From NCBI GenBank assembly GCA_029945665.1, contig JAQSCZ010000120.1:1-64000 (forward strand): a stretch of DNA of 64,000 bases, written 5' to 3'. Numbering within the stretch: the first letter of the stretch is position 1; each line of letters opens with the position of its first letter. Under the pieces are notes generated by a model. It ran no database searches, had not been told where the DNA came from, and saw only the letters and a program-made list of their open reading frames with translations. The DNA is from a bacterium (lineage in GTDB: Bacteria; Bacteroidota; Bacteroidia; NS11-12g; UBA955). Made by a program: the position numbers and the translations under genes. Below, one piece after another: positions 1-64,000 of the stretch.

Positions 1-2
1 TG

Positions 3-458
3 AGTTCTTTTCCGTATTTTTTTTATTTATTCAGACTTTCGGATAGTTATGATTTAACATCTAAAAATGAACTTACTGATAATAACGTTGCAGATATTTT
101 AGAAGACAAACAAGGAAATATTTGGATTGGAACTTTTTATGGGGGTGTGAGCAAATTTGATGGAAAAACCTTTACCAACTTTACTAAGGATGGAATTATT
201 GCAGGTGAAGAAGCTTACAATTTTTATGAAGACAACCTAGGTAATATTTGGTTTACGGCTGAAGGTTATGGAGTTTACCGATATGATGGCAGTAATTTCA
301 AACAATTCACAACTGAAGATGGCTTGACCTCAAATATCACGCAAAGTATACTAGAAGACACCAAAGGACAAGTTTGGTTTGGTAGCTGGCAAGGATTAAG
401 CATTTATGATGGACAAACAATTATGAATGCCAAGGACAAAGAACCTTGGACGAACTAA
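3..458 (+). CDS. Two-component regulator propeller (Reg_prop) protein, 3' part
   Basis: The reading frame is open from the left edge, so the gene starts outside the window. The visible 151 residues hold three repeats of the Reg_prop type (LTDNNVADILEDKQGNIWIG, a second ending in GNIWFT and a third ending in GQVWFG), each followed by a GVSKFDG- or GVYRYDG-like strand. In the family such repeats build the seven-bladed periplasmic sensor of hybrid two-component systems, or stand alone in secreted proteins. The protein ends right after the third repeat, with no kinase or Y_Y_Y domain, so it is a propeller-only protein or a truncated one. A GTG at 147 is an internal codon and not the likely start. 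An imperfect palindrome follows the stop within 5 bases. Confidence 0.75.
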   Translation, partial: SSFPYFFYLFRLSDSYDLTSKNELTDNNVADILEDKQGNIWIGTFYGGVSKFDGKTFTNFTKDGIIAGEEAYNFYEDNLGNIWFTAEGYGVYRYDGSNFKQFTTEDGLTSNITQSILEDTKGQVWFGSWQGLSIYDGQTIMNAKDKEPWTN

Positions 459-462
459 AACA

Positions 463-606
463 ACTGTTGCTAACAGTATGTATAAGAAATAGCGGGTTTA
501 CTGTTAAATCAAAGGTCAGTGCTTTTAATAAAAGCCACTGCCAAACTGAAAGTGAAGTGCTTTTAAATCCGCTACTTCTCATACACGCAAAACGTTAGTA
601 AACAGT
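463..606. repeat. attC-like imperfect palindrome 1
   Basis: The arms at 463-500 and 564-606 are inverted copies of each other. The outer part reads ACTGTTGCTAACAG against ACTGTTTACTAACG on the opposite strand. The inner part reads AAGAAATAGCGGGTTTA against GAGAAGTAGCGGATTTA. The roughly 60-base centre can form a further small hairpin. The TAACA...CGTTAG ends, the mismatched arms and the position directly between two same-strand genes are what one expects of an integron attC site. No integrase is visible and the exact RYYYAAC/GTTRRRY consensus is not met, so the attC label is inference. The inverted repeat itself is seen directly. Confidence 0.6.
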
Positions 607-637
607 ATTGAATAACAAACCAAAACAATTAATTAAA

Positions 638-1798
638 ATGAAAATAATAAGTAGCGTAATTTTTGTGTTTTTGAGCACATATTTATCATTTGGGCAATCA
701 CTACCCCCAAAACAAGCTTATCCGCTTAATGTTAAACAGATTCATAGTGGTCATAGTTTAACAGATCCTTTGTTTGCAAATTGGCCGGGACAATATGTAA
801 ACTTAATCGGAATTGTAAATGCTTTACCATCATGGCAACTTTTTGATGATATGGTTGGAAAATCCACAATTCCAGGTTCTAGTTTAAGATATAGGTGGGA
901 CAATCCACCCGGGTTTAGTTCACCAGATGCAAGAAATCAAATTGCTGATTGGGAAGTTCTTACAATTACAGAGAGAGTCCCGTTGCTTTACCAAGGAGGT
1001 AGTACCCAACAATGGTATTTAGATGGTATTCAAGAGCAAAAAAACTATTTATCAAATTTTGTTAATAACGCATGGAATAATGGCAAAAATGGAGATGGGG
1101 CGCCTACTTTATTGTGGACTACTTGGACAAATATAGATAACAGCAACGGACCTTGGCGTCAAATGTTAGATACACAAGGTGCAGAATTTGAAAGAATGCA
1201 AGACTATGCCAATTTGAATAGACCTATTGGAGCACCACCCGTTTACATAATTCCTGGTCACAAATTAATGGCAAGAATTTATGATGATATTCAACTTAGT
1301 CTTGTTCCTGGGATCACAAATATCAATGAGTTATTTATTGATAATATTCACACCAACTCCTTGGGTAATTATGCAATTGCAATGATACATTATGCCTGTA
1401 TGTTTAATAAAAGCCCTGTAGGCTTAACCAATGATTTAATGCCTAACCCTCCTGTTGGTTTTCAAATTCCATCTACAGCATTGGCTTTGTATTTACAGAC
1501 CGTTGTTTGGGAGGTCGTAACTAATTATCCGAGAACAGGTATAACTAGCATACCTGTAGGTAATTCTGAAGTGAGTTTTGTGCCAAATGATATAACTATT
1601 TATCCTAACCCCGTTAAAGATATGCTCTATTTAGACAAAAAAACGATTGATGATATTGGACAGATTAGAGTCTTTAATGCTATCGGCACGCTAATGTATT
1701 CAGGTAATGAATTAAGTATTGATGTAAGTCGATTTCCATTAGGTATTTATTTCTTACATTGTAAAACGTCTATTTTCAAACTCGTAAAACTAGAATAA
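638..1798 (+). CDS. Secreted SGNH/GDSL-hydrolase-like protein with T9SS sorting domain
   Basis: The protein is about 386 residues. The start is taken at ATG 638 because the upstream TTG at 608 would put ten polar residues before an otherwise normal signal peptide ending LSFGQ. After the signal peptide comes IHSGHSLTD, which resembles the block I serine motif of SGNH hydrolases. Near residue 245 there is DNIHTNSLGNY, which resembles block V with its Asp-x-x-His pair. The last 75 residues (from ITIYPNP to FKLVKLE) form a type A T9SS C-terminal sorting domain, so the protein should be exported and anchored at or released from the outer surface. Substrate is unknown. It lies between two attC-like palindromes, as cargo of the array would. 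Confidence 0.7.
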   Translation: MKIISSVIFVFLSTYLSFGQSLPPKQAYPLNVKQIHSGHSLTDPLFANWPGQYVNLIGIVNALPSWQLFDDMVGKSTIPGSSLRYRWDNPPGFSSPDARNQIADWEVLTITERVPLLYQGGSTQQWYLDGIQEQKNYLSNFVNNAWNNGKNGDGAPTLLWTTWTNIDNSNGPWRQMLDTQGAEFERMQDYANLNRPIGAPPVYIIPGHKLMARIYDDIQLSLVPGITNINELFIDNIHTNSLGNYAIAMIHYACMFNKSPVGLTNDLMPNPPVGFQIPSTALALYLQTVVWEVVTNYPRTGITSIPVGNSEVSFVPNDITIYPNPVKDMLYLDKKTIDDIGQIRVFNAIGTLMYSGNELSIDVSRFPLGIYFLHCKTSIFKLVKLE

Positions 1799-1807
1799 TA
1801 ATTGATA

Positions 1808-1916
1808 CTATTGCAAGAAAAATGCAAGATTCTACTTTATCTTTTGCAAGAAATTTGTAGTGTAACAGTAAATTTGTATTTCCAAAAATCGCCACCTTCG
1901 CTAAGCGCTCAAGCCA
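1808..1916. repeat. attC-like element 2 (copy A of a ~110-bp direct repeat)
   Basis: This stretch starts 10 bases after the SGNH-like gene and matches 3985-4097 at roughly 93 percent by eye, including an unbroken identical run from about TTTGTAGTGTAACAGTAAAT through to CTTCGCTAAGCGC. Compared with the copy at 3968-4099 the left outer arm is eroded: the GCGC of the left arm is gone, so this copy folds less well. A perfect Bacteroidota -7 box, TAAATTTG, lies inside at 1869-1876, about 86 bases upstream of the next start codon. A short open frame across it (1802-1987) is not considered a gene. Confidence 0.75.
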
Positions 1917-1961
1917 TTAAAGTGCATTTTATGAGACCATCAGGACAAACTGAAGCAGATT

Positions 1962-2996
1962 ATGAAAATTTTTCACGGTATAGCTAGAACAGCGTTTTGT
2001 ATTTTATTTTCGACAACTTTTTTGAGTTGGAAAACGGAGAAGAAAGACAATGACTGGACAAATGATAAATTAAAAGGAGAAGTTAAATCTATTACAGAAA
2101 GGTATGTACTATCTATTTCGCCATTCGACATATTCGAAAAACCTAAAGATTCTGCTCAGAAAAGTCAAATGAAGAAGGAAATGTTCTATGATCAAAAGGG
2201 CAACAAAATAGAATGGAATAGTATCAATAAAGATGGAAGCTTAGACTTTAAACGGAGATATAAATTTGATAAACAAGGAAATCTAATTGAACAGGGTAGT
2301 TATAATTTGGATGGGAGTATCAAATATTTGTCTGTCTATACCTACAATGACAAAGGACAAAATATCGAAGAAGGGAAGTCATACCATTCAGCAGAAATTA
2401 TAGAATCTAGAGGAACATTTAAATATGATGACAATGGCAATTTAATTGAATGGATTACATACAAATCTGATGAAGGTTTAATGAGTAAACTAACCTATAA
2501 ATATGATGAAAGCGGAAATAAAATTGAATATATATATTTTAATTCTCGTGGAAATATAAAATTCAGATACACCTATAAATATGACAAAAGCCATAATTTA
2601 ATTAGATGGGATAGTTATGATTCTGTTAAACATTCGCTTGGAAAGGCAAGCTATAAGTATGATGATAAAGGAAACCAGATTGAATCAAAAAGATACAAAT
2701 CAGATGGAAGTTTAGAAAATAAGGAAACCTCAAAATTTGATGACAAAGGAAATAAAATTAAATTTATCAGATACAATTCTGAGGGCAGTATAAATTATAA
2801 TTGGGCATATAAGTATGATGAATCAGGAAATATCATAGAATGGACTATCTATAATACTAAAAAAGATTCCAAGGCCAGATATTTAAAGTATAGTTATCAA
2901 TATGATTATGATAAAACAGGTAATTGGATTAAGAAAACTGAGTTTAAAAATGATGAGCTTATATTCATAATCGAACGTGACATTGTATATTTTTAA
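1962..2996 (+). CDS. YD/RHS-type repeat protein, exported
   Basis: 344 residues. An N-terminal hydrophobic segment (about residues 8-22) is followed by a domain of repeats of roughly 20-25 residues with the core Y.YD..GN.IE/W....DGS (for example KYDDNGNLIEW, KYDESGNKIEY and KYDDKGNQIES). This is the pattern of YD/RHS-like repeats, which fold into a long beta-sheet shell or filament. There is no C-terminal toxin domain and no T9SS signal. The position where a lipobox cysteine would be expected (FLSWKTEKK) holds Trp, one base away from Cys, so lipidation is not predicted. The start ATG is the first in frame and 45 bases past the preceding repeat. Function unknown; family assignment is moderately sure. 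Confidence 0.7.
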   Translation: MKIFHGIARTAFCILFSTTFLSWKTEKKDNDWTNDKLKGEVKSITERYVLSISPFDIFEKPKDSAQKSQMKKEMFYDQKGNKIEWNSINKDGSLDFKRRYKFDKQGNLIEQGSYNLDGSIKYLSVYTYNDKGQNIEEGKSYHSAEIIESRGTFKYDDNGNLIEWITYKSDEGLMSKLTYKYDESGNKIEYIYFNSRGNIKFRYTYKYDKSHNLIRWDSYDSVKHSLGKASYKYDDKGNQIESKRYKSDGSLENKETSKFDDKGNKIKFIRYNSEGSINYNWAYKYDESGNIIEWTIYNTKKDSKARYLKYSYQYDYDKTGNWIKKTEFKNDELIFIIERDIVYF

Positions 2997-3043
2997 TAGA
3001 AATTACATAGCATCTAAAAATAAAAAATAGATTAGAATGCCCA

Positions 3044-3171
3044 ATAACAAAGTGCACTTGCGCAATGCTTGTTTTGTGGTTTGGAAAGTTCTGCTTCCCA
3101 ACTACATTCGAATTTGATGAAATGTTTTGCGGCTTCAACCTCCGCACTGCGCAAGCCCTCAAAAGGTTATG
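3044..3171. repeat. attC-like imperfect palindrome 3
   Basis: The left arm at 3044-3064 (ATAACAAAG...CTTGCGCA) pairs with the right arm at 3149-3171 (TGCGCAAGCC...GGTTAT). Written on the same strand they read ATAACAAAGTGCACTTGCGCA and ATAACC...GGGCTTGCGCA, with mismatches in the middle. GCGTCAGC follows the right arm, and similar GTCAGC follows the right arm of the element at 3968. It begins about 48 bases after the YD-repeat gene and ends about 100 bases before higB. Open frames that cross it on both strands (near 2965-3348) are shadows of the palindrome. Confidence 0.6.
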
Positions 3172-3240
3172 CGTCAGCTTAAAAAACCGACAACAGAAAG
3201 AGAATAAAAAACAAATGTTTCCAAAATTAGAAACTTTGAG

Positions 3241-3248
3241 TATCTTTG
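3241..3248 (+). promoter_or_regulatory. Promoter -7 box for higBA
   Basis: TATCTTTG matches the Bacteroidota TAnnTTTG box exactly and lies 26 bases upstream of the higB ATG, predicting a 5' leader of roughly 20 bases. The promoter lies downstream of the attC-like element, so this toxin-antitoxin module carries its own promoter, as is usual for such modules in cassette arrays. Confidence 0.55.
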
Positions 3249-3274
3249 TGATGTTTAACAAATGACAGCAGTAA

Positions 3275-3616
3275 ATGAGATATTTTGAGACAAGGTTTAT
3301 GGAAGAAGCAAACGAGTTTATTGCAGAACTTGACCAAAAGACTATCAAAAAAATATTTTATAACATTGATCTTGCAGAGCAGACGAATGACCCGAAATTA
3401 TTCAAAAAATTACAAAATGACATTTGGGAACTTCGGACTAAATTTGGTGGACTTCAAATTAGACTACTTGCGTTTTGGGACAAGACTGACAACAAACAAA
3501 CTTTGGTAATTGCAACCCACGGTTTCATAAAGAAAGTAGACAAAGTTCCAGCAAACGAAATTGACCGAGCAGAAAGAATTAGAGATAAATATTTTCAGTA
3601 CAAATTAAAAAATTAA
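3275..3616 (+). CDS. higB: HigB-type (RelE/ParE superfamily, Gp49-like) toxin
   Basis: 113 residues, typical length for the phage Gp49-like/HigB branch of RelE toxins. The recognisable core is ELRTKFGGLQIRLLAFWD, followed by LVIATHGFIKKVDKVP and a basic C-terminal helix (AERIRDKYFQYK), the layout of ribosome-dependent mRNA interferases of this branch. It is followed after 4 bases by an XRE-type antitoxin gene, so the order is toxin first, antitoxin second, which is the hallmark of higBA. It acts in the cytoplasm and is probably autorepressed by the HigBA complex. Intact by inspection, with no internal stop. Confidence 0.88.
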   Translation: MRYFETRFMEEANEFIAELDQKTIKKIFYNIDLAEQTNDPKLFKKLQNDIWELRTKFGGLQIRLLAFWDKTDNKQTLVIATHGFIKKVDKVPANEIDRAERIRDKYFQYKLKN

Positions 3617-3620
3617 AAAA

Positions 3621-3947
3621 ATGGCAACCAAAGAAATCAAAACTTATTCGCTTACCGAAATGAAGGACAAGTATATCGGCAAGCTTGGGACAACTGACCG
3701 TGACGAGTATGAATACGAACTTCGCATGGATGTGCTTGGAAAAATGATTAAATCTGCAAGATTGGAACGCCGCTTGACACAAGAAGAACTTGGCAAGCTC
3801 GTTGGCGTACAGAAAGCTCAAATTTCTAAACTTGAAAGTAGTGCCAACAGCGCGACGATTGACACAGTTTTAAGGGTATTCAAAGCATTAAAAGCAGAGA
3901 TTAATTTTAACGTTAAACTCGAAGACAATTTTGTTAAACTTGCTTGA
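3621..3947 (+). CDS. higA: HigA-type XRE-family antitoxin
   Basis: 108 residues. A helix-turn-helix of the XRE/Cro type occupies about residues 38-92 (LGKMIKSARLERRLTQEELG, then VGVQKAQISKLE, then VLRVFKALKAEINF). The N-terminal 35 residues are charged and probably belong to the toxin-binding part. It starts 4 bases after the toxin stop, so the two genes are co-transcribed. In this family the antitoxin neutralises HigB and represses the shared promoter. The gene ends about 20 bases before the next attC-like repeat. Confidence 0.9.
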   Translation: MATKEIKTYSLTEMKDKYIGKLGTTDRDEYEYELRMDVLGKMIKSARLERRLTQEELGKLVGVQKAQISKLESSANSATIDTVLRVFKALKAEINFNVKLEDNFVKLA

Positions 3948-3967
3948 CAGAAAAGAAAGCCGAACCC

Positions 3968-4099
3968 ATAACAGCCGTTTTGCGCTATTGCGAGAAAAAA
4001 TGCAAAATTCTACTTTATCTTTCGCAAGAAATTTGTAGTGTAACAGTAAATTTGTATTTCCAAAAATCGCCACCTTCGCTAAGCGCCCAAACCGTCAGC
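3968..4099. repeat. attC-like element 4 (copy B, complete palindrome)
   Basis: The left arm ATAACAGCCGTTTTGCGCTA and the right arm ending TAAGCGCCCAAACCGTCAGC are imperfect inverted copies, with GCGCT/AGCGC as the best-paired core. The segment 3985-4097 is the second copy of the direct repeat at 1808-1916. It begins 21 bases after higA. An internal TAAATTTG (4047-4054) could serve as a promoter box for whatever follows, here the broken mazE. Two copies of one element on either side of other modules fit recombination-site behaviour. Confidence 0.7.
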
Positions 4100-4178
4100 A
4101 TTGATACTTAAAAAAATCTCGGAATTTGGATGTTTGAGAAATATGTAATAACTTTATAGTCACAATTCAGACAAGAAT

Positions 4179-4423
4179 ATGGAAAATCCATCATCAAAAT
4201 CGGAAATTCTAATGGACTTAGATTAAGCAAGTCAATTCTCGAGAAATATAGTATCAATGAAAGAGTTGAAATTATTCTAGAAAAAGGAAAAATTATACTT
4301 AAACCAATCGAAATCCCGAGAAAGAATTGGGAAGCAGCCTTCCAAAAAATGCATTCGGAAAACGATGATCATTTGTTAGTAAACGATGTGTTTGACAATG
4401 AAACTTTTGTTGAGTGGAAATAA
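4179..4423 (+). pseudogene. mazE: MazE/AbrB-type antitoxin, frameshifted at its start
   Basis: From 4184 the frame reads KSIIKIGNSNGLRLSKSILE and continues through a SpoVT/AbrB-like swapped-hairpin domain to DDHLLVNDVFD and a terminal EWK, all typical of MazE antitoxins of Bacteroidota. That frame has no ATG, GTG or TTG before an upstream stop at 4157. The obvious start, ATG at 4179, is one base out of frame: one extra A in the run at 4183-4186 would restore M-E-K-S-I-I-K. So the gene is broken by a single-base deletion in a homopolymer, either truly or through a sequencing error. The next gene is the remnant of its toxin partner. Confidence 0.75.
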
Positions 4424-4737
4424 TTTAGTATTCGATAGTTTTGGTCGACCTTGACCCGACTTTAGGCAGCGAAATAAAGAAGACAAGACCGTGTGTCATT
4501 GTTTAACCTGACGAGATGAATAAGTATCTTAATACTATTGTCTTAGCTCCAATGACGACAAACATGAAAAAGTATCCTACCAGAGTAGCGGTTGAACATG
4601 ATGGAAAAAAAGGAATGATTGTTATCGACCAAATCCGAACAGTCGAGAAAATACAAATTCTAAAAGTATTAGGTAAACTAACAAAGTCCGAAATCAAGGC
4701 CTGTAAGGCCGTTCTTAAGGAAACATTTGTAGACTGA
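4424..4737 (+). pseudogene. mazF: MazF/PemK-type endoribonuclease toxin, disrupted
   Basis: In the frame through 4444 the sequence reads VDLDPTLGSEIKKTRPCVIV, then a TAA stop at 4504-4506, then PDEMNKYLNTIVLAPMTTN and on to the stop at 4737. This is the MazF fold, with the DPT.GSE..K.RP substrate loop and the C-terminal DQIRTV motif. The stop replaces what is normally Ser (TCA to TAA is one base). Upstream of 4444 the frame also breaks: TTCGATAGTTTTGG looks like an F-D-x-Y-L-V start that has lost two bases, and no in-frame start exists. A 73-residue product from ATG 4516 would lack the N-terminal catalytic part. Three independent lesions across mazEF argue for real decay. Confidence 0.75.
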
Positions 4738-4749
4738 ACAAACCACTAA

Positions 4750-4880
4750 TGCTATCAAAGGTTATAAAAAATGGCGGGTGAAGTACATGATTGAAAGCTT
4801 GTAACTCTCATCAGCATTGGTGTTGGTTAACAAAAGACACCCTTGCAATCTGCCACAATTTATTCTCTCAACCTTTAGCA
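4750..4880. repeat. attC-like imperfect palindrome 5
   Basis: The left arm at 4750-4774 (TGCTATCAAAGGTTATAAAAAATGGC, of which the GGTTATAAAAAATGGC part matters most) pairs with the right arm at 4852-4880, which begins GCCACAATTTATTC and ends CAACCTTTAGCA, with bulges. It starts 12 bases after the mazF remnant, in the same position as the other palindromes relative to their upstream genes. Beyond it, 4881-5023 is AT-rich with a promoter box but no gene. Confidence 0.5.
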
Positions 4881-5010
4881 ATTAAAAGTCGATTCATCCC
4901 CAAGAACAATGAGCATTAGCAAATCAAATCTTTTTTTCTCCAAAAAATGTTAAAAGGTAATTTTATAGTCATTTTTATTATATACTTCATTTGTTTTAAA
5001 AAAATAAGCC

Positions 5011-5018
5011 TAAGTTTG
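5011..5018 (+). promoter_or_regulatory. Promoter -7 box for the 5024 lipoprotein gene
   Basis: TAAGTTTG fits TAnnTTTG. It ends only 5 bases before the ATG at 5024, so the transcript should start at or within a base or two of the start codon (leaderless). Confidence 0.5.
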
Positions 5019-5023
5019 ATAGT

Positions 5024-5434
5024 ATGAGACAATTAATTTATATTTTAGTGCTAGGACTATTACTGAGTAGTTGTAAAAAGTCCACTCCTTCACCCATTTC
5101 GGTGAATGATGGCACCTATGTGGGGGAAGTTACAATGCTACCTTCAACCAACTATATTATGCTAGCTACTTTTGAAGTTAAGGCCATTTCTTATACAAAA
5201 ATGAAACTATTATTTAGAAATGGTAATATTGTAGCTGAGGCAGATTTAAATGGTTCAAATTTTACGATCATCCCCACCAACTTCAAAATCAATGATGGTC
5301 AAACGGAATACCAAGGTATAATTACAGGTGAAGGTTCATTTGGGAAAAACACAATAACTTTAAGATGGCATGAGGAGAGCTTAAGCGTTAAAAATTCTTA
5401 CAGCGAATACAGCGGCACTTTAACTAAATTTTAA
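5024..5434 (+). CDS. Small lipoprotein of unknown function
   Basis: 136 residues. The N-terminus MRQLIYILVLGLLLSSCKKS is a signal peptide with lipobox and Cys at position 17, so the mature protein is about 119 residues, lipid-anchored and probably periplasmic or surface-facing. The rest is rich in short beta strands (DGTYVGEV, ATFEVKA, NFTIIPTNF, GSFGKNTITLRW) ending in YSGTLTKF. That resembles the small beta-sandwich lipoproteins common in Bacteroidota, where a GTY..TVT start and an F/Y-SGT end recur. No catalytic motif is seen. It is the last + strand gene of the accessory block and converges with the gene at 5448. Confidence 0.7.
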   Translation: MRQLIYILVLGLLLSSCKKSTPSPISVNDGTYVGEVTMLPSTNYIMLATFEVKAISYTKMKLLFRNGNIVAEADLNGSNFTIIPTNFKINDGQTEYQGIITGEGSFGKNTITLRWHEESLSVKNSYSEYSGTLTKF

Positions 5435-5447
5435 ACAGTTAGAGCAT

Positions 5448-5666
5448 TTAAAGTATCTCATCACCTTCATTCGAAAGCAACTCATTTTCCTTAGCTTCCA
5501 TTTCAAGCTTTCTTTTTTTGATGAATTGAATCAAATAATCGACCCCTAGCATTATGGCAAAAATAGCCATAGCAATACCATAGAGTATTGAAACATCGCT
5601 GCTTCCTGGCGTACCTGCATAAAGAGAACTGGCACTTAACAAAAAGAATCCGAGTATTTTTTTCAT
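5448..5666 (-). CDS. Small membrane protein, unknown
   Basis: 72 residues. A possible signal or first hydrophobic segment (residues 3-16) is followed by a short loop (GTPGSSDVS), a transmembrane helix (about 27-49) and a charged cytoplasmic tail (KKRKLEMEAKENELLSNEGDEIL). No family recognised. A -7 box TATCTTTG lies at 5687-5694, giving a leader of about 17 bases, and the near-palindrome TGACACGTGAGTCA (5667-5680) sits directly in front of the start codon inside that leader, where an operator could act. It runs convergent to the lipoprotein gene, with 13 bases between their stops. Confidence 0.6.
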   Translation of the reverse strand: MKKILGFFLLSASSLYAGTPGSSDVSILYGIAMAIFAIMLGVDYLIQFIKKRKLEMEAKENELLSNEGDEIL

Positions 5667-5686
5667 GACACGTGAGTCATTTTAAT

Positions 5687-5694
5687 CAAAGATA
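5687..5694 (-). promoter_or_regulatory. Promoter -7 box for the 5448-5666 gene
   Basis: On the minus strand the bases read TATCTTTG, an exact TAnnTTTG box, 20 bases from the start codon of the small membrane protein. Between box and start lies the dyad TGACACGTGAGTCA. Confidence 0.5.
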
Positions 5695-5714
5695 AAAAAT
5701 AAAATACCGAAATC

Positions 5715-6560
5715 CTATTTCTTATTCGAGAAACTATGAAGCGTTTCTTTCTCTTTAGCAGTCAAACTTTCAATACCCTTTTTATTTATCTTATCTAATA
5801 GTTTATCTACTTCCCATTCATTTTCGCGTTTCTTGGCATTGTACTTATCCTCGATTGTATAGGCTTGCTTGTTTGTTTTAAAAGGATTATCAACCAACAT
5901 CCAGTTGGGTTTATAAATAATAATAAAGATAAAAATAAGAGCGGGTACTAGAATTAAAACAATGGGTAAGCTATTTGTATTTAAACATTCGGGCTGTATG
6001 GCAATGGCAATTAATAAACCCACCAAACCACCCCCTAAATGTGCTTCATGCCCAATGGCATCTGTTTGCGACTTAATGCCATAGATAGTGTATAGAACAT
6101 ACAATAAACCATAGATCCAAGCAGGCATGTAATAGGGTAAACCGAAAAAGCCTATCTCTAAACCCGGGAAAACTGCAATACTAGCAAATACAATTCCACA
6201 GATAGCGCCAGAAGCACCAACAGCACTGTAATTACCATGGTGGCGATGAATATAAAGTGCCAATAAATTGCCACCAATTAAACTGGCAAAGTAAAGGAGT
6301 AAAAAATTTATTTCACCGAGTCCGTTTTCCAACACTTCGCCAAAACACCACAGACTCAACATATTTAAAATAAGATGTGGCCAACTTACGTGAAGAAAAC
6401 CCGCTGTAACTAATCTTTTATAATCGCGATTGATTAATATTGGATCGACTTCGAAAAGGTAGGCTTGGAAAAATGTAAAATTAGTGAACCCTTTATAAGA
6501 TATAATCAGGTTGATTAAAATAAGGAATGTACTAATTAACCCTATGTTTTCTGTTATCAT
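5715..6560 (-). CDS. Rhomboid-family intramembrane serine protease
   Basis: 281 residues with six to seven hydrophobic segments. Family signatures are the LHVSWPHLILNMLSLWCFG region (the H...N of the oxyanion area), GASGAICG with catalytic Ser near residue 117, and GHEAHLGGGLVG with catalytic His near residue 174. About 75 cytoplasmic residues follow the last helix (PFKTNKQAYTIEDKYNAKKR and on), a tail also found in other Bacteroidota rhomboids that may bind partners. It cleaves transmembrane segments of unknown substrates in the inner membrane. The start is the only ATG before the first helix. Confidence 0.92.
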   Translation of the reverse strand: MITENIGLISTFLILINLIISYKGFTNFTFFQAYLFEVDPILINRDYKRLVTAGFLHVSWPHLILNMLSLWCFGEVLENGLGEINFLLLYFASLIGGNLLALYIHRHHGNYSAVGASGAICGIVFASIAVFPGLEIGFFGLPYYMPAWIYGLLYVLYTIYGIKSQTDAIGHEAHLGGGLVGLLIAIAIQPECLNTNSLPIVLILVPALIFIFIIIYKPNWMLVDNPFKTNKQAYTIEDKYNAKKRENEWEVDKLLDKINKKGIESLTAKEKETLHSFSNKK

Positions 6561-6726
6561 AATTTAATTTTACTTGTATGAAGTAGGGAAACAAACATAA
6601 AATATTTATTTTACAAAATACATTCGATTTAAAAAATAGACTTCTACAAACCAATACCATCCTCACAATACTTATGCACCTACTTATTCATTTTTGCAAA
6701 AAAATACCTTTATTCGCATGACCATT

Positions 6727-8991
6727 ATGTCCACTACAAAACAACAGCAAGATGCTTTAGATTACCATAGCATGGGCCGTCCCGGCAAGATTGAAGTGAT
6801 TCCTACAAAACCTACGCAAACCAAACGCGATTTAAGTTTAGCCTATTCACCTGGCGTTGCCGAGCCTTGCCTTAGAATTGCCGAGAACCCTGAAGACATT
6901 TATAAATATACCGCCAAAGGCAATTTAGTTGCTGTAATTAGTAACGGTACGGCCGTATTGGGTCTTGGCGATATTGGCCCAGAAGCATCCAAACCTGTGA
7001 TGGAGGGCAAAGGGGTACTTTTCAAAATATTTGCCGACATCGATGTTTTTGACATTGAATTAAACACCAAAGATGTGGAAGGTTTTATTGCTTGTGTGAA
7101 AGCCCTTGAACCCACATTTGGCGGCATCAATTTAGAAGACATCAAAGCACCAGAGTGTTTTGAAATTGAAACACGCTTGAGAGAGGAGTTAAAAATACCC
7201 ATTATGCACGATGATCAACACGGCACAGCCATAATAAGTGGTGCGGCCATGTTGAATGCACTTGAACTCGTAAACAAGCCTATAGATCAAATAAAAATGG
7301 TTGTAAATGGGGCTGGCGCCAGTGCCATGAGTTGCAGTAAATTATTTATTGCATTGGGTGTTAAAAAAGAAAATCTATTAATGCTTGATAGCAAAGGCAC
7401 TTTAAATACACGAAGAACTGATTTAGATAAATACAAGACTTATTTCGCTGTAGAAACCAACATTGACACCCTTGAGGATGCCATGGTAGGTGCCGATGTT
7501 TTTGTTGGTTTATCGAAAGCGAATATTTTGAATCAAGCCATGATCAAAAGCATGGCGAAAGATCCCATTGTATTTGCAATGGCCAATCCAGATCCTGAAA
7601 TTGCCTACGAATTAGCAATTGCTGCGCGCGAGGATATTATATTTGCTACTGGTAGAAGTGATTATCCAAACCAAGTTAACAATGTATTGGGATTCCCATT
7701 TATTTTCAGAGGAGCTTTGGATGTGCGCGCCACAACGATTAATGAGGAAATGAAATTGGCTGCTGTAAGAGCCATTGCTAGTTTAGCAAAAGAGCCAGTA
7801 CCCGATTCAGTGATGAAAGCATACAACGAATCGAATGTTGAGTTTAGCAGAACTTATATTATACCAAAACCAATTGATCCACGTTTAATAGAAGCAGTAA
7901 GTCCGGCAGTAGCTAAAGCGGCCATGGACAGCGGTGTAGCAAAAAATCCAATTTTAGATTGGGACAAATACAAACTAGAATTAAGAAACCGACTAGGTCT
8001 TGATAATAGATTTATAAGACGAATAATGACGCAAGCCCGTCAAAATCCAAAACGTGTGGTATTTGCCGAGGCTGATAATGTAAAGATTTTAAAAGCTGCT
8101 CAGATAGCCAAAGAAGAAGGCATAGCCATTCCAATATTATTGGGTAACAAAGAAAAAATTACAGCCTTATTAGAAGAATATGCAATTGATTTAGGCAATG
8201 TTAGCATTATTGATCCATTAATGGAGGATGCCAAACGTGAAGTGTATGGAGAAAAGTTTTTTGCTGGTCGCCAACGCAAAGGCATCAATGTTTATGAAGC
8301 GAGTAAATTGATGCGCGATCGCAACTATTATGGATGCATGATGGTGAATGAAGGAGAAGGCGATGCTTTTATATCTGGACTTACCAAAAATTATCCTAAA
8401 TCTTTGAAACCAGCCATGCAAATTGTTGGTCGCGAGCAAGGCATTACAAAGATTGCAGGCATGTATATTATCATGACTAAAAAAGGACCCTACTTTTTTG
8501 CAGACACTACTGTGAATATTGACCCTACTGTTCAGGAGTTAATTGAGATTACAAAGATGACCCACGCAGAAGTAAAGAAACTTGGCGTTAAACCCGTAAT
8601 AGCCATGTTGAGTTATAGCAATTTTGGCAGTGCCAAAGGCGAAGTACCAGTTAAAACAACCGAAGCAGTGGCCTACCTGCATAAGAACAATCCAGAGATT
8701 ACAGTAGATGGTGATATTCAAGCGAATTTTGCGATGAATAACGAAATGCTGAAGGAGAATTTTCCCTTTAGTACTTTAGTAGATAAAGAGGTGAATACTT
8801 TTATATTTCCAAACTTAGCAGCGGGCAATATTGCTTATAAATTCGCTCAGAGTTTTGGTGCTGCAGAGAGCATGGGCCCAGTACTATTAGGTTTCAATAA
8901 ATCTGTACACTTTCTTCAACTAGGAAGCAGTGTAAGAGAGATAGTGAACATGGTAGCTGTGGCGGTTATTGATGCACATGGGAAGAAATAG
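6727..8991 (+). CDS. maeB: NADP-dependent malic enzyme with phosphotransacetylase-like domain
   Basis: About 754 residues from ATG 6727 ([20 protein letters not shown]). An ATG at 6718 is equally possible, and the TTG at 6694 is unlikely. Residues to about 430 form the malic enzyme: [27 protein letters not shown], the metal and substrate region [13 protein letters not shown], and the nucleotide-binding GAGASAMSC. The rest (from [14 protein letters not shown]) is a phosphate acetyl/butyryltransferase-like domain, known as a regulatory module in MaeB-type enzymes that senses acetyl-CoA. It converts malate to pyruvate, CO2 and NADPH in the cytoplasm. Single gene, closed by a strong terminator at 9001. 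Confidence 0.95.
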
Positions 8992-9000
8992 GCATGAACA

Positions 9001-9033
9001 AAAAAAATGCGGTTTTTAAAGCCGCATTTTTTT
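9001..9033 (+). terminator. Rho-independent terminator after maeB
   Basis: AAAATGCGG at 9004-9012 pairs with CCGCATTTT at 9022-9030, followed by a T run. It lies 10 bases after the maeB stop. Confidence 0.85.
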
Positions 9034-9044
9034 AAATAATTAAT

Positions 9045-9285
9045 ATGAGTTCGGGTTAATTATATCAATTAATCCTGATGCATCAAATATTTTAATCTTA
9101 TCAATTTTCTTCTCCTTTAGCTTCACTGCGACTTCTTGGTTTGTTTGGGCATAAAGGAGACAAACCTAGCCAAAGGCGCTCTCATAAGCTTGCGAATAAT
9201 AGTCTACTATGCATAGGAAATTTCAATTCATCTTCTCGCACAGGTAGGCCCTTCAACCCTGACTATGCATTCTTGGATTCAGACG
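9045..9285. repeat. Decayed direct repeat, copy 1
   Basis: Shares with 9322-9527 an ordered series of blocks: GTTCGGGTTAAT/ATTCGGTTTAAG, then ATCAAATATTTTAATC, then TTTTCTTCTCCTTT, then TTTGTTTGGGCA.AAAGGAGAC, then AAATTTCAATT..TCTTC, then GCACAGG/GCGCAGG. Pieces read like remnants of a protein-coding repeat (F-V-W-A-K-R-R-Q) but no frame stays open consistently, so the open frame at 9141-9350 is not called. The whole stretch 9034-9804 holds no credible gene. Confidence 0.55.
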
Positions 9286-9321
9286 CCGGTTTCGGTTCCT
9301 TAATATATTTTAACTTTACTG

Positions 9322-9527
9322 ACGTAATTCGGTTTAAGTATATCATTTAAATATAGTATATCAAATATTTTAATCACATTTATTTTCTTCTCCTTTTTGT
9401 TTGGGCAAAAAGGAGACAAAAAGCCCACCACGCATATAAAATTTCAATTGGTCTTCACGCGCAGGCTCACCCTTCATCCCTGACCAAAATGAAATTTTTA
9501 CGCATGCGTGGACCCAACGCGCAGATC
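9322..9527. repeat. Decayed direct repeat, copy 2
   Basis: Second copy of the repeat at 9045, about 277 bases downstream. Its tail TCATCCCTGACCAAAATGAA followed by ATTTTTACGCATGCGTGGACCC (9473-9514) is repeated again at 9602-9643, so the block is a set of partial tandem copies. Function unknown. Confidence 0.55.
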
Positions 9528-9601
9528 CTGCCTTCGATAAAAGTTGTACAATTTTAATAGGTAGTGGTTTTGGTTAAGGCTATTTTTATTTGCATAAATC
9601 T

Positions 9602-9656
9602 TCATCCCTGAGCAATTGAAATTTTTACGGATGCGCAGACCCAGACCGCGCATCCG
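9602..9656. repeat. Decayed direct repeat, partial copy 3
   Basis: TCATCCCTGAGCAATTGAAA followed by TTTTTACGGATGCGCAGACCC matches the tail of copy 2 at about 85 percent by eye. GGATGCGCAGACCCAGACCGCGCATCC within it is also an imperfect inverted repeat (GGATGCGC/GCGCATCC). Confidence 0.5.
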
Positions 9657-9804
9657 TCCTTATATGCCATTTTTAATTGCAATTTATTTACTTCGATTAT
9701 CTCCTTTTTTTCTAATTTACATGAGATTGGAGCAAAAGATCGTCAAAACTAGATTTAAATTGAATATATTTCCTGAACCTAACTCACTTAATAAATAACT
9801 CTCT

Positions 9805-12357
9805 CTACTTTACTTCTAAAGCTTGTTTAACAAGCAATACAATATAATTTCTATGCTCTTTGGTATCACCAGTAGATGTTAACAAGGCCGTTTGCATTTG
9901 TTTTTGAATGCTTTGTAATTGGGCCGTTATTTTTGCTTTCGAAATATTATCATAAAAAGGATAGTCTAACGCTGCACTTAAATAGCCAATATATTCTATC
10001 TGCAAATTCTGACGATAGGTATTAACAGTGGTGGCCATATCAGCTTGAAAAATAGCGTTGGTTAAGTCTTTCATCATTTCTCCTAACTCATATTTATTGC
10101 CATATAGTTTACTATCTGTTAAACGTTCTAAAGTACTAGGGTGCAATAAATGCATTAGTACCGACCGCTGTATGTTTAACACTCTGTCGTGCAACTTAGG
10201 ATCTTCACCAGTACTAAAGAAATTAAAACCTCTTCTTTGTGATTGTAAGTAGGCCGCCAAATCGGTTGGAACTTCTAATGCACTGGGTGCAAAAACAAGG
10301 TCAGTCAAGGCTTTCATAGCAGCTTTTTGTGTCTCGTATGGAACAACAGTGTAAGGCTTAACTAAACTGTTCTGATTGCTAAAGCTTCTATCAACATATA
10401 CACCTCCAATATAGCGACTAATAACACCTGCTTGCACACCCCACTCACCAGTTAAAACAGCAAAATTGCTTTTTAATTCTTGGAAACTTCTATTGCCCTT
10501 GCCATACTCTGTCAACAAATTCGTTTGCAGGCTTTTTATCAAGGTAATTCTATCTTTTGCATAACCTACAGCATCGTTACTCATATCGCCAATCATTACA
10601 CGAGGATCAATGGCTTTACCTGGACTTCGCATATCATCGGCATCGTTACCAAAAGCCAAATCAGGCTCGGTACTGCGCATTAATATTTTTTCTCTGCGGG
10701 ACAAATCAGCAGCCGCATCACTCTCTTCATAATACCCAAACTCTATGGCCCATAAATCGTAAGGACCTGGCTTATCCGTATAATATTGGCATTTAACACC
10801 TTTTTTATTACTGAAATTAACGGCAGGATAATCCATGACACTACCAATTAATCCTTCACTACTGGTTTTAGCCATGTCGTATAATTCGGCCGGTGAATGC
10901 AATTGGGTTGCTTTCATGTTGTGATTTAAACCCAATGTATGACCGACTTCGTGCAAGACTAAATAATACAAAGATTCCTTTAAATAAGTATCAACCTCTA
11001 CCTGACTAGCGCCATTCATGGCCAATATTTGCAACCCTAATAAATTTTGTGAGTGCATGTAATCACCTGCCTCACAGGCTGAGTGATTGCCTTCTGCAAT
11101 CTCATTGTTCAACCAGTCCATACCAGCCTTGTCAAATACCTTTTGTGACTTTATACGGTTGGTTAGAAACACCCACTCAAACATAATATCAGCTCCTAAA
11201 ATCTCACCAGTTCTTGGATTCACAAAGCTCGGTCCATAACCACCAAATGGAGGCTCAGGACTACTGGTCCAACGCAATACATTGTATCTTATATCACCAG
11301 CATCCCATGTGGCCGTATCGGGTTGTTCAAAAATTTGAATTGCATTCTTAAAACCTGCTTTTTCGAACGCGATGTTCCATTGCAGGATAGCTGCTTTAAT
11401 CGTTGGACGCAATTCAGTTGGTGTTGTTTTTTCTATCCACCAAGTAATCGGTTTTATAGGCTCAGAAAGCGCTGCATTTTTATCCTTTTTTTCTAATCTC
11501 CAACGGTGAATTAAATCTTTAAAATTAATGGCATTTGTGGTTGTCATATCGTTAACTTGGGTCATAAAATAACCAATGCGCGGATCATCTAAACGCGCTT
11601 GAAAAGCATCTGTTGGCATTTCTATAAAACTGTGCTGCAACAAAATTTCGACATAACGACCATCGGTAATTGCAGAGCTTCCAGTGCCTTTAGAAGCAGG
11701 GTCGTCATAAACATACTTAACAATAATATCAGTGTTTTCTGGATAATTTTTAACCGTGTGATATCGGGTTTTAGTTCTACTTAACATTCCCAAATTAAAA
11801 CCAGGACCAAATGGATTATTAGATGGTGTTTTTATTTGATACAACGTTTCGCTTAATAATAGATTATCAGCTTCAATGAGGTACTCTCCTTTTGCTTCAT
11901 CCATTGCAACAATTTTTTCGCTGGCCATTACTGCATTGGTAATATTAGCATCTGCTGCTTTAGAAATATTATTACTTTTATCGAAATAAAAATTGGTATT
12001 TACCGTGGTGAATTCTAATTGACTATAATATTTAGAGATTTTAAAAATTTTATTATCGCGGAAAGTCCCTTTGTTATGGCCGGTTGTAGAGTTGCCATTT
12101 TCGACATAACTAAAATAAATAAACTCTTTCTCTAATTGATCTTTTCTAATCAACATCATTAAGTTACCATTTACTGTATCGCGATACAAAGTGAGTAAGC
12201 CATCGATTTTTTTACAGCGTTTTACTTTGTCGGCAATGGTAGCCATTGTTGCTGCTGGTTTCGCCGGCTCGGTGTTGGCTTTATCGTCCTTTTTCTGAGC
12301 GAACACACTTGTAAAGGTGAGCGTGAAAGCTAAAAGAACAAGTAGTTTATTTTTCAT
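9805..12357 (-). CDS. Zinc-dependent metalloprotease (DUF5117/DUF4953 type), exported
   Basis: About 850 residues. ATG 12357 is preferred over ATG 12366 because it opens a clean signal peptide ending SVFAQ. The catalytic signature LHEVGHTLGLNHN near residue 470 is the HExxHxxGxxH zinc site of metzincins, and SVMDYPAVNFS further on supplies a Met-turn-like segment. The N-terminal part carries the DUF5117-like features (KDQLEKEFIYFSYVENGN) and the C-terminal third is helical. In Bacteroidota such proteins are periplasmic or secreted proteases of unknown substrate. There is no T9SS domain, so retention in the periplasm or outer membrane is likely. Single gene on this strand, with about 95 bases to the next stop upstream. 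Confidence 0.85.
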   Translation of the reverse strand: MKNKLLVLLAFTLTFTSVFAQKKDDKANTEPAKPAATMATIADKVKRCKKIDGLLTLYRDTVNGNLMMLIRKDQLEKEFIYFSYVENGNSTTGHNKGTFRDNKIFKISKYYSQLEFTTVNTNFYFDKSNNISKAADANITNAVMASEKIVAMDEAKGEYLIEADNLLLSETLYQIKTPSNNPFGPGFNLGMLSRTKTRYHTVKNYPENTDIIVKYVYDDPASKGTGSSAITDGRYVEILLQHSFIEMPTDAFQARLDDPRIGYFMTQVNDMTTTNAINFKDLIHRWRLEKKDKNAALSEPIKPITWWIEKTTPTELRPTIKAAILQWNIAFEKAGFKNAIQIFEQPDTATWDAGDIRYNVLRWTSSPEPPFGGYGPSFVNPRTGEILGADIMFEWVFLTNRIKSQKVFDKAGMDWLNNEIAEGNHSACEAGDYMHSQNLLGLQILAMNGASQVEVDTYLKESLYYLVLHEVGHTLGLNHNMKATQLHSPAELYDMAKTSSEGLIGSVMDYPAVNFSNKKGVKCQYYTDKPGPYDLWAIEFGYYEESDAAADLSRREKILMRSTEPDLAFGNDADDMRSPGKAIDPRVMIGDMSNDAVGYAKDRITLIKSLQTNLLTEYGKGNRSFQELKSNFAVLTGEWGVQAGVISRYIGGVYVDRSFSNQNSLVKPYTVVPYETQKAAMKALTDLVFAPSALEVPTDLAAYLQSQRRGFNFFSTGEDPKLHDRVLNIQRSVLMHLLHPSTLERLTDSKLYGNKYELGEMMKDLTNAIFQADMATTVNTYRQNLQIEYIGYLSAALDYPFYDNISKAKITAQLQSIQKQMQTALLTSTGDTKEHRNYIVLLVKQALEVK

Positions 12358-12461
12358 TATGCGCATATTTTTTATTAAATAGGATGCGCAAAATAATACA
12401 AAATGAGAATTAATCGGGATAAAGACCCAATTAATAGAGACAAAAAAGAAGACTTATTCGA

Positions 12462-12716
12462 CTAAATTATATTTGGCGTATCCTTAAAAACAAAATAAAT
12501 AAGAATCGCTATTAGGGTAATACCGAGCATGGCCAAAGGTACAAGCCATGTTTTCTTATTCCCATAAATAATGGCCAAACCGGCGTATATAAGTAACAGT
12601 GGCCAAAATTTAAACAAAATATCCCAATCCAAATTTAATAAATCAAAATTGCGCAGCAATAGCAAGGCTCCTAATAGTGTAAGAATTAATCCAGCAGTAA
12701 AATTTTGATTTTTCAT
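12462..12716 (-). CDS. Small membrane protein (LiaF/DUF5668-like)
   Basis: 84 residues with three hydrophobic segments: TAGLILTLLGALLLL, FWPLLLIYAGLAIIYG and PLAMLGITLIAILIYFVF. The pattern G..L...G...LL.N...L......FWPLLLI is that of the LiaF-like transmembrane domain (DUF5668), which also forms the C-terminal half of the upstream PspC protein. Its start overlaps the PspC stop by 4 bases (ATGA), so the two are translationally coupled and probably act together in envelope stress. Confidence 0.75.
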   Translation of the reverse strand: MKNQNFTAGLILTLLGALLLLRNFDLLNLDWDILFKFWPLLLIYAGLAIIYGNKKTWLVPLAMLGITLIAILIYFVFKDTPNII

Positions 12717-13165
12717 GAGATATTATCTTTGTTTTTTTTATTTTTTTGAAAAAGCAGTCCCAAACCAATAATTACCAAAACCACAGGCCAAAGCTTTTCA
12801 ATATTGAAAGCTTTTACCAAATTATTTAGTAACAAAAGTGCACCACCACTGATAAGAATCAAACCAAAGATTGTGCGATTGGTATCATCTGTTCCATTAC
12901 TAGCCAAATCTGCCTGTTGAAAGGCATCAAAACTGTTCTCACGCGTTTGTTCGGAATGCGACTCACGTGTATCAAACTCAAAGGGCACTTTGGGTATAAC
13001 AACTAGAAAAATTAAATAAATGAAAAAACTACTACCCCCTGCTAACAGTAGGGCAATAAATACGAATCGAAATACAATGGGATCAATATTAAAATATTCG
13101 CCCAAACCTCCGCACACCCCACTTATTACGCGGTGAATCCTGCTTCTGTAGAGTTTCTTATTCAT
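12713..13165 (-). CDS. PspC-domain envelope stress protein
   Basis: 150 residues. Residues 1-62 are a PspC domain (LYRSRIHRVISGVCGGLGEY, then FNIDPIVFRFVFIALLLAG, then LIFLVVIPK). A charged linker follows, then two helices with the LLLNN..KAFNIEKLWPVVLVIIGLGLLF pattern shared with the downstream gene. PspC proteins sit in the inner membrane and regulate or take part in the phage-shock response. A -7-like box TAAGTTTG lies at 13176-13183 on the minus strand. First gene of a two-gene operon. Confidence 0.88.
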   Translation of the reverse strand: MNKKLYRSRIHRVISGVCGGLGEYFNIDPIVFRFVFIALLLAGGSSFFIYLIFLVVIPKVPFEFDTRESHSEQTRENSFDAFQQADLASNGTDDTNRTIFGLILISGGALLLLNNLVKAFNIEKLWPVVLVIIGLGLLFQKNKKNKDNIS

Positions 13166-13175
13166 TTTATCTTTA

Positions 13176-13183
13176 CAAACTTA
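13176..13183 (-). promoter_or_regulatory. Promoter -7 box for the pspC operon
   Basis: Minus strand reads TAAGTTTG, an exact TAnnTTTG match, 10 bases from the start codon. Confidence 0.45.
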
Positions 13184-13217
13184 TATAAGTTTTTTGTTGT
13201 TACATACTTTTTAGAAT

Positions 13218-13225
13218 TATTTTTG
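13218..13225 (+). promoter_or_regulatory. Promoter -7 box for ftcD
   Basis: TATTTTTG, 5 bases before the ATG at 13231. With a start site 4-6 bases after the box, the mRNA would begin at the start codon. Confidence 0.5.
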
Positions 13226-13230
13226 CCGAT

Positions 13231-14922
13231 ATGTTAAAGCAAATCATCGAATGTGTGCCGAATTTCAGTGAAGGCAATGACCCCAATATTATCAAACAAA
13301 TTACAAATGCAATTGAAAGCGTTGAAGGTGTTATGCTTTTACATGTTGATATGGGAAAGGCTACTAACAGAACAGTTGTAACCTTTGCAGGAGAGCCCCA
13401 AAAAGTAATAAACGCTGCATTTTTAGGTATACAAAAAGCCGCAGAATTGATTGACATGCGCAAGCACAAAGGCGAGCATCCGAGAATGGGTGCTACAGAT
13501 GTTTGTCCACTGGTACCTGTCAGCGGAATAAATATGGCTGAATGTGTGGCTTGGGCGATAAAATTAGCTGAGCGTGTAGGTAAAGAATTGGCCATTCCCG
13601 TATACCTTTACGAAGAGGCTCAAATCAATAAAGTCCGTTCAAATTTATCTATTATTAGAGCTGGAGAATATGAAGGATTTGCAAAAAAAATAACCTTACC
13701 TGAATGGCAACCTGACTTTGGTCCTGCCGAACTTCCTTTAAAACATGGAGCAACAGTGATTGGTGCTAGAGATTTTTTAATTGCATACAATATCAATCTC
13801 AATACCAAATCGACACGTATTGCCAATCGCATAGCATTTGATGTGCGAGAAGCCGGCCGTGTAAAACGCGAGGGCAATCCCATAACAGGTAAAATTGTAA
13901 AAGATGCAAATGGCGAAGAAGTAAGAATACCAGGCACTTTAAAAGCAGTAAAAGCCATTGGTTGGTACATTGAAGAATATGGCATGGCGCAAATAAGCAT
14001 GAACCTTACCAATTACAAAATAACATCAGTGCACCAAGCATTTGATGAGGTATGTAACAAAGGCAATGAAAGAGGGGTGCGCATTACAGGCAGTGAATTG
14101 GTTGGATTGGTTCCATTAGGGCCATTGCTTGATGCCGGAAGATATTACTTAAACAAGCAAGGCAGAAGCACTGGTGTTAGTGAATCCGAACTAATAGACA
14201 TTGCTATACAATCTTTGGGTCTTAATCAGCTTGGTGCGTTTAATCCAAAAGAAAGAATCATTGAATACGTGCTAGAGAAAAAATCAAACAAGCAATTGGT
14301 GGACATGAGCATAAGAGCATTTGCCAACGAAACAGCAAGCGAAAGTGCTGCGCCTGGCGGTGGCTCTGTGAGCGCTTTATCGGCTGCATTAGGCGTTAGT
14401 TTGGGTACTATGGTGGCCAATTTAAGTGCTGATAAAAGAGGTTGGGAAGAAAGAACAAAAGAATTTTCTGATTGGGCTGAGCAAGGTCAAAGTTTAAAAG
14501 ATGAATTATTATTCTTAATAGATGAAGATACCAATTCATTTAATGCGATTATGAATGCTTTGCAATTACCAAAAGAAACCGAAGCGGAAAAAGATTTTAG
14601 AAAAACGGCCTTGGAAAATGCCTCTATTTATGCCACCGAGGTGCCACTTAGAACCATGAAAGTAGCATTCAAATGTATCCCACTACTTAAATACATGGTA
14701 GAGAATGGCAACCCCAATAGTGTGACAGATGCTGCGGTTGGCTTATTATGTATTAAAACAGCGGTACGAGGCGCATATTTTAATGTAATGGTGAATGCCA
14801 AAGGATTGAGCACAACAGATAAAGCCAAAGAATTAGCATCCGAGGCTAAAAGTATTTTGAAACAAAATCATACTGAAATTGATAGTATACTTGATAAAGT
14901 AGAGTCGACCTTAGCGTTTTAA
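13231..14922 (+). CDS. ftcD: Glutamate formimidoyltransferase/formimidoyl-THF cyclodeaminase fusion
   Basis: 563 residues, close to the length of bifunctional FTCD. The transferase half runs from QIIECVPNFSEG through HKGEHPRMGATDVCPLVPVSG to about residue 330. The cyclodeaminase half begins near 355 (ANETASESAAPGGGSVSALS) and ends with the all-helical bundle. It moves the formimino group of N-formimino-glutamate to tetrahydrofolate and releases ammonia to give methenyl-THF, the last steps of histidine breakdown. No other hut genes are adjacent. The start codon follows a -7 box by only 5 bases. Confidence 0.95.
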   Translation: MLKQIIECVPNFSEGNDPNIIKQITNAIESVEGVMLLHVDMGKATNRTVVTFAGEPQKVINAAFLGIQKAAELIDMRKHKGEHPRMGATDVCPLVPVSGINMAECVAWAIKLAERVGKELAIPVYLYEEAQINKVRSNLSIIRAGEYEGFAKKITLPEWQPDFGPAELPLKHGATVIGARDFLIAYNINLNTKSTRIANRIAFDVREAGRVKREGNPITGKIVKDANGEEVRIPGTLKAVKAIGWYIEEYGMAQISMNLTNYKITSVHQAFDEVCNKGNERGVRITGSELVGLVPLGPLLDAGRYYLNKQGRSTGVSESELIDIAIQSLGLNQLGAFNPKERIIEYVLEKKSNKQLVDMSIRAFANETASESAAPGGGSVSALSAALGVSLGTMVANLSADKRGWEERTKEFSDWAEQGQSLKDELLFLIDEDTNSFNAIMNALQLPKETEAEKDFRKTALENASIYATEVPLRTMKVAFKCIPLLKYMVENGNPNSVTDAAVGLLCIKTAVRGAYFNVMVNAKGLSTTDKAKELASEAKSILKQNHTEIDSILDKVESTLAF

Positions 14923-15017
14923 CGCATAGCAACCAGCAGATTTGCACTATCATTTTTCTCTATAGCAGCATCCACTTGCCTTCCATAAATATACGCTATT
15001 TTTAATTTATCACTGAT

Positions 15018-15025
15018 TATATTTG
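15018..15025 (+). promoter_or_regulatory. Promoter -7 box for the 15039 ABC gene
   Basis: TATATTTG, 13 bases before the ATG at 15039, giving a leader of about 8 bases. Confidence 0.5.
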
Positions 15026-15038
15026 CAGACTTTTAGTA

Positions 15039-16784
15039 ATGCAAATTCTTTTTAAATACTTACGATTTAATATCAAATACGTAATCTTGGCATTGTTCCT
15101 TGCCACTATTAACCAATGTTTCTCCTTAATAGACCCTCAAATTGTTGGAAGAATTGTAGATGAAATCATCAATAAAAAAGGAGAGTTAACTCAAAAACAA
15201 TATTTCAATCACGCATTATTCTTGGTTGGATTATCAATTGGTGTCTCGATGGTTTCACGCATAGCTAAAAATTTTCAAGATTACTATACCAATGTAATTG
15301 TTCAGAAACTTGGTGCACAAATTTTTGCTGATGGACTAAAACATTCACTTGAATTGCCATTTCAAACTTTCGAAGATCAACGCAGTGGCGAAACCCTATC
15401 AATTCTACAAAAAGTGAGAACAGACTCTGAACGATTGATAACCTCATTTGTAGGTATCTTATTTACTTCAGTTGTCGGCATTGTGTTTGTTATGATATTT
15501 ACATTTAGTGTAAGTGTTAAAGTTAGTTTTGTATATATCGGTGCAATTATTTTTATCGGTTTTATCAGTTCAGTATTGAGCAAAAAAATAAAATCGATGC
15601 AGAAAAAAATTGTTGGCGAAACCACTGCACTAGCAGGCAGCACAACAGAAAGTTTACGCAATATAGAATTGGTTAAAAGTTTGGGATTGGCCAATCAGGA
15701 GATAGAGCGTCTAAATAACACAACTTATAAAATTCTGGGATTAGAACTTAGAAAAGTAAAATACATACGAAGTCTAAATTTTTTACAAGGTACTGCGGTG
15801 CAACTAACGAGGAGCGTAATGATTGTTATTTTATTGCTTTTAATTTTCCAAAATGCATTAACACCTGGCCAATATTTTACCTTCCTTTTTTATTCGTTCT
15901 TCTTATTCAATCCATTGCAAGAATTGGGTAATATCATCCTTATTCACAGAGAGGCGGAGGTATCCTTAGATAACTTTAAACGGTTGATGGATACTCCAAT
16001 TGAATTCAAGCCTTCTAGGCCTCAGGTATTGAACGACTTAGAGAATTTTGAGTTTCAGAATGTTACCTTTCAGCATCAAAGCGCGAATACACCTGCACTT
16101 GTCGATATTAATTTCAAAATTAATAAGGGCGAGACCATTGCATTTGTTGGGCCGTCTGGTTCCGGTAAAACCACATTGGTAAAATTATTAGTTGGCTTAT
16201 ATCAGCCAAAGGAAGGTAAATTACTATACGACAATATAGATGGCAAAGACATTGATTTAGACGAATTGAGAGAGCAAATTGGTTTTGTAACACAAGACAC
16301 TCAATTATTTTCTGGCACCATTAAAGAAAATTTATTATTCGTAAATCCTAAGGCGACAGATGAGGATATATTAGATGTGTTGCGCAAAGCTAGCTGTCAG
16401 AAACTGTTAGATAGGGCTGAGAATGGTATTAATTCTATGATTGGCGAAGGCGGTGTAAAAGTGAGTGGTGGCGAAAAGCAAAGACTCTCAATTGCGCGGG
16501 CTTTGTTGCGTAAACCAAATCTATTGGTATTCGATGAGGCCACTTCTGCTTTAGATAGTATAACAGAAGAGGAAATTTCTCAAACAATAAGAGAAATCAA
16601 TCTTGACAAAAAGGCCATTACAATTATGATTGCCCATAGATTGAGCACCATTATGTATGCTGATAAAATATATGTTTTGGAGCATGGCCGTATCATTGAA
16701 TCGGGTAAACACCAGGATTTATTGAATGAAAAAGGACTCTATTACGCCATGTGGAGACAACAAATTGGCGAAAGAAAAATATAA
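15039..16784 (+). CDS. ABC exporter, fused permease and ATPase
   Basis: 581 residues. Residues 1-310 hold the type I exporter membrane domain with six helices. The ATPase domain has Walker A GPSGSGKTT (about 368), Q-loop FVTQDTQ, signature VSGGEKQRLS, Walker B LLVFDEATSALD and H-loop AHRLS. All catalytic residues are present, so it should be active as a homodimer. The substrate is not readable from sequence; lipid, peptide and drug exporters share this layout. It is a single gene ending at a strong bidirectional terminator. Confidence 0.9.
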   Translation: MQILFKYLRFNIKYVILALFLATINQCFSLIDPQIVGRIVDEIINKKGELTQKQYFNHALFLVGLSIGVSMVSRIAKNFQDYYTNVIVQKLGAQIFADGLKHSLELPFQTFEDQRSGETLSILQKVRTDSERLITSFVGILFTSVVGIVFVMIFTFSVSVKVSFVYIGAIIFIGFISSVLSKKIKSMQKKIVGETTALAGSTTESLRNIELVKSLGLANQEIERLNNTTYKILGLELRKVKYIRSLNFLQGTAVQLTRSVMIVILLLLIFQNALTPGQYFTFLFYSFFLFNPLQELGNIILIHREAEVSLDNFKRLMDTPIEFKPSRPQVLNDLENFEFQNVTFQHQSANTPALVDINFKINKGETIAFVGPSGSGKTTLVKLLVGLYQPKEGKLLYDNIDGKDIDLDELREQIGFVTQDTQLFSGTIKENLLFVNPKATDEDILDVLRKASCQKLLDRAENGINSMIGEGGVKVSGGEKQRLSIARALLRKPNLLVFDEATSALDSITEEEISQTIREINLDKKAITIMIAHRLSTIMYADKIYVLEHGRIIESGKHQDLLNEKGLYYAMWRQQIGERKI

Positions 16785-16815
16785 CTAGGCTTGCCTAAAA
16801 ACTATAAAAAAGTCA

Positions 16816-16857
16816 ATAAAAAACCTCCTAATTAAATTAATTAGGAGGTTTTTTTTA
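16816..16857. terminator. Bidirectional rho-independent terminator
   Basis: CCTCCTAATTAA and TTAATTAGGAGG are perfect inverted copies separated by one base, flanked by an A run on the left and a T run on the right. It lies between two convergent genes (stops at 16784 and 16873) and can serve both. Confidence 0.9.
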
Positions 16858-16872
16858 ATAGACTACTTTGAA

Positions 16873-17421
16873 TTATTTGTAAACAGTAATGCTGGTGCCC
16901 ATTGGTATAATTTGACCTTTGTGAATATAGGTTACTTGATCAACACTTACGTTTGGATCGTCCTTGTGGCACTCACTTGTTGAATTGACTTTAGACTTTC
17001 TAACTACAAAATCAGAAAGGGTATCAGCACCTGTATCCCATTTAAAAATCAGGGTGCTGTTATCAAAATAACTGCCATAACTATCATAAGTACCGCTCTG
17101 CGCTCTGTCGGTAATATGCTCTTTATCGCTTTGTGATGAATAAGCCCATAATATTTTTTCTAAACGAAAATTATCAACTTGTGAAAGATTGGCATTGTTA
17201 ATTCTTGTAACTTGAATACCATCTATTTCTTGTGGTGCAAATCCAATAAAAGTAATTGGAATGAAAACAGATTCACCTTGTTGCACTGTTCCATCACAAG
17301 GTTTATTTTTCTTGCAACCATAAAATAAGAAAAGCATTGAAAACAGGAATACCATTTTCATACCTGTGTAAGTTTTAGATTTTGTTGATCCGCTTATTGC
17401 AGAAAACTTTGTTTCGCTCAT
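16873..17421 (-). CDS. Lipoprotein of unknown function
   Basis: 182 residues from ATG 17421. A start at the internal ATG 17361 (MKMVFLFSMLFLFYGCKK) would give a standard signal peptide with lipobox FYGC and a 162-residue product, and may be the true one. The mature part begins CKKNKPCDGTVQQGE, has beta-strand-rich segments and ends GQIIPMGTSITVYK. No family recognised. Four cysteines in the mature part could form disulfides in the periplasm. Confidence 0.65.
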   Translation of the reverse strand: MSETKFSAISGSTKSKTYTGMKMVFLFSMLFLFYGCKKNKPCDGTVQQGESVFIPITFIGFAPQEIDGIQVTRINNANLSQVDNFRLEKILWAYSSQSDKEHITDRAQSGTYDSYGSYFDNSTLIFKWDTGADTLSDFVVRKSKVNSTSECHKDDPNVSVDQVTYIHKGQIIPMGTSITVYK

Positions 17422-17455
17422 AGTGTTATTATTGTGAGTATTGATTGATTTTTAA

Positions 17456-18019
17456 TTATTCGGCTTCTGCTTCAACAGCTTCTACCTGGGGTACCATTCG
17501 TTTAAGTAAATTCTCGATGCCAGATTTTAAAGTCATTGTAGATGAAGGACAGCCACTGCAGCTTCCTTTCATAACAACTGTTACTACACCATCTTTAAAG
17601 GACTTAAAAGTAATTGCACCACCATCCATTTCAACAGCTGGCTTTACATGATCGTCTAAAAGTTTCTTTATTTTGGCTTCAATTTCGTTTTCTTCTTCGT
17701 TTGTCAGTGACTTATTTAAAGTGATGATTTCTTGTCCACTTTCAAGGTAAGATTTTATAAACTCGCGCATTGGAGTAATATAATCCGACCATGCAACATC
17801 AGGTAATTTGGTTATTGAAACAAAATTATTCATTATAAAAACACCATTCGCAAATGGATATTCTTTAAAAATGGCAACTGCAAGCGGAGAATTGCCTTCA
17901 GCTTTCTCTAAGGTGCGGTAATCAGCACTGTCATTTGGCATAATCATTTTGCTAACAACAAACTTCATACTGTCCGGATTAGGGGTGGCCTCGGCATATA
18001 TGGTGATAAAATCGCTCAT
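17456..18019 (-). CDS. nfuA: NifU/Nfu-type Fe-S cluster carrier
   Basis: 187 residues with two domains: an N-terminal Nfu domain (TIYAEATPNPDSMKFVVSK, then GNSPLAVAIFKEYPFANGVFIMNNFVSITK), and a C-terminal NifU-like domain (VKPAVEMDGGAITFKSF, then GSCSGCPSSTMTLKSGIENLL) containing the CxxC that holds a 4Fe-4S cluster. This is the eukaryotic/bacterial Nfu1 arrangement; it delivers clusters to apo-enzymes in the cytoplasm. A -7 box lies at 18043-18050 on the minus strand. The gene symbol is by family, not orthology. Confidence 0.9.
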   Translation of the reverse strand: MSDFITIYAEATPNPDSMKFVVSKMIMPNDSADYRTLEKAEGNSPLAVAIFKEYPFANGVFIMNNFVSITKLPDVAWSDYITPMREFIKSYLESGQEIITLNKSLTNEEENEIEAKIKKLLDDHVKPAVEMDGGAITFKSFKDGVVTVVMKGSCSGCPSSTMTLKSGIENLLKRMVPQVEAVEAEAE

Positions 18020-18042
18020 CTCTTTCTTAATTATTCTAACTG

Positions 18043-18050
18043 CAAAAATA
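18043..18050 (-). promoter_or_regulatory. Promoter -7 box for the Nfu gene
   Basis: Minus strand reads TATTTTTG, 23 bases before the start codon, giving a leader of about 18 bases. Confidence 0.5.
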
Positions 18051-18101
18051 ACAGGTATTTTCCTAATATTGTTATCATTACGCTCTATGTTGATATTATT
18101 T

Positions 18102-18941
18102 TTACCACAGCAAGGCCAAAGCGCTTGTTGACTGTCCTATTTTCAATAATTCCTTTGCTGCCTGAAACTTATCTTTAGAAACAAATTCAGCTTTAACGGA
18201 CACTTGCTCTTCCATACTTGGCAAATGTTCAACACTACCCAACATTCCCAATTCATTGCCATTTAATAATTCGCTTAAACGAATATGTTTTGGCAAGGCA
18301 TCAACACCAATACCAATAGTAGTTAAAGGCTTAGCCACTTCGAAAAGCGCATCGCCATGGGCTCTGCAATACCAATTACCACCCATTCTCGCAACTAAAT
18401 CAATTTTTTGTTGATCGATAGCACCAAATTCATTAATGAAATCCTCATTAATATGCATTTTCACCACTTCACAAATAATAAGATTGCCCGCGCCACCGCC
18501 TTCTCCTAATTCCATCACTTGTTTTACAACACATTCCATTTGAACAGGACTTTCTTTGACCCTAGCAGGTTTAATTAAATCTGAATCGACTGCTGTAAAT
18601 CCTGATTTTATAAATTCATCGACCCCTTTTTCATAAGGCGAACTTGCTAAACTCATCTGTTGCACCATTTCGTAAGTTACCACATTGATAACGACTTCGG
18701 GCACTTCTTTAACATTCTCATAGGTATGCTTATTGGCCCCTGTTCTGCCACTTTTGGCTGGCGAAAAAACAGCAATCGGTGGATTCGCACTAAAGACATT
18801 GAAAAAACTAAAAGGCGCTAAATTTCTAATGCCGTTCTTATCAATGGTACTGGCAAAACAAATTGGTCGCGGACCTACACTGCCCAATAAATATTGGTGA
18901 ATCTGTTGAACGGAGACCTCGGAAGGAAGAATAGATAACAT
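18102..18941 (-). CDS. Flavin reductase-like FMN-binding split-barrel protein
   Basis: 279 residues. The N-terminal half carries the split-barrel flavin-binding motifs (GSVGPRPICFASTIDKNGI, NLAPFSFFNVFSANPPIAVFS and the E-VVNVVTYEMVQQMS segment) of the FlaRed/DIM6-NTAB family. About 80 extra C-terminal residues follow, including a helical end (KFQAAKELLKIGQ). Such proteins bind FMN and either reduce flavin for a monooxygenase or act alone, and no monooxygenase lies next to it. Start at ATG 18941, with a -7 box 4 bases upstream. Confidence 0.85.
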   Translation of the reverse strand: MLSILPSEVSVQQIHQYLLGSVGPRPICFASTIDKNGIRNLAPFSFFNVFSANPPIAVFSPAKSGRTGANKHTYENVKEVPEVVINVVTYEMVQQMSLASSPYEKGVDEFIKSGFTAVDSDLIKPARVKESPVQMECVVKQVMELGEGGGAGNLIICEVVKMHINEDFINEFGAIDQQKIDLVARMGGNWYCRAHGDALFEVAKPLTTIGIGVDALPKHIRLSELLNGNELGMLGSVEHLPSMEEQVSVKAEFVSKDKFQAAKELLKIGQSTSALALLW

Positions 18942-18945
18942 GTTA

Positions 18946-18953
18946 CAAAAGTA
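18946..18953 (-). promoter_or_regulatory. Promoter -7 box for the flavin reductase-like gene
   Basis: Minus strand reads TACTTTTG, 4 bases before the start codon, predicting a leaderless transcript. Confidence 0.5.
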
Positions 18954-18999
18954 AATATTTAAACCTTATTTACTCAAGAATACAGTACTCTATAAAATT

Positions 19000-19722
19000 T
19001 TATTTAATATGCATCCGCTGAGCAAAGGCATCTTTGTAATTTTTTCCCAATGGAATGCTTTTGTTGCCTATTTGAACTTCGTGCGCTCCTATTGATTTTA
19101 CCTTGTCTGTGGACACAATATAACTTCTATGTACACGTGCAAACTTATCTGCTGGCAAACTATTTTCCATGTTTTTCATGGTTTGAAGGGTTACAATACG
19201 TTTATCTTCTGAGGTATATATTTTTACATAATCAGCAAAAGCTTCGACATACCAGATATCTTCATAGTTAATCTTTACCATCTTAGAATCTGCCTTCACA
19301 AACATATGACCTACATTCATCTCAGCATGGGGTTGATCCGCATTGTTTTTAAATGTAAAATATTCTTCAGCTCTATCTACAGATTTTTTAAATCTGTCGT
19401 ATGAAACTGGTTTCAATAAATAATCGAGTGCATCTAGGGTAAAAGCGTCCACCGCATATTCAGCATAAGCAGTAGTAAATACAACCAATATTCCACTGTT
19501 CTGCAAAGTTTTCATAAAGTCGATGCCACTAATTTCGGGCATGTGAATATCGCAGAAAATCAAATCTGGTTTTTCGTGCTGTATGGCCTCTGCCGCCTCG
19601 ATGGCGTTGGCGCATTTGGCAATTAATTTTAAATTAGGCGTTTTTTTAACGTGTGCTTCGATGATTTCTAGTGCGAGTGGCTCGTCATCAACAGCAAGGC
19701 ATTTTAAGATGGTATTATTCAT
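19000..19722 (-). CDS. LytTR-family response regulator
   Basis: 240 residues. The receiver domain (1-120) has the phospho-acceptor Asp in LIFCDIHMPEISG, acidic pair AVDDEP, and switch residues VFTTAYAEYAVDAF and LLKPV. The C-terminal LytTR DNA-binding domain spans about 135-240 (VEAFADYVKIYTSEDKRIVT, then FARVHRSYIVS). It overlaps the upstream sensor kinase gene by 4 bases and so is its cognate partner. Such pairs regulate membrane or envelope functions; targets are unknown. Confidence 0.95.
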   Translation of the reverse strand: MNNTILKCLAVDDEPLALEIIEAHVKKTPNLKLIAKCANAIEAAEAIQHEKPDLIFCDIHMPEISGIDFMKTLQNSGILVVFTTAYAEYAVDAFTLDALDYLLKPVSYDRFKKSVDRAEEYFTFKNNADQPHAEMNVGHMFVKADSKMVKINYEDIWYVEAFADYVKIYTSEDKRIVTLQTMKNMENSLPADKFARVHRSYIVSTDKVKSIGAHEVQIGNKSIPLGKNYKDAFAQRMHIK

Positions 19723-20774
19723 GTGGTTTGTAATATTAAAGTGATTGTATAGGTTTCTAATTCATCAGCGATTTTAAGCTGATGTTTGCCTGGGTACAAA
19801 ATATTCAGACGGGTTTGCACATTTTTCAGACCAATTCCACCAACTTTATTCTTTTCGAGGTTATTTAGGGAGCGTGGCTTGTTATTGGAAACTGAAAAGA
19901 CAATTGTTTTTGCCAAATCATCGATACTGTACATAATATCAATAAACGACTGACCAAGGGTGGGATTTGCGCCATGTTTAAAGGCGTTTTCTATAAAGTT
20001 AATGAATAGAAATGGTTCTATCATTTTACCAATGGTGCTGCCATATACATGGAGCTGAATATTGGTTCTATCACCCAATCTAAATTTTTCTAACTCAATA
20101 TAATCCCGCACAAACTGAATATCATCCTCCATTGGCACCTTTTGTTTTTGACTATCATACAAGCCAAAGCGCAGAATATTCGACAACTTCAGCACCGCTT
20201 CTGGCGCCAAGTCAGAACCCTTGAGGGTTAAAGCATATAAATTGTTGAGATTATTAAATAAGAAATGTGGATTGATTTGTGATTTCAGAAACTTTAATTC
20301 ATTCTCAATATTCAACTTTTGCAAGTCCTTATTAGATTGCTCTTTCAAATACCAGTTTCTAAATATTTTGATGGAAGTGGTTAGTAATACTGTAAAAAGT
20401 ATAAACAAGAAATTGGTAACAAAAAAACTAATACTCCAAATTGAATTTATACTATCATCCATTAAGGGCAAGTATCTGTAGGTAGAGACCGCTAAAGGAA
20501 AACAAACAAGCAATATTGACAACGATAGACTTAGCAGAAAAGTGATGTATTTCCGTTTAAAAAGAAACCATTCTATCAAATAATAATTATTGAAATAAGA
20601 AACAACAATGTGAAAGAAAATAAAGATAGTTGCATTCAAATAATCTTGTTTCCATGAAATTCCGGAGCGCAAGATGAACGACCAAAAGGAAATATAGAGT
20701 AGCCAAAATAAAAGATGGTAAATCTTATACCTAGTTATGACAGAAATCAATTCAGAAAAAAAACGATTGACCAC
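19719..20774 (-). CDS. LytS-type sensor histidine kinase
   Basis: 351 residues. Four hydrophobic segments in residues 15-145, no periplasmic sensor domain, then a His_kinase domain with QINPHFLFNNLNNL (phospho-accepting His) and the ATPase-like region with FINFIENAFKHG and GGIGLKNVQTRL. Start at ATG 20774. The gene lies 4 bases after a small membrane-protein gene and overlaps the regulator gene, so all three form one operon. Confidence 0.94.
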   Translation of the reverse strand: MVNRFFSELISVITRYKIYHLLFWLLYISFWSFILRSGISWKQDYLNATIFIFFHIVVSYFNNYYLIEWFLFKRKYITFLLSLSLSILLVCFPLAVSTYRYLPLMDDSINSIWSISFFVTNFLFILFTVLLTTSIKIFRNWYLKEQSNKDLQKLNIENELKFLKSQINPHFLFNNLNNLYALTLKGSDLAPEAVLKLSNILRFGLYDSQKQKVPMEDDIQFVRDYIELEKFRLGDRTNIQLHVYGSTIGKMIEPFLFINFIENAFKHGANPTLGQSFIDIMYSIDDLAKTIVFSVSNNKPRSLNNLEKNKVGGIGLKNVQTRLNILYPGKHQLKIADELETYTITLILQTT

Positions 20775-20778
20775 TTGA

Positions 20779-21000
20779 TTAAGGGTTTTTAAAGAATCTT
20801 AAAATATCGCGGGCCCAATCTATAATTTTATTCCCACTACCCAAATAATTCGCGCCTGTCAATACCTCTTCTGTTGTGCTTGGATTTACTTGTTTGAAAT
20901 ATTGATTAGACATTTGATACGAAATTACATTTGCCAGAACCAAAAGCATGACTAAACTCCATGAAAACCATTTTTTTTGCGGTAAATCTCCAATTTTCAT
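20779..21000 (-). CDS. Small single-pass membrane protein upstream of LytS
   Basis: 73 residues. A short cytoplasmic start (MKIGDLPQKKW), one transmembrane helix (about 13-27, SLVMLLVLANVISYQ) and an outside part of about 45 residues ending in a second short amphipathic stretch (IDWARDILRFFKNP). No family recognised. It lies 4 bases upstream of the LytS gene in the same operon, so a role as a modulator or ligand-sensing partner of the kinase is possible (inference). Confidence 0.6.
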   Translation of the reverse strand: MKIGDLPQKKWFSWSLVMLLVLANVISYQMSNQYFKQVNPSTTEEVLTGANYLGSGNKIIDWARDILRFFKNP

Positions 21001-21079
21001 TTATACTTTCTTGTTAAACCTACTTTCAAATTAATAAGTGCCTGTCTATTTTAGTTATTCAAAAGTAACACCCATTTTT

Positions 21080-22930
21080 CTATTTTGATAAAAAATCTTT
21101 TATTAATACTTGTTGAAATGCCTTTGCCTCATTAATAAACCGCAAACTATCTGTTTCCGAACCCTGATATTCATAGCATTTACGGGTATCGTTATCAAAC
21201 AATGCTTGTTGGGAATTGGTTACTCTTCCAAAGCCATTGTTGTAGTGATATTGCGCAAAACTTTCCTTGTTTTCAAAATTGGTTTGCCAACTAAATTCAG
21301 TACTTGGAATGCCCATTTGAGATAAAATAAACTGGGGCAAAATCGTTTGAGAAACCACATTCATAATTTGAATACCTTTGTGTTTTTTATTCAAAGCTCC
21401 ACCTGTAACCACAAAAGGAATATGGTATTTTTCAGGACCAAAATAATGGACATTTTTTAACCCTATATCATGACCATGGTCGGCTATTAAAAGAATAATT
21501 GTTTCATTGTACCATGCTTGCTTTTTACAATTTTCTAAAAAATCAAATAAGCATTTATCTGCATACTCAATGGAATTTTTAAATCCATACCATTCATCTT
21601 TTGATATTTTAGAATTGTCATAAGGTACATCAAATGGCTCATGGCTGCTAAGTGTCATAACTGTTGAAAAGAAAGGCCCCTTCTCTTTTTTTAACTTATC
21701 CAAAACCAAGCGGAATAAATGTTCATCATGTGCACCCCATTTACTGGTTAAAGCTGCTGAATTAAAACATAGTTTATCGAAAATTTTATCAAAGTTCTGG
21801 ACCACCAAATAAGCTTTCATCGAAGCAAACTCTGCATCACCACCATAGAAAAAATAATTTTTATATCCCTGCTTTCTCAAGGCCTTACTCAAAGAAGGCA
21901 TCTTGCTCACTTTATCTGGAAAAACAATGATACTCGAAGAAGGTTGGGCAGGATATCCGCTGAGTACTGATACCAAACCCTTTTCGGTTCTATCGCCACT
22001 TGCATAACAGCGCATAAAACTCAAATTCTGCTGAGCAATACTATCAAGAAAAGGGGTGTGGTTATTGTTGCCTGAAAAATAGCGACTCGCATTAGCCGTA
22101 AAACTTTCTAACATTACAATGATAACATTCGGATGTGGTATTGTAAAAACTTTAGCGGAATCTATTGTCTGGTTTAGCTGTTCCTCAAACAATCTCTCTG
22201 ATTCACTATCACTTAAATAATTTAGATGGGTACCGTATATGGCATCGGTATTGGTAGAAATAAAATACATGGCGTTCCATAAACTATTAATCGCTGCTGC
22301 ATTCTCTATTGACTTATTCGAATAAATAGCTGAGCTCTGACTGATAGTTGTAACGCCAACTCCTCCCCTAATTATTATAAAATTAATACCATTCAAAATT
22401 AATAAAGGTCCTAGATTTATCCATTTCAACGATAATTCTATTTTCAGAATGCGAATAGCCAATTGATATAATTTATATAAAATAAAACAGAATACAGCCG
22501 CAAATAATAAGGTTTTTAGCCAATTGGTAGCCCCTGCAGAGAGTGCCATTTCTATAGGGTGTGAAATATAAACCAATACTTGACTATTGAACTTATTGCC
22601 CCATTTCTGAAACAGCTCTGGATCGGCAATTGTAATTAGTAAGACAATTGTCAGAACAACAACCAAAAGCACCTTTTGAAAGCCTAATAATTTCCTTTTT
22701 AAAAGTATTTCTAATATACCAACCATTAGAAAAAGTGAGGCACAATATGCACTTGCAGAAAAATCTAGTCGCAATCCACTCCATGCAGATTGCCCACAAG
22801 TCAACCAAAAACCATCTGGCAATAAATCAAGATTGTAAATTAAAAAATACAATCGACCAATTTGAAAAATCAAAAAGAACAGCAACAAGATTAAAAAATA
22901 CTTGGCAAATAATTGAAAGGCGCCCTTCAT
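21080..22930 (-). CDS. LTA synthase-family membrane sulfatase/phosphotransferase
   Basis: 616 residues. Five hydrophobic helices in the first 200 residues are followed by an extracytoplasmic sulfatase-fold domain: NVIIVMLESFTANASRYF (metal ligand Glu), CYASGDRTEKGLVSVLSGYP (nucleophile Thr), LSSHEPF and IADHGHDIG (metal ligands). This is the LtaS/OpgB-like layout. In Gram-negative organisms such enzymes transfer phosphoglycerol or phosphoethanolamine groups onto glycans or lipids; the acceptor here is unknown. ATG 22930 follows a -7 box by 5 bases. Confidence 0.9.
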   Translation of the reverse strand: MKGAFQLFAKYFLILLLFFLIFQIGRLYFLIYNLDLLPDGFWLTCGQSAWSGLRLDFSASAYCASLFLMVGILEILLKRKLLGFQKVLLVVVLTIVLLITIADPELFQKWGNKFNSQVLVYISHPIEMALSAGATNWLKTLLFAAVFCFILYKLYQLAIRILKIELSLKWINLGPLLILNGINFIIIRGGVGVTTISQSSAIYSNKSIENAAAINSLWNAMYFISTNTDAIYGTHLNYLSDSESERLFEEQLNQTIDSAKVFTIPHPNVIIVMLESFTANASRYFSGNNNHTPFLDSIAQQNLSFMRCYASGDRTEKGLVSVLSGYPAQPSSSIIVFPDKVSKMPSLSKALRKQGYKNYFFYGGDAEFASMKAYLVVQNFDKIFDKLCFNSAALTSKWGAHDEHLFRLVLDKLKKEKGPFFSTVMTLSSHEPFDVPYDNSKISKDEWYGFKNSIEYADKCLFDFLENCKKQAWYNETIILLIADHGHDIGLKNVHYFGPEKYHIPFVVTGGALNKKHKGIQIMNVVSQTILPQFILSQMGIPSTEFSWQTNFENKESFAQYHYNNGFGRVTNSQQALFDNDTRKCYEYQGSETDSLRFINEAKAFQQVLIKDFLSK

Positions 22931-22935
22931 TATTG

Positions 22936-22943
22936 CAAAAATA
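22936..22943 (-). promoter_or_regulatory. Promoter -7 box for the sulfatase gene
   Basis: Minus strand reads TATTTTTG, 5 bases before the start codon, predicting a leaderless transcript. Confidence 0.5.
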
Positions 22944-23015
22944 AGTGCTTCTCATAAAATACCACCATTTGTAACAATTTTAAAACCAAGGTCTCGTAAT
23001 AAGCATACTTTGCGA

Positions 23016-23023
23016 TATATTTG
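23016..23023 (+). promoter_or_regulatory. Promoter -7 box for the 23040 gene
   Basis: TATATTTG, 16 bases before ATG 23040. It supports the ATG start over the TTG at 23010, which would lie upstream of the box. Confidence 0.5.
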
Positions 23024-23039
23024 TCGCAAAACAGTCTAT

Positions 23040-23534
23040 ATGAAATATTTAGTATCCTTATTAATGCTCACTTTCCTGCCTTTATTTGCGCAGTCTAATT
23101 GCAACGATTTGCGCATAACTACAGATAACAGAACAGGTGATATACGGTTTGAATGTCCGCTTGTATTTGACATGCAATTTTCTAAAACGCTTATGAAAAA
23201 CGGGGATAGTTTAATTCAATTGTATTTACAATCTATGGTACCCTACACCAACACCAATGAAAAAGGATGCACTTTATTTCTATCTGATGGCAGCACAATT
23301 GAATACCCTGAGCAAGTTATCACTGTCACCTATAAGTCTTCGTTACTCTATAAATATAACACCACTTTAAACTTATCTCCTGACAACATCAATAGACTTT
23401 TATCAAATAGTATTACAGACTTTAAAATGCATATTCACAATAGCACAGAAAAACCACTGTTAACAAAGAAAAAAAATGCGACCTTGTTAATGAATTATGT
23501 CAGATGTGTGGTAAAAGGTGTCGTTCGGAAATAA
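23040..23534 (+). CDS. Exported protein of unknown function
   Basis: About 164 residues from ATG 23040 (MKYLVSLLMLTFLPLFAQ, a signal peptide). The mature part starts SNCNDLRITTDNRTGDIRFE and contains LFLSDGSTIEYPEQVITV and a helical DNINRLLSNSITDFKMHI segment. No lipobox and no T9SS domain, so a soluble periplasmic protein is likely. No family recognised. It converges with the beta-barrel gene at 23536 with a single base between the stops. Confidence 0.65.
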   Translation: MKYLVSLLMLTFLPLFAQSNCNDLRITTDNRTGDIRFECPLVFDMQFSKTLMKNGDSLIQLYLQSMVPYTNTNEKGCTLFLSDGSTIEYPEQVITVTYKSSLLYKYNTTLNLSPDNINRLLSNSITDFKMHIHNSTEKPLLTKKKNATLLMNYVRCVVKGVVRK

Positions 23535-23535
23535 T

Positions 23536-24210
23536 TTAGAAGCGAAAGCCAACAGAAAATCCATAACCGGTATTCTTCAAAGAAGTTTTATCGTTGCTTA
23601 TTCGTTTATTCTCTGGGTTTAATTTTAAGGCTCCAAGTTGTGTATTCAATTGAAAAAATAAACCACTTTCCAACTCGTAGCCAGCAAAAATATTGGCACC
23701 AGCATCAAAAGACTTCAAATAGGGGGTGTTTGAAGGATCACTTGTTTCAATTGTGTTTTTAAACTTCACATCTGAAACAACATCCGATCCATTGCGCGTA
23801 AAGGTCACTTTTCCTTTAATCCCATAACCAAGGTAAGGACCAAAACCAACCATCACAAATCCACGACCCAACAATCCTTTGTATACAAAATTCAGTGGCA
23901 ATTCTAGATACGAGATCTTATATTTATTATTGACACTATCTGTATTGATTTTAGTACCTTTGGTTGAAAATAAAAAACCGGGTTGAAAATAGAATTCAGG
24001 TGCCAATGGAATTTGTACATTGCCACCTAAATGGTAACCAGTTATTAATTTGTTATCCATCATGCTACCATTAACATCTGTACCATTCCAATTTTGAAAA
24101 TTTACACCACCTAACAATGCATATTTAATGCGAGATTCAGTTATTTGTGCTTTTATTGAAATAAAAGGAATGCAGAAAAATGCGACAATTATTATTTTAA
24201 AATTTTTCAT
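23536..24210 (-). CDS. PorT-like outer-membrane beta-barrel protein
   Basis: 224 residues. Signal peptide ending SIKAQ, then alternating strands typical of the small beta-barrel family (GYHLGGNVQIPLAPEFYFQP, GFLFSTKGTK, YLELPLNFVYKG, FVMVGFGPYLGYGIKG, LFFQLNTQLGALKL) ending GFSVGFRF with the usual terminal aromatic. It lies 1 base after the OmpA-family gene upstream, in the same operon. Role unknown, probably structural or a T9SS-type accessory barrel. Confidence 0.85.
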   Translation of the reverse strand: MKNFKIIIVAFFCIPFISIKAQITESRIKYALLGGVNFQNWNGTDVNGSMMDNKLITGYHLGGNVQIPLAPEFYFQPGFLFSTKGTKINTDSVNNKYKISYLELPLNFVYKGLLGRGFVMVGFGPYLGYGIKGKVTFTRNGSDVVSDVKFKNTIETSDPSNTPYLKSFDAGANIFAGYELESGLFFQLNTQLGALKLNPENKRISNDKTSLKNTGYGFSVGFRF

Positions 24211-24211
24211 G

Positions 24212-24970
24212 TTAGTTAGTTTCTACTTTAGCGTCTGACTTCATTTTTTCATTGGCTGAAATTAAAAATTCAACTCTGCGATTATTGGCGCGGCCTTCTT
24301 CTGTTTCGTTGCTATACTTTGGAGCCTTTTCGCCAAAGCCTTTGATAATGATTCGGGTGTTTTTAATCCCATTAGCAATCAAATAATCTGAAACCTGTAA
24401 AGCTCTTTGCTGAGAAAGTTTTTGATTATAAGCGTCACTTCCTTTACTATCTGTATGCCCTTGAATTTCTATATCAGTATCCGGATAATTATTTAAAACT
24501 GTAACCAATTTACTCAAATTAGTTTTAGCATCTGTAGATAAATTTGATTCATCGAATCCAAATAATATTTTACTCGCAAACTCCACGATAATACCTTCTC
24601 CTACTCTTTCTACTTTTGCGCCGGGAACAGAATTTTCAATTTCTTTTGCTTGCTTATCCATCTTATGTCCAATAACAGCTCCAGTAGCACCACCAACTGC
24701 TGCCCCGATAATTGCACCTAAGGCTGTATTGCCAGAGGCTCTACCAATTACAGCTCCAGCAGCACCTCCTGCAACGGTACCTATACCTGCTCCTTTTTGT
24801 GTTTTGTTTAAGGATTTACATGATGATAAAATCAACACTATACTTAAAATTAATAGTGGCACAAATCTTATAAACTTCGATAAAAATGTACCTTTGAAAG
24901 TATAAACTTCCTTATTTTTTAGAAATACAATTGTTCTCATTTTTTTTAAATTATTCATATTGTTTTCCAT
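24212..24970 (-). CDS. OmpA-family lipoprotein with glycine-zipper domain
   Basis: 252 residues from ATG 24970, with an unusually long N-terminus (about 34 residues) before the hydrophobic stretch LLILSIVLILSSC. Shorter starts at ATG 24958 or 24937 are possible. After the lipobox Cys comes a Gly-rich zipper (GAGIGTVAGGAAGAVIG, GAIIGAAVGGATGAVIG), then the OmpA C-terminal peptidoglycan-binding domain (DIEIQGHTDSKGSDAYNQ, LSQQRALQVSDYL, RIIIKGFGE, NRRVEFLI). It tethers the outer membrane to peptidoglycan. Operon with the beta-barrel gene downstream. Confidence 0.9.
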   Translation of the reverse strand: MENNMNNLKKMRTIVFLKNKEVYTFKGTFLSKFIRFVPLLILSIVLILSSCKSLNKTQKGAGIGTVAGGAAGAVIGRASGNTALGAIIGAAVGGATGAVIGHKMDKQAKEIENSVPGAKVERVGEGIIVEFASKILFGFDESNLSTDAKTNLSKLVTVLNNYPDTDIEIQGHTDSKGSDAYNQKLSQQRALQVSDYLIANGIKNTRIIIKGFGEKAPKYSNETEEGRANNRRVEFLISANEKMKSDAKVETN

Positions 24971-25126
24971 TATACAATGGATGACCGCAAAGATGAATCA
25001 GCCTTTGCCAACAAAGTTACACGCCTACACAATCAATTTACATAAATCACACCATGGGGCATTCGGCTTATGAAAATTATAGAATTAAATGATATTAACC
25101 TTAATAAAATTAGAATAGTTTTATAT

Positions 25127-25134
25127 TAAATTTG
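25127..25134 (+). promoter_or_regulatory. Promoter -7 box for the Kir-type channel gene
   Basis: TAAATTTG, 19 bases before the ATG at 25154. Confidence 0.45.
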
Positions 25135-25153
25135 TCCAGCATACATTTTAATT

Positions 25154-26089
25154 ATGGCAGCAAAAAAACTACCAATAGAGAATTTAGGATTCGACAATAA
25201 GATTGACAATAACCGCAAACGTACCATCAATCAAGATGGCAGTTTCAATATAGTTAGGAAGAACGATTTCTTTAGAGAATTCAGTTTATACCGCTGGGGC
25301 ATTACTTGCAAATGGTCGCACTATTGGCTGGCCGTATTGTTCGTATATATCTCCATCAATTTTCTATTTGCGTGGATTTACATGTCCATTGGTTATGAAA
25401 ACATATCTGGCATTCGTTTAAATGCTGAACCACCTTATTGGCAATGCTTTTTCTTTAGTTTACAAACTTTTACTACCGTCGGTTATGGAGGCCTTCATCC
25501 CCAAGGTATTTTAACCAGTGCCACAGCCGGTTTCGAAGCTTTTTTAGGCCTTATGACCTTTGCCATTGCAACAGGCACTTTATATGGGCGATACAGTAGG
25601 CCCATTGCGCGTTTGCGCTATTCACCAAATGCTATTATTGCCCCATTTAAAGACATTAATGCATTGATGTTCGTAATTGCCAACGACAACAAAGGTAATT
25701 TAGTGGAAGTAACTGCTAAATTGAATATCAGTTGGAAAGAAAAAGACGCCAAGGGAAATGATATTCGTAAATTCGAGCGGCTGCCATTAGAATACGAAAA
25801 AATCAACATGTTGGCGCTTACTTGGACCATTGTTCATCCAATAGGTGAAGAGAGTTTTATAAAAAATTGGACTGAAAACGATTTTATTGAAAAAGATGTA
25901 GAACTGTTTCTTTTTATTACTTCTTATGATGACACATTTGCTCAAACTGTGCATAGTAGAAGTAGTTTTGTGGGACATGAAATAGTATATGGCGCAAAAT
26001 TCATTCGACCTTTTCATGTTAATGAAGCAGGTGAAACTGTATTGGAATTAAGTAAAGTAGGTAATTACGAGAACACGCAACTTAATTAA
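25154..26089 (+). CDS. Inward-rectifier-type (KirBac) potassium channel
   Basis: 311 residues. Two transmembrane helices flank a pore loop with selectivity filter TFTTVGYGGLHP (TVGYG at about 108-112). The slide-helix region FREFSLYRWGITCKW precedes TM1, and the C-terminal half is the immunoglobulin-like cytoplasmic domain of Kir channels (ARLRYSPNAIIAPFKDINAL, VEVTAKLNISW, WTIVHPIGEES). It should form a K+-selective tetramer in the inner membrane. Its 3' end overlaps the convergent NAD(P)-binding protein gene by 8 bases. Confidence 0.92.
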   Translation: MAAKKLPIENLGFDNKIDNNRKRTINQDGSFNIVRKNDFFREFSLYRWGITCKWSHYWLAVLFVYISINFLFAWIYMSIGYENISGIRLNAEPPYWQCFFFSLQTFTTVGYGGLHPQGILTSATAGFEAFLGLMTFAIATGTLYGRYSRPIARLRYSPNAIIAPFKDINALMFVIANDNKGNLVEVTAKLNISWKEKDAKGNDIRKFERLPLEYEKINMLALTWTIVHPIGEESFIKNWTENDFIEKDVELFLFITSYDDTFAQTVHSRSSFVGHEIVYGAKFIRPFHVNEAGETVLELSKVGNYENTQLN

Positions 26090-26954
26090 CACTGCGAGCA
26101 AAATCAGCCAATTTAACACTTGGCTTGCCCAGTTCTTCCCAGGCCGTTTCACCAGTAAATATTTCGCTGTAGTTATTAAGTGCTTCGCTGTATTTTGCCT
26201 TATAACGTTTGCGTTTGTCGAAGAGGCCTAAAAATCTGACATAGCTTAAGGATGCTATTTTTACTCTCAGTTTTTCTTTCGTGTAATTTTTAACAAATAA
26301 GTTGGCGGCTTCCTTTGTTGAATAGCAATCTAATCCTTGAATATTATACTCACGATCCTCATTGCCTAAAACTTTAATAGAATTAACAACCATGTTGGCA
26401 TAATCTGCAATACTTATATAATAGAAAGGGAAACGTGACTCACCAACTATCTGAATGGTTTTACCATTTTTGTTTTGCGAAATAAAACTATCCATAAAAA
26501 GACTTGGACAAAAGATGGTGTATGGAATACCGCTATCTCTCACATAATTGACTGCTTCGTTCTTTACATCAAAGACCCACCAATCAAAGTCATTTTCTTG
26601 CTGATAATTTTGTAATATAGACGACAGGTAAATAATCCGTCGAACACTGCATTCCAAACTTGCGTTAATAATTTCGCGTAAACCATCCGTTTCAATATGA
26701 AAGTCCTCAATATCCTCTGTTGGTGAAACATTTAAGCTACAATATACCGCATCCATTCCAGTAAGAAACCGCTTTAAATCGTGGTGATATAAAATATTAC
26801 CTTCAACAATATTGATATTTTCTGGCAATATGGTTTTCGCCTTATCGGCATCTCTTACCAATACAGATACTTGGTAACCCGCATCAGCCAATGCTTTTGT
26901 GACAGGTAATCCGATTGATCCAGTGGCTCCGAAAACTGCAATTTTTTTAATCAT
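26082..26954 (-). CDS. NmrA-like NAD(P)-binding SDR-family protein
   Basis: About 290 residues from ATG 26954 (MIKKIAVFGATGSIGLPVTK). The TTG at 26981 would add nine unlikely residues. The Rossmann motif GATGSIG lies at the N-terminus, followed by IVEGNILYHHDLKRFLTGMD and VRRIIYLSSI. The classical YxxxK is replaced by a less clear segment, as in atypical SDRs of the NmrA class, which may be redox sensors or epimerase-like. A TATTTTCG box lies upstream at 26971-26978. Function unknown. Confidence 0.82.
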   Translation of the reverse strand: MIKKIAVFGATGSIGLPVTKALADAGYQVSVLVRDADKAKTILPENINIVEGNILYHHDLKRFLTGMDAVYCSLNVSPTEDIEDFHIETDGLREIINASLECSVRRIIYLSSILQNYQQENDFDWWVFDVKNEAVNYVRDSGIPYTIFCPSLFMDSFISQNKNGKTIQIVGESRFPFYYISIADYANMVVNSIKVLGNEDREYNIQGLDCYSTKEAANLFVKNYTKEKLRVKIASLSYVRFLGLFDKRKRYKAKYSEALNNYSEIFTGETAWEELGKPSVKLADFARSVN

Positions 26955-27112
26955 ACAAAAATAAAACGTGCGAAAATACAACTTTTGTATTTAACCCTTC
27001 ATTTTAGTGATTTACGAGATGGATCCTTAAATAGATTAAATTCATAAATTATATTGATGTTGTTATAATCTTCCAATCATTCAATTGAATTCCTGCTTTA
27101 GTTGTAAAAAGG

Positions 27113-27120
27113 TATCTTTG
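27113..27120 (+). promoter_or_regulatory. Promoter -7 box for mnmA
   Basis: TATCTTTG, 13 bases before the ATG at 27134. Confidence 0.5.
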
Positions 27121-27133
27121 CAGTTTATTTGAA

Positions 27134-28327
27134 ATGGCAAAAGTAGTGGTAGGTTTAAGTGGTGGTGTCGATTCTTCGGTGGCGGCTTATTTATTAAAAG
27201 AGCAGGGTCACGAGGTGATTGGCATGTTTATGAAAAACTGGCATGATACTTCTGTAACCATTAGCGATGAGTGCCCTTGGATAGACGACAGCAACGATGC
27301 TATGTTGGTAGCCGATAGTTTAGGTATTCCATTTCAAACCATCGATTTAAGCAAGGAATACAAAAAGCGCATTGTCGATTATATGTTTGCCGAATACGAG
27401 GCAGGGCGAACCCCTAATCCCGATGTTTTGTGTAACCGTGAAATAAAATTTGATGTATTTTTAAAAGCAGCGGTGCAATTGGGTGCCGAGTATGTAGCAA
27501 CAGGACATTATTGCCAAAAAGGAAAGATTGAAACACCACTTGGAATTCAATACCAACTCTTAGCAGGCAAAGATGGTAACAAAGACCAAAGTTATTTTCT
27601 TTGTCAGGTTACCCAACAACAATTGGCCAAGGCATTGTTTCCAATTGGTCATTTAACCAAACCCGAAGTAAGAGAAATAGCCAATAAAATTGGACTCACC
27701 ACAGCCAATAAGAAAGATTCGCAAGGCTTGTGTTTTATAGGCAAGGTGCGCTTACCCGAATTTTTACAACAACAACTCAAACCTAAAAAAGGCTTGATTT
27801 ATGAAATTGACGACCATTTTAATGGGTATGAATTCAATTGGCCTGCAGGCGCTAATATAGAAAGCAAGGAGGAATTAATTCGCTTAACTACTCCCTTAAA
27901 ATACGATACCACCATGGGTAAAAAAGTGGGTGAACACAGCGGTGCGCATTATTTTACCATCGGTCAGCGCAGAGGCTTACAAGTAGGTGGTAAAGCCGAA
28001 GGTTTATTTGTTATTGCCACCGATACTATCAGCAATTCTATTTATGTTGGCATGGGCGAAACCCACCATGGCTTATCGCGCAAGGGTCTTTTTGTGCCAT
28101 CGAGTGACATCCATTGGATTCGCGAAGATTTAAAATTAGGGGTTAATGAAAAGGCCGAATACATGGTTCGCATTCGTTACCGTCAACCGCTTGTTAAAGC
28201 TATCATGTATCAGTTTGAAGAAGGCTTATATATTATTTTCGATGAATTGGTAAGGGCCGTTGCAGCAGGACAATTTGCGGCTTGGTACAAGGATGAAGAG
28301 TTGATAGGCAGTGGTGTGATTGGGTAG
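27134..28327 (+). CDS. mnmA: tRNA-specific 2-thiouridylase MnmA
   Basis: 397 residues. The PP-loop [15 protein letters not shown] is at the N-terminus. The two catalytic cysteines sit in [12 protein letters not shown] and [10 protein letters not shown], and the C-terminal beta-barrel follows ([23 protein letters not shown]). It activates U34 of tRNA Lys, Glu and Gln and adds sulfur passed along by a relay or directly. Full length and intact; single gene. Confidence 0.97.
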
Positions 28328-28754
28328 GGAATTCTAAAAAATAATTTGGATTTATCAAACTAAATACCTTATTTTGTTTTAGTAAGGTAGTAAACACACT
28401 TTATTTTTAATACAATAATTACAGCTAGTTGTTTTATTAATATAAGTTTAGAAAAGACATTTTTTAAATAAATATAAATATTTGAACAAACAATTAGTCA
28501 TTTGTAAACCTCTAAAATCAGAGGCTCAAAACATTTCGTTTATAAAAGAAAAACCAGACATTTACTGGATAACTTCGATATTATCGAATGTGATTTACTT
28601 ATACTTTTTGAATTAAAAATTAAATTAAAAAATATTAACCAATTTTAAAAAGGAGGTATAAAAATCAGATAAAATTAACATTTAAAACCGCCAACTAAAA
28701 CAAATTGCAAAATACTTCATTACAAAAAATTTAAAATATAAATATCAATTAACC
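28328..28754. other. AT-rich intergenic region with dyads, no gene seen
   Basis: 427 bases without a credible gene. It holds the perfect dyad TTCGATA-T-TATCGAA (28574-28588), a smaller hairpin CCTCT/AGAGG (28509-28524), and an isolated AGGAGGT (28651-28657) that has no start codon at usual distance. The dyad is a plausible operator for the surface-protein operon starting at 28755. Confidence 0.5.
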
Positions 28755-29468
28755 ATGACAACAAAATTTATTAAAAACAACCTTCTAAGAACTTTGGTTC
28801 TAATTTCAATCTTCTCTAATTTTATCAATGTTAATGCGCAATGGTTTTTGCATAATACAGACAATACCTTTACTAGTCCATTTTCAATCTTCCAACCATC
28901 AAGACATTTTGGAGCAATAACTCTTGGTGATCCTTATGGTGGACTATTTATTGGAGGTAATGATGGAACTAAGCCTATATGTTGGCATACATATAGAGAT
29001 GTAAATAATGACTATAAATTTTTCAATACAAATAAAGCTATGAAAATAGAATTTGTACATTGGAGTCATCTTTTACAATTTAGTTTTTCTAGTAATTCAC
29101 CAACTGCTGGAGGAACTGCCAATTTTTCTACATTATTAACTTTGCAGGGGGATGGAATAAACGAGATGAAATTATGTGGCAATTTTTTTGCTAAAAGAGT
29201 GATAGTTAATCCACTAACAGGATGGTGCGACTACGTGTTTAAACCAAATTATGCGCTGAGACCCTTGAGTAGTTTGAAATTATTTATTGACTCGGCTCAT
29301 CATTTACCTGAAGTTCCAAACGAGAAAACAATTTTGGAAAGCGGAATCAATTTGGGGGACATGCAAACTATTCAAATGAAAAAGATAGAAGAATTGACCC
29401 TATATCTTCTTCAATTGGAAGAGAAGGTGGCAATTCTTGAAGAAAAGTTAGAAAAAATTGAAAAATAA
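28755..29468 (+). CDS. Exported protein with C-terminal coiled coil
   Basis: 237 residues. Signal peptide ending VNAQ, a beta-rich middle (GAITLGDPYGGLFIGGNDGT and MKIEFVHWSHLLQFSF), then a short region FAKRVIVNPLTGWCDYVFKP and the ending LPEVPNEKTILESGINLGDM followed by a coiled coil of about 35 residues (MKKIEELTLYLLQLEEKVAI). This C-terminal form is common in Bacteroidota tail-fibre-like or cell-wall-anchor-annotated proteins that resemble intramolecular chaperone tails without the catalytic dyad. First gene of a three-gene run (gaps of 6 and 7 bases). Confidence 0.75.
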   Translation: MTTKFIKNNLLRTLVLISIFSNFINVNAQWFLHNTDNTFTSPFSIFQPSRHFGAITLGDPYGGLFIGGNDGTKPICWHTYRDVNNDYKFFNTNKAMKIEFVHWSHLLQFSFSSNSPTAGGTANFSTLLTLQGDGINEMKLCGNFFAKRVIVNPLTGWCDYVFKPNYALRPLSSLKLFIDSAHHLPEVPNEKTILESGINLGDMQTIQMKKIEELTLYLLQLEEKVAILEEKLEKIEK

Positions 29469-29474
29469 TTATAT

Positions 29475-30275
29475 ATGCTAAACAAATTTTTAACATATAT
29501 AATTATACTATTCATTGCCGCTTCCTGTAAAAACCGTGATGGCAAAAATGATTGCCCCACAAATATTGACCTCAGTGCTAATTTTACAATTCAACAAGAT
29601 TTGGGTTTTACAGATTTGGATAAAATTGATAGGTATACTGAATTAAATAATGATACTGTTTATTTAATAAAATATCTTCATCCAGATAGTACCATTGAAT
29701 TTCAAGATATCAGGCTTAGATTTAGAACATCTGAGACAAATAAAAAGTGCGAGTGGACAATTAGTGGTGATCCTACAATTAGAAAAGGATATGATATAGA
29801 AGTTGACTTTTCAGGTGTATTTGGTACACTTCAAGCTACATGCACTAAAGAATTTGATCCATGGAAAGAATGTTTCCCTGATTTAACTGGATTTGATACA
29901 GTCAAGCGAAATTTTCATTTCGTTGTAAAAGAAAATCCTTCCTTTTTTGGTCAATATTTTGGATATAATGAGGATAATCCGAGTGATACCTTTACTATCG
30001 TAATTGGATTTTTTAATGAACAAGGACACCCTGATAATGATATTATTTCTATTGGCAACTTTCCTAAATCATTTAAATATTATCAAACTGGTTTACGCTT
30101 TAGTTACTCAGAATTTTACTTTAGAAATTTTTCAGATGGTAGCGCAAAATTTGCACACGGTTACACTAGTAAAAATGGGAAAGAAATAGTGATAGATTAT
30201 ATCCATAATAATATTAATAGTGACAATACAATTACATATGTTAATCGAAAATTTGTTGGTAAAAAAATAAAATAA
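29475..30275 (+). CDS. Lipoprotein, copy 1 of a duplicated gene
   Basis: 266 residues. The signal peptide ends in lipobox IAASC, then NRDGKNDCPTNIDLSANF. Residues from about 39 to the end are identical to the protein at 33636-34436. It is beta-rich (LRFRTSETNKKCEWTISGD, IEVDFSGVFGTLQATC, WKECFPDLTGFDTVKR) with four mature cysteines. It resembles no enzyme known to me. It is lipid-anchored and probably surface-exposed. It lies between the coiled-coil protein and the 807-residue T9SS protein and should be co-expressed with both. Confidence 0.8.
   Translation: MLNKFLTYIIILFIAASCKNRDGKNDCPTNIDLSANFTIQQDLGFTDLDKIDRYTELNNDTVYLIKYLHPDSTIEFQDIRLRFRTSETNKKCEWTISGDPTIRKGYDIEVDFSGVFGTLQATCTKEFDPWKECFPDLTGFDTVKRNFHFVVKENPSFFGQYFGYNEDNPSDTFTIVIGFFNEQGHPDNDIISIGNFPKSFKYYQTGLRFSYSEFYFRNFSDGSAKFAHGYTSKNGKEIVIDYIHNNINSDNTITYVNRKFVGKKIK
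29589..30273 (+). repeat. 685-bp exact direct repeat, copy 1
   Basis: By base-by-base reading this stretch equals 33750-34434 (offset 4161). Identity begins at ATTCAACAAGATTTGGG and ends on the first base of the stop codon (TAA here, TGA there). The 75-110 bases upstream are still similar but carry substitutions and an indel, so the exact part stands out. Confidence 0.9.
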
Positions 30276-30282
30276 AAATATT

Positions 30283-32706
30283 ATGAAAAAATTCTTATTC
30301 CTTTTAATTCTTGTGAATTTCGGAACATTGCATTCCCAACCATGCTCTACCAGGACATATTCACCAACTTGGGATTGGAGAGAAGATATTCCTTCTCCTC
30401 ATAAATATAACACTTATATAAGAAAAAATTTAGTGTCAAACCAAGTTGATTTACCCTCTCCATTTTACGATGGAACAAACAGTAATACCTTGTTATTTGC
30501 ATTAGAAAATATTAAAGATTATCAACCTGAAAATGGTTGGGTTGTAATTACTGCAGGTCTTGGTAAATGCTCAACACCAGGGAATTGTTCGTACGCAGAG
30601 GCAGTTGACCATCCTTATTTTATACTTTATAATAAGTATACCTCAGTACTTAGGATATTTGCTAATATAATAGATCCTCAACAAAATTATCAATCTGCCT
30701 TTATTTCTGTAAACTTTTATGACCCTCAAAATAATATTGGACATTATGAGTCAGCACTTTTAAATCAACACAAACCAATTTCGGAACCATTAGACAATTT
30801 TGTAAAATTAGTGGAAATGCAAGCTATAAATTTTTATAATAATACTGAATCATTTTGGTTATATGCTGATTTTCCTGTTGCATACGATCCATGTACATGC
30901 AAGGATATGCCAATAATTCAATTTAAAATTAGCTTAAAATCAGTTGGCACGATTTCGTTAAACCTTAATACTGTAACCACTCAATTAGTTGACAATAGTG
31001 GCTTTCTAAATCCAAGTTTGGATTTTAAATCTATTATTTCCTATGTTGCTGGAATTGGAGAAGCAGGAGCTAAATCATTAACCAATACACAAAATGCAAT
31101 TGATAATTTTGATAAGACTATATCTACAATGATTCCGAGTCTACACAGCAAAATGGATGCTGATAAAGCTGTTTTTCTGCAACTTTTAGCATTGGTACCC
31201 AAGGTTGGTGCAATGGTTGGAGTTTTCGATTATTTTGCATCTGGCGGTAAGGAAAATGATAAAGAAAATATAAAACCAATAGTCTATGAAACAAAAGGCG
31301 CATTAAGTGGCAATATTTCTTATACGTCTATTTTTTCAACTCCAACTATAACTTTACCCGGATCGAATAATAGTAATATTCAGAATAATACTTTAGTGCC
31401 AGAATATAACAACATATTGGGTGTATTCAACCTAATAGAATCACCTATTTTAGAAAGAATATCATATAAGTTATGTACAAATTGTGGTTCAGCGGGTAAT
31501 TTCTCAATACCTCCAATTATAACTGAATATAAAGTAAAAGAAGACCTAAAATATGTTCTAAACCCTGCATCAGATTTAGAGATAATAAATTTTGATGTTG
31601 CAGTTATTATGGAATATGAAGGTTCAACCCCTCCAGTAAATTTTGATCCGTATGGCATAGCATCGATGGGAAGACCAATTGAATTTGGACCACCATCATT
31701 TCCTATAACCCCATACGATCAACGAATAACAGAAACAACTGGCTTAGAAATTGAATATTGGGATCAAACATATCCTGCAATAGGCAAAAAGGTAAGATTA
31801 AGAACACCATACATACCTGTTGGCTGTTTTCCAAATCAATCCTTTGTATTAGAAGATGGGCAGCCCCCTAAATTTTATTGCAAAATTATACTTCGCTTAA
31901 GAAGGAAAGATTGGGCTGTCACAAATGCACAAGATTTGACATACGTATTCACATATCCATTTAAACAAGAAAATTCAACAACCTATAATAATGAGGAAGC
32001 AAATGTATATATACTTGGGCAGGATGTAAATAATCCAAAGTTTTTTGTTACTGGATTTAAGTCAGGTTTTAATATTAATAATCTTGCTTTCATGCCTGTT
32101 AATGGATTAACTTTACCAAAAGTAGTTCATATTTTTCCGTCATATTCATTTACACCTAATTCTGAAATTTTAGCTAAAGATGAAATATATATCCATAATG
32201 GAGTTATTGTGCCAAATAATCTTAATATAAAATTTAGAGCAAATAAGTTAATTGATGTAGAACCATTAGTTGACTTGGGGTATGGAACAGAATTATTAAT
32301 GGGATTAAGCGATTGTTATGATAGGACAGTCGCAGAACAAACCAATGTAGAGATTTCCAATTTTTGTCGTGACCAACTTAAATATAAAAATTTTATCGCT
32401 TCTGGACCAGTAATGGATCCAACTCTAAATATAAACAATACTGAATTCTTGCTTGAATTCAAGATTTTTCCAAATCCAAATTCATCAGATATTTTAAATT
32501 TGCAATTTGAATCGTTATCAGATTACAATGTTTTTGTCGCAGTAAGTGATATTTCAGGTTCAGTAATTAAAAAAATGGATTTAGGTATGCGTCACCAGGG
32601 ACCAAATAAAATTCAAATAAATACAGAAGATTTACCCCCTGGAGTTTATTTAATTGCTTTTGAAGCAAATGGTTATTTGGCTTATAAAAAATTTATTAAA
32701 CTTTAA
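30283..32706 (+). CDS. Large secreted surface protein with T9SS sorting domain
   Basis: 807 residues. Signal peptide ending TLHSQ, long beta-rich region without a recognised domain, a Gly/Ala-rich helical part near 250-330 (AGIGEAGAKSLTNTQNAI, QLLALVPKVGAMVGVFDY), then about 75 residues of type A T9SS sorting domain (FKIFPNPNSSDILNLQFE ... GVYLIAFEANGYLAYKKFIKL). It is exported and surface-attached or released. Co-transcribed with the lipoprotein 7 bases upstream, which may be its anchor or partner (inference). A strong terminator follows. Confidence 0.8.
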   Translation: MKKFLFLLILVNFGTLHSQPCSTRTYSPTWDWREDIPSPHKYNTYIRKNLVSNQVDLPSPFYDGTNSNTLLFALENIKDYQPENGWVVITAGLGKCSTPGNCSYAEAVDHPYFILYNKYTSVLRIFANIIDPQQNYQSAFISVNFYDPQNNIGHYESALLNQHKPISEPLDNFVKLVEMQAINFYNNTESFWLYADFPVAYDPCTCKDMPIIQFKISLKSVGTISLNLNTVTTQLVDNSGFLNPSLDFKSIISYVAGIGEAGAKSLTNTQNAIDNFDKTISTMIPSLHSKMDADKAVFLQLLALVPKVGAMVGVFDYFASGGKENDKENIKPIVYETKGALSGNISYTSIFSTPTITLPGSNNSNIQNNTLVPEYNNILGVFNLIESPILERISYKLCTNCGSAGNFSIPPIITEYKVKEDLKYVLNPASDLEIINFDVAVIMEYEGSTPPVNFDPYGIASMGRPIEFGPPSFPITPYDQRITETTGLEIEYWDQTYPAIGKKVRLRTPYIPVGCFPNQSFVLEDGQPPKFYCKIILRLRRKDWAVTNAQDLTYVFTYPFKQENSTTYNNEEANVYILGQDVNNPKFFVTGFKSGFNINNLAFMPVNGLTLPKVVHIFPSYSFTPNSEILAKDEIYIHNGVIVPNNLNIKFRANKLIDVEPLVDLGYGTELLMGLSDCYDRTVAEQTNVEISNFCRDQLKYKNFIASGPVMDPTLNINNTEFLLEFKIFPNPNSSDILNLQFESLSDYNVFVAVSDISGSVIKKMDLGMRHQGPNKIQINTEDLPPGVYLIAFEANGYLAYKKFIKL

Positions 32707-32707
32707 C

Positions 32708-32746
32708 AAAAAAGAAGCCCTCAAGATTTTTGAGGGCTTCTTTTTT
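32708..32746 (+). terminator. Rho-independent terminator of the surface-protein operon
   Basis: AAAAAAGAAGCCCTCAA and TTGAGGGCTTCTTTTTT are perfect inverted copies around a 4-5 base loop. It lies just after the stop at 32706. Confidence 0.92.
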
Positions 32747-32890
32747 AACAAACTCATACTTATTTAAAATAGTATTAGTATAAGTTATTAGAATTTAGAT
32801 TATGCTGAGTTTATAATTTTATCAAGTTAATTCAAAATATTTTTCTTTTATTTGTTAGCAATACCGTATTTATTGTCAAACCCCTCAATT

Positions 32891-33565
32891 ATGAAAGCAC
32901 CACTTTTTGTTTTTATCCTATTTTTTGGAAGCGCTGTATTTGCCCAACGCATTACCAATATCTTTGTGGATTTGGGCATGAACCACAGTGGTATTATTTA
33001 CACCAACAACATATTTACAGACATCGATAGAAAAGATTTCAAGACCAATTTTAATCCCAATTTTTCAGGCAGTGCAGGTATCGAACTCCAATTAAATAAG
33101 AAATTCAATTTAATCACTGGCCTTGGCTATAGAACGACTGGTACTCTGTTTAAACTGCCAGAAACTACAGTGCTACAACCCGATGGCACAGGAAGATTGA
33201 TTGATACTTACTATCATTTTAACCAGGTAACCCTTCCACTTTTATTAGGCTATAATTTTTTCGAAAAATTTAAATTAAAACCAATTTTAGGATTAGTAAA
33301 TAACTACAATGTTTCAATTAATGCAAAAACGGAGAATTATAAAGGCAGTGATATTGAAAAATACTATAATAAATACTCACTTAATGGCTTGGTAGGACTT
33401 ATGTTTTACAATGAACAATTATTCAATTCTAAATTAGGGCTTGGCATGAAAATAAGTTATGAAAAAAATCTGATGGACATTGATAATAATGACAATTCAA
33501 CAACCAATCAAAATATTGTTTCTGCAAGTGTCCTTTTTTCTTATAAACTTCTGAATAAAGATTAA
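32891..33565 (+). CDS. PorT-like outer-membrane beta-barrel protein
   Basis: About 224 residues from ATG 32891 (MKAPLFVFILFFGSAVFAQ, a signal peptide). The TTG at 32852 would add a 13-residue stretch before it. Strands follow the small-barrel pattern (GSAGIELQLNKKFNLITGLG, YHFNQVTLPLLLGYNF, YSLNGLVGLMFY, LGLGMKISYEKNL, SASVLFSYKL). Function unknown. Separated from the second lipoprotein copy by 70 bases. Confidence 0.78.
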   Translation: MKAPLFVFILFFGSAVFAQRITNIFVDLGMNHSGIIYTNNIFTDIDRKDFKTNFNPNFSGSAGIELQLNKKFNLITGLGYRTTGTLFKLPETTVLQPDGTGRLIDTYYHFNQVTLPLLLGYNFFEKFKLKPILGLVNNYNVSINAKTENYKGSDIEKYYNKYSLNGLVGLMFYNEQLFNSKLGLGMKISYEKNLMDIDNNDNSTTNQNIVSASVLFSYKLLNKD

Positions 33566-33635
33566 TTCATCTATGAGCCTAACATTGTTATTATATACAC
33601 TTACTTTATACTATAAAAATTTAGGATAACAAATA

Positions 33636-34436
33636 ATGCTTACTAAAAAATTTATATGTTATATAATCATTCTTTTAATTGCAATTTCTTGTAAAAAAAA
33701 GCAGAATGCTAATTGCCCTACAAATATTGACCTTAGTGCTAATTTCACTATTCAACAAGATTTGGGTTTTACAGATTTGGATAAAATTGATAGGTATACT
33801 GAATTAAATAATGATACTGTTTATTTAATAAAATATCTTCATCCAGATAGTACCATTGAATTTCAAGATATCAGGCTTAGATTTAGAACATCTGAGACAA
33901 ATAAAAAGTGCGAGTGGACAATTAGTGGTGATCCTACAATTAGAAAAGGATATGATATAGAAGTTGACTTTTCAGGTGTATTTGGTACACTTCAAGCTAC
34001 ATGCACTAAAGAATTTGATCCATGGAAAGAATGTTTCCCTGATTTAACTGGATTTGATACAGTCAAGCGAAATTTTCATTTCGTTGTAAAAGAAAATCCT
34101 TCCTTTTTTGGTCAATATTTTGGATATAATGAGGATAATCCGAGTGATACCTTTACTATCGTAATTGGATTTTTTAATGAACAAGGACACCCTGATAATG
34201 ATATTATTTCTATTGGCAACTTTCCTAAATCATTTAAATATTATCAAACTGGTTTACGCTTTAGTTACTCAGAATTTTACTTTAGAAATTTTTCAGATGG
34301 TAGCGCAAAATTTGCACACGGTTACACTAGTAAAAATGGGAAAGAAATAGTGATAGATTATATCCATAATAATATTAATAGTGACAATACAATTACATAT
34401 GTTAATCGAAAATTTGTTGGTAAAAAAATAAAATGA
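33636..34436 (+). CDS. Lipoprotein, copy 2 of a duplicated gene
   Basis: 266 residues. The signal peptide and lipobox (IAISC) differ from copy 1 (29475-30275) in sequence, but the rest of the protein is identical. Here the stop is TGA and overlaps the ATG of the next gene (ATGA), whereas in copy 1 it is TAA. The two copies have different neighbours: T9SS protein downstream of copy 1, WG-repeat barrel protein downstream of copy 2. Unknown function; a surface lipoprotein by signal. Confidence 0.8.
   Translation: MLTKKFICYIIILLIAISCKKKQNANCPTNIDLSANFTIQQDLGFTDLDKIDRYTELNNDTVYLIKYLHPDSTIEFQDIRLRFRTSETNKKCEWTISGDPTIRKGYDIEVDFSGVFGTLQATCTKEFDPWKECFPDLTGFDTVKRNFHFVVKENPSFFGQYFGYNEDNPSDTFTIVIGFFNEQGHPDNDIISIGNFPKSFKYYQTGLRFSYSEFYFRNFSDGSAKFAHGYTSKNGKEIVIDYIHNNINSDNTITYVNRKFVGKKIK
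33750..34434 (+). repeat. 685-bp exact direct repeat, copy 2
   Basis: Identical to 29589-30273 by reading. It covers most of the lipoprotein reading frame but not its signal peptide. Confidence 0.9.
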
Positions 34437-35506
34437 ATAAATACTTAGTTTTAGTGAGATTCCTTTTATCTCAACTATTGTTTACCTCTTTTTTTACAAA
34501 TAGCCATGCTCAAAATTGGATACCCCACACCTTTAGCGAATTTGATAACAAGGTGGGCTATATCGATTCTCTGACTGGCGAAACCAAAGTTTTTTGGCAT
34601 TTTGATAGTGCTAAGGCATTTAAATATGGTTTAGCAACCGCATGTTACCAAGGTAAATGGGGTTGTTTCAATACAAAAGGAGAGATCATTATACCATTTG
34701 CCTTTAGCTCGCTCGAATTAATTAGCGATAGCAGTGCCGAGGTAGATTACCATAATTGGGATAACGAAGTTTATTTTTACAAAGGGAAATACAAAGCAAT
34801 GCTTCTTACCCTAGATACTTCAATCAAATACAATTACACCTATACAAAACTGCAATTTATTTATGTTTCAAATAGTGCCTTTTCTTCCATTACATTTATA
34901 AATTCAGAAGCGAAACAAAAAGCTTTGCAAATACTAAAAGATGAAATAGTGTTGAATACCTTAAGAAAAAAAATATATCCTTCAGAAATGCGCGCATATA
35001 CGTTTTGGAATTCCTTTCAAGTCTCTACCTTCTCATTTAAAAGTTCAGGCAATGGAAATGGAAATGGCATCGACCTAAAAACTGGCGTTTACTATCGCCA
35101 AAAATTTGTACTTTCTGGTTTTAATATCGGGTATCAAAGATCAAAGATAATCAACGACACTTTTAAATATATAACCCATCAGATCCCATTCCTATGGTCG
35201 AATTATTTTTTTCTAAAAAAGACACCTTTGGGAAATGCCCTATTTACCAAACTAGATTTGGGATGTATTCTTGGCACCTTCGATTTTAAAGAAAATAAAA
35301 AAACTGGCAATGCCTATAAAAGTACCTCATCTCGCAATACGAGCGCACCAAATATTATAATGAATATTGGTTTCGGTTTTAAAATTGGTACAGATAATTC
35401 AAAATCAGGACTTATCTTCGAAACAGGATATAAATTTGCGCCTATTGTAATTGCCTATGGCACGTATATTAATCATGCCTATGTAAGTCTAGGTGTATTG
35501 CTTTAA
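34433..35506 (+). CDS. Exported WG-repeat/outer-membrane protein
   Basis: 357 residues. Signal peptide ending SHAQ, then a region with one WG-like repeat (FKYGLATACYQGKWGCFNTK followed by GEIIIPFAFSSLELIS). The C-terminal half is strand-rich (NGIDLKTGVYYRQKFVLSG, GFGFKIGTDNSKSGLIFETG, HAYVSLGVLL), suggesting a barrel domain. The start overlaps the stop of the lipoprotein by 4 bases, so translation is coupled. Unknown function. Confidence 0.7.
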   Translation: MNKYLVLVRFLLSQLLFTSFFTNSHAQNWIPHTFSEFDNKVGYIDSLTGETKVFWHFDSAKAFKYGLATACYQGKWGCFNTKGEIIIPFAFSSLELISDSSAEVDYHNWDNEVYFYKGKYKAMLLTLDTSIKYNYTYTKLQFIYVSNSAFSSITFINSEAKQKALQILKDEIVLNTLRKKIYPSEMRAYTFWNSFQVSTFSFKSSGNGNGNGIDLKTGVYYRQKFVLSGFNIGYQRSKIINDTFKYITHQIPFLWSNYFFLKKTPLGNALFTKLDLGCILGTFDFKENKKTGNAYKSTSSRNTSAPNIIMNIGFGFKIGTDNSKSGLIFETGYKFAPIVIAYGTYINHAYVSLGVLL

Positions 35507-35530
35507 TCTTTAAGATTCCTCTTTTTTCCT

Positions 35531-35538
35531 TAGGTTTG
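35531..35538 (+). promoter_or_regulatory. Promoter -7 box for mtgA
   Basis: TAGGTTTG, 4 bases before the ATG at 35543, predicting a leaderless transcript. Confidence 0.5.
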
Positions 35539-35542
35539 CGCC

Positions 35543-36292
35543 ATGATTGGTCTTTCGGCATTCTTTACAAAATACTTTGTGTGGGCGTTTCTATGGCGCT
35601 TAATTAAGAAAATTATCTTTTGGTTTTTTGCAAGTACCATTGGCATAGTATTAATTTACAAATGGGTGCCAGTGCCTGTTACATTTTTAATGTTACAGCG
35701 TTGTACAGAACAAAAAGCAGAAGGCGAATCTATGAAACTGCAAAAGGATTGGGTGCCATTAGATGAAATTTCACCTTACTTACAATTAGCAGTGGTGTGT
35801 GCCGAGGATCAGAATTACTTAAAGCACAACGGCTTTAGTTATACGGCCATTGAAAAAGCGATGGCATACAATGAGAAGATGGAAGAAAAAGGCAGCGAGA
35901 AACGCAGAGGCGCCAGCACCATCAGTCAACAAACAGCAAAGAATGTTTTCTTATGGCCTAGTCGCAGTTGGGTGCGCAAGGGTTTAGAAGTCTATTTTAC
36001 TTTTTTAATTGAAACTTTGTGGAGTAAAGAACGCATTATGGAAGTGTATTTGAATGTCATAGAGCTGGGCAATGGAGTTTATGGTGCCGAGGCCGCTGCA
36101 CAAAATTATTTACATAAAAGTGCTGCAAAGCTTAGTAGTTCCGAAGCTGCCTTAGTGGCGGTGGTATTGCCCAGTCCACGCAAATTTTCTATTGCCCACC
36201 CAAGTGCTTATACAAAAAAACGCCAAAGTTGGTGTTTGCAGCAAATGAAATACTGGGGCATGACACTAGAATATGACAAAAATGAAGAATAG
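35543..36292 (+). CDS. mtgA: Monofunctional peptidoglycan glycosyltransferase MtgA
   Basis: 249 residues. One N-terminal transmembrane helix (about 20-40), then the GT51 domain: catalytic Glu in VVCAEDQNYLKHNGF, RRGASTISQQTAKNVFL, KERIMEVYLNVIELGNGVYG and EAALVAVVLPSPRKFS. All five family motifs are seen and no transpeptidase domain follows. It polymerises lipid II into glycan strands on the periplasmic side of the inner membrane. Single gene with its own promoter. Confidence 0.95.
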   Translation: MIGLSAFFTKYFVWAFLWRLIKKIIFWFFASTIGIVLIYKWVPVPVTFLMLQRCTEQKAEGESMKLQKDWVPLDEISPYLQLAVVCAEDQNYLKHNGFSYTAIEKAMAYNEKMEEKGSEKRRGASTISQQTAKNVFLWPSRSWVRKGLEVYFTFLIETLWSKERIMEVYLNVIELGNGVYGAEAAAQNYLHKSAAKLSSSEAALVAVVLPSPRKFSIAHPSAYTKKRQSWCLQQMKYWGMTLEYDKNEE

Positions 36293-36329
36293 GTTTTGAG
36301 CCCAATCTTTATTATTTTCGTCTGTATCA

Positions 36330-36983
36330 ATGGGTATTAAAAATATTCTTTTCATTCTTTTCTTCATTACTTTTTTCTCTTTGAAAGCAGAAAACGATTC
36401 GCTACCTTGGATTACCCTTAATATTAAAACCGGCCTTCCACTCTTCCTTTATCCAAATACTGAGAATATTCCAAATGCGAGCGTTTCACAGTCTATATTG
36501 CAAAACAGATCATATATGATTGATTTTGGATTTAGGTTAAATAAAAAGAGTCAATTGTTTCTAGGAGGGCAAATATTAGGTAGAAGTTATGAGATAGTTA
36601 GTCATAATACAGGATACGGTTTCGTTTCTAAGAATCATGGCACCAGCATACTGTCATTAGCATTAACTTATAGTTATTTATTTTATAATAAAAACAATTT
36701 AAAGTGCTTTATAATTCCAAGACTTTGGTTCTCACATATTGCAGAAGATATACAATACAAATACAACGATAGCATTCCACCGAATAATTATACGATAAGA
36801 GGAAGAATGGTGAATCCTACTGTGACTAGCACAATATCTCCTTCCTTCGGCTTTGGGTTAGAACGTAAACTTTTTATAAAGGAGTTATACTTTATGTTTC
36901 AAACAGAATATGTTTTCAGCCCCTATGGCCATCGTACAAGCCGACTGTGTTTGAATACGGGCTTAAGTTTTAAGATTTATTAA
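36330..36983 (+). CDS. Outer-membrane barrel-like protein
   Basis: 217 residues. Signal peptide ending SLKAE, then strand-rich sequence (FGFRLNKKSQLFLGGQILG, SILSLALTYSYLFYN, SPSFGFGLERKLFIKELYFM, LCLNTGLSFKIY) ending in an aromatic as barrel proteins do. No family recognised. Followed by an unknown exported-protein gene in the same direction. Confidence 0.7.
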   Translation: MGIKNILFILFFITFFSLKAENDSLPWITLNIKTGLPLFLYPNTENIPNASVSQSILQNRSYMIDFGFRLNKKSQLFLGGQILGRSYEIVSHNTGYGFVSKNHGTSILSLALTYSYLFYNKNNLKCFIIPRLWFSHIAEDIQYKYNDSIPPNNYTIRGRMVNPTVTSTISPSFGFGLERKLFIKELYFMFQTEYVFSPYGHRTSRLCLNTGLSFKIY

Positions 36984-36986
36984 TCT

Positions 36987-36994
36987 TATTTTTG
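36987..36994 (+). promoter_or_regulatory. Promoter -7 box for the 37001 gene
   Basis: TATTTTTG, 6 bases before ATG 37001. It argues that the TTG at 36992 is not the start. Confidence 0.45.
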
Positions 36995-37000
36995 TTCAAC

Positions 37001-37438
37001 ATGAAACATTGTTATCTTTTTATTTTAATAATTGGCATTTGTCATTCATCAGGTGCTCAAATTGATACTTTCCATCAAAATAATTGGCGAAGAAGTTTAT
37101 TAGATACACTTTCGTCTCTATCTCCAAATCAAAGAGATTCCTTTAAGCGTTATTTATTGAACACAGAAATCAAAGTAAATTACAAACTCTTTACCATTAA
37201 TAAACACAAATTAATAACGAATACTAAAAGTTTACATCCACTTATTTTGGAAACAAAGGAGATTTTTTTAGAAGTATTAGATCACCAAGGGAATCAACTT
37301 TGCAAACAATCTTTAAATATTAATCTATCTAATGAATGCCTCCTTCCTGCCAATTATATGAATGGCATGCTCATCATCTTTTTTACATGGGGTGATTCTA
37401 AGAGCAATTTGAATTCATTAATTTTAAGTTCTCAATGA
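37001..37438 (+). CDS. Exported protein of unknown function
   Basis: About 145 residues from ATG 37001 (MKHCYLFILIIGICHSSGAQ, a signal peptide). Mature part has a helical segment (SLLDTLSSLSPNQRDSFKRY) and ends in strands. No lipobox and no known motif. From 37439 to 37648 no gene is supported; a 62-residue open frame there has no family match or promoter. Confidence 0.55.
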   Translation: MKHCYLFILIIGICHSSGAQIDTFHQNNWRRSLLDTLSSLSPNQRDSFKRYLLNTEIKVNYKLFTINKHKLITNTKSLHPLILETKEIFLEVLDHQGNQLCKQSLNINLSNECLLPANYMNGMLIIFFTWGDSKSNLNSLILSSQ

Positions 37439-37648
37439 TTCAATTCAAATCTTTCGTATAAAACGTATTTCTAATCAACTGATTTATCTGATGTGAATCA
37501 AGAAGACCAGTTATTAGACGAGAATCTTTATAAAACTGGCAGTTTGAGAAGGTGTTTTGACCCCTTTATAAAGAATTTCACCGTTAAGAGGTTTTGTTTA
37601 AATGTCGACCAAAGTTTTAGTTCTATTTATTGGTCAATCAAAAACCAC

Positions 37649-38827
37649 TTACCTATATATCACAATTATCTCTCGTTTTAAAACCCCCTCGCAATTGATT
37701 TCAAGTATGTAGTTACCATTTATATAATCCTTTAAATCTAAAGTTAAATGGAAATCTCCTTGATTAAAATCTTTCGATTCCAAGCGTTTTCCAAATACGT
37801 CATAAAGTGCATAACCTATTATTTCAGTAGTACTTTTAATATTTAGATACTCCGCAACTGGATTAGGATAAGTCTCAACACCAACTATAATTTTTCGATG
37901 AACTTTTAAATCCAAACTATTATCCAATTTAAATATTGCCCCATCTTTCCCTGCAATAAAACCTATGTTCTTTGTTGGAAAATAAACACAATAATAACCA
38001 TTGGTGTAATTCAATGATGATGCCACCCAGTTCTTTCCTCCATCTGTCGTTTTCAAAATAGAATCCAATTGGTTAGAAGCTACCCAGCCATTCAGTGAAT
38101 CCAGAAAATGAACACTATACAGTGATTTTGTAAGTCCGCTTTTTTGTTTTACCCATGTAGCTCCGCCATCCATCGTCTTAAGAATCGTTCCATACTCTCC
38201 CACCGAATAGCCAATTTTATCATTTATAAAGTTAATACCGTATAGAGCCGGTCCAGCGGGTTCAGAATACATCGAATCCCATGTTACTCCGGCATTTGAA
38301 GTTGAAAATATCGTGCTATTACCTCCGCAGGTGTAGCCATTCATTGGGTCCCTAAAATGCATATTTATGAAGTTCTTTGTACTTACCACTTGCTTGGTCC
38401 AAGTGTTACCGCTATCATTGGTTTTCAAAATGATTCCATTTTGTCCGGATACAAACCCTGTTTTTTCGCTCGTAAAATAAATGCCACTTAAATAAGTTGA
38501 AATTCCAGTATTATAAGTAGTCCAATGGGCCCCATAATCCCTTGTTCTTTTGAGCAAACCATTTGTGCCGCATATCCACCCAGTATGCTTATCCGTAAAA
38601 AAAACACCAGTTAACTGACCTGAATTAAGACCAGTATTAACCGCTAACCAATCCTCTCCACCTGTTACAGTGGCCACCATTGCACCATTATTACCAACCG
38701 CATAGCCATGTTCATTATCGACAAAATGAATATTATTTAAAACTTCTAAAGTATTAGATGTTTGTTTAGTCCATTGTGCATTAGAGAAAAATGGCGATAA
38801 GAGGAGGAGGCAGATTACAATTCTCAT
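37649..38827 (-). CDS. YCF48-like beta-propeller protein with T9SS sorting domain
   Basis: About 392 residues from ATG 38827 (MRIVICLLLLSPFFSNAQ, a signal peptide); an upstream ATG at 38854 is less likely. At least seven repeats have the core F.D...GY/WVCG.NG.ILKT.DGG.TW (for example GWICGTNGLLKRTRDYGAHW and GFVSGQNGIILKTNDSG), the pattern of the photosystem II assembly factor Ycf48/BNR family, used widely in Bacteroidota as secreted adhesion-like propellers. The last 75 residues (VETYPNPVAEYLNIKS ... NGNYILEINCEGVLKREIIV) are a type A T9SS domain. Surface or secreted. Confidence 0.88.
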   Translation of the reverse strand: MRIVICLLLLSPFFSNAQWTKQTSNTLEVLNNIHFVDNEHGYAVGNNGAMVATVTGGEDWLAVNTGLNSGQLTGVFFTDKHTGWICGTNGLLKRTRDYGAHWTTYNTGISTYLSGIYFTSEKTGFVSGQNGIILKTNDSGNTWTKQVVSTKNFINMHFRDPMNGYTCGGNSTIFSTSNAGVTWDSMYSEPAGPALYGINFINDKIGYSVGEYGTILKTMDGGATWVKQKSGLTKSLYSVHFLDSLNGWVASNQLDSILKTTDGGKNWVASSLNYTNGYYCVYFPTKNIGFIAGKDGAIFKLDNSLDLKVHRKIIVGVETYPNPVAEYLNIKSTTEIIGYALYDVFGKRLESKDFNQGDFHLTLDLKDYINGNYILEINCEGVLKREIIVIYR

Positions 38828-38969
38828 ATTACAATGATAGGGTATATAAAACAATTTCTTAAGACCTTTTTTAACCCAATTATTTAAAATTTAAAAGCAA
38901 TTCATCCTCATTTTCGTCCATTATAACCTACACCTAAATAATATTTGTTTGATAAACTAACTAAAATCT

Positions 38970-38977
38970 TAAATTTG
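38970..38977 (+). promoter_or_regulatory. Promoter -7 box for the glutamate dehydrogenase gene
   Basis: TAAATTTG, 41 bases before the ATG at 39019, giving a leader of about 37 bases. Confidence 0.45.
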
Positions 38978-39018
38978 CAGCCTTTTATAACTAAAAAATA
39001 ACCCAATTTATTCATACA

Positions 39019-40281
39019 ATGAGTAACGAAACCATCCACAGTAATTTGAATCCATTGGATTCCATGATGAAACGCTTCGATGAAGCCGCAAAAATTATAG
39101 GTCTTGATGATTCAGCCTACAATACTCTAAAATATCCTGCGAAAATTATTACCGTGCATTTGCCGGTTATTATGGACAATGGCAAAGTGCAAGTGTTCGA
39201 AGGTCACCGTGTACAACACAGTACCACACTTGGACCTTCAAAAGGAGGTATCCGTTATTCAATGGATGTTTCATTAGATGAAGTAAAAGCATTAGCTGCT
39301 TGGATGACATGGAAAACTGCTGTTGTAGGTATTCCTTACGGTGGTGGTAAAGGTGGTATTAAATGCGACCCTAAATCAATGAGCAAAGGTGAACTTGAAC
39401 GTTTAACCAGAGCCTACGCTGCCTCTATGAGCGATGTTTTTGGACCCGATAAAGATATTCCTGCTCCGGATATGAATACCGGTCAGCAAGAAATGGCTTG
39501 GATTGTAGATGAATATTCTAAAATCAAAGGTCAATATACACCTGCTGTAATTACAGGTAAACCCATTTCAATGGGCGGTTCTTTAGGAAGAGTTGAAGCA
39601 ACCGGTAGAGGTGTTATGGTATGTACCCGTTCTGCTTTAGCTAAAATGGGCTTGAAACCAGAAGAGTGCACCTGTGTTGTTCAAGGTTTTGGAAATGTTG
39701 GTTCTATCTCTGCTAAATTAATTGAAATGTTGGGCGTAAAAATCGTTGGAATCTCTGATGTTACCGGTGGTTATTACAATGTCAATGGTATTAAAGTTGA
39801 AGAAGCAATGGCTTATACCAAAGCGAATGGCAACTTAGGTGGATTCACAGGTGGCGAAAAAATAAACAATGCGCAATTGTTAGAATTACCATGTGATATC
39901 TTAGTACCTGCTGCTATGGAAGATCAAATTACTGATGCCAATGCGGGAAATATCAAAGCTAAATTAATTGTTGAAGGTGCTAACGGACCTACAAGCGCTA
40001 ATGCCGATAAAATTTTAAATGATAAAGGTATCATTGTAGTGCCAGATATTTTAGCAAATGCTGGTGGGGTGACTGTATCATACTTCGAGTGGGTGCAAAA
40101 CAGAATGGGTTATTTCTGGACCGAAGAGCGTGTCAACAGACGTGCTGATAGGGTTATGAAAATGGCATTCGACAATGTATTTGAAACTGGCACGACCCAT
40201 AAATGTAGTCTGAGAATGGCTGCTTATGTGGTTGCAATTGATAAAGTAGCGACCACTCAAAAATTTAGAGGCGTATTCTAA
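39019..40281 (+). CDS. gdhA: Glu/Leu/Phe/Val-family dehydrogenase, probably glutamate dehydrogenase
   Basis: 420 residues, the length of hexameric GDH. Substrate-site motifs GPSKGGIRYSMDVS and VVGIPYGGGKGGIKCDP with catalytic Lys and the Asp of IPAPDMNTGQQ are present, as is the Rossmann nucleotide-binding site VVQGFGNVGSISAK. The Asp in GISDVTGG at the end of the second strand favours NAD over NADP. It reversibly deaminates glutamate to 2-oxoglutarate. The stop overlaps the ATG of psd by one base (TAATG). Confidence 0.93.
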   Translation: MSNETIHSNLNPLDSMMKRFDEAAKIIGLDDSAYNTLKYPAKIITVHLPVIMDNGKVQVFEGHRVQHSTTLGPSKGGIRYSMDVSLDEVKALAAWMTWKTAVVGIPYGGGKGGIKCDPKSMSKGELERLTRAYAASMSDVFGPDKDIPAPDMNTGQQEMAWIVDEYSKIKGQYTPAVITGKPISMGGSLGRVEATGRGVMVCTRSALAKMGLKPEECTCVVQGFGNVGSISAKLIEMLGVKIVGISDVTGGYYNVNGIKVEEAMAYTKANGNLGGFTGGEKINNAQLLELPCDILVPAAMEDQITDANAGNIKAKLIVEGANGPTSANADKILNDKGIIVVPDILANAGGVTVSYFEWVQNRMGYFWTEERVNRRADRVMKMAFDNVFETGTTHKCSLRMAAYVVAIDKVATTQKFRGVF

Positions 40282-40937
40282 TGTTATTTCACAGAGAAGG
40301 TTATAAAATCATATTGGTAACCCTGCTAATTTTGGCAGGTATTAACATTGCTTCGCATGCCTTAATTGGCGAAGAGAGTTTGATTACCAAAATCATATTG
40401 ATCATTTCATTGGTCTTTTTTATTCTTATTCTTCAGTTTTTCAGAAACCCATCAAGACATACTGTCATTAACGAGAACCAAGTTATAGCGCCAGCAGATG
40501 GCACAGTTGTGGTAATCGAAGAAGTAGAAGAACCGGAATATTTTAAGGATAAAAGAAAACAAATCAGTATTTTCATGAGTCCTATCAATGTGCATGTGAA
40601 TAGAAATCCAATCAGTGGCATTGTTAAATATGCAAAATACCATCCAGGTAAGTATTTAGTTGCTTGGCATCCAAAATCATCAACAGAGAACGAAAGAACA
40701 ACTGTTGTAATTGCAGGATCTAAAGCAGAAGTACTTTTTAGACAAATAGCTGGTGCACTAGCAAAACGCATTGTTTATTATGTAAAGGAAGGTCAAGAAG
40801 TGAAACAAGGTGAAGAAATGGGTTTTATAAAATTTGGTTCGAGAATCGATATTTATTTACCACTTACTGCAACTGTTAATGTTCAATTGCAACAAAAAAC
40901 AAGAGGAGGCGAAACAGTGGTTGCGACTTTGGCTTAA
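40281..40937 (+). CDS. psd: Phosphatidylserine decarboxylase, short pyruvoyl form
   Basis: 218 residues, the short PSD-A type. Two N-terminal transmembrane helices, then the conserved region VIAPADGTVVVIEEVE, ISIFMSPINVHVNRNPI and HPGKYLVAW, and the self-cleavage site KFGSRIDIYLP, where cleavage between Gly and Ser creates the pyruvoyl group. It makes phosphatidylethanolamine at the inner membrane. Translationally coupled to the dehydrogenase gene, an association without obvious metabolic logic. Confidence 0.95.
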   Translation: MLFHREGYKIILVTLLILAGINIASHALIGEESLITKIILIISLVFFILILQFFRNPSRHTVINENQVIAPADGTVVVIEEVEEPEYFKDKRKQISIFMSPINVHVNRNPISGIVKYAKYHPGKYLVAWHPKSSTENERTTVVIAGSKAEVLFRQIAGALAKRIVYYVKEGQEVKQGEEMGFIKFGSRIDIYLPLTATVNVQLQQKTRGGETVVATLA

Positions 40938-40977
40938 TTATTGAATGTTATTCCTTATCAATTCAAATATTAAATAA

Positions 40978-41265
40978 ATGAAAAAACTAATTTTAACCCT
41001 AGCCCTTTTTGTTGGTGTAGCTGTTATCAGCAATGCGCAAACAAGCACTACTGGTGCAACCAATACAGCGACTAACAAACAAGAAACTTCAACTGGCTTA
41101 AAGCCAACAGTTGCTCCTCAGGTAGCTCCAGTTACCACAGAAACAGCACCTGCCACTCCTGCAACACCAGCTCCTGCTGCCAAGAAAAGCACTAAAAAAG
41201 CATGCTGCCAAAAGAAAGCAAGTTCTTGCTGCAAGAAAAAAACAGAAGCCATTAAAGAAGATTAA
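40978..41265 (+). CDS. Small exported Thr/Ala/Pro-rich protein with Cys-Lys tail
   Basis: 95 residues. Signal peptide MKKLILTLALFVGVAVISNAQ (cut after Gln is likely), then a low-complexity Thr/Ala/Pro/Gln linker of about 45 residues and a basic tail with the paired cysteines KKACCQKKASSCCKKKTEA. The tail could bind a metal or form disulfides. No family recognised. It sits 40 bases after psd and ends at a strong terminator. Confidence 0.7.
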   Translation: MKKLILTLALFVGVAVISNAQTSTTGATNTATNKQETSTGLKPTVAPQVAPVTTETAPATPATPAPAAKKSTKKACCQKKASSCCKKKTEAIKED

Positions 41266-41284
41266 ATTCTTTTAAATATTTTTC

Positions 41285-41319
41285 AAAAAAGCCCTGAAAT
41301 ATTTCAGGGCTTTTTTTTG
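41285..41319 (+). terminator. Rho-independent terminator
   Basis: AAAAAAGCCCTGAAAT and ATTTCAGGGCTTTTTT are perfect inverted copies followed by more T. It closes the operon of glutamate dehydrogenase, psd and the small exported protein. Confidence 0.92.
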
Positions 41320-41374
41320 TTTCAAAAATTTTTTATCCCTCAATAAAATCAACTAATATTGCATTGTAAAAGTT

Positions 41375-41458
41375 GCCCATGTGGCGAAATTGGTAGACGT
41401 GCCACCTTGAGGTGGTGGTGACCGAAAGGTTGTGCAAGTTCGAATCTTGTCGTGGGCA
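41375..41458 (+). tRNA. tRNA-Leu (GAG)
   Basis: 84 bases with a class II fold. Acceptor stem GCCCATG/CGTGGGC, D-arm with AATTGGTAGAC, anticodon stem CCACC/GGTGG around loop TTGAGGT (anticodon GAG), a long variable arm GTGACCGAAAGGTTGT, and T-arm GCAAGTTCGAATCTTGT. It closely resembles tRNA-Leu(GAG) of other bacteria and reads CUC and CUU. The 3' CCA is not encoded. Confidence 0.96.
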
Positions 41459-41472
41459 CTTTTTATAACCCC

Positions 41473-42480
41473 TTAAATATTTTCTTTTTGAAATTGAATG
41501 CCTGCCAAATGTATGGTATCTGCAATGGCATTAAACTTAAAATTCAATACTTTTAATATGGCTGCATTGCTGTATTGGTGTTTCTTAAGCGAGGTGCGCA
41601 CTGTTTCTGGTGTTAAGGTAGACTTTGGATTAAATAATAAATTCAATCTAACCAGTATTAAAAACAAATTTTTATAACGAACTTTTAATTCAATATTTGG
41701 TGCTGGTTTGTGAATGGATTCCGCAATTTCATTTAAAACTGTACGATAGGACAGATTCTCACTTACCAATAAAAATCTTTGACCTACAATGGCATTGTCT
41801 GCCAAATAGCACATGGCATTTGCCACATCATGGACATCAACAAAACCATTGATACCATTGGTATAAAATCGCATGCATCTGTCAATATTTCTAAACAACC
41901 TGCAAGAGCCTTTGTGCCAATCGCCATAGCCTAAAATAATCCCTGGATTAACAATTACGGCATTTAAGCCCTCCTCAATACCACGCCAAACTTCTAATTC
42001 TGCTAAGTGTTTGCTAATTGCATATTGGGTATTATGATCGTTGTCTTCCCATTCCGTAGTCTCGTCAATTAAAGTGGCGTTGTCTGTTCTACCCAAGGCT
42101 GCTGTGCTGCTAACATGCACCAATTGCTTCACATTGTTTTTAAGACAGGCATTTACAACATTGGCCGTTCCTTCAACATTAATAGCCATCATTTCGTCTG
42201 CCTCTTGCATATTAAAGGCCACCTTAGCAGCACAATGAAATACGATAGAGTTAGGCTCAAACACCTCATCTAAAACCGTGATATCTAGTATATCCGCTAT
42301 TTTCCATTTGAAATTTGCAATTAAATGCGCATGGTTATCGCCTAATTCATTTTTTACAATAAGATTGAATTCCGAAGTGGAACTTTGTTCTCTTTTTAAG
42401 CCAATAACAGGATGTCCTTTTTGTAATAATGCGGCTACCACATAACTACCCAAAAAACCATTCGCTCCCGTTACTATCAT
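41473..42480 (-). CDS. NAD-dependent epimerase/dehydratase (extended SDR)
   Basis: About 335 residues from ATG 42480 (MIVTGANGFLGSYVVAALLQ). An ATG at 42504 would add eight residues. The Rossmann motif TGANGFLG is present, with VFHCAAKVAFNM and active-site YAISKHLAE (YxxxK) with the upstream Ser in LVHVSSTAALG. This fits dihydroflavonol-4-reductase/epimerase-type SDRs acting on nucleotide sugars or hydroxyketones. Substrate unknown. Divergent from the arginase-like gene, with 53 bases between starts. Confidence 0.88.
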   Translation of the reverse strand: MIVTGANGFLGSYVVAALLQKGHPVIGLKREQSSTSEFNLIVKNELGDNHAHLIANFKWKIADILDITVLDEVFEPNSIVFHCAAKVAFNMQEADEMMAINVEGTANVVNACLKNNVKQLVHVSSTAALGRTDNATLIDETTEWEDNDHNTQYAISKHLAELEVWRGIEEGLNAVIVNPGIILGYGDWHKGSCRLFRNIDRCMRFYTNGINGFVDVHDVANAMCYLADNAIVGQRFLLVSENLSYRTVLNEIAESIHKPAPNIELKVRYKNLFLILVRLNLLFNPKSTLTPETVRTSLKKHQYSNAAILKVLNFKFNAIADTIHLAGIQFQKENI

Positions 42481-42533
42481 TTTGTTGAAATTTAAGTGGT
42501 GCAAAATTCGGATATTTGTATCAATATTGAACC

Positions 42534-43622
42534 ATGGATATTTTAAAGGAATTTTTTGAACCCATTAGTAAAAATTTATTAAAAGGAATTGTAAAAAAAG
42601 AGGGTCTCATTGGGCCTGAAATAAAATTAAATAACGGCAAATTCCCCGACCCATCAAAAGTTGATGTCGCTATTATTGGTCTTGGTAAAAATGCAGATTT
42701 AGTGCGAAAACAGTTCTACGCCTACAGTCATAAATTAAATGGCATCGAGTTGGCTGACTTTGGCAATTTAAAACACAATGGTACTGAAAAAAATATCAAT
42801 GCCGGATTAGCCGAATGTTTAATCAGTTTGAAAGAACATAACATTATTCCAATAATCATAGGCGAGCAACACAATTATGCACAAGGCTTAATGAAAGGTA
42901 TCGATTTTAAATCAATTGATTATGCTTTGGTATCGCCTTTTCTCAATTACGATGAAACGGATTTAGGCTATCAGCTTAATGCTAAAAAGCGTTTATTTCA
43001 TGCCTCCTACTTGGGTTTTCAAAGCTATTTGACAACCAATAATTCCATGCAAAGTGTAGCCGATGTATTTTCAGAATGCATTAGACTAGGAACACTGCGT
43101 GCAGATATGGCACAATCAGAGCCATTATTAAGGCAAGCCGATATTTTTGATTTCGATTTATCTGCTATTAAATATTCTGAATTTCAAAGCGCCGTTCAAA
43201 AAATACCGAATGGTTTTTTCAATCACGAGGCTTGTGCTTTGTGTCGGTATGCTGGTATTTCAAACAATGTCAATTATTATTTACTTAGAAATTTTACTTT
43301 GAATGAAACATCAACCATTGATGCCTCTCAAATCGCGCAAATGATATGGTATATCTGCGATGGCATAGACAACCGATTCAATGATTTTCCTCAAATGAAT
43401 CACCGAAATTTCAAAGTATACAAATGCCATGCCCCTAGTGGTGTTGATATGGTATTCTTGAACAGCAATTTAACTGGGCGTTGGTGGCTGCAAATACCAT
43501 CAAAAAATGGTGGTAAAAAAACAGCCCCAAAATTCATAGGTTGCAGCGAATCTGATTTCGAAATTGCGCGCGAAGGCGATGTGCCAGAAAAATGGTTCAG
43601 AGCAGCAGGATCGGGTTTTTAA
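42534..43622 (+). CDS. Arginase/formimidoylglutamase-fold protein, probable pseudoenzyme
   Basis: 362 residues. The layout matches ureohydrolases: VDVAIIGLGKNAD, an IIPIIIGEQHNYAQGL region where arginases have GGxHS, then ALVSPFLNY where they have DAHxD, and FDFDLSAIKYSEF where they have DxDxxDP. The last matches only in part and the DAHxD ligands are absent, so a dimanganese centre cannot form as usual. The C-terminal 90 residues (WYICDGIDNRFNDFPQMN, FKVYKCHAP, GRWWLQIP) are unlike classical arginases. Such proteins occur across Bacteroidota and are often labelled formimidoylglutamase; activity is doubtful here. Confidence 0.72.
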   Translation: MDILKEFFEPISKNLLKGIVKKEGLIGPEIKLNNGKFPDPSKVDVAIIGLGKNADLVRKQFYAYSHKLNGIELADFGNLKHNGTEKNINAGLAECLISLKEHNIIPIIIGEQHNYAQGLMKGIDFKSIDYALVSPFLNYDETDLGYQLNAKKRLFHASYLGFQSYLTTNNSMQSVADVFSECIRLGTLRADMAQSEPLLRQADIFDFDLSAIKYSEFQSAVQKIPNGFFNHEACALCRYAGISNNVNYYLLRNFTLNETSTIDASQIAQMIWYICDGIDNRFNDFPQMNHRNFKVYKCHAPSGVDMVFLNSNLTGRWWLQIPSKNGGKKTAPKFIGCSESDFEIAREGDVPEKWFRAAGSGF

Positions 43623-43631
43623 AAAAGCCAC

Positions 43632-43738
43632 AGATTCACAGATTAATTAAAATGACAATTCCACAGCTTAATAAATCCTTTGGATTTATTAAGCTCAATC
43701 TGTGTCCCTTTTCTTGTTAAATTTTAATCTGTGAATCT
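43632..43738. repeat. Long nested palindrome in an intergenic region
   Basis: Inner arms CTTAATAAATCC (43667-43678) and GGATTTATTAAG (43682-43693) are perfect around TTT. CACAG/CTGTG flank them, and outer arms AGATTCACAGATTAATTAAA (43632) and AAATTTTAATCTGTGAATCT (43719-43738) pair over at least 14 bases. ATTGAGCTTAAT just beyond (43739) repeats the inner arm inverted. The element could act as a terminator for the 42534 gene, but it is longer and more complex than one. The remainder to 43949 holds only the pntAa promoter. Confidence 0.75.
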
Positions 43739-43934
43739 ATTGAGCTTAATTTATTTCAAAGGCATCAATGCTGCTTTGCGGTGTGGCCAATGCTTTTAAC
43801 CCCATAATGATTTTATTCACAAGAGAGATTCTCCGTTTTAATCAACTTTTATTCAACATATTATAAATATTCTGAAAATATTCAAAAGTGCATTAATTTT
43901 TCATTTGAATGCTTGGATAATATAAAATTTCGTG

Positions 43935-43942
43935 TAGGTTTG
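43935..43942 (+). promoter_or_regulatory. Promoter -7 box for the pnt operon
   Basis: TAGGTTTG, 7 bases before the ATG at 43950, so the leader would be only 0-3 bases. Confidence 0.5.
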
Positions 43943-43949
43943 CCATAGC

Positions 43950-45053
43950 ATGAAAATAGGAACTATTAAAGAGACTAAAGCAGGAGAAAACAGAGTAGCT
44001 TTAAGTATCGATGTTGTTAAAAATTTTATTAAACAAGGCTTCGAATGTATAATAGAATCAGGTGCCGGCATTGCCTCTAACTTTTCTGACGAAATGTATA
44101 CCAACGCTGGAGCAAGCATCGTTGCCAGTGCCAAGGAGGTATGCGACAAAGCAGATGTTTTGGTAAAAGTAAATGCGCCTTCTGCCGATGAAATTGCAAT
44201 TCTAAAAAATGGTTCTGCCCTTATTTCTTTCATTTATCATTTAACCAATCCAGAATTAATTGATCAACTCAATGCTAAAAATATATCCGTATTTAGCATG
44301 GATGCTATTCCGCGTATTTCAAGAGCTCAGAGCATGGATGCATTAAGTTCTCAAGCCAATTTGGCAGGCTACAAAGCCGTACTTTTAGGGGCCCATCACT
44401 CCGCAAGAATTTTCCCTATGCTAATGACTGCAGCTGGCACTATTTCTCCTTCCAAAGTATTAATATTTGGAGCAGGCGTGGCCGGTTTACAAGCTATTGG
44501 TACTGCCAAGCGTTTGGGTGCAGTAGTTGAGGTAACCGATATAAGACCAGAAACAAAAGAGCAAGTTGAATCATTAGGTGGTAAGTTTATTAGTTTCGAT
44601 ACTGGTGATGTGAAAATAGAAGGTGGCTATGTGAAAGAAGCTGGCGAAGACACGCTGAAAAAACAAAGAGAAATATTAACCAAACATTTGGCAGTTGCCG
44701 ATGTAGTAATCACTACGGCATTAATTCCAGGTAAAAAAGCCCCAATTTTGGTAACAGAAGACATGGTAAAAGTCATGAAATTAGGGAGTGTTATTATTGA
44801 TATGGCGGTTGAACAAGGTGGAAATTGCGAGTTAAGTGAACCTGGAAAAGTAGTAGTTAAACATGGTGTTAAAATTGTTGGCGAAACCAATCTACCTTCC
44901 TTGCTTTCACAAAATGCGAGCGAGAGTTATTCAAAAAATATTTATGCTTTCTTAACACATTTGGCCACTAAAGATGGCTTAAAATATGAGATGGAAGAAG
45001 AAATTACAAAAGGAACTTTAATTTGCAAAGAAGGAACGAAGCTTAAATTTTAG
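43950..45053 (+). CDS. pntAA: NAD(P) transhydrogenase subunit alpha part 1 (domain I)
   Basis: 367 residues, the separate NAD(H)-binding domain I found when PntA is split. Motifs: MKIGTIKETKAGENRVALS, RAQSMDALSSQANLAGYKAV, the NAD-binding VLIFGAGVAGLQAIGTAKRLGA and the mobile-loop region DVVITTALIPGKKAPILVTED. It passes hydride between NAD(H) and NADP(H), coupled to proton transfer by the membrane subunits. First of three genes in order alpha1, alpha2, beta. Confidence 0.95.
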   Translation: MKIGTIKETKAGENRVALSIDVVKNFIKQGFECIIESGAGIASNFSDEMYTNAGASIVASAKEVCDKADVLVKVNAPSADEIAILKNGSALISFIYHLTNPELIDQLNAKNISVFSMDAIPRISRAQSMDALSSQANLAGYKAVLLGAHHSARIFPMLMTAAGTISPSKVLIFGAGVAGLQAIGTAKRLGAVVEVTDIRPETKEQVESLGGKFISFDTGDVKIEGGYVKEAGEDTLKKQREILTKHLAVADVVITTALIPGKKAPILVTEDMVKVMKLGSVIIDMAVEQGGNCELSEPGKVVVKHGVKIVGETNLPSLLSQNASESYSKNIYAFLTHLATKDGLKYEMEEEITKGTLICKEGTKLKF

Positions 45054-45200
45054 GATTTATTGATTTCAGAATTTTTGAATAATCTTAGAGTAAAATTTAA
45101 GTAAATCAAAGTTTAAAAATCTCAAATCAACCTTAAGCGAAAAGCAAACAAAATTGTAAACGACGAAAAACACAAATCACAAAATCCAAAAATAAATAGA

Positions 45201-45512
45201 ATGAATACGATAATAGATTTTATAGCTGAGGAACATAATCTACTCATGATTTACCTCGTAATCCTCATGATTTTTGTAGGGATTGAACTGATAGAAAAAG
45301 TGCCTTCAGTATTGCACACCCCTTTAATGAGTGGTGCTAACGCCATACATGGTGTTGTAATTATTGGAGCCATTATCATTATGGGCGAAGCAGAAAACAT
45401 GTATGCTACTATTCTTGGTTTCATAGCTGTAGTATTAGGAACTCTAAATGTTGTCGGTGGTTTTGTAGTAACCGATAGAATGTTGGAAATGTTTAAAAAG
45501 AAAAAGAAGTAA
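45201..45512 (+). CDS. pntAB: NAD(P) transhydrogenase subunit alpha part 2 (membrane)
   Basis: 103 residues with three to four hydrophobic helices. The family signature VPSVLHTPLMSGANAIHGVV is clear and is followed by VVLGTLNVVGGFVVTDRMLEM. It forms the membrane domain II of the transhydrogenase together with PntB. Gap of 147 bases from the first subunit gene, longer than usual inside an operon, with no terminator seen. Confidence 0.95.
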   Translation: MNTIIDFIAEEHNLLMIYLVILMIFVGIELIEKVPSVLHTPLMSGANAIHGVVIIGAIIIMGEAENMYATILGFIAVVLGTLNVVGGFVVTDRMLEMFKKKKK

Positions 45513-45621
45513 ACCTAATTTGATTTAAATAATTATCAAAGCGAAGCTTCATTGATTCCATTAAAAAACAATTACCACATCAATAAATTATCAAATTATC
45601 AAATCACCAAATTAACCTTAA

Positions 45622-47016
45622 ATGAATCTTTTACAAATCATATATCTCATCGCCTCTCTAACCTTTATCATAGGTATTAAAATGCTGGGGAAACCAGAAA
45701 GTGCGCGCAGAGGAAATCTCATTGCAGCCTTTGGTATGACCATTGCTATTTTCGGAACCATCTTTTTATATGAAGGTGTCAAAACCTCCAATTACGGTTG
45801 GATTTTTGGCGGTTTGCTTGTCGGCACTGTTATTGGTACCCTCATGGCCAAAAAAGTAAAAATGACAGGTATGCCGCAAATGGTCTCTTTCTTCAATGGA
45901 ATGGGTGGAGCGTGTGCAGGCATTATTTCACTGGTAGAGTTTAACCATATTTTGCAACAAGGCGATTTTTTGGCCGCTCCAAAAGTTAAATTAGCCATTA
46001 TATTTTTAGGCTTAGTTATTGGCTCTATTTCATTTGCTGGTAGTATGATAGCCTATGGCAAATTGGTTGAGAAAATAAAAGATAAAGTATTGCCATTGCA
46101 ACAATTAGTAAATATTGGTTTATTATTATTAATCTTAGGCATTGCAGCAGCAGCTACTGTGGGTTACATCAGCACCCCGAATGTTTTGTTTTTAATTCTA
46201 GCTTTATCATTGTTATATGGCGTGCTTTTCGTTATGCCAATTGGCGGTGCAGATATGCCAGTGGTTATTTCCTTATTAAATTCTTTTACTGGTGTGGCAG
46301 CAGCCATGGGTGGTTTCTTATACGATAACAAGGTGATGTTATTTGGCGGTATATTAGTTGGTAGCGCAGGCACACTGTTAACGGTAGTCATGTGCAAAGC
46401 CATGAACCGCTCGCTTACCAATGTATTAATTGGCAATTTTGGTGGTGGTAAAAAAGATGCTGGCGAAGGCAAAGCCATTACAGGATCTATCAAAGAAATA
46501 TCAAAAGCAGATGCAGCTGTATTAATGAAATATAGCAAAAAAGTAGTGATCGTTCCCGGTTACGGATTAGCGGTTGCGCAGGCACAGCATATTTGCCACG
46601 AGCTAGAGCAAGTATTGGAGGACGAAGGTGTAGAAGTAAAATACGCCATACACCCTGTAGCGGGTCGTATGCCCGGCCACATGAACGTTTTATTAGCCGA
46701 GAGCAATGTGAGTTACGATAAATTGATTGAGATGGATGACATCAATCCTGAATTTAAAACCACCGATGTGGTATTAATTGTAGGCGCCAATGATGTCGTA
46801 AACCCTGCCGCTAAAAACGATCCAAACAGCCCTATTTATGGTATGCCAATACTCGATGTTGAAGATGCAGCCCATACCATTGTTATGAAACGGAGTATGA
46901 AAGCCGGTTATGCAGGCATAGAAAACGAACTCTTCTTTAGCCCAAAAAACAGCATGCTATTTGGCGATGCCAAAAAAACTTTAACTGAGCTGGTAAGTGA
47001 GTTGAAGAGCTTGTAG
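45622..47016 (+). CDS. pntB: NAD(P) transhydrogenase subunit beta
   Basis: 464 residues, typical length. Membrane half with the conserved MVSFFNGMGGACAGIISLVE and MPVVISLLNSFTGVAAAMGG, then domain III that binds NADP(H): VVIVPGYGLAVAQAQH, HPVAGRMPGHMNVLLAESNV, VVLIVGANDVVNPAA and the VMKRSMKAGYAGIENELFF segment. With the two alpha subunits it uses the proton gradient to reduce NADP. Separated from pntAB by 109 bases. Confidence 0.96.
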   Translation: MNLLQIIYLIASLTFIIGIKMLGKPESARRGNLIAAFGMTIAIFGTIFLYEGVKTSNYGWIFGGLLVGTVIGTLMAKKVKMTGMPQMVSFFNGMGGACAGIISLVEFNHILQQGDFLAAPKVKLAIIFLGLVIGSISFAGSMIAYGKLVEKIKDKVLPLQQLVNIGLLLLILGIAAAATVGYISTPNVLFLILALSLLYGVLFVMPIGGADMPVVISLLNSFTGVAAAMGGFLYDNKVMLFGGILVGSAGTLLTVVMCKAMNRSLTNVLIGNFGGGKKDAGEGKAITGSIKEISKADAAVLMKYSKKVVIVPGYGLAVAQAQHICHELEQVLEDEGVEVKYAIHPVAGRMPGHMNVLLAESNVSYDKLIEMDDINPEFKTTDVVLIVGANDVVNPAAKNDPNSPIYGMPILDVEDAAHTIVMKRSMKAGYAGIENELFFSPKNSMLFGDAKKTLTELVSELKSL

Positions 47017-47033
47017 AATATCCTTCATTTAAG

Positions 47034-47567
47034 ATGAAAAGCACACTGAATATTGTTGATGCTCCAATGCATGATGAAGATAGCGATTATCATTTTTCTC
47101 AAGGTTCGTATTTTCCACCCCAATTTAAGATTGTTGCAATTTTTCTACTTATTGCCGGTCTGGTATTGTGTGTTGAATTAAATTTCATAGGGTTAATTTT
47201 ATTAGTGTTAAGTACTATAGCATTGATAGCTAAGAAACAATTAACCATTAGTTTTTCATTGTCAAAACAAAAAAACGGGATGACTTTTTTTGGTAGGCAA
47301 TTCGGCCAATGGGAACCATTACCAAGTTTCGAATCTGTATCAATTTTTAGTGCTAAAAAAAGCCAAGACATGGCAGTAGACAGCCAATTTGCAACAGTTA
47401 CCTTTACCGAAATTGAAGTCAATTTAGTTTACAATAAAAATAGACGCTTAACGGTATTTACAACCAAAGATTTTAATAAAGCCCTCAATATTGCTCAATT
47501 ATTTGCAGATAAACTCGCTATAAGAATATACGATGCTACACAACGAGAAGGCAAGTGGTTGGATTAA
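47034..47567 (+). CDS. Membrane protein of unknown function
   Basis: 177 residues. Two adjacent hydrophobic helices (about 33-70, IVAIFLLIAGLVLCVELNFI and LILLVLSTIALIA) followed by a soluble PH-like strand-rich part (GRQFGQWEPLPSFESVSIFS, ATVTFTEIEVNLVYNKNRRL). It ends in TQREGKWLD. The layout resembles short bacterial PH-domain membrane proteins, but no family is certain. 17 bases after pntB, so possibly read through from it. Confidence 0.65.
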   Translation: MKSTLNIVDAPMHDEDSDYHFSQGSYFPPQFKIVAIFLLIAGLVLCVELNFIGLILLVLSTIALIAKKQLTISFSLSKQKNGMTFFGRQFGQWEPLPSFESVSIFSAKKSQDMAVDSQFATVTFTEIEVNLVYNKNRRLTVFTTKDFNKALNIAQLFADKLAIRIYDATQREGKWLD

Positions 47568-47962
47568 GTATCAGTGAATTCCACTTTGCTACATGCGTAA
47601 ATAACGGTTAAATAAAAGAAATGTAAAAACATGTCTAAAGAATGCTAATTTTAGGTAGATAAGGTTGCAAATTACCTGCACCTATATACGTTAGCAGTGA
47701 TTCAAAGGACCATTTTAACCTAAGCAGATGAAATAACTATTTGTAATAAACAGTGCCTACCGGACAATGCTAGCAGACAACAAAGCATTTGCAATAAAGG
47801 TCAATCCGTAAAAGAAATTCATTTTGCATTGCAAATGAATAGACCATACTATCTTTGTTAAAGTATTCTGTAGAAAGTGCCCTTGGCCAAACTGCAAGTA
47901 GTTTTAAAACAAAATGCGTTACCCAATGACTACCGACAACAAAGCCAAATCCACCATAATTT
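47568..47962. other. Intergenic region with two palindromes, no gene
   Basis: No gene is supported in these 395 bases. At 47643-47696 the ends TGCTAA and TTAGCA bound a 54-base imperfect palindrome (AGGT...ACCT inside), about the size of a minimal attC. Further on, GGTC ... ATTCATTTTGCATTGCAAATGAAT ... GACC (near 47798-47843, split here into shorter arms) forms another hairpin, and ACAACAAAGC occurs at 47773 and 47935. An open frame on the minus strand at 47770-48087 overlaps these and is not called. Confidence 0.45.
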
Positions 47963-48718
47963 ATGTTTAGACACAAAGGGAACAAGAGAACATTAAAGCA
48001 CAATTTAAGGCTTGCTTCTTTGCTTTCTTTTATAGCAGGAATGGTAAATGTTGCAGGCTTTCTTGCAGTTAAACAGCTAACAACCAATGTAACTGGACAC
48101 TTTGCCTTTTTTGTAGACGAAGTTTTTAAACTTAACTTATGGCAAGGTTTTATTTACTTTTTATACATCTTCTTTTTCTTCTTAGGTTCTTTTGTATCCA
48201 ATGTTATCTTTGAAATTGTATCAAAGCGAAGCGATAGGTTAATATACATAATTCCTACAATAATTGAAAGTCTTATTTTGTTTTTAGTATCGGTATTTGG
48301 ACAGTTTTTAATTTTACAAAATCCAAATCATTTAGCATTTTCTTTACTTTTTGCAATGGGCTTACAAAATTCATTAGTCACAACAATTTCAAACGCAACA
48401 GTCAGAACAACGCATTTGACAGGGCTGTTCACAGATTTGGGGATAGAACTTTCACAATTATTTTTTTACAAACAGCAAGACCAAAAAGACAAACTCCACG
48501 CCTCCATAAAATTACGTTTTACAATCATTAGCTTTTTCTTTTTAGGAGGACTTTTTAGCGGTATTTTATATTCAAAAATTCAGTTATGCGTCTTAGCAAT
48601 CGCAGGGATAATTTTACTCATTGGAATAATATATGACGACTTAAAACTGAAATTAATAATTCAAAACAGACATCAATCAGATAGTAATAAAAACGGCATA
48701 TCACAAAACCTGCCATAA
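47963..48718 (+). CDS. DUF1275 (YoaK-like) membrane protein
   Basis: 251 residues with six to seven hydrophobic helices. Features of the DUF1275 family: SFIAGMVNVAGFLAVKQLTTN near the N-terminus, VTGHFAFFVDEVFKL, GLQNSLVTTISNATVRTTHL with TGLFTDLGIELS, and a final GGLFSGILYSKIQ. The transport role of this family is unproven. It stands alone between two gene-free stretches with palindromes, and TTAACGGTTGCG follows its stop, which looks like accessory cargo. Confidence 0.9.
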   Translation: MFRHKGNKRTLKHNLRLASLLSFIAGMVNVAGFLAVKQLTTNVTGHFAFFVDEVFKLNLWQGFIYFLYIFFFFLGSFVSNVIFEIVSKRSDRLIYIIPTIIESLILFLVSVFGQFLILQNPNHLAFSLLFAMGLQNSLVTTISNATVRTTHLTGLFTDLGIELSQLFFYKQQDQKDKLHASIKLRFTIISFFFLGGLFSGILYSKIQLCVLAIAGIILLIGIIYDDLKLKLIIQNRHQSDSNKNGISQNLP

Positions 48719-49292
48719 ATTTAACGGTTGCGTTTTCCGCGATAACTATTGTGGATGGTTAAACGTTGCTTTTCCATATGTATATTAGTGAACGCCAAAT
48801 TAACTTATTGGAGATCCAAGCTGGTCAAAAATTAACAAGGTCTCAGTTGATGATTTTGGTTTTCTAAATTAATTTTTGCAAAATAATCCATTAATTAATT
48901 GTCACTATTTTAATTGTGGAATAACAAGAAAGACAATAGTTGGCGATTAACTCCTTTTATAAGTATAAATCAATATACGCCAAAAATTTAACTCGAGACA
49001 ATCCTTAGGCATCCGCGTTTTAGAACAAAATATTTTAGTTTTATAAATTCCATATTATTTCATATTTTTGAAAACTAATTGCAGTTTATACAAATTTTGC
49101 TATAATAAACAAGAAAAAGAAACAATAACTGGGCACTTTTCAAACATGAAAAACAGAAATTTTTTACTTTAATTGTTCATAAATGAGCATTAATTTTTAT
49201 TTTTGTAAGATTAAGTGTGGAGACCAGTAACCACCAAAAAAACGGGGCTATACCTAAAAGTCAACAATTAGGACAAATTATTAAAAAATAAA
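48719..49292. other. AT-rich intergenic region with promoter for the cupredoxin gene
   Basis: 574 bases without a gene. Just after the DUF1275 stop, GGTTGCGTTTTCC (48724) and CGTTGCTTTTCC (48763) form a short imperfect direct repeat. A -7 box TATTTTTG lies at 49198-49205, which would give the cupredoxin gene a leader of about 83 bases. Nothing else recognised. Confidence 0.45.
49198..49205 (+). promoter_or_regulatory. Promoter -7 box for the cupredoxin gene
   Basis: TATTTTTG, exact TAnnTTTG match, 87 bases upstream of ATG 49293. Confidence 0.4.
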
Positions 49293-49895
49293 ATGAAACT
49301 AAAAAATTTACTCTCGCTAATCCTGTTGTCAGCATGTATGACTGGTTTTTGCACTACTTGGTCCATAAACAATGCTGGAAATACTTATACTCCTGCAACT
49401 ATTACAATAAAACTAGGCGACACAGTGAATTTTGTAATAACAACATCACATGATGCAAGAGAAGTTAGTCAGACCACTTGGAATTCAAACGGGAATACTG
49501 CACTTTCTGGTGGCTTTCAAACTGCTTTTGGTGGTGGAAAAGTTTTGCCTGCCCAACTTGGAGTTGGAACGCATTATTTTGTATGCACACCTCACGCCGC
49601 AATTGATATGAAAGGAACCATCATTGTCCAAGGCGCAACAGGCCTTACAGATAACCGCTTGCTTACAAATATTTCATTCTTTCCAAATCCTGTCTCCGAC
49701 CTAATTACAATTATAGCAAGTAACGATTTGCTAGGTTTTTCTTTTATCATTGCTGATCAAACAGGTAGACAAATTATGACTGGATTGTTAAATACCGAAA
49801 CAACATTGGTTGATATTAGTCGACTAGCTTCAGGTGCTTACTTCTTTTTAATCGGACAAGAGAGAAAGAAGGCATTCAAAATACTAAAGAATTAA
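49293..49895 (+). CDS. Plastocyanin-like cupredoxin with T9SS sorting domain
   Basis: 200 residues. Signal peptide (1-20, ending TGFCT), then a single cupredoxin domain to about 115 with TITIKLGDTVNFVI and the four expected copper ligands: His in TSHDAREV, then Cys and His in YFVCTPHA and Met in AIDMKGTIIV. After a short linker, the final 75 residues (NISFFPNPVSDLITII ... ASGAYFFLIGQERKKAFKIL) form a type A T9SS sorting domain. So this is a blue-copper electron carrier sent to the cell surface or medium. No partner oxidase nearby. Confidence 0.88.
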   Translation: MKLKNLLSLILLSACMTGFCTTWSINNAGNTYTPATITIKLGDTVNFVITTSHDAREVSQTTWNSNGNTALSGGFQTAFGGGKVLPAQLGVGTHYFVCTPHAAIDMKGTIIVQGATGLTDNRLLTNISFFPNPVSDLITIIASNDLLGFSFIIADQTGRQIMTGLLNTETTLVDISRLASGAYFFLIGQERKKAFKILKN

Positions 49896-50757
49896 ATTAG
49901 CCATCGAAGAGACCAACTTAAAAATGGCGATTCATTTTCAGAAAATAAAGCTTTATTAAATTTCTTCAAGGGCATTCTCTATAGATACTTTTAGATTTGT
50001 GAGAACGTTGAGAGTATGTTTCGTTTCATATTTATCTCTTCTTTTCAAAAGTTTCAGTCTTATTGAAAAAAATAGAATTAAATTAGAATTTGTCATTTGA
50101 TTTCAGAGGCATCAATCAGCCCAAAAGTCTTATCAATTGGCATTTTGTACTAACAAATACAATTTCAAAAGCAGTATTTTTTGGATGTCCTATTCATCCA
50201 AAACCAATTGACAATTACGAAGAAGGGCTGACACTTGCTTAAAAAAGGGTAAAGGTAGAACCATTTATAAACTATAGTCAGAATTCAACTAAGTTAGCCA
50301 TCTTATACCTTATTGAAAAACGAAAGAAAAGTATCAATCAAAAAATATAACAATAATGACTTTAGACGCTCTCAACGTGCTAAAATATTCACTAATTTAG
50401 ACTATTTTTCCTAATTGTTTATAATACTTTTAATTGTTTCATCGATTCATTCTTTCAATTTGGGAAATAATTGCGTCATCAAATTTGATGGTGCTGTTAT
50501 CACATCATTTAAAGCAGAATCAACCTGGCAATCGAATTAAATTATTAAAAGTTTTAAATTTTTTTAGCGATAGTTTTTAGTTCCTTGTTACTTTTGTTAA
50601 ATATACATGGCATAATGTAAATTCTTTGATAGCGCAGAAACACTAAATACTATTATCCAAAGGCAATAAGAGATGAATTTTAATATTTAATTTAAACTCA
50701 AACCAAACCTTCTAATAAATTGTTAAAAATATACAGTTTGAATAATAAAGTACAATA
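49896..50757. other. 862-bp gene-free stretch, possible gene remnant
   Basis: No complete gene is supported. Around 50095-50241 one frame stays open for about 50 codons without a start (reading DFRGINQPKSLINWHFVLTN and later AVFFGCPIHPKPIDNYEEGL), which could be the remnant of a dead gene. An inverted pair ACGTTGAGAG (about 50005) and CTCTCAACGT (about 50370) is 365 bases apart. The rest is AT-rich and featureless. Confidence 0.35.
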
Positions 50758-51405
50758 ATGAAATTAAAACACCAGGCAGACATAAACGTTCTGATGTCAA
50801 CTTATAATACCCCTTTCCACATGGTCAAAAGAGCCATTGATTCTGTATTAACCCAAGATTTTCAAAATTTTGAGTTACTAATTCTCGATGATGGAAGTGA
50901 TTTTCATACAAGTATTAAGTTGCTTGAATATGTTCAGAATCTTGATAATAGAATTAGCTATGTATGGCATAAAAATAGAGGACAATCTGAGAGCATCAAT
51001 CGGGGCATCCTGCTTTGCAGTAGTGCTTTTATAAGTATTATTGATGCCGACGACGAATATTTGCCAAATCACTTGTCAACATGCCTAGAATCGATGGATA
51101 TATATGATTTGATAGCAACCCATACGGATACGATTGTTAATGATTACGAAGATTATTATGTGCCAGATAAACACGACAACAATAATAACATTCATGTGGA
51201 CGATTGTATTTTGTTTGCCACACTTTTTGGTAAAACCGCAGTTTTCAAAGAAAATATTTTCAAAAATAAATATTCGGCCGACAGTGATTTCTTTGAACAG
51301 GTATCAAAAATTTACAAAGTTGCAAAAATACCTTCGCGCACTTACAAATATTACCGGAATCATATAAATAGTATTACATCTAACATGAAATTAAATAATG
51401 CTTGA
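50758..51405 (+). CDS. Family 2 glycosyltransferase
   Basis: 215 residues, short for GT2. The GT-A core is present: INVLMSTYNTPFHMVKRAID, SVLTQDFQNFELLILDDGS, the acceptor-side KNRGQSESINRGI, and the metal-binding SIIDADDEYLPN with its DxD. The C-terminal part is shorter than usual and ends just after FEQVSKIYKVAKIPSRTYKY. It transfers a sugar from a nucleotide donor, presumably onto a surface glycan. It overlaps the next gene by 8 bases. Confidence 0.9.
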   Translation: MKLKHQADINVLMSTYNTPFHMVKRAIDSVLTQDFQNFELLILDDGSDFHTSIKLLEYVQNLDNRISYVWHKNRGQSESINRGILLCSSAFISIIDADDEYLPNHLSTCLESMDIYDLIATHTDTIVNDYEDYYVPDKHDNNNNIHVDDCILFATLFGKTAVFKENIFKNKYSADSDFFEQVSKIYKVAKIPSRTYKYYRNHINSITSNMKLNNA

Positions 51406-52162
51406 AAATGCGACTCCTAAAAGTTCTGCAAATTTTATTTTTGCTTCAATTCTTACTGGGGTTTATGATGTAAATAGGAACGAAAACTTGCAACACGATG
51501 ATTTTTCTATTGTAGAAAAATGGGTTTCTTCGATTGTAAAACTAAAACTCAATGGTATACTTTTTCATAATACTTTTTCAAAAGAAACCGTTGACAATTA
51601 TGCTAATAAATACGTACAGTTTGTCAATGTAGAATATAACAAGGAACTAAATCCCAACATATACCGATATTATATCTACCAAGACTATATTTCAAAGAAC
51701 TTACAAAACATTAATAACCTATTTGTTACTGATGTTTCCGATGTTGAAGTCGTCGCCAATCCTTTTGAGAGTCCTCTTTTTAAAGAAAATCCAAACCGTT
51801 TATTTTGTGGAGATGAACCAGAAATTTTAGACAATGAATGGATGCGTAATCACTGCAACCATCTCAGAGATTCAATGCCAGAATTTCGAAATTTCGAAGC
51901 CCTAAATCAGTATAAAACCCTGTTAAATTGTGGTATTATAGGAGCCAATATCAATGTTATGAAAGATCTATTTGATAAAATGCTGGGGATCCATGATGCA
52001 TTTTCATATTCAAATAGCACAGATTACACACTGGATATGGGCGTTTTTAACTATGTTGCACGCACCCATTTTGGGCAAAATTTATTCCATGGCGAGCCTG
52101 TAAATACTTGTTTTAAAAATTACGAAATCCATAGAACGGACTGTTGGTTTAGGCACAAATAA
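51398..52162 (+). CDS. Glycosyltransferase-like protein of unknown family
   Basis: 254 residues. Segments recall GT-A-fold nucleotide-sugar transferases: FIFASILTGVYDVNRNENLQ at the start, NNLFVTDVSDVEVVANPFES (DxxD in place of DxD), KTLLNCGIIGANINVMKDLF and FHGEPVNTCFKNYE. This is the general pattern of GT8/DUF-type transferases, but I cannot name the family. Overlapping start with the GT2 gene (8 bases) implies coupled translation and joint action on one glycan. Confidence 0.65.
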   Translation: MLENATPKSSANFIFASILTGVYDVNRNENLQHDDFSIVEKWVSSIVKLKLNGILFHNTFSKETVDNYANKYVQFVNVEYNKELNPNIYRYYIYQDYISKNLQNINNLFVTDVSDVEVVANPFESPLFKENPNRLFCGDEPEILDNEWMRNHCNHLRDSMPEFRNFEALNQYKTLLNCGIIGANINVMKDLFDKMLGIHDAFSYSNSTDYTLDMGVFNYVARTHFGQNLFHGEPVNTCFKNYEIHRTDCWFRHK

Positions 52163-52189
52163 AAATTAATAGAATCTACTTCTTCTTGC

Positions 52190-53146
52190 CTAGCGATTGC
52201 GCAGTCTTTCTTTTACATACTTTTCTACGGCAGCCTTACTTGTATACCAATTTTTACCTTCCTTATAAGCATCTATTTTGCCTCTACGAGCCAACAAGCT
52301 AATATATTCTGGACCATAAGGCATTTTTTCTTCCTCCACCAAATTGGCAATCGAAGAATAATCATCGGGACTGTTGGGCATGGCATTGATATAAATATTC
52401 AATGTTCTTTCTAAGGCTTGACACATTAATAACAATAATTTTTGATAATTTCCATTATTGGCTTGATTCAAGGCATCATAGTATTTTTTTCTATCATTTT
52501 TAAGGATAATAGCGGGAGGAAATCCCGAACGCATCAATAATAGATTCATTACCAAGCGGACTGTTCGTCCGTTGCCGTCTAGAAAAGGGTGTATCCAAAC
52601 AAAGCGATGGTGAAACACAGTAGCCAATTCAATAGTATTCAGACCTTGTGGATTATGCTTTACATATTCAATTAATTCATCGAGCAAATCTGGCACTTTT
52701 CGGGCATTGGGAGGTACAAAATTGGCTCCAGTAATACGCACAGCTGAATTTCTTAATTGGCCAGCACAATGATCTTCAATGCTATTGAGCACAATTTTAT
52801 GTAACGATACAATATCTCCAGCATTCAATGCATAATTGGGCTTTAAAAGCCTATAAAGATAATCAATTGCTTTGGCGTGATTATGTGCTTCGAAATGTTC
52901 GCGTAAAGATTTCCCATGAACCGTAAGGCCGTCTTCTAAAATGACCTTGGTTTCATTTAAGGTCAATGTATTGCCCTCTATGCTATTTGAATTATAGGTC
53001 CATTCTATAGCAAGCGTTTCTTTTATTTTCTCCAGCGCAATAGATGAAAGTGGTCTTCCTTTTTCTAGTGTTGTTTTCTTATCATCTATGCGCCTATATA
53101 TGGCTTGCAATCCTTGTCTTTCATCTAAATTAAATTCCAACATCAC
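52190..53146 (-). CDS. Fic-domain protein (class II, N-terminal inhibitory helix)
   Basis: 318 residues. The catalytic loop HPFLDGNGRTVRLVMNLLLM has the full HPFx(D/E)GNGR motif. The flap region precedes it. The inhibitory motif S-x-x-x-E-G is seen near residue 61 in YNSNSIEGNTLTLNE, as in class II Fic proteins where the inhibitory helix lies at the N-terminus. The C-terminal part (EKMPYGPEYISLLARRGKID and AYKEGKNWYTSKAAVEKYVK) resembles a winged-helix domain common in this subfamily. It AMPylates unknown targets in the cytoplasm and is normally self-inhibited. No separate antitoxin gene adjoins it. Confidence 0.93.
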   Translation of the reverse strand: MMLEFNLDERQGLQAIYRRIDDKKTTLEKGRPLSSIALEKIKETLAIEWTYNSNSIEGNTLTLNETKVILEDGLTVHGKSLREHFEAHNHAKAIDYLYRLLKPNYALNAGDIVSLHKIVLNSIEDHCAGQLRNSAVRITGANFVPPNARKVPDLLDELIEYVKHNPQGLNTIELATVFHHRFVWIHPFLDGNGRTVRLVMNLLLMRSGFPPAIILKNDRKKYYDALNQANNGNYQKLLLLMCQALERTLNIYINAMPNSPDDYSSIANLVEEEKMPYGPEYISLLARRGKIDAYKEGKNWYTSKAAVEKYVKERLRNR

Positions 53147-53290
53147 ACGAAATTACAATAATATTTTAATATCGTTTATATATAAATAATATTATACCGA
53201 TATTAACTTTGAATTTATCCTAATTAAGTGACTATTGAATATCCAAATTAATGTCATCATAATAATCTCGGCGTGCCCAATAAAAAATAC

Positions 53291-53298
53291 TAACTTTG
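53291..53298 (+). promoter_or_regulatory. Promoter -7 box for gmhA
   Basis: TAACTTTG, 7 bases before the ATG at 53306, predicting a leader of 0-3 bases. Confidence 0.5.
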
Positions 53299-53305
53299 CG
53301 CTACC

Positions 53306-53872
53306 ATGCAAATCATTAAACAACATTTCGAAGAAGCAAAAAGTGTATTAACTACTTTTTTGGCCAATGAAAACAATTTCCTAACCATAGAGAGAGCCGC
53401 AGCAGCCATGGTAGAAAGCGTAAGGAATGGTGGTAAAATATTGAGTTGTGGCAATGGTGGCAGCATGTGCGATGCTATGCATTTTGCAGAAGAATTAACT
53501 GGTCGCTACAGAAATGATAGACCAGCGATGCCTGCTATTTCAATTTCCGACCCGAGCCATATCAGCTGTGTGGGTAACGACTATGGCTACGAATTTATTT
53601 TCTCCCGCTATATTGAGGCTTTGGGTCAAAAGGGCGATGTATTGTTAGCCATTAGTACCAGTGGCAATTCAAAAAATATTTTAAGAGGCATTGAAGCCGC
53701 GAAAGAAAAAGGCATGGTTATTATAGGTTTGACTGGAAAAGACGGTGGTGCCATGGCCGAACTATGTGATTTGGAAATACGTGCCCCTTTTTCTGAATAT
53801 GCCGATCGCGCCCAAGAGATTCACATTAAAGTAATCCATAGTCTTATCGATTGTATCGAGAGAAATTATTAA
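53306..53872 (+). CDS. gmhA: Sedoheptulose 7-phosphate isomerase GmhA
   Basis: 188 residues, a normal length. The SIS domain is clear: [73 protein letters not shown] and the C-terminal His in [18 protein letters not shown]. It makes glycero-manno-heptose 7-phosphate for the LPS inner core. The rest of the heptose pathway is not in this window. The stop overlaps the convergent gene by 4 bases. Confidence 0.95.
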
Positions 53873-56406
53873 AAATTTCCTGCTACCACACAACTTATTT
53901 TATCTTTAATTACATCGCCCGAAGGATGGGTACTTTCTATCATTACAATGTATACCCCTATTGCAGCCTTTTGCTGGTTATAATCTGTGCCATTCCAACT
54001 TAAAAAGCCTGCGGTTCCAAGAGTTACATTATTTACCCATTGTTGTATCAATCTGCCTTCTAAATCATAAATGTGAATGGTCGTTGCATAATCTGCTTGA
54101 GGTAGTTGATAGTTTAAAATCAAGACATCTTGGTAGCCATCATCATCTGGCGAAACAGTTGTGTTCTGTAAACTAAAATATTGCCCGACTCCATGTATAC
54201 CAACACTTTGAGAGTTCACATAACCAGGTGTAGCAAACCCTGCAACCGAAGCCGCACTGTGCCAATTGTCTTTGGCTTGACTTAAGTTAATAAAACTTAT
54301 TCGCTCCAAACTCACTCCTTCTTTGTCCGAAAGCAAAGGAAAATGCCAATCATCTAAATACACCAAACTATCTATTACTTGTCCTTTGATATTGAGCAAG
54401 ATAATATTACCTTCAGTATCAGGCATACTTGGCATTTTATTATAATTCAACAATAAAGCATCTGCATTTTTGCAATTATAATTCAAACATACCTTTGCTA
54501 CATTTTCGCTTATTAAAAGATACTGATTGGGCTTTAATATTAATGGAACAGCGCTCAACTTTTCTATGCTTTTAAACTGCTGCTGTTCGTCATAAACTGC
54601 GATAAAATGTTTACTCAAATCAATGGCTTTACGACTGTTATTGTACAATTCAATAAAATCATAACCGCCACTTTTGGGATTGAATAATACTTCATTAAAT
54701 ATAAGCTCATTTCTGTCTGCCATGGAGGGCCATTGCAATTCAAATTGACTATTCATTATCGCATTTCCAGAACAATCTTTAACCCCAGAGAATGTAAATA
54801 GATAAATACTATCACCCGATGGTTTAAAATCAATCAACCAATCCATACCACTATAATTATTCACGAGCTTAGTTTGCTTGACTGAACAAATCCTACCATT
54901 CCTAAAAAGCGTAAAATCCTGTGAATGTATGCTGTCAATTTCCTCATCAAATAAAAGTCGAATCATAGAATCATTTAAAGCAACAATCGCTGTAATTTGA
55001 GGGGCCTGAAAATCGATTCCTCCCATACCTGTAACTGAATTAAGAAAACCTGGCGTGCCTCCATTTTTATCGATACTAGCCATCCAATTTGAACCACCAA
55101 TACACATGTTCTTAGTATTGATCATCTCGAGACTCCAACCCCCATTTTGCTTTTTACTATCGCGGTACCAAGCATCTGTATAAGTTAGTTCATGTATGGT
55201 TTCCCCCCTTTGATTGCTCAACCAAATATGATCACCTGCATTGTTAAGCGAAGGTATATTATATAAAACGATCACCGAATCTGGGGCCAATATCAAATTG
55301 GGTAGTGGCTTTGAACCGGTACCATCGTCAATATTGCAGCCTTTCAATTGAATATACTTTTGACTCACATTGGTAATCTCAATGTATTCTTTATCGGGTA
55401 ATCCCACCATTGGATTGGGGTCGGGCATTAATTCCGTAATTAGTAATTGATAAAAACTTGCAGTATCTGGATTCGAATAGTAAAATGATTGTAGTATACT
55501 TTTCATTGTGTTATTAGAAGTATCTTTCACATTTTCTATTTTCAAATACTGCTTACTATTATCACTGAAATTATTGCTAAAATTTAACAGAACAGAACGA
55601 TTGCTTTGGTAAGTTATAGATTGAGGGTGAACCGAATTTGAGGTTATGGTATAATTAAGCAAATCAACCAAGCTATTGCTATCGCAATCTTCATTAAACA
55701 CACAGCGCAATTGTCTCGGACCTACGAAAACAAAGCTATCCATGACAGGTGGCACAGTATCTCTAATAATTTGACCAAAATACAAATTATCGAAAAAATG
55801 CTTATTGACAAAACTGGCAGTGCTCTGTTTAATTCGCAACCCAATATAATTTGAAACTAATATATCGGAGTCTAAAGCTAAACCTTCGGTAATTAATAGT
55901 CCACCCAATATTGCACTGCGCTGCAATATAAACGAATGGTCTTTTAATCGTTTTACAATAAGTGTGTATTGATTTAAACTTTTATTCAGAGTATTATCTA
56001 AGCCATCAATGATTTTAGTTTCTATACCATTTTTAGTTTTGAATAATGAGATTTCATCAGTAGTTCCTCCCATTCGAACAAAATAACCATTCTTCATTTT
56101 TAAAAGATTAAGAGAATCTGATAAAAGAATAAAATCAACATAATTTAATGAAGAGGTGTTGAATAACAAATATGCATCTATTCTCCATTCACTTTGAACA
56201 AGCGCTTTGGCTTGGGTGCTAATATAAAATGAGGAATTTAAAGCGCTGCAATTACTTCGAAGTTTTTGCTGGGCAGTTAAAAAATTATTTAATTGCCCTT
56301 CCCATTTTGGAGTAATATTTAAATCGGAATCGTCAAAATTATCTGTAATTTGAGCATACCCCAATTGGGCCATCAATAGGCATAAAAGAATAAGTGGTGT
56401 TTTCAT
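53869..56406 (-). CDS. Secreted lamin-tail-domain protein with C-terminal FlgD-like domain
   Basis: 845 residues. Signal peptide ending GYAQ, an N-terminal jelly-roll-like region (about 20-200), an Ig-like unit ([20 protein letters not shown]), then two lamin-tail domains: [12 protein letters not shown] ... [19 protein letters not shown] and [20 protein letters not shown] ... [14 protein letters not shown]. The final 90 residues ([20 protein letters not shown] ... [11 protein letters not shown]) are an FlgD-Ig/gliding-motility-associated type ending. Similar proteins in Bacteroidota are exported surface proteins; whether it uses T9SS is probable but not certain. Confidence 0.85.
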
Positions 56407-56496
56407 ATAGTTTCACAATCGTTTTAGTTAATTGAAACCATGTATCTAGAAACAGATAATGCCGTTTTATTTCATTATGCTGTTGGAATTAAAGCT

Positions 56497-57081
56497 TTAC
56501 TTTTCTACTTTTTTAATAATTTTTTTTAGATTTTCAAACTTTAAAGGTTCCCTATCTTTGATATTGGTTTTTGTAAAATAATGGTGGGCAGTAAGGAATT
56601 TAATTTGCAAATGGTTCCAAGACATTTCGTCTTTGACAACACCGATGTGCAATAATTCTTCATATAAATAATCACCTATTACAAAAAAATCATCTCTGCC
56701 CAGATAATCCAGATCTGCATCGCATATAATTTCTTCTAATTTGGTTTTAGGTTTTTGTGGCACTTTAGTCGCCATGATTAAACCTTCGATTATTTTTATT
56801 TGTGCCGGGGTATACTCATACTGTGATAAAACTTCTCTAGCTATTTCACAACCTTTTTCCTCATGATTGGTATAGGTAGACAAGAAGCCACAATCATGAT
56901 AAATGGCGGCAGTTTCTAATAATTCTAAATCTTCTTGATCAAAAACCCCTTCGCTCTTAGCAATTCGCATCGCTTGAACTTTCACGTCTCTAACATGAGA
57001 AACTGAATGGTATAGTAAATATTCAGGCAGATTGACCTTCAATTTTTCTAGGATATGTTTAATGGCCCCTTTTACTTGCAT
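56497..57081 (-). CDS. HD-domain phosphohydrolase
   Basis: 194 residues. The HD-superfamily ligands are seen as His near 29 (HSVSHVRDVK), His-Asp at 62-63 (AAIYHDCGFL) and Asp near 121-123 (ICDADLDYLG). The layout resembles HD domains of the metal-dependent phosphohydrolase type that act on nucleotides or cyclic nucleotides. It lies 11 bases downstream of an adenylate-cyclase gene in one operon, so a role in breaking down or responding to the cyclic nucleotide is plausible (inference). Confidence 0.88.
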   Translation of the reverse strand: MQVKGAIKHILEKLKVNLPEYLLYHSVSHVRDVKVQAMRIAKSEGVFDQEDLELLETAAIYHDCGFLSTYTNHEEKGCEIAREVLSQYEYTPAQIKIIEGLIMATKVPQKPKTKLEEIICDADLDYLGRDDFFVIGDYLYEELLHIGVVKDEMSWNHLQIKFLTAHHYFTKTNIKDREPLKFENLKKIIKKVEK

Positions 57082-57092
57082 TAAAAAAAATG

Positions 57093-58604
57093 TTAAAGTT
57101 CAAAAATACGATTTAAATAATACATATCAATTTCGCCTTTATTTTTAGCCTCTACTTTTCCACGATAGGTATACTCAATTTTGGTTAACACCTCCTTAAA
57201 AGTACTTCCAGAGAGGTTAATTTTGCCAGGTTCGCAGTTTTGTTCCATACGCGCTGCTGTATTAACAGTATCGCCCCAGATATCAAAGGCAAATTTTTTG
57301 GCACCTACAATACCAGCTACCAAAGGACCTGTATGTATTCCTATACGAATATCAAAAAACGGTTGATTTTCCTTTCTCTTAATCTCTATCAAATCTTTAA
57401 TAAAGTCCTGAATTTCAGTCGCTGCCCTTAAAACATTCATTGGATTATGGGTGGTTGTATCCGGCAAACCACTCACACATAAATAGGCATCTCCTATGGT
57501 TTTAATTTTCTCGAGTTCGTTGCGTTCCATAATTTCATCGAATGCTCGGAAAATAAAATCAATATCTTCTACCAGTTTCTTGGGAGTTACCAATTCACTA
57601 ATTTTTGTAAAATCTTTGAAATCAGTAAACATGACGGTCACCTTATCAAAGTACCTCGACTCATACTTGCCGGTTCTTTTTAGTTCCTCTGCAACCTCTT
57701 GCGGCAATATATTCAACAATAAGTCATCACTTCTTTTCTTTTCATTTTCAATTTCTCCATTCTTCTGCATCAATAAGTCTTGTATACCCTTTTTAACAGT
57801 GTACATTCTATAGAAAAAAGCTGCAAGTACAATGAAACCGCTTATTCCAAGAATTAATAAATAATTAATTAAGGTTTGTTTCTCTATCTCATTGTTGGCC
57901 AGCTCTTCGTTCTGTTTGGTAATTGCTAAAGAGTCTTCTATCACTTTGGCTTGTAATTTCTGGGTTTCCAATTCCTGCATAGTTAAAAACAACTGTGTAT
58001 TGGCTGAATTTATGGTTTGGTTTTGTATACTAATGGTTTGGCGTTTATTCTCAATATCCAACTGCTTGCGTTGTATTTCTAGCTTTCTTCTTTCTAACTC
58101 AGATTTACTAATTGTTTTATCATTTTCAAGATTAACAATCTCATCCATTTTTCGCTTCAACTCTTCTTGCTCCCTTTGAAGTTGCTCTTGCTGCTGCCTA
58201 ATAACCTTTTCTTTTTCTATTTTCTCAAGCCTTTCCTTCTCATCCCTTTCATAATTAATCTCTTCGAGTTTTGCCTGTGAATTGATGGCTTTCACTTTAT
58301 ACTTAGCCGAGAGCATCGGTTTACCGGCATCGCGGTATAGTAATTCTAAAGCCTTATACGACTTATATTTACCATATTCATATTTTGCCTTTTCTGCCAA
58401 ATCCATGGCTGACAATACCGTTTCAACAGCTCTTTGGTAGTCCTTTTTTTCTTCAAAAGCTTTAGCATCTAACAATAATTTATTAATTTTTGCTGAATCT
58501 TCGACCGTTAAAGTGCGAATATTTCCAAAAACCATGGCTTTTGAAACCATTGGCAACATAAGCAGTAAAAGGCAAGTAAGAAAATAGATTTTAATTTGCT
58601 TCAT
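57093..58604 (-). CDS. Membrane adenylate cyclase (class III) with coiled coil
   Basis: 503 residues. Signal or first helix (about 5-22), a TPR-like region (30-110), a long charged coiled coil (115-240, rich in Glu, Lys and Gln), a transmembrane helix (about 245-265) and a class III cyclase domain (320-490). Metal ligands are in VMFTDFKDFTKIS and KTIGDAYLCVSG, and the transition-state Asn/Arg in DTVNTAARME. Lys in EKIKTIGDA and Asp in FDIWGDTVN are the adenine-selecting residues, so the product should be cAMP. Operon with the HD protein downstream. Confidence 0.92.
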   Translation of the reverse strand: MKQIKIYFLTCLLLLMLPMVSKAMVFGNIRTLTVEDSAKINKLLLDAKAFEEKKDYQRAVETVLSAMDLAEKAKYEYGKYKSYKALELLYRDAGKPMLSAKYKVKAINSQAKLEEINYERDEKERLEKIEKEKVIRQQQEQLQREQEELKRKMDEIVNLENDKTISKSELERRKLEIQRKQLDIENKRQTISIQNQTINSANTQLFLTMQELETQKLQAKVIEDSLAITKQNEELANNEIEKQTLINYLLILGISGFIVLAAFFYRMYTVKKGIQDLLMQKNGEIENEKKRSDDLLLNILPQEVAEELKRTGKYESRYFDKVTVMFTDFKDFTKISELVTPKKLVEDIDFIFRAFDEIMERNELEKIKTIGDAYLCVSGLPDTTTHNPMNVLRAATEIQDFIKDLIEIKRKENQPFFDIRIGIHTGPLVAGIVGAKKFAFDIWGDTVNTAARMEQNCEPGKINLSGSTFKEVLTKIEYTYRGKVEAKNKGEIDMYYLNRIFEL

Positions 58605-58735
58605 TTTTCAATCATTAGTATATCTTTAACAAACACATTGTAAAAGAAACTAATTTTATTTGAAAAACAAAATATCCCTAACCTATTAGCCGAAGTAAAA
58701 AAATTTACAGGTATAAATATTTAGAAATTAACCAC

Positions 58736-60577
58736 TTAAACTAATTGCAAATTGCTAAGATTTTGATAAATACCATTTTCTAATAGTATCAGCTCCTGGT
58801 GTTTTCCTTGCTCGGCAATTACACCCTTATCAATAACAATAATATTATCCGCATTGCGAATGGTACTTAGGCGGTGTGCAATCACAATACTGGTGCGGTT
58901 CTGCATCAAATCTTCCAAGGCCTCTTGAACCAATAATTCACTTTCACTATCCAAAGCACTAGTAGCCTCATCCAATACCAAAATGGCAGGATTCTTTAAT
59001 ATAGCTCGCGCAATAGCGATTCGTTGCCTTTGTCCACCTGATAATTGTATACCCCTTTCTCCAACAATTGTTTCGAATTTTTCCGGGAATGATTCAATGA
59101 ATTGAAGCGCATTGGCCCGTTTAGCAGCCTCTACAACAGCTTCTTTATCTGCCTTTGGATCGCCGTATAAGATATTTTCATAAATGGTTCCTCCAAATAA
59201 TATCACATCCTGAGGCACGTATGCAATCTGACTTCTTAAATATTTTAAATCATAGTCATTGGCATTTTTGTTATCAATTAAAATGCTTCCACCATCGGGC
59301 TGATAGAATTTTAATATAAGCGCTGCAATGGTACTTTTACCCCCGCCACTACTGCCGACAATAGCAATTTGCTCGCCTTGCTTAGCCGTAAAACTAATAT
59401 CCTTTAGCACTTGCACTTCTTTTCTGCTTGGATAACTAAATGCGACATTCGAAAAAACTATTTCACCACTTAATCTTGGAAGCGAGGAATCCAATTCTCC
59501 ATTAATCTCTTCTCCATCCATGGCCATTAATTCGCGCACTCTTTGGGTTGATCCAATGGTCTTTTGCAACTGCCCAAACATATCTGCAAAACCACCCAAG
59601 GTTCCGCCAACAAAAATACTGTAGATTACAAAACTAATTAGTAACCCTACCTCCATTGTATGCGCCAATACCATGCCTGCACCATACCAAACAACAAAAC
59701 CGATGGCCCCAAATACAGAAAAAATAATGAATGAAATAAAGAAACCTCTATAAACACCACTTCTTAAAGCAAACTCAATCAAGCCATCAATATTTTTTCC
59801 ATACCGTTGGCGTTCAATCGATTCTCCCGTAAATGCTTTTACAACACTTATGCCTTGCAGGGTTTCCTGAACCACATTGCTACTTTCCGCCAACATATCC
59901 GTTTCCCTACGGCTCATTTTTTTAATCTTAGCGCCAAAAAAAACAGCACTTATGGCAATTAAAGGCACAATTGAAAGCATGATTAGCGCCAATTTCCAAG
60001 AGATTACAAAAATAAAACTTAAGCCTATAATTAAAGTGAGTAAGCCTCTTAAAAATTCGGCCAATACAAATGAAATAGTATCTTGAATTTGACCTGTATC
60101 AGCAGAAATTCTACTGCTTAAATCACCCACTCTTTGGCTACTAAAAAATGACATAGGCAATGAAATAATTTTGCTGTAAAGATTCTTTCGTAAATCGGCA
60201 GTAGCACTTGTTCCCGCTTTCGTTAACAGATACACTCTCATGAATGAAAATACAGTTTGCAGTGATAGTTGAATAAAAATTAAAAGTAGCACAAAATTTA
60301 AAGACCAATGTGCTTTTAACAAACCATTACCCGTATTTATGTTACTGAGGCCAGGCATATTAGCACTTGCATTGGATCCACTTACTGCATCGATCATTTT
60401 CCCCATTAAAAACGGAAAAGCCATCGTGCTAAAGGCAGAAAGAGAAATAAAAATCAAGCCTCCAATGAAATATTTTCTGTGTGGTCTTAAATATTTAAAA
60501 AGAAATTTAAATTCTGAAAGTGAATCCTTTGTTAGTTTTACCTTAGGTAAATCGCGGTCTTGCCTCGGTCCGGCCAT
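58736..60577 (-). CDS. MsbA-like ABC exporter, fused permease and ATPase
   Basis: 613 residues. Six membrane helices (about 30-330), then the ATPase domain with Walker A GSSGGGKST, Q-loop YVPQDVILF, signature LSGGQRQRIAIARA, Walker B ILVLDEATSALD and H-loop IAHRLST. All are intact. The family includes lipid A flippases and multidrug exporters, and overall proportions fit the MsbA/BmrA type. It acts as a homodimer in the inner membrane. The -7-like box TATTTTCG lies about 20 bases upstream of the start. Confidence 0.9.
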   Translation of the reverse strand: MAGPRQDRDLPKVKLTKDSLSEFKFLFKYLRPHRKYFIGGLIFISLSAFSTMAFPFLMGKMIDAVSGSNASANMPGLSNINTGNGLLKAHWSLNFVLLLIFIQLSLQTVFSFMRVYLLTKAGTSATADLRKNLYSKIISLPMSFFSSQRVGDLSSRISADTGQIQDTISFVLAEFLRGLLTLIIGLSFIFVISWKLALIMLSIVPLIAISAVFFGAKIKKMSRRETDMLAESSNVVQETLQGISVVKAFTGESIERQRYGKNIDGLIEFALRSGVYRGFFISFIIFSVFGAIGFVVWYGAGMVLAHTMEVGLLISFVIYSIFVGGTLGGFADMFGQLQKTIGSTQRVRELMAMDGEEINGELDSSLPRLSGEIVFSNVAFSYPSRKEVQVLKDISFTAKQGEQIAIVGSSGGGKSTIAALILKFYQPDGGSILIDNKNANDYDLKYLRSQIAYVPQDVILFGGTIYENILYGDPKADKEAVVEAAKRANALQFIESFPEKFETIVGERGIQLSGGQRQRIAIARAILKNPAILVLDEATSALDSESELLVQEALEDLMQNRTSIVIAHRLSTIRNADNIIVIDKGVIAEQGKHQELILLENGIYQNLSNLQLV

Positions 60578-60731
60578 TGTATTAAAATTTAGTTGCGAAA
60601 ATAGCTATTTGTATTTAGTTTAAATTAAAATTTTATTGATTTAGACATAGACCACATCTTTTTCCCTGAGAACCCATTGAACAGGATATAATTATCTTGA
60701 AAAACCTTGTTAAAAAATCATTCTTATTAAC

Positions 60732-60739
60732 TATTTTTG
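60732..60739 (+). promoter_or_regulatory. Promoter -7 box for the 60744 gene
   Basis: TATTTTTG, 4 bases before the GTG start at 60744, predicting a leaderless transcript. Confidence 0.5.
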
Positions 60740-60743
60740 AAAA

Positions 60744-63700
60744 GTGAGATTTCTGCTATCCCTTCTTTTTCTTTGCACCTCCGCCCAAATAGTTGCCCAA
60801 GGTATCTATACTGAATTCGGCCAAAGCAGAATTCAAAAGAAAACGATTACATATAGCCTCAAACAAGATAATATAGAAATAATATACTACGAAGGTGGCG
60901 AGGCATTGGCGCAATTGGTATTTAACTATGTCATTAAGCAATTACCCGAATTTGAAACCCGTATTAATTATAATTTGAGCAATGGCGTTAAAATAGTAGT
61001 TTACAACAACTTTATAGATTACCAAAACAGCAATATTAATCTTACTAATTTCCAACAAAATACAAGTGGCTACTCCTACCTCACGGACAATACCAGCAGT
61101 CTCTATTTCTCGGGCAGCCGCATTGATTTATACAGCCAAATTAGAAGAGCCATTGCCGAAATATTGATTAGCGAATTTATTTATGGTGGCGATTTAAGGG
61201 AGCGCATTCAAAACTCAGCTTTGCTAACACTACCAACATGGTATTATAAAGGTTTGGTTTCCTATTTAGCCGAAAGCTGGAATGTGGAAAACGATAATTA
61301 TTTAAAAGACTTTCTCCTAAGTGGTAAAGCAAACACTTTTTCGAGTTTACAGGAAGCAGATGAAATATTGGCCGGACATAGTATTTGGCGTTATTTAGAA
61401 GAAAAATATGGTACAGGTTCTGTTAGCAATGTTGTCTTTATAACCTGCATTGGCCGCAGTGTTGAAAGTGCTTTTAATTATTATACAGGACTTACCATTA
61501 ATAGTATGCTTAATGATTGGGAGCAATTTTATAAAGAAAAATACAGCATCGATGAAAGCACATTTAAATTGCCAAAAGGCCAAGAAAATGTGCCAGACAA
61601 ATTGGTTAAGAAAAGAATTACGCAGTTTAAATTAAGTCCCGATGGAAAACAAATAGCTATTGTTACCAATACCCTTGGCAGATACCAAGTAGTTTTGTAC
61701 AATGTTAAGACTAAAAAAAGTAACATAATTTTAAAAGGTGGCCACCAAATATTTAATCAAGAAGCTTCGTACGATTACCCTTTGATTGCTTGGGAAAAAG
61801 ACGGAAAAGCCATCAGTGTTATTACCTCTAAAGATCACCAATCCATTCTAACTAAATATAACACCCTCGGAAAAAAGATAAAATCGCTAATATTAGAAAA
61901 AGTTCCTTTTATCAAAGATTTTACACTGAATACTGATGGCACTGTAATGGTTATGTCTATTATAAGGGGGGATCAATCAGACATCATTACTTATGACCTA
62001 AAGAATAAAACGATTCAGGATATTACAAACGATGTATTCGACGACCTAAATCCGCGATTTTCGTTAAATGACCAAAGTATTCTTTTCTCATCAAATCGAG
62101 AATGGCCAAGCAAAACCCTAACAAACTACTATTCCATATTTGAAATTGAAATAGAACACAAAAGCATAAATTTAATCGCCGGCTATCCCAAGTATTTTTG
62201 CAACTATTTTCAACCCATTGAATTGCCCAATAATTACATCAGTTTTTTAAGTGATGCCAATGGCATAGTTAACAATTATGTGATAAAACGCGGAGATAAT
62301 AAAATCATTCAACTTACCAATTATAAACGCTCTATTTTATATAACGATGTGGCAACCTCCAATCGCAACATTGCCGACTTGTTGTTCTTTAAAAACCGTT
62401 ACCGCATATACGTTAGTGAATTATCAGATAATTTAACAGATGACGAAGTAGATAACCCACGAAACACAGCCTACAGAAACTGGCTAACGGAGACAAAAAT
62501 AGGTGCTAAAAAAACAGATTCCATCGGTCAAAAAGACACTGCAATTAAAAGCAAAAACAATACATTAAAAGACACCATTCCTGCACCTCGTAAAAAAATA
62601 TTTATAAGTGGTTTCAGTGAAAAAGATGAAATTAATTTGGAACGAAACCCAGGAGAAAAAACATCACTTGTTAGTATTCAACAAACAAAACTAAATTTCG
62701 GGGTCAATTATTCCATAACACTTTTCGATAATTCATATCTAAATAATTACCTTTTTCAAGCCAATGTAAACGAGTCAGTTTTTAATAATCCATTTTTATT
62801 AAACACCTTGCTACAAGCTAAAATTACAGATAATTTAAAAAACTACCAATTTGAAGCTGGTGCGCGAATACCTATAAGTATTAAGGCATCCGACTATTTT
62901 TTAAAATATACCAACTTGAGAGGTCGCTGGGATCAATCCATTTTTTTCCACCGCAGGGGCCGCGTATTAGGTACCGAAAATACTGTGAATAGAATGGTTA
63001 CAGAGATTCTAAAATATACCATTAGTTACCCTTTCAATGAGCGTTCTAAACTCAATATCAATGGCGGTTTAAGACAAGATCGACTCATTTCTTTGGCCAC
63101 AGATTCTATAACGCTTAATAAGCCTACACTCGGCAATGTGTATGTTTCTGGTGGCATTGAGTATGTATATGACAATATACAATACAAGGGTTTGAATATT
63201 TTCGAAGGCTTGCGTTTTAAAATCTATAACGATAATTATATTGGTGCTACTAAAAAGGCCTTGGTTATAAATACTGGTTTTGATGGCCGTTATTATTTAA
63301 AATTACACCGTCAAATTTATTTTGCTACACGATTGAGTGGCGCTTTTTCTTTAGGACCTCAGAAAACGGCTTACTACCTAGGAGGTGTTGAAAATGAAAT
63401 TGGTCGCGTGGCTTCAAATTCCAATTTCAATTACAATATTCCAACCCTGACATCTTCTGAATATAGTTTTCAAACCTTGGTGGCGCCTATGCGGGGCTTT
63501 AAACGCAACACCCGAGGAGGCACTAATTTTGCTGTGTTAAATGCTGAAATGAGAATACCAGTATTAAGCTATTTGATACAAAAACCAATAACCAGCGAAT
63601 TCTTTCGCAGCATTATGGTTGTTGGTTTTGTAGATGCAGGTACCGCTTGGTTAGGTAGCTCGCCATTCGACAAGAGCAATCCTTTTAATACCCAAATAGT

Positions 63701-63881
63701 ACAAATGCCTAACTATTACATTACCGTTTCCTCTCAACGCAATCCAATGCTTTATGCAACTGGCATAGGCGTGAGAGCTAAGATACTTTACCATTACATC
63801 AAAGTAGACCGCGGTTGGGGTTATTTAGAGAATAAATTTCTCGCAGGCATGACGACCGTCTCTTATGGGTTAGATTTTTAA
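60744..63881 (+). CDS. Pseudo-peptidase/propeller/Omp85-barrel fusion protein
   Basis: 1045 residues from GTG 60744 (MRFLLSLLFLCTSAQIVAQ, a signal peptide). Residues 30-270 look like a peptidase-MA (gluzincin) domain, but the place for HExxH reads RRAIAEILISEFIYGG, so no zinc site. Residues 285-560 are WD40/PD40-like blades (QFKLSPDGKQIAIVTNTLG, NPRFSLNDQSILFSSN). After a polar linker, the last 400 residues resemble an Omp85/BamA barrel (MRGFKRNTRGGTNF, VVGFVDAGTAWLG, ATGIGVRAKILYHYIKV). An exported outer-membrane protein of unknown role. Its stop overlaps metG by 4 bases. Confidence 0.8.
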   Translation: MRFLLSLLFLCTSAQIVAQGIYTEFGQSRIQKKTITYSLKQDNIEIIYYEGGEALAQLVFNYVIKQLPEFETRINYNLSNGVKIVVYNNFIDYQNSNINLTNFQQNTSGYSYLTDNTSSLYFSGSRIDLYSQIRRAIAEILISEFIYGGDLRERIQNSALLTLPTWYYKGLVSYLAESWNVENDNYLKDFLLSGKANTFSSLQEADEILAGHSIWRYLEEKYGTGSVSNVVFITCIGRSVESAFNYYTGLTINSMLNDWEQFYKEKYSIDESTFKLPKGQENVPDKLVKKRITQFKLSPDGKQIAIVTNTLGRYQVVLYNVKTKKSNIILKGGHQIFNQEASYDYPLIAWEKDGKAISVITSKDHQSILTKYNTLGKKIKSLILEKVPFIKDFTLNTDGTVMVMSIIRGDQSDIITYDLKNKTIQDITNDVFDDLNPRFSLNDQSILFSSNREWPSKTLTNYYSIFEIEIEHKSINLIAGYPKYFCNYFQPIELPNNYISFLSDANGIVNNYVIKRGDNKIIQLTNYKRSILYNDVATSNRNIADLLFFKNRYRIYVSELSDNLTDDEVDNPRNTAYRNWLTETKIGAKKTDSIGQKDTAIKSKNNTLKDTIPAPRKKIFISGFSEKDEINLERNPGEKTSLVSIQQTKLNFGVNYSITLFDNSYLNNYLFQANVNESVFNNPFLLNTLLQAKITDNLKNYQFEAGARIPISIKASDYFLKYTNLRGRWDQSIFFHRRGRVLGTENTVNRMVTEILKYTISYPFNERSKLNINGGLRQDRLISLATDSITLNKPTLGNVYVSGGIEYVYDNIQYKGLNIFEGLRFKIYNDNYIGATKKALVINTGFDGRYYLKLHRQIYFATRLSGAFSLGPQKTAYYLGGVENEIGRVASNSNFNYNIPTLTSSEYSFQTLVAPMRGFKRNTRGGTNFAVLNAEMRIPVLSYLIQKPITSEFFRSIMVVGFVDAGTAWLGSSPFDKSNPFNTQIVQMPNYYITVSSQRNPMLYATGIGVRAKILYHYIKVDRGWGYLENKFLAGMTTVSYGLDF

Positions 63882-64000
63882 GCTACCGAAGTACCATTCT
63901 CTGCCAATTCATTAGGGGTTATTAGTTTTAATGAACCATCTAAATTCTTCCCCATTAATATCATGCCGTTCGATTCAATACCTTTGATTTTTCGAGGCGC
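63878..64000 (-). CDS. metG: Methionyl-tRNA synthetase, 3' end only
   Basis: Only the last 40 codons are inside the window; the gene continues past the right edge. The minus-strand frame reads APRKIKGIESNGMILMGKNL, then DGSLKLITPNELAENGTSVA and a stop. This is the end of the C-terminal EMAP-like tRNA-binding domain of long-form MetRS (APRK..G..S.GMIL is diagnostic). The stop codon overlaps the convergent 60744-63881 gene by 4 bases. It is too short to judge catalytic residues. Confidence 0.8.
   Translation of the reverse strand, partial: APRKIKGIESNGMILMGKNLDGSLKLITPNELAENGTSVA

Follow-up and report, generated by a model that had tools for sequence, protein, structure and literature searches.

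A pair of old lipoprotein paralogs in this Bacteroidota genome has probably undergone interlocus gene conversion, in which most of one copy was recently replaced with the sequence of the other, leaving two 266-residue proteins that are identical from codon 39 onwards but differ in their N-terminal ends. We infer the type of event from the pattern in the assembled sequence, namely a bounded stretch of complete identity that lies beside homologous sequence of much greater age. The process itself is well established, the gene family it affects in this genome is apparently undescribed, and the case provides a clean example of conversion between surface-protein paralogs, one whose age can be bounded.

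The identical tract and its ends

Both lipoprotein genes are intact, share one orientation at a spacing of 4,161 bp within the window (the whole 64,000-nucleotide stretch analyzed), and appear as open reading frames on the forward strand at 29475-30275 (copy 1) and 33636-34436 (copy 2). An exact sequence comparison recovered the 685-base identity proposed in the earlier note together with both of its end points, so that positions 29589-30273 of copy 1 equal positions 33750-34434 of copy 2 in 685 of 685 bases. The match cannot be extended leftward by a single base, and on the right it closes with the initial T of the stop codons, copy 1 ending in TAA and copy 2 in TGA; 3' of these codons the two flanks are unrelated. 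The right boundary of the tract thus coincides with the end of homology. The alignment of the two copies has 795 positions, of which the initial 114 account for all 30 nucleotide differences, and the corresponding 5' 114 bases of each coding sequence (29475-29588 and 33636-33749) give ~110 aligned positions, 30 of them differing, plus two compensating one-codon indels. When codon blocks were permuted in 2000 shuffles, the longest identical run was expected to be 133 and reached a maximum of 338, compared with the 684 observed.

The position of the left boundary bears on how the tract is described. Identity begins at codon 39, ~20 residues past the lipobox cysteine (Cys18 of copy 1, Cys19 of copy 2), and therefore does not match the boundary of the mature protein; the proposal that the exchange was limited to that part is roughly right in extent and misplaced at its start. 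Substitutions and indels do separate the signal peptides, as had been noted, and the divergence extends beyond them into the tether and the first strand region, ~20 mature residues included. Near the junction the copies differ by silent changes within a conserved peptide (NCPTNIDLSANFTIQQD), up to the junction itself. Neither end of the tract requires a functional boundary as its explanation.

Protein and DNA searches of the 3.79-Mb assembly (126 contigs, 98.8% complete) found no third copy or fragment, with the proviso that copies inside assembly gaps would escape, and contig scans with copy 2 as query matched no relative. An alignment of 32 sequences contained no stretch that was sufficiently conserved for such a scan.

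Old paralogs with a young identity

Synonymous and non-synonymous divergence, counted by the Nei-Gojobori method, separates the two parts of the genes. Codons 1-38 have a dS of ~1.07 and a dN of 0.23 between the copies, a rough estimate that comes from 37 codons with only ~22 synonymous sites, whereas codons 39-266 offer 132 synonymous sites and have a dS of 0 (95% upper bound ~0.02); the gap between the 5' end and the tract remains very large despite the imprecision of the former. For scale, mnmA of this genome has a dS of 1.02 to its congener G003 and 0.70 to the relative G015, and the neighboring outer-membrane barrel gene has a dS of 1.11 to G003. Judged on this scale, the split between the paralogs is about as old as the splits between species of the genus. 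Old paralogs that carry a young identity are best explained by gene conversion, so the suggestion of very recent conversion is supported and the accompanying suggestion of a very recent duplication is not.

The only close relative of these genes, found in G015, helps to interpret the tract. It is diverged from both copies along its whole length, so the tract is not merely a conserved domain, and the paralogs are closer to each other within the tract than either is to this gene (100% against ~70% nucleotide identity, a comparison in which the G015 gene sits at another locus and its orthology is uncertain). The same ~30% divergence through the tract led us to reject strong conservation as a cause of the identity. 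A diversity-generating retroelement was also discarded on inspection of the alignment, since the differences are neither A-specific nor linked to a template repeat.

The sequence of events that we propose would start from two paralogs of an outer-membrane lipoprotein that were present beforehand. A recent non-reciprocal exchange by homologous recombination would then have copied codons 39-266 of one onto the other, with the conversion tract extending on one side as far as the stop codon, where homology runs out, and stopping on the other within the diverged 5' region. The signal peptide and tether of each gene, and the sequence upstream of it, would thereby have stayed as they were; RecA may have taken part, and the cell may benefit.

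The same final picture would arise if the body had been duplicated recently and had happened to land behind a different 5' end. The two 5' ends are homologous to each other, with synonymous differences in the conserved peptide that reach the junction; the recipient locus must therefore have held a paralog beforehand, so that the event counts as a conversion and a chance joining is very improbable.

Artificial identity through assembly collapse, in which a short-read assembler merges scattered differences into one path and uses that path twice, is a more serious concern that we nonetheless consider unlikely. Both ends of the contig that contains the window, along with dozens of other contig ends, enter a shared multi-copy element by ~50-53 bp, and this suggests a short-read de Bruijn graph with k of ~55. 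In such a graph two close copies would give a simple loop (A-R-B-R-C), which the assembler could traverse even if no read spanned the repeat, and bulge collapsing is documented for metaSPAdes, consensus assemblers of this type being known to erase small differences (PMC8021871). Against this, the window contains no Ns, so 55-mers across all four junctions should, given how such assemblers behave, exist in the reads; merging is possible only for near-identical copies, and the diverged 5' ends stayed separate. The junctions should thus be sound, and a few interior differences may have been erased. Even a partly collapsed tract would leave high recent similarity next to old divergence, which weakens the word 'exact' rather than the word 'converted'.

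The contig-end element is entered at positions 1-51 of the window and at the far end of the contig (G000:C120:73150-73203). It has imperfect inverted ends (TATGACTGTTACGAAGG... and ...CTTTCGGATAGTTATG), and the two contig-end sequences have ~29 and 13 other matches, nearly all of them at contig ends, which suggests that the assembly is broken up by a mobile element with dozens of copies. Elsewhere in the window, positions 1818-1915 and 3996-4093 form a 98-nt direct repeat (96% identical) that contains CGCCACCTTCGCTAAGCGC.

The homogenized gene encodes a predicted surface lipoprotein, and conversion of surface genes has been proposed to underlie antigenic variation in Porphyromonas gingivalis, where allelic exchange has been proposed as well (PMC5266723). 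The earlier note had raised a phase- or antigenic-variation cassette. Such a system is highly improbable here: only two copies exist, both complete, and the protein and DNA search of the whole assembly, whose gap regions could hide further copies, found no silent or partial donor cassettes; the neighboring open reading frames include no recombinase; the copies are direct rather than inverted repeats; and the exchange erased variation in the body.

Gene neighborhoods and the predicted protein

Copy 1 belongs to a forward-strand operon in which it is the second of three genes. The first gene (28755-29468) encodes a secreted protein of 237 residues with a coiled-coil tail (...KIEELTLYLLQLEEKV...), which matches, at 4e-67, a profile of the gene that immediately precedes the lipoprotein gene in relatives (the window protein is among the seeds of that profile). 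The third (30283-32706) encodes an 807-residue type IX secretion system (T9SS) cargo protein with a C-terminal sorting domain (Por_Secre_tail, 7e-10, 39.5 bits compared with a Pfam cut-off of 27), and its family also lies 3' of the lipoprotein gene in relatives. A strong intrinsic terminator follows at 32708-32746 (a 17-pair hairpin plus a T tract, -24.6 kcal/mol, z -7.6). A scan for σ70 promoters was uninformative, and Bacteroidota promoters differ from that type.

The order of coil gene, one to three lipoprotein genes and T9SS cargo gene recurs in relatives (G036, G071, G088, G007, G073 and others). In the relatives' fetched loci the cargo gene is directly 3' of the lipoprotein in ~17 places and the coil gene is 5' in ~13, figures that were counted manually from profile matches and have independent support from pairwise matches; at other places, some of the matches to the T9SS profile are probably due to the shared sorting tail alone. 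Of 108 genomes in the order, 20 carry the lipoprotein family, and a phylum-wide sample of 395 genomes yielded it in 8.

Copy 2 has neither a coil gene nor a T9SS cargo gene as a partner. It lies between an outer-membrane β-barrel gene (32891-33565; OMP_b-brl_2, 5.7e-9) and a gene for a WG-repeat plus barrel protein (34433-35506; WG_beta_rep, 6e-8), the start of which overlaps the copy 2 stop codon (ATGA), all on the forward strand, bearing out the remark that the two copies have different partners. The barrel gene probably starts at the ATG near 32891 rather than at the TTG at 32852, as its G003 orthologue begins MKRPIFF. In G003 the barrel and WG-repeat genes adjoin with no lipoprotein gene between them, and mnmA directly adjoins mtgA in both G015 and G009, no gene separating them. 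Copy 2 is an additional paralog; a gain here and a loss in G003 both fit.

Two further observations concern the WG-repeat gene. Its orthologue in G003 (L067, G003:C62, ~4300-5347) contains two in-frame stops and looks like a pseudogene. In addition, window positions 33566-33620, 3' of the barrel gene (ATGAGCCTAACATTG...), align with the start of the G003 WG-repeat gene and could be what is left of the place where the gene began until copy 2 came between.

Both copies have the features of a lipoprotein, with a predicted N-terminal helix followed by ...AASC (...FIAASC in copy 1) or ...AISC, a lipobox cysteine that is invariant across 32 aligned relatives, and a presumed outer-membrane location. 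An AlphaFold model built from 32 relatives (mean pLDDT 84.0) contains the N-terminal helix, which is the signal peptide, and two β-rich regions, predicted to be an N-terminal PKD/Ig-like and a C-terminal β domain. Matches of copy 1 to Pfam were weak, and neither window copy matched a PKD profile, the best hit being PKD_4 in a relative at an E value of 0.2, so the protein is not assigned to that family; what looks PKD-like is its predicted β fold and the motif. A fold search of the PDB with models of pLDDT 66.6 and 84.0 gave no significant match (the best ones were meaningless), nor did a profile search of PDB sequences give any. From gene order, the lipoprotein, normally encoded upstream of a T9SS-exported surface protein, probably works with that protein. 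No description of the operon was found in the open-licence literature; lipoprotein and T9SS cargo form a conserved, apparently undescribed operon in which only the sorting tail has a domain name and whose paralogs seem to recombine repeatedly by segments.

Apparent segmental exchange within relatives' genomes, and known systems

Within-genome lipoprotein paralogs of four relatives (G017, G036, G067 and G071) have near-identical leaders and diverged bodies. Their leaders have a dS of 0.17-0.34 compared with body values mostly of ~1 or more (G017, G067, G071 and the G036 a/c pair), the G036 b/c pair being weaker (0.34 compared with 0.65-0.77). Exact runs of 56-101 bp occur in the G036 a/b and a/c pairs and in G017, G067 and G071, in genes that are otherwise 50-76% identical; the G017 copies lie at contig ends and make a weaker case. 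The effect is absent in several pairs (G088, and a single pair in each of G007, G067 and G071). In the window the pattern of near-identical leaders and diverged bodies is reversed, with a leader dS of ~1 and a body dS of 0, so this family seems to undergo recurrent segmental recombination among its copies, with differences in which part is homogenized. As the earlier note suggested, the body may have been homogenized here because it has to suit both surface systems.

The T9SS cargo genes of three operons in G007 (L112, G007:C20, 2788-9719; L121, G007:C23, 2977-5592) have nearly the same sorting-tail peptide (AGIYFVKITCGNTQKTEKLII), and these cargo tails may have been homogenized too. A more speculative proposal, which we regard as rather doubtful, is that the coil-lipoprotein-T9SS operon is an undescribed Bacteroidota surface module whose lipoprotein genes are repeatedly remodeled by segmental conversion, so that tandem arrays would carry shared leaders and diversifying bodies, and the body would here have been reset to a single sequence for two partner systems.

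Comparison with the relatives' operon shows the same gene order for copy 1 and both of its neighbors, whereas copy 2 is without those partners and it is the body rather than the leader that has been homogenized in this genome. As proposed for P. gingivalis, surface genes of a Bacteroidota member would have recombined, but the work on that oral species describes allele exchange between strains and here two loci of one genome are involved. Paralogs that are closer within a genome than orthologues between species over a bounded tract are a mark of interlocus gene conversion and concerted evolution in bacteria (PMC6053082, PMC8022953). In this respect the lipoprotein pair resembles tuf genes and rRNA operons, in which within-genome paralogs are closer than between-species orthologues over a bounded tract. 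Those genes serve information processing, whereas the pair encodes a surface lipoprotein that evolves fast, and it has a single recent tract, which does not imply long persistence.
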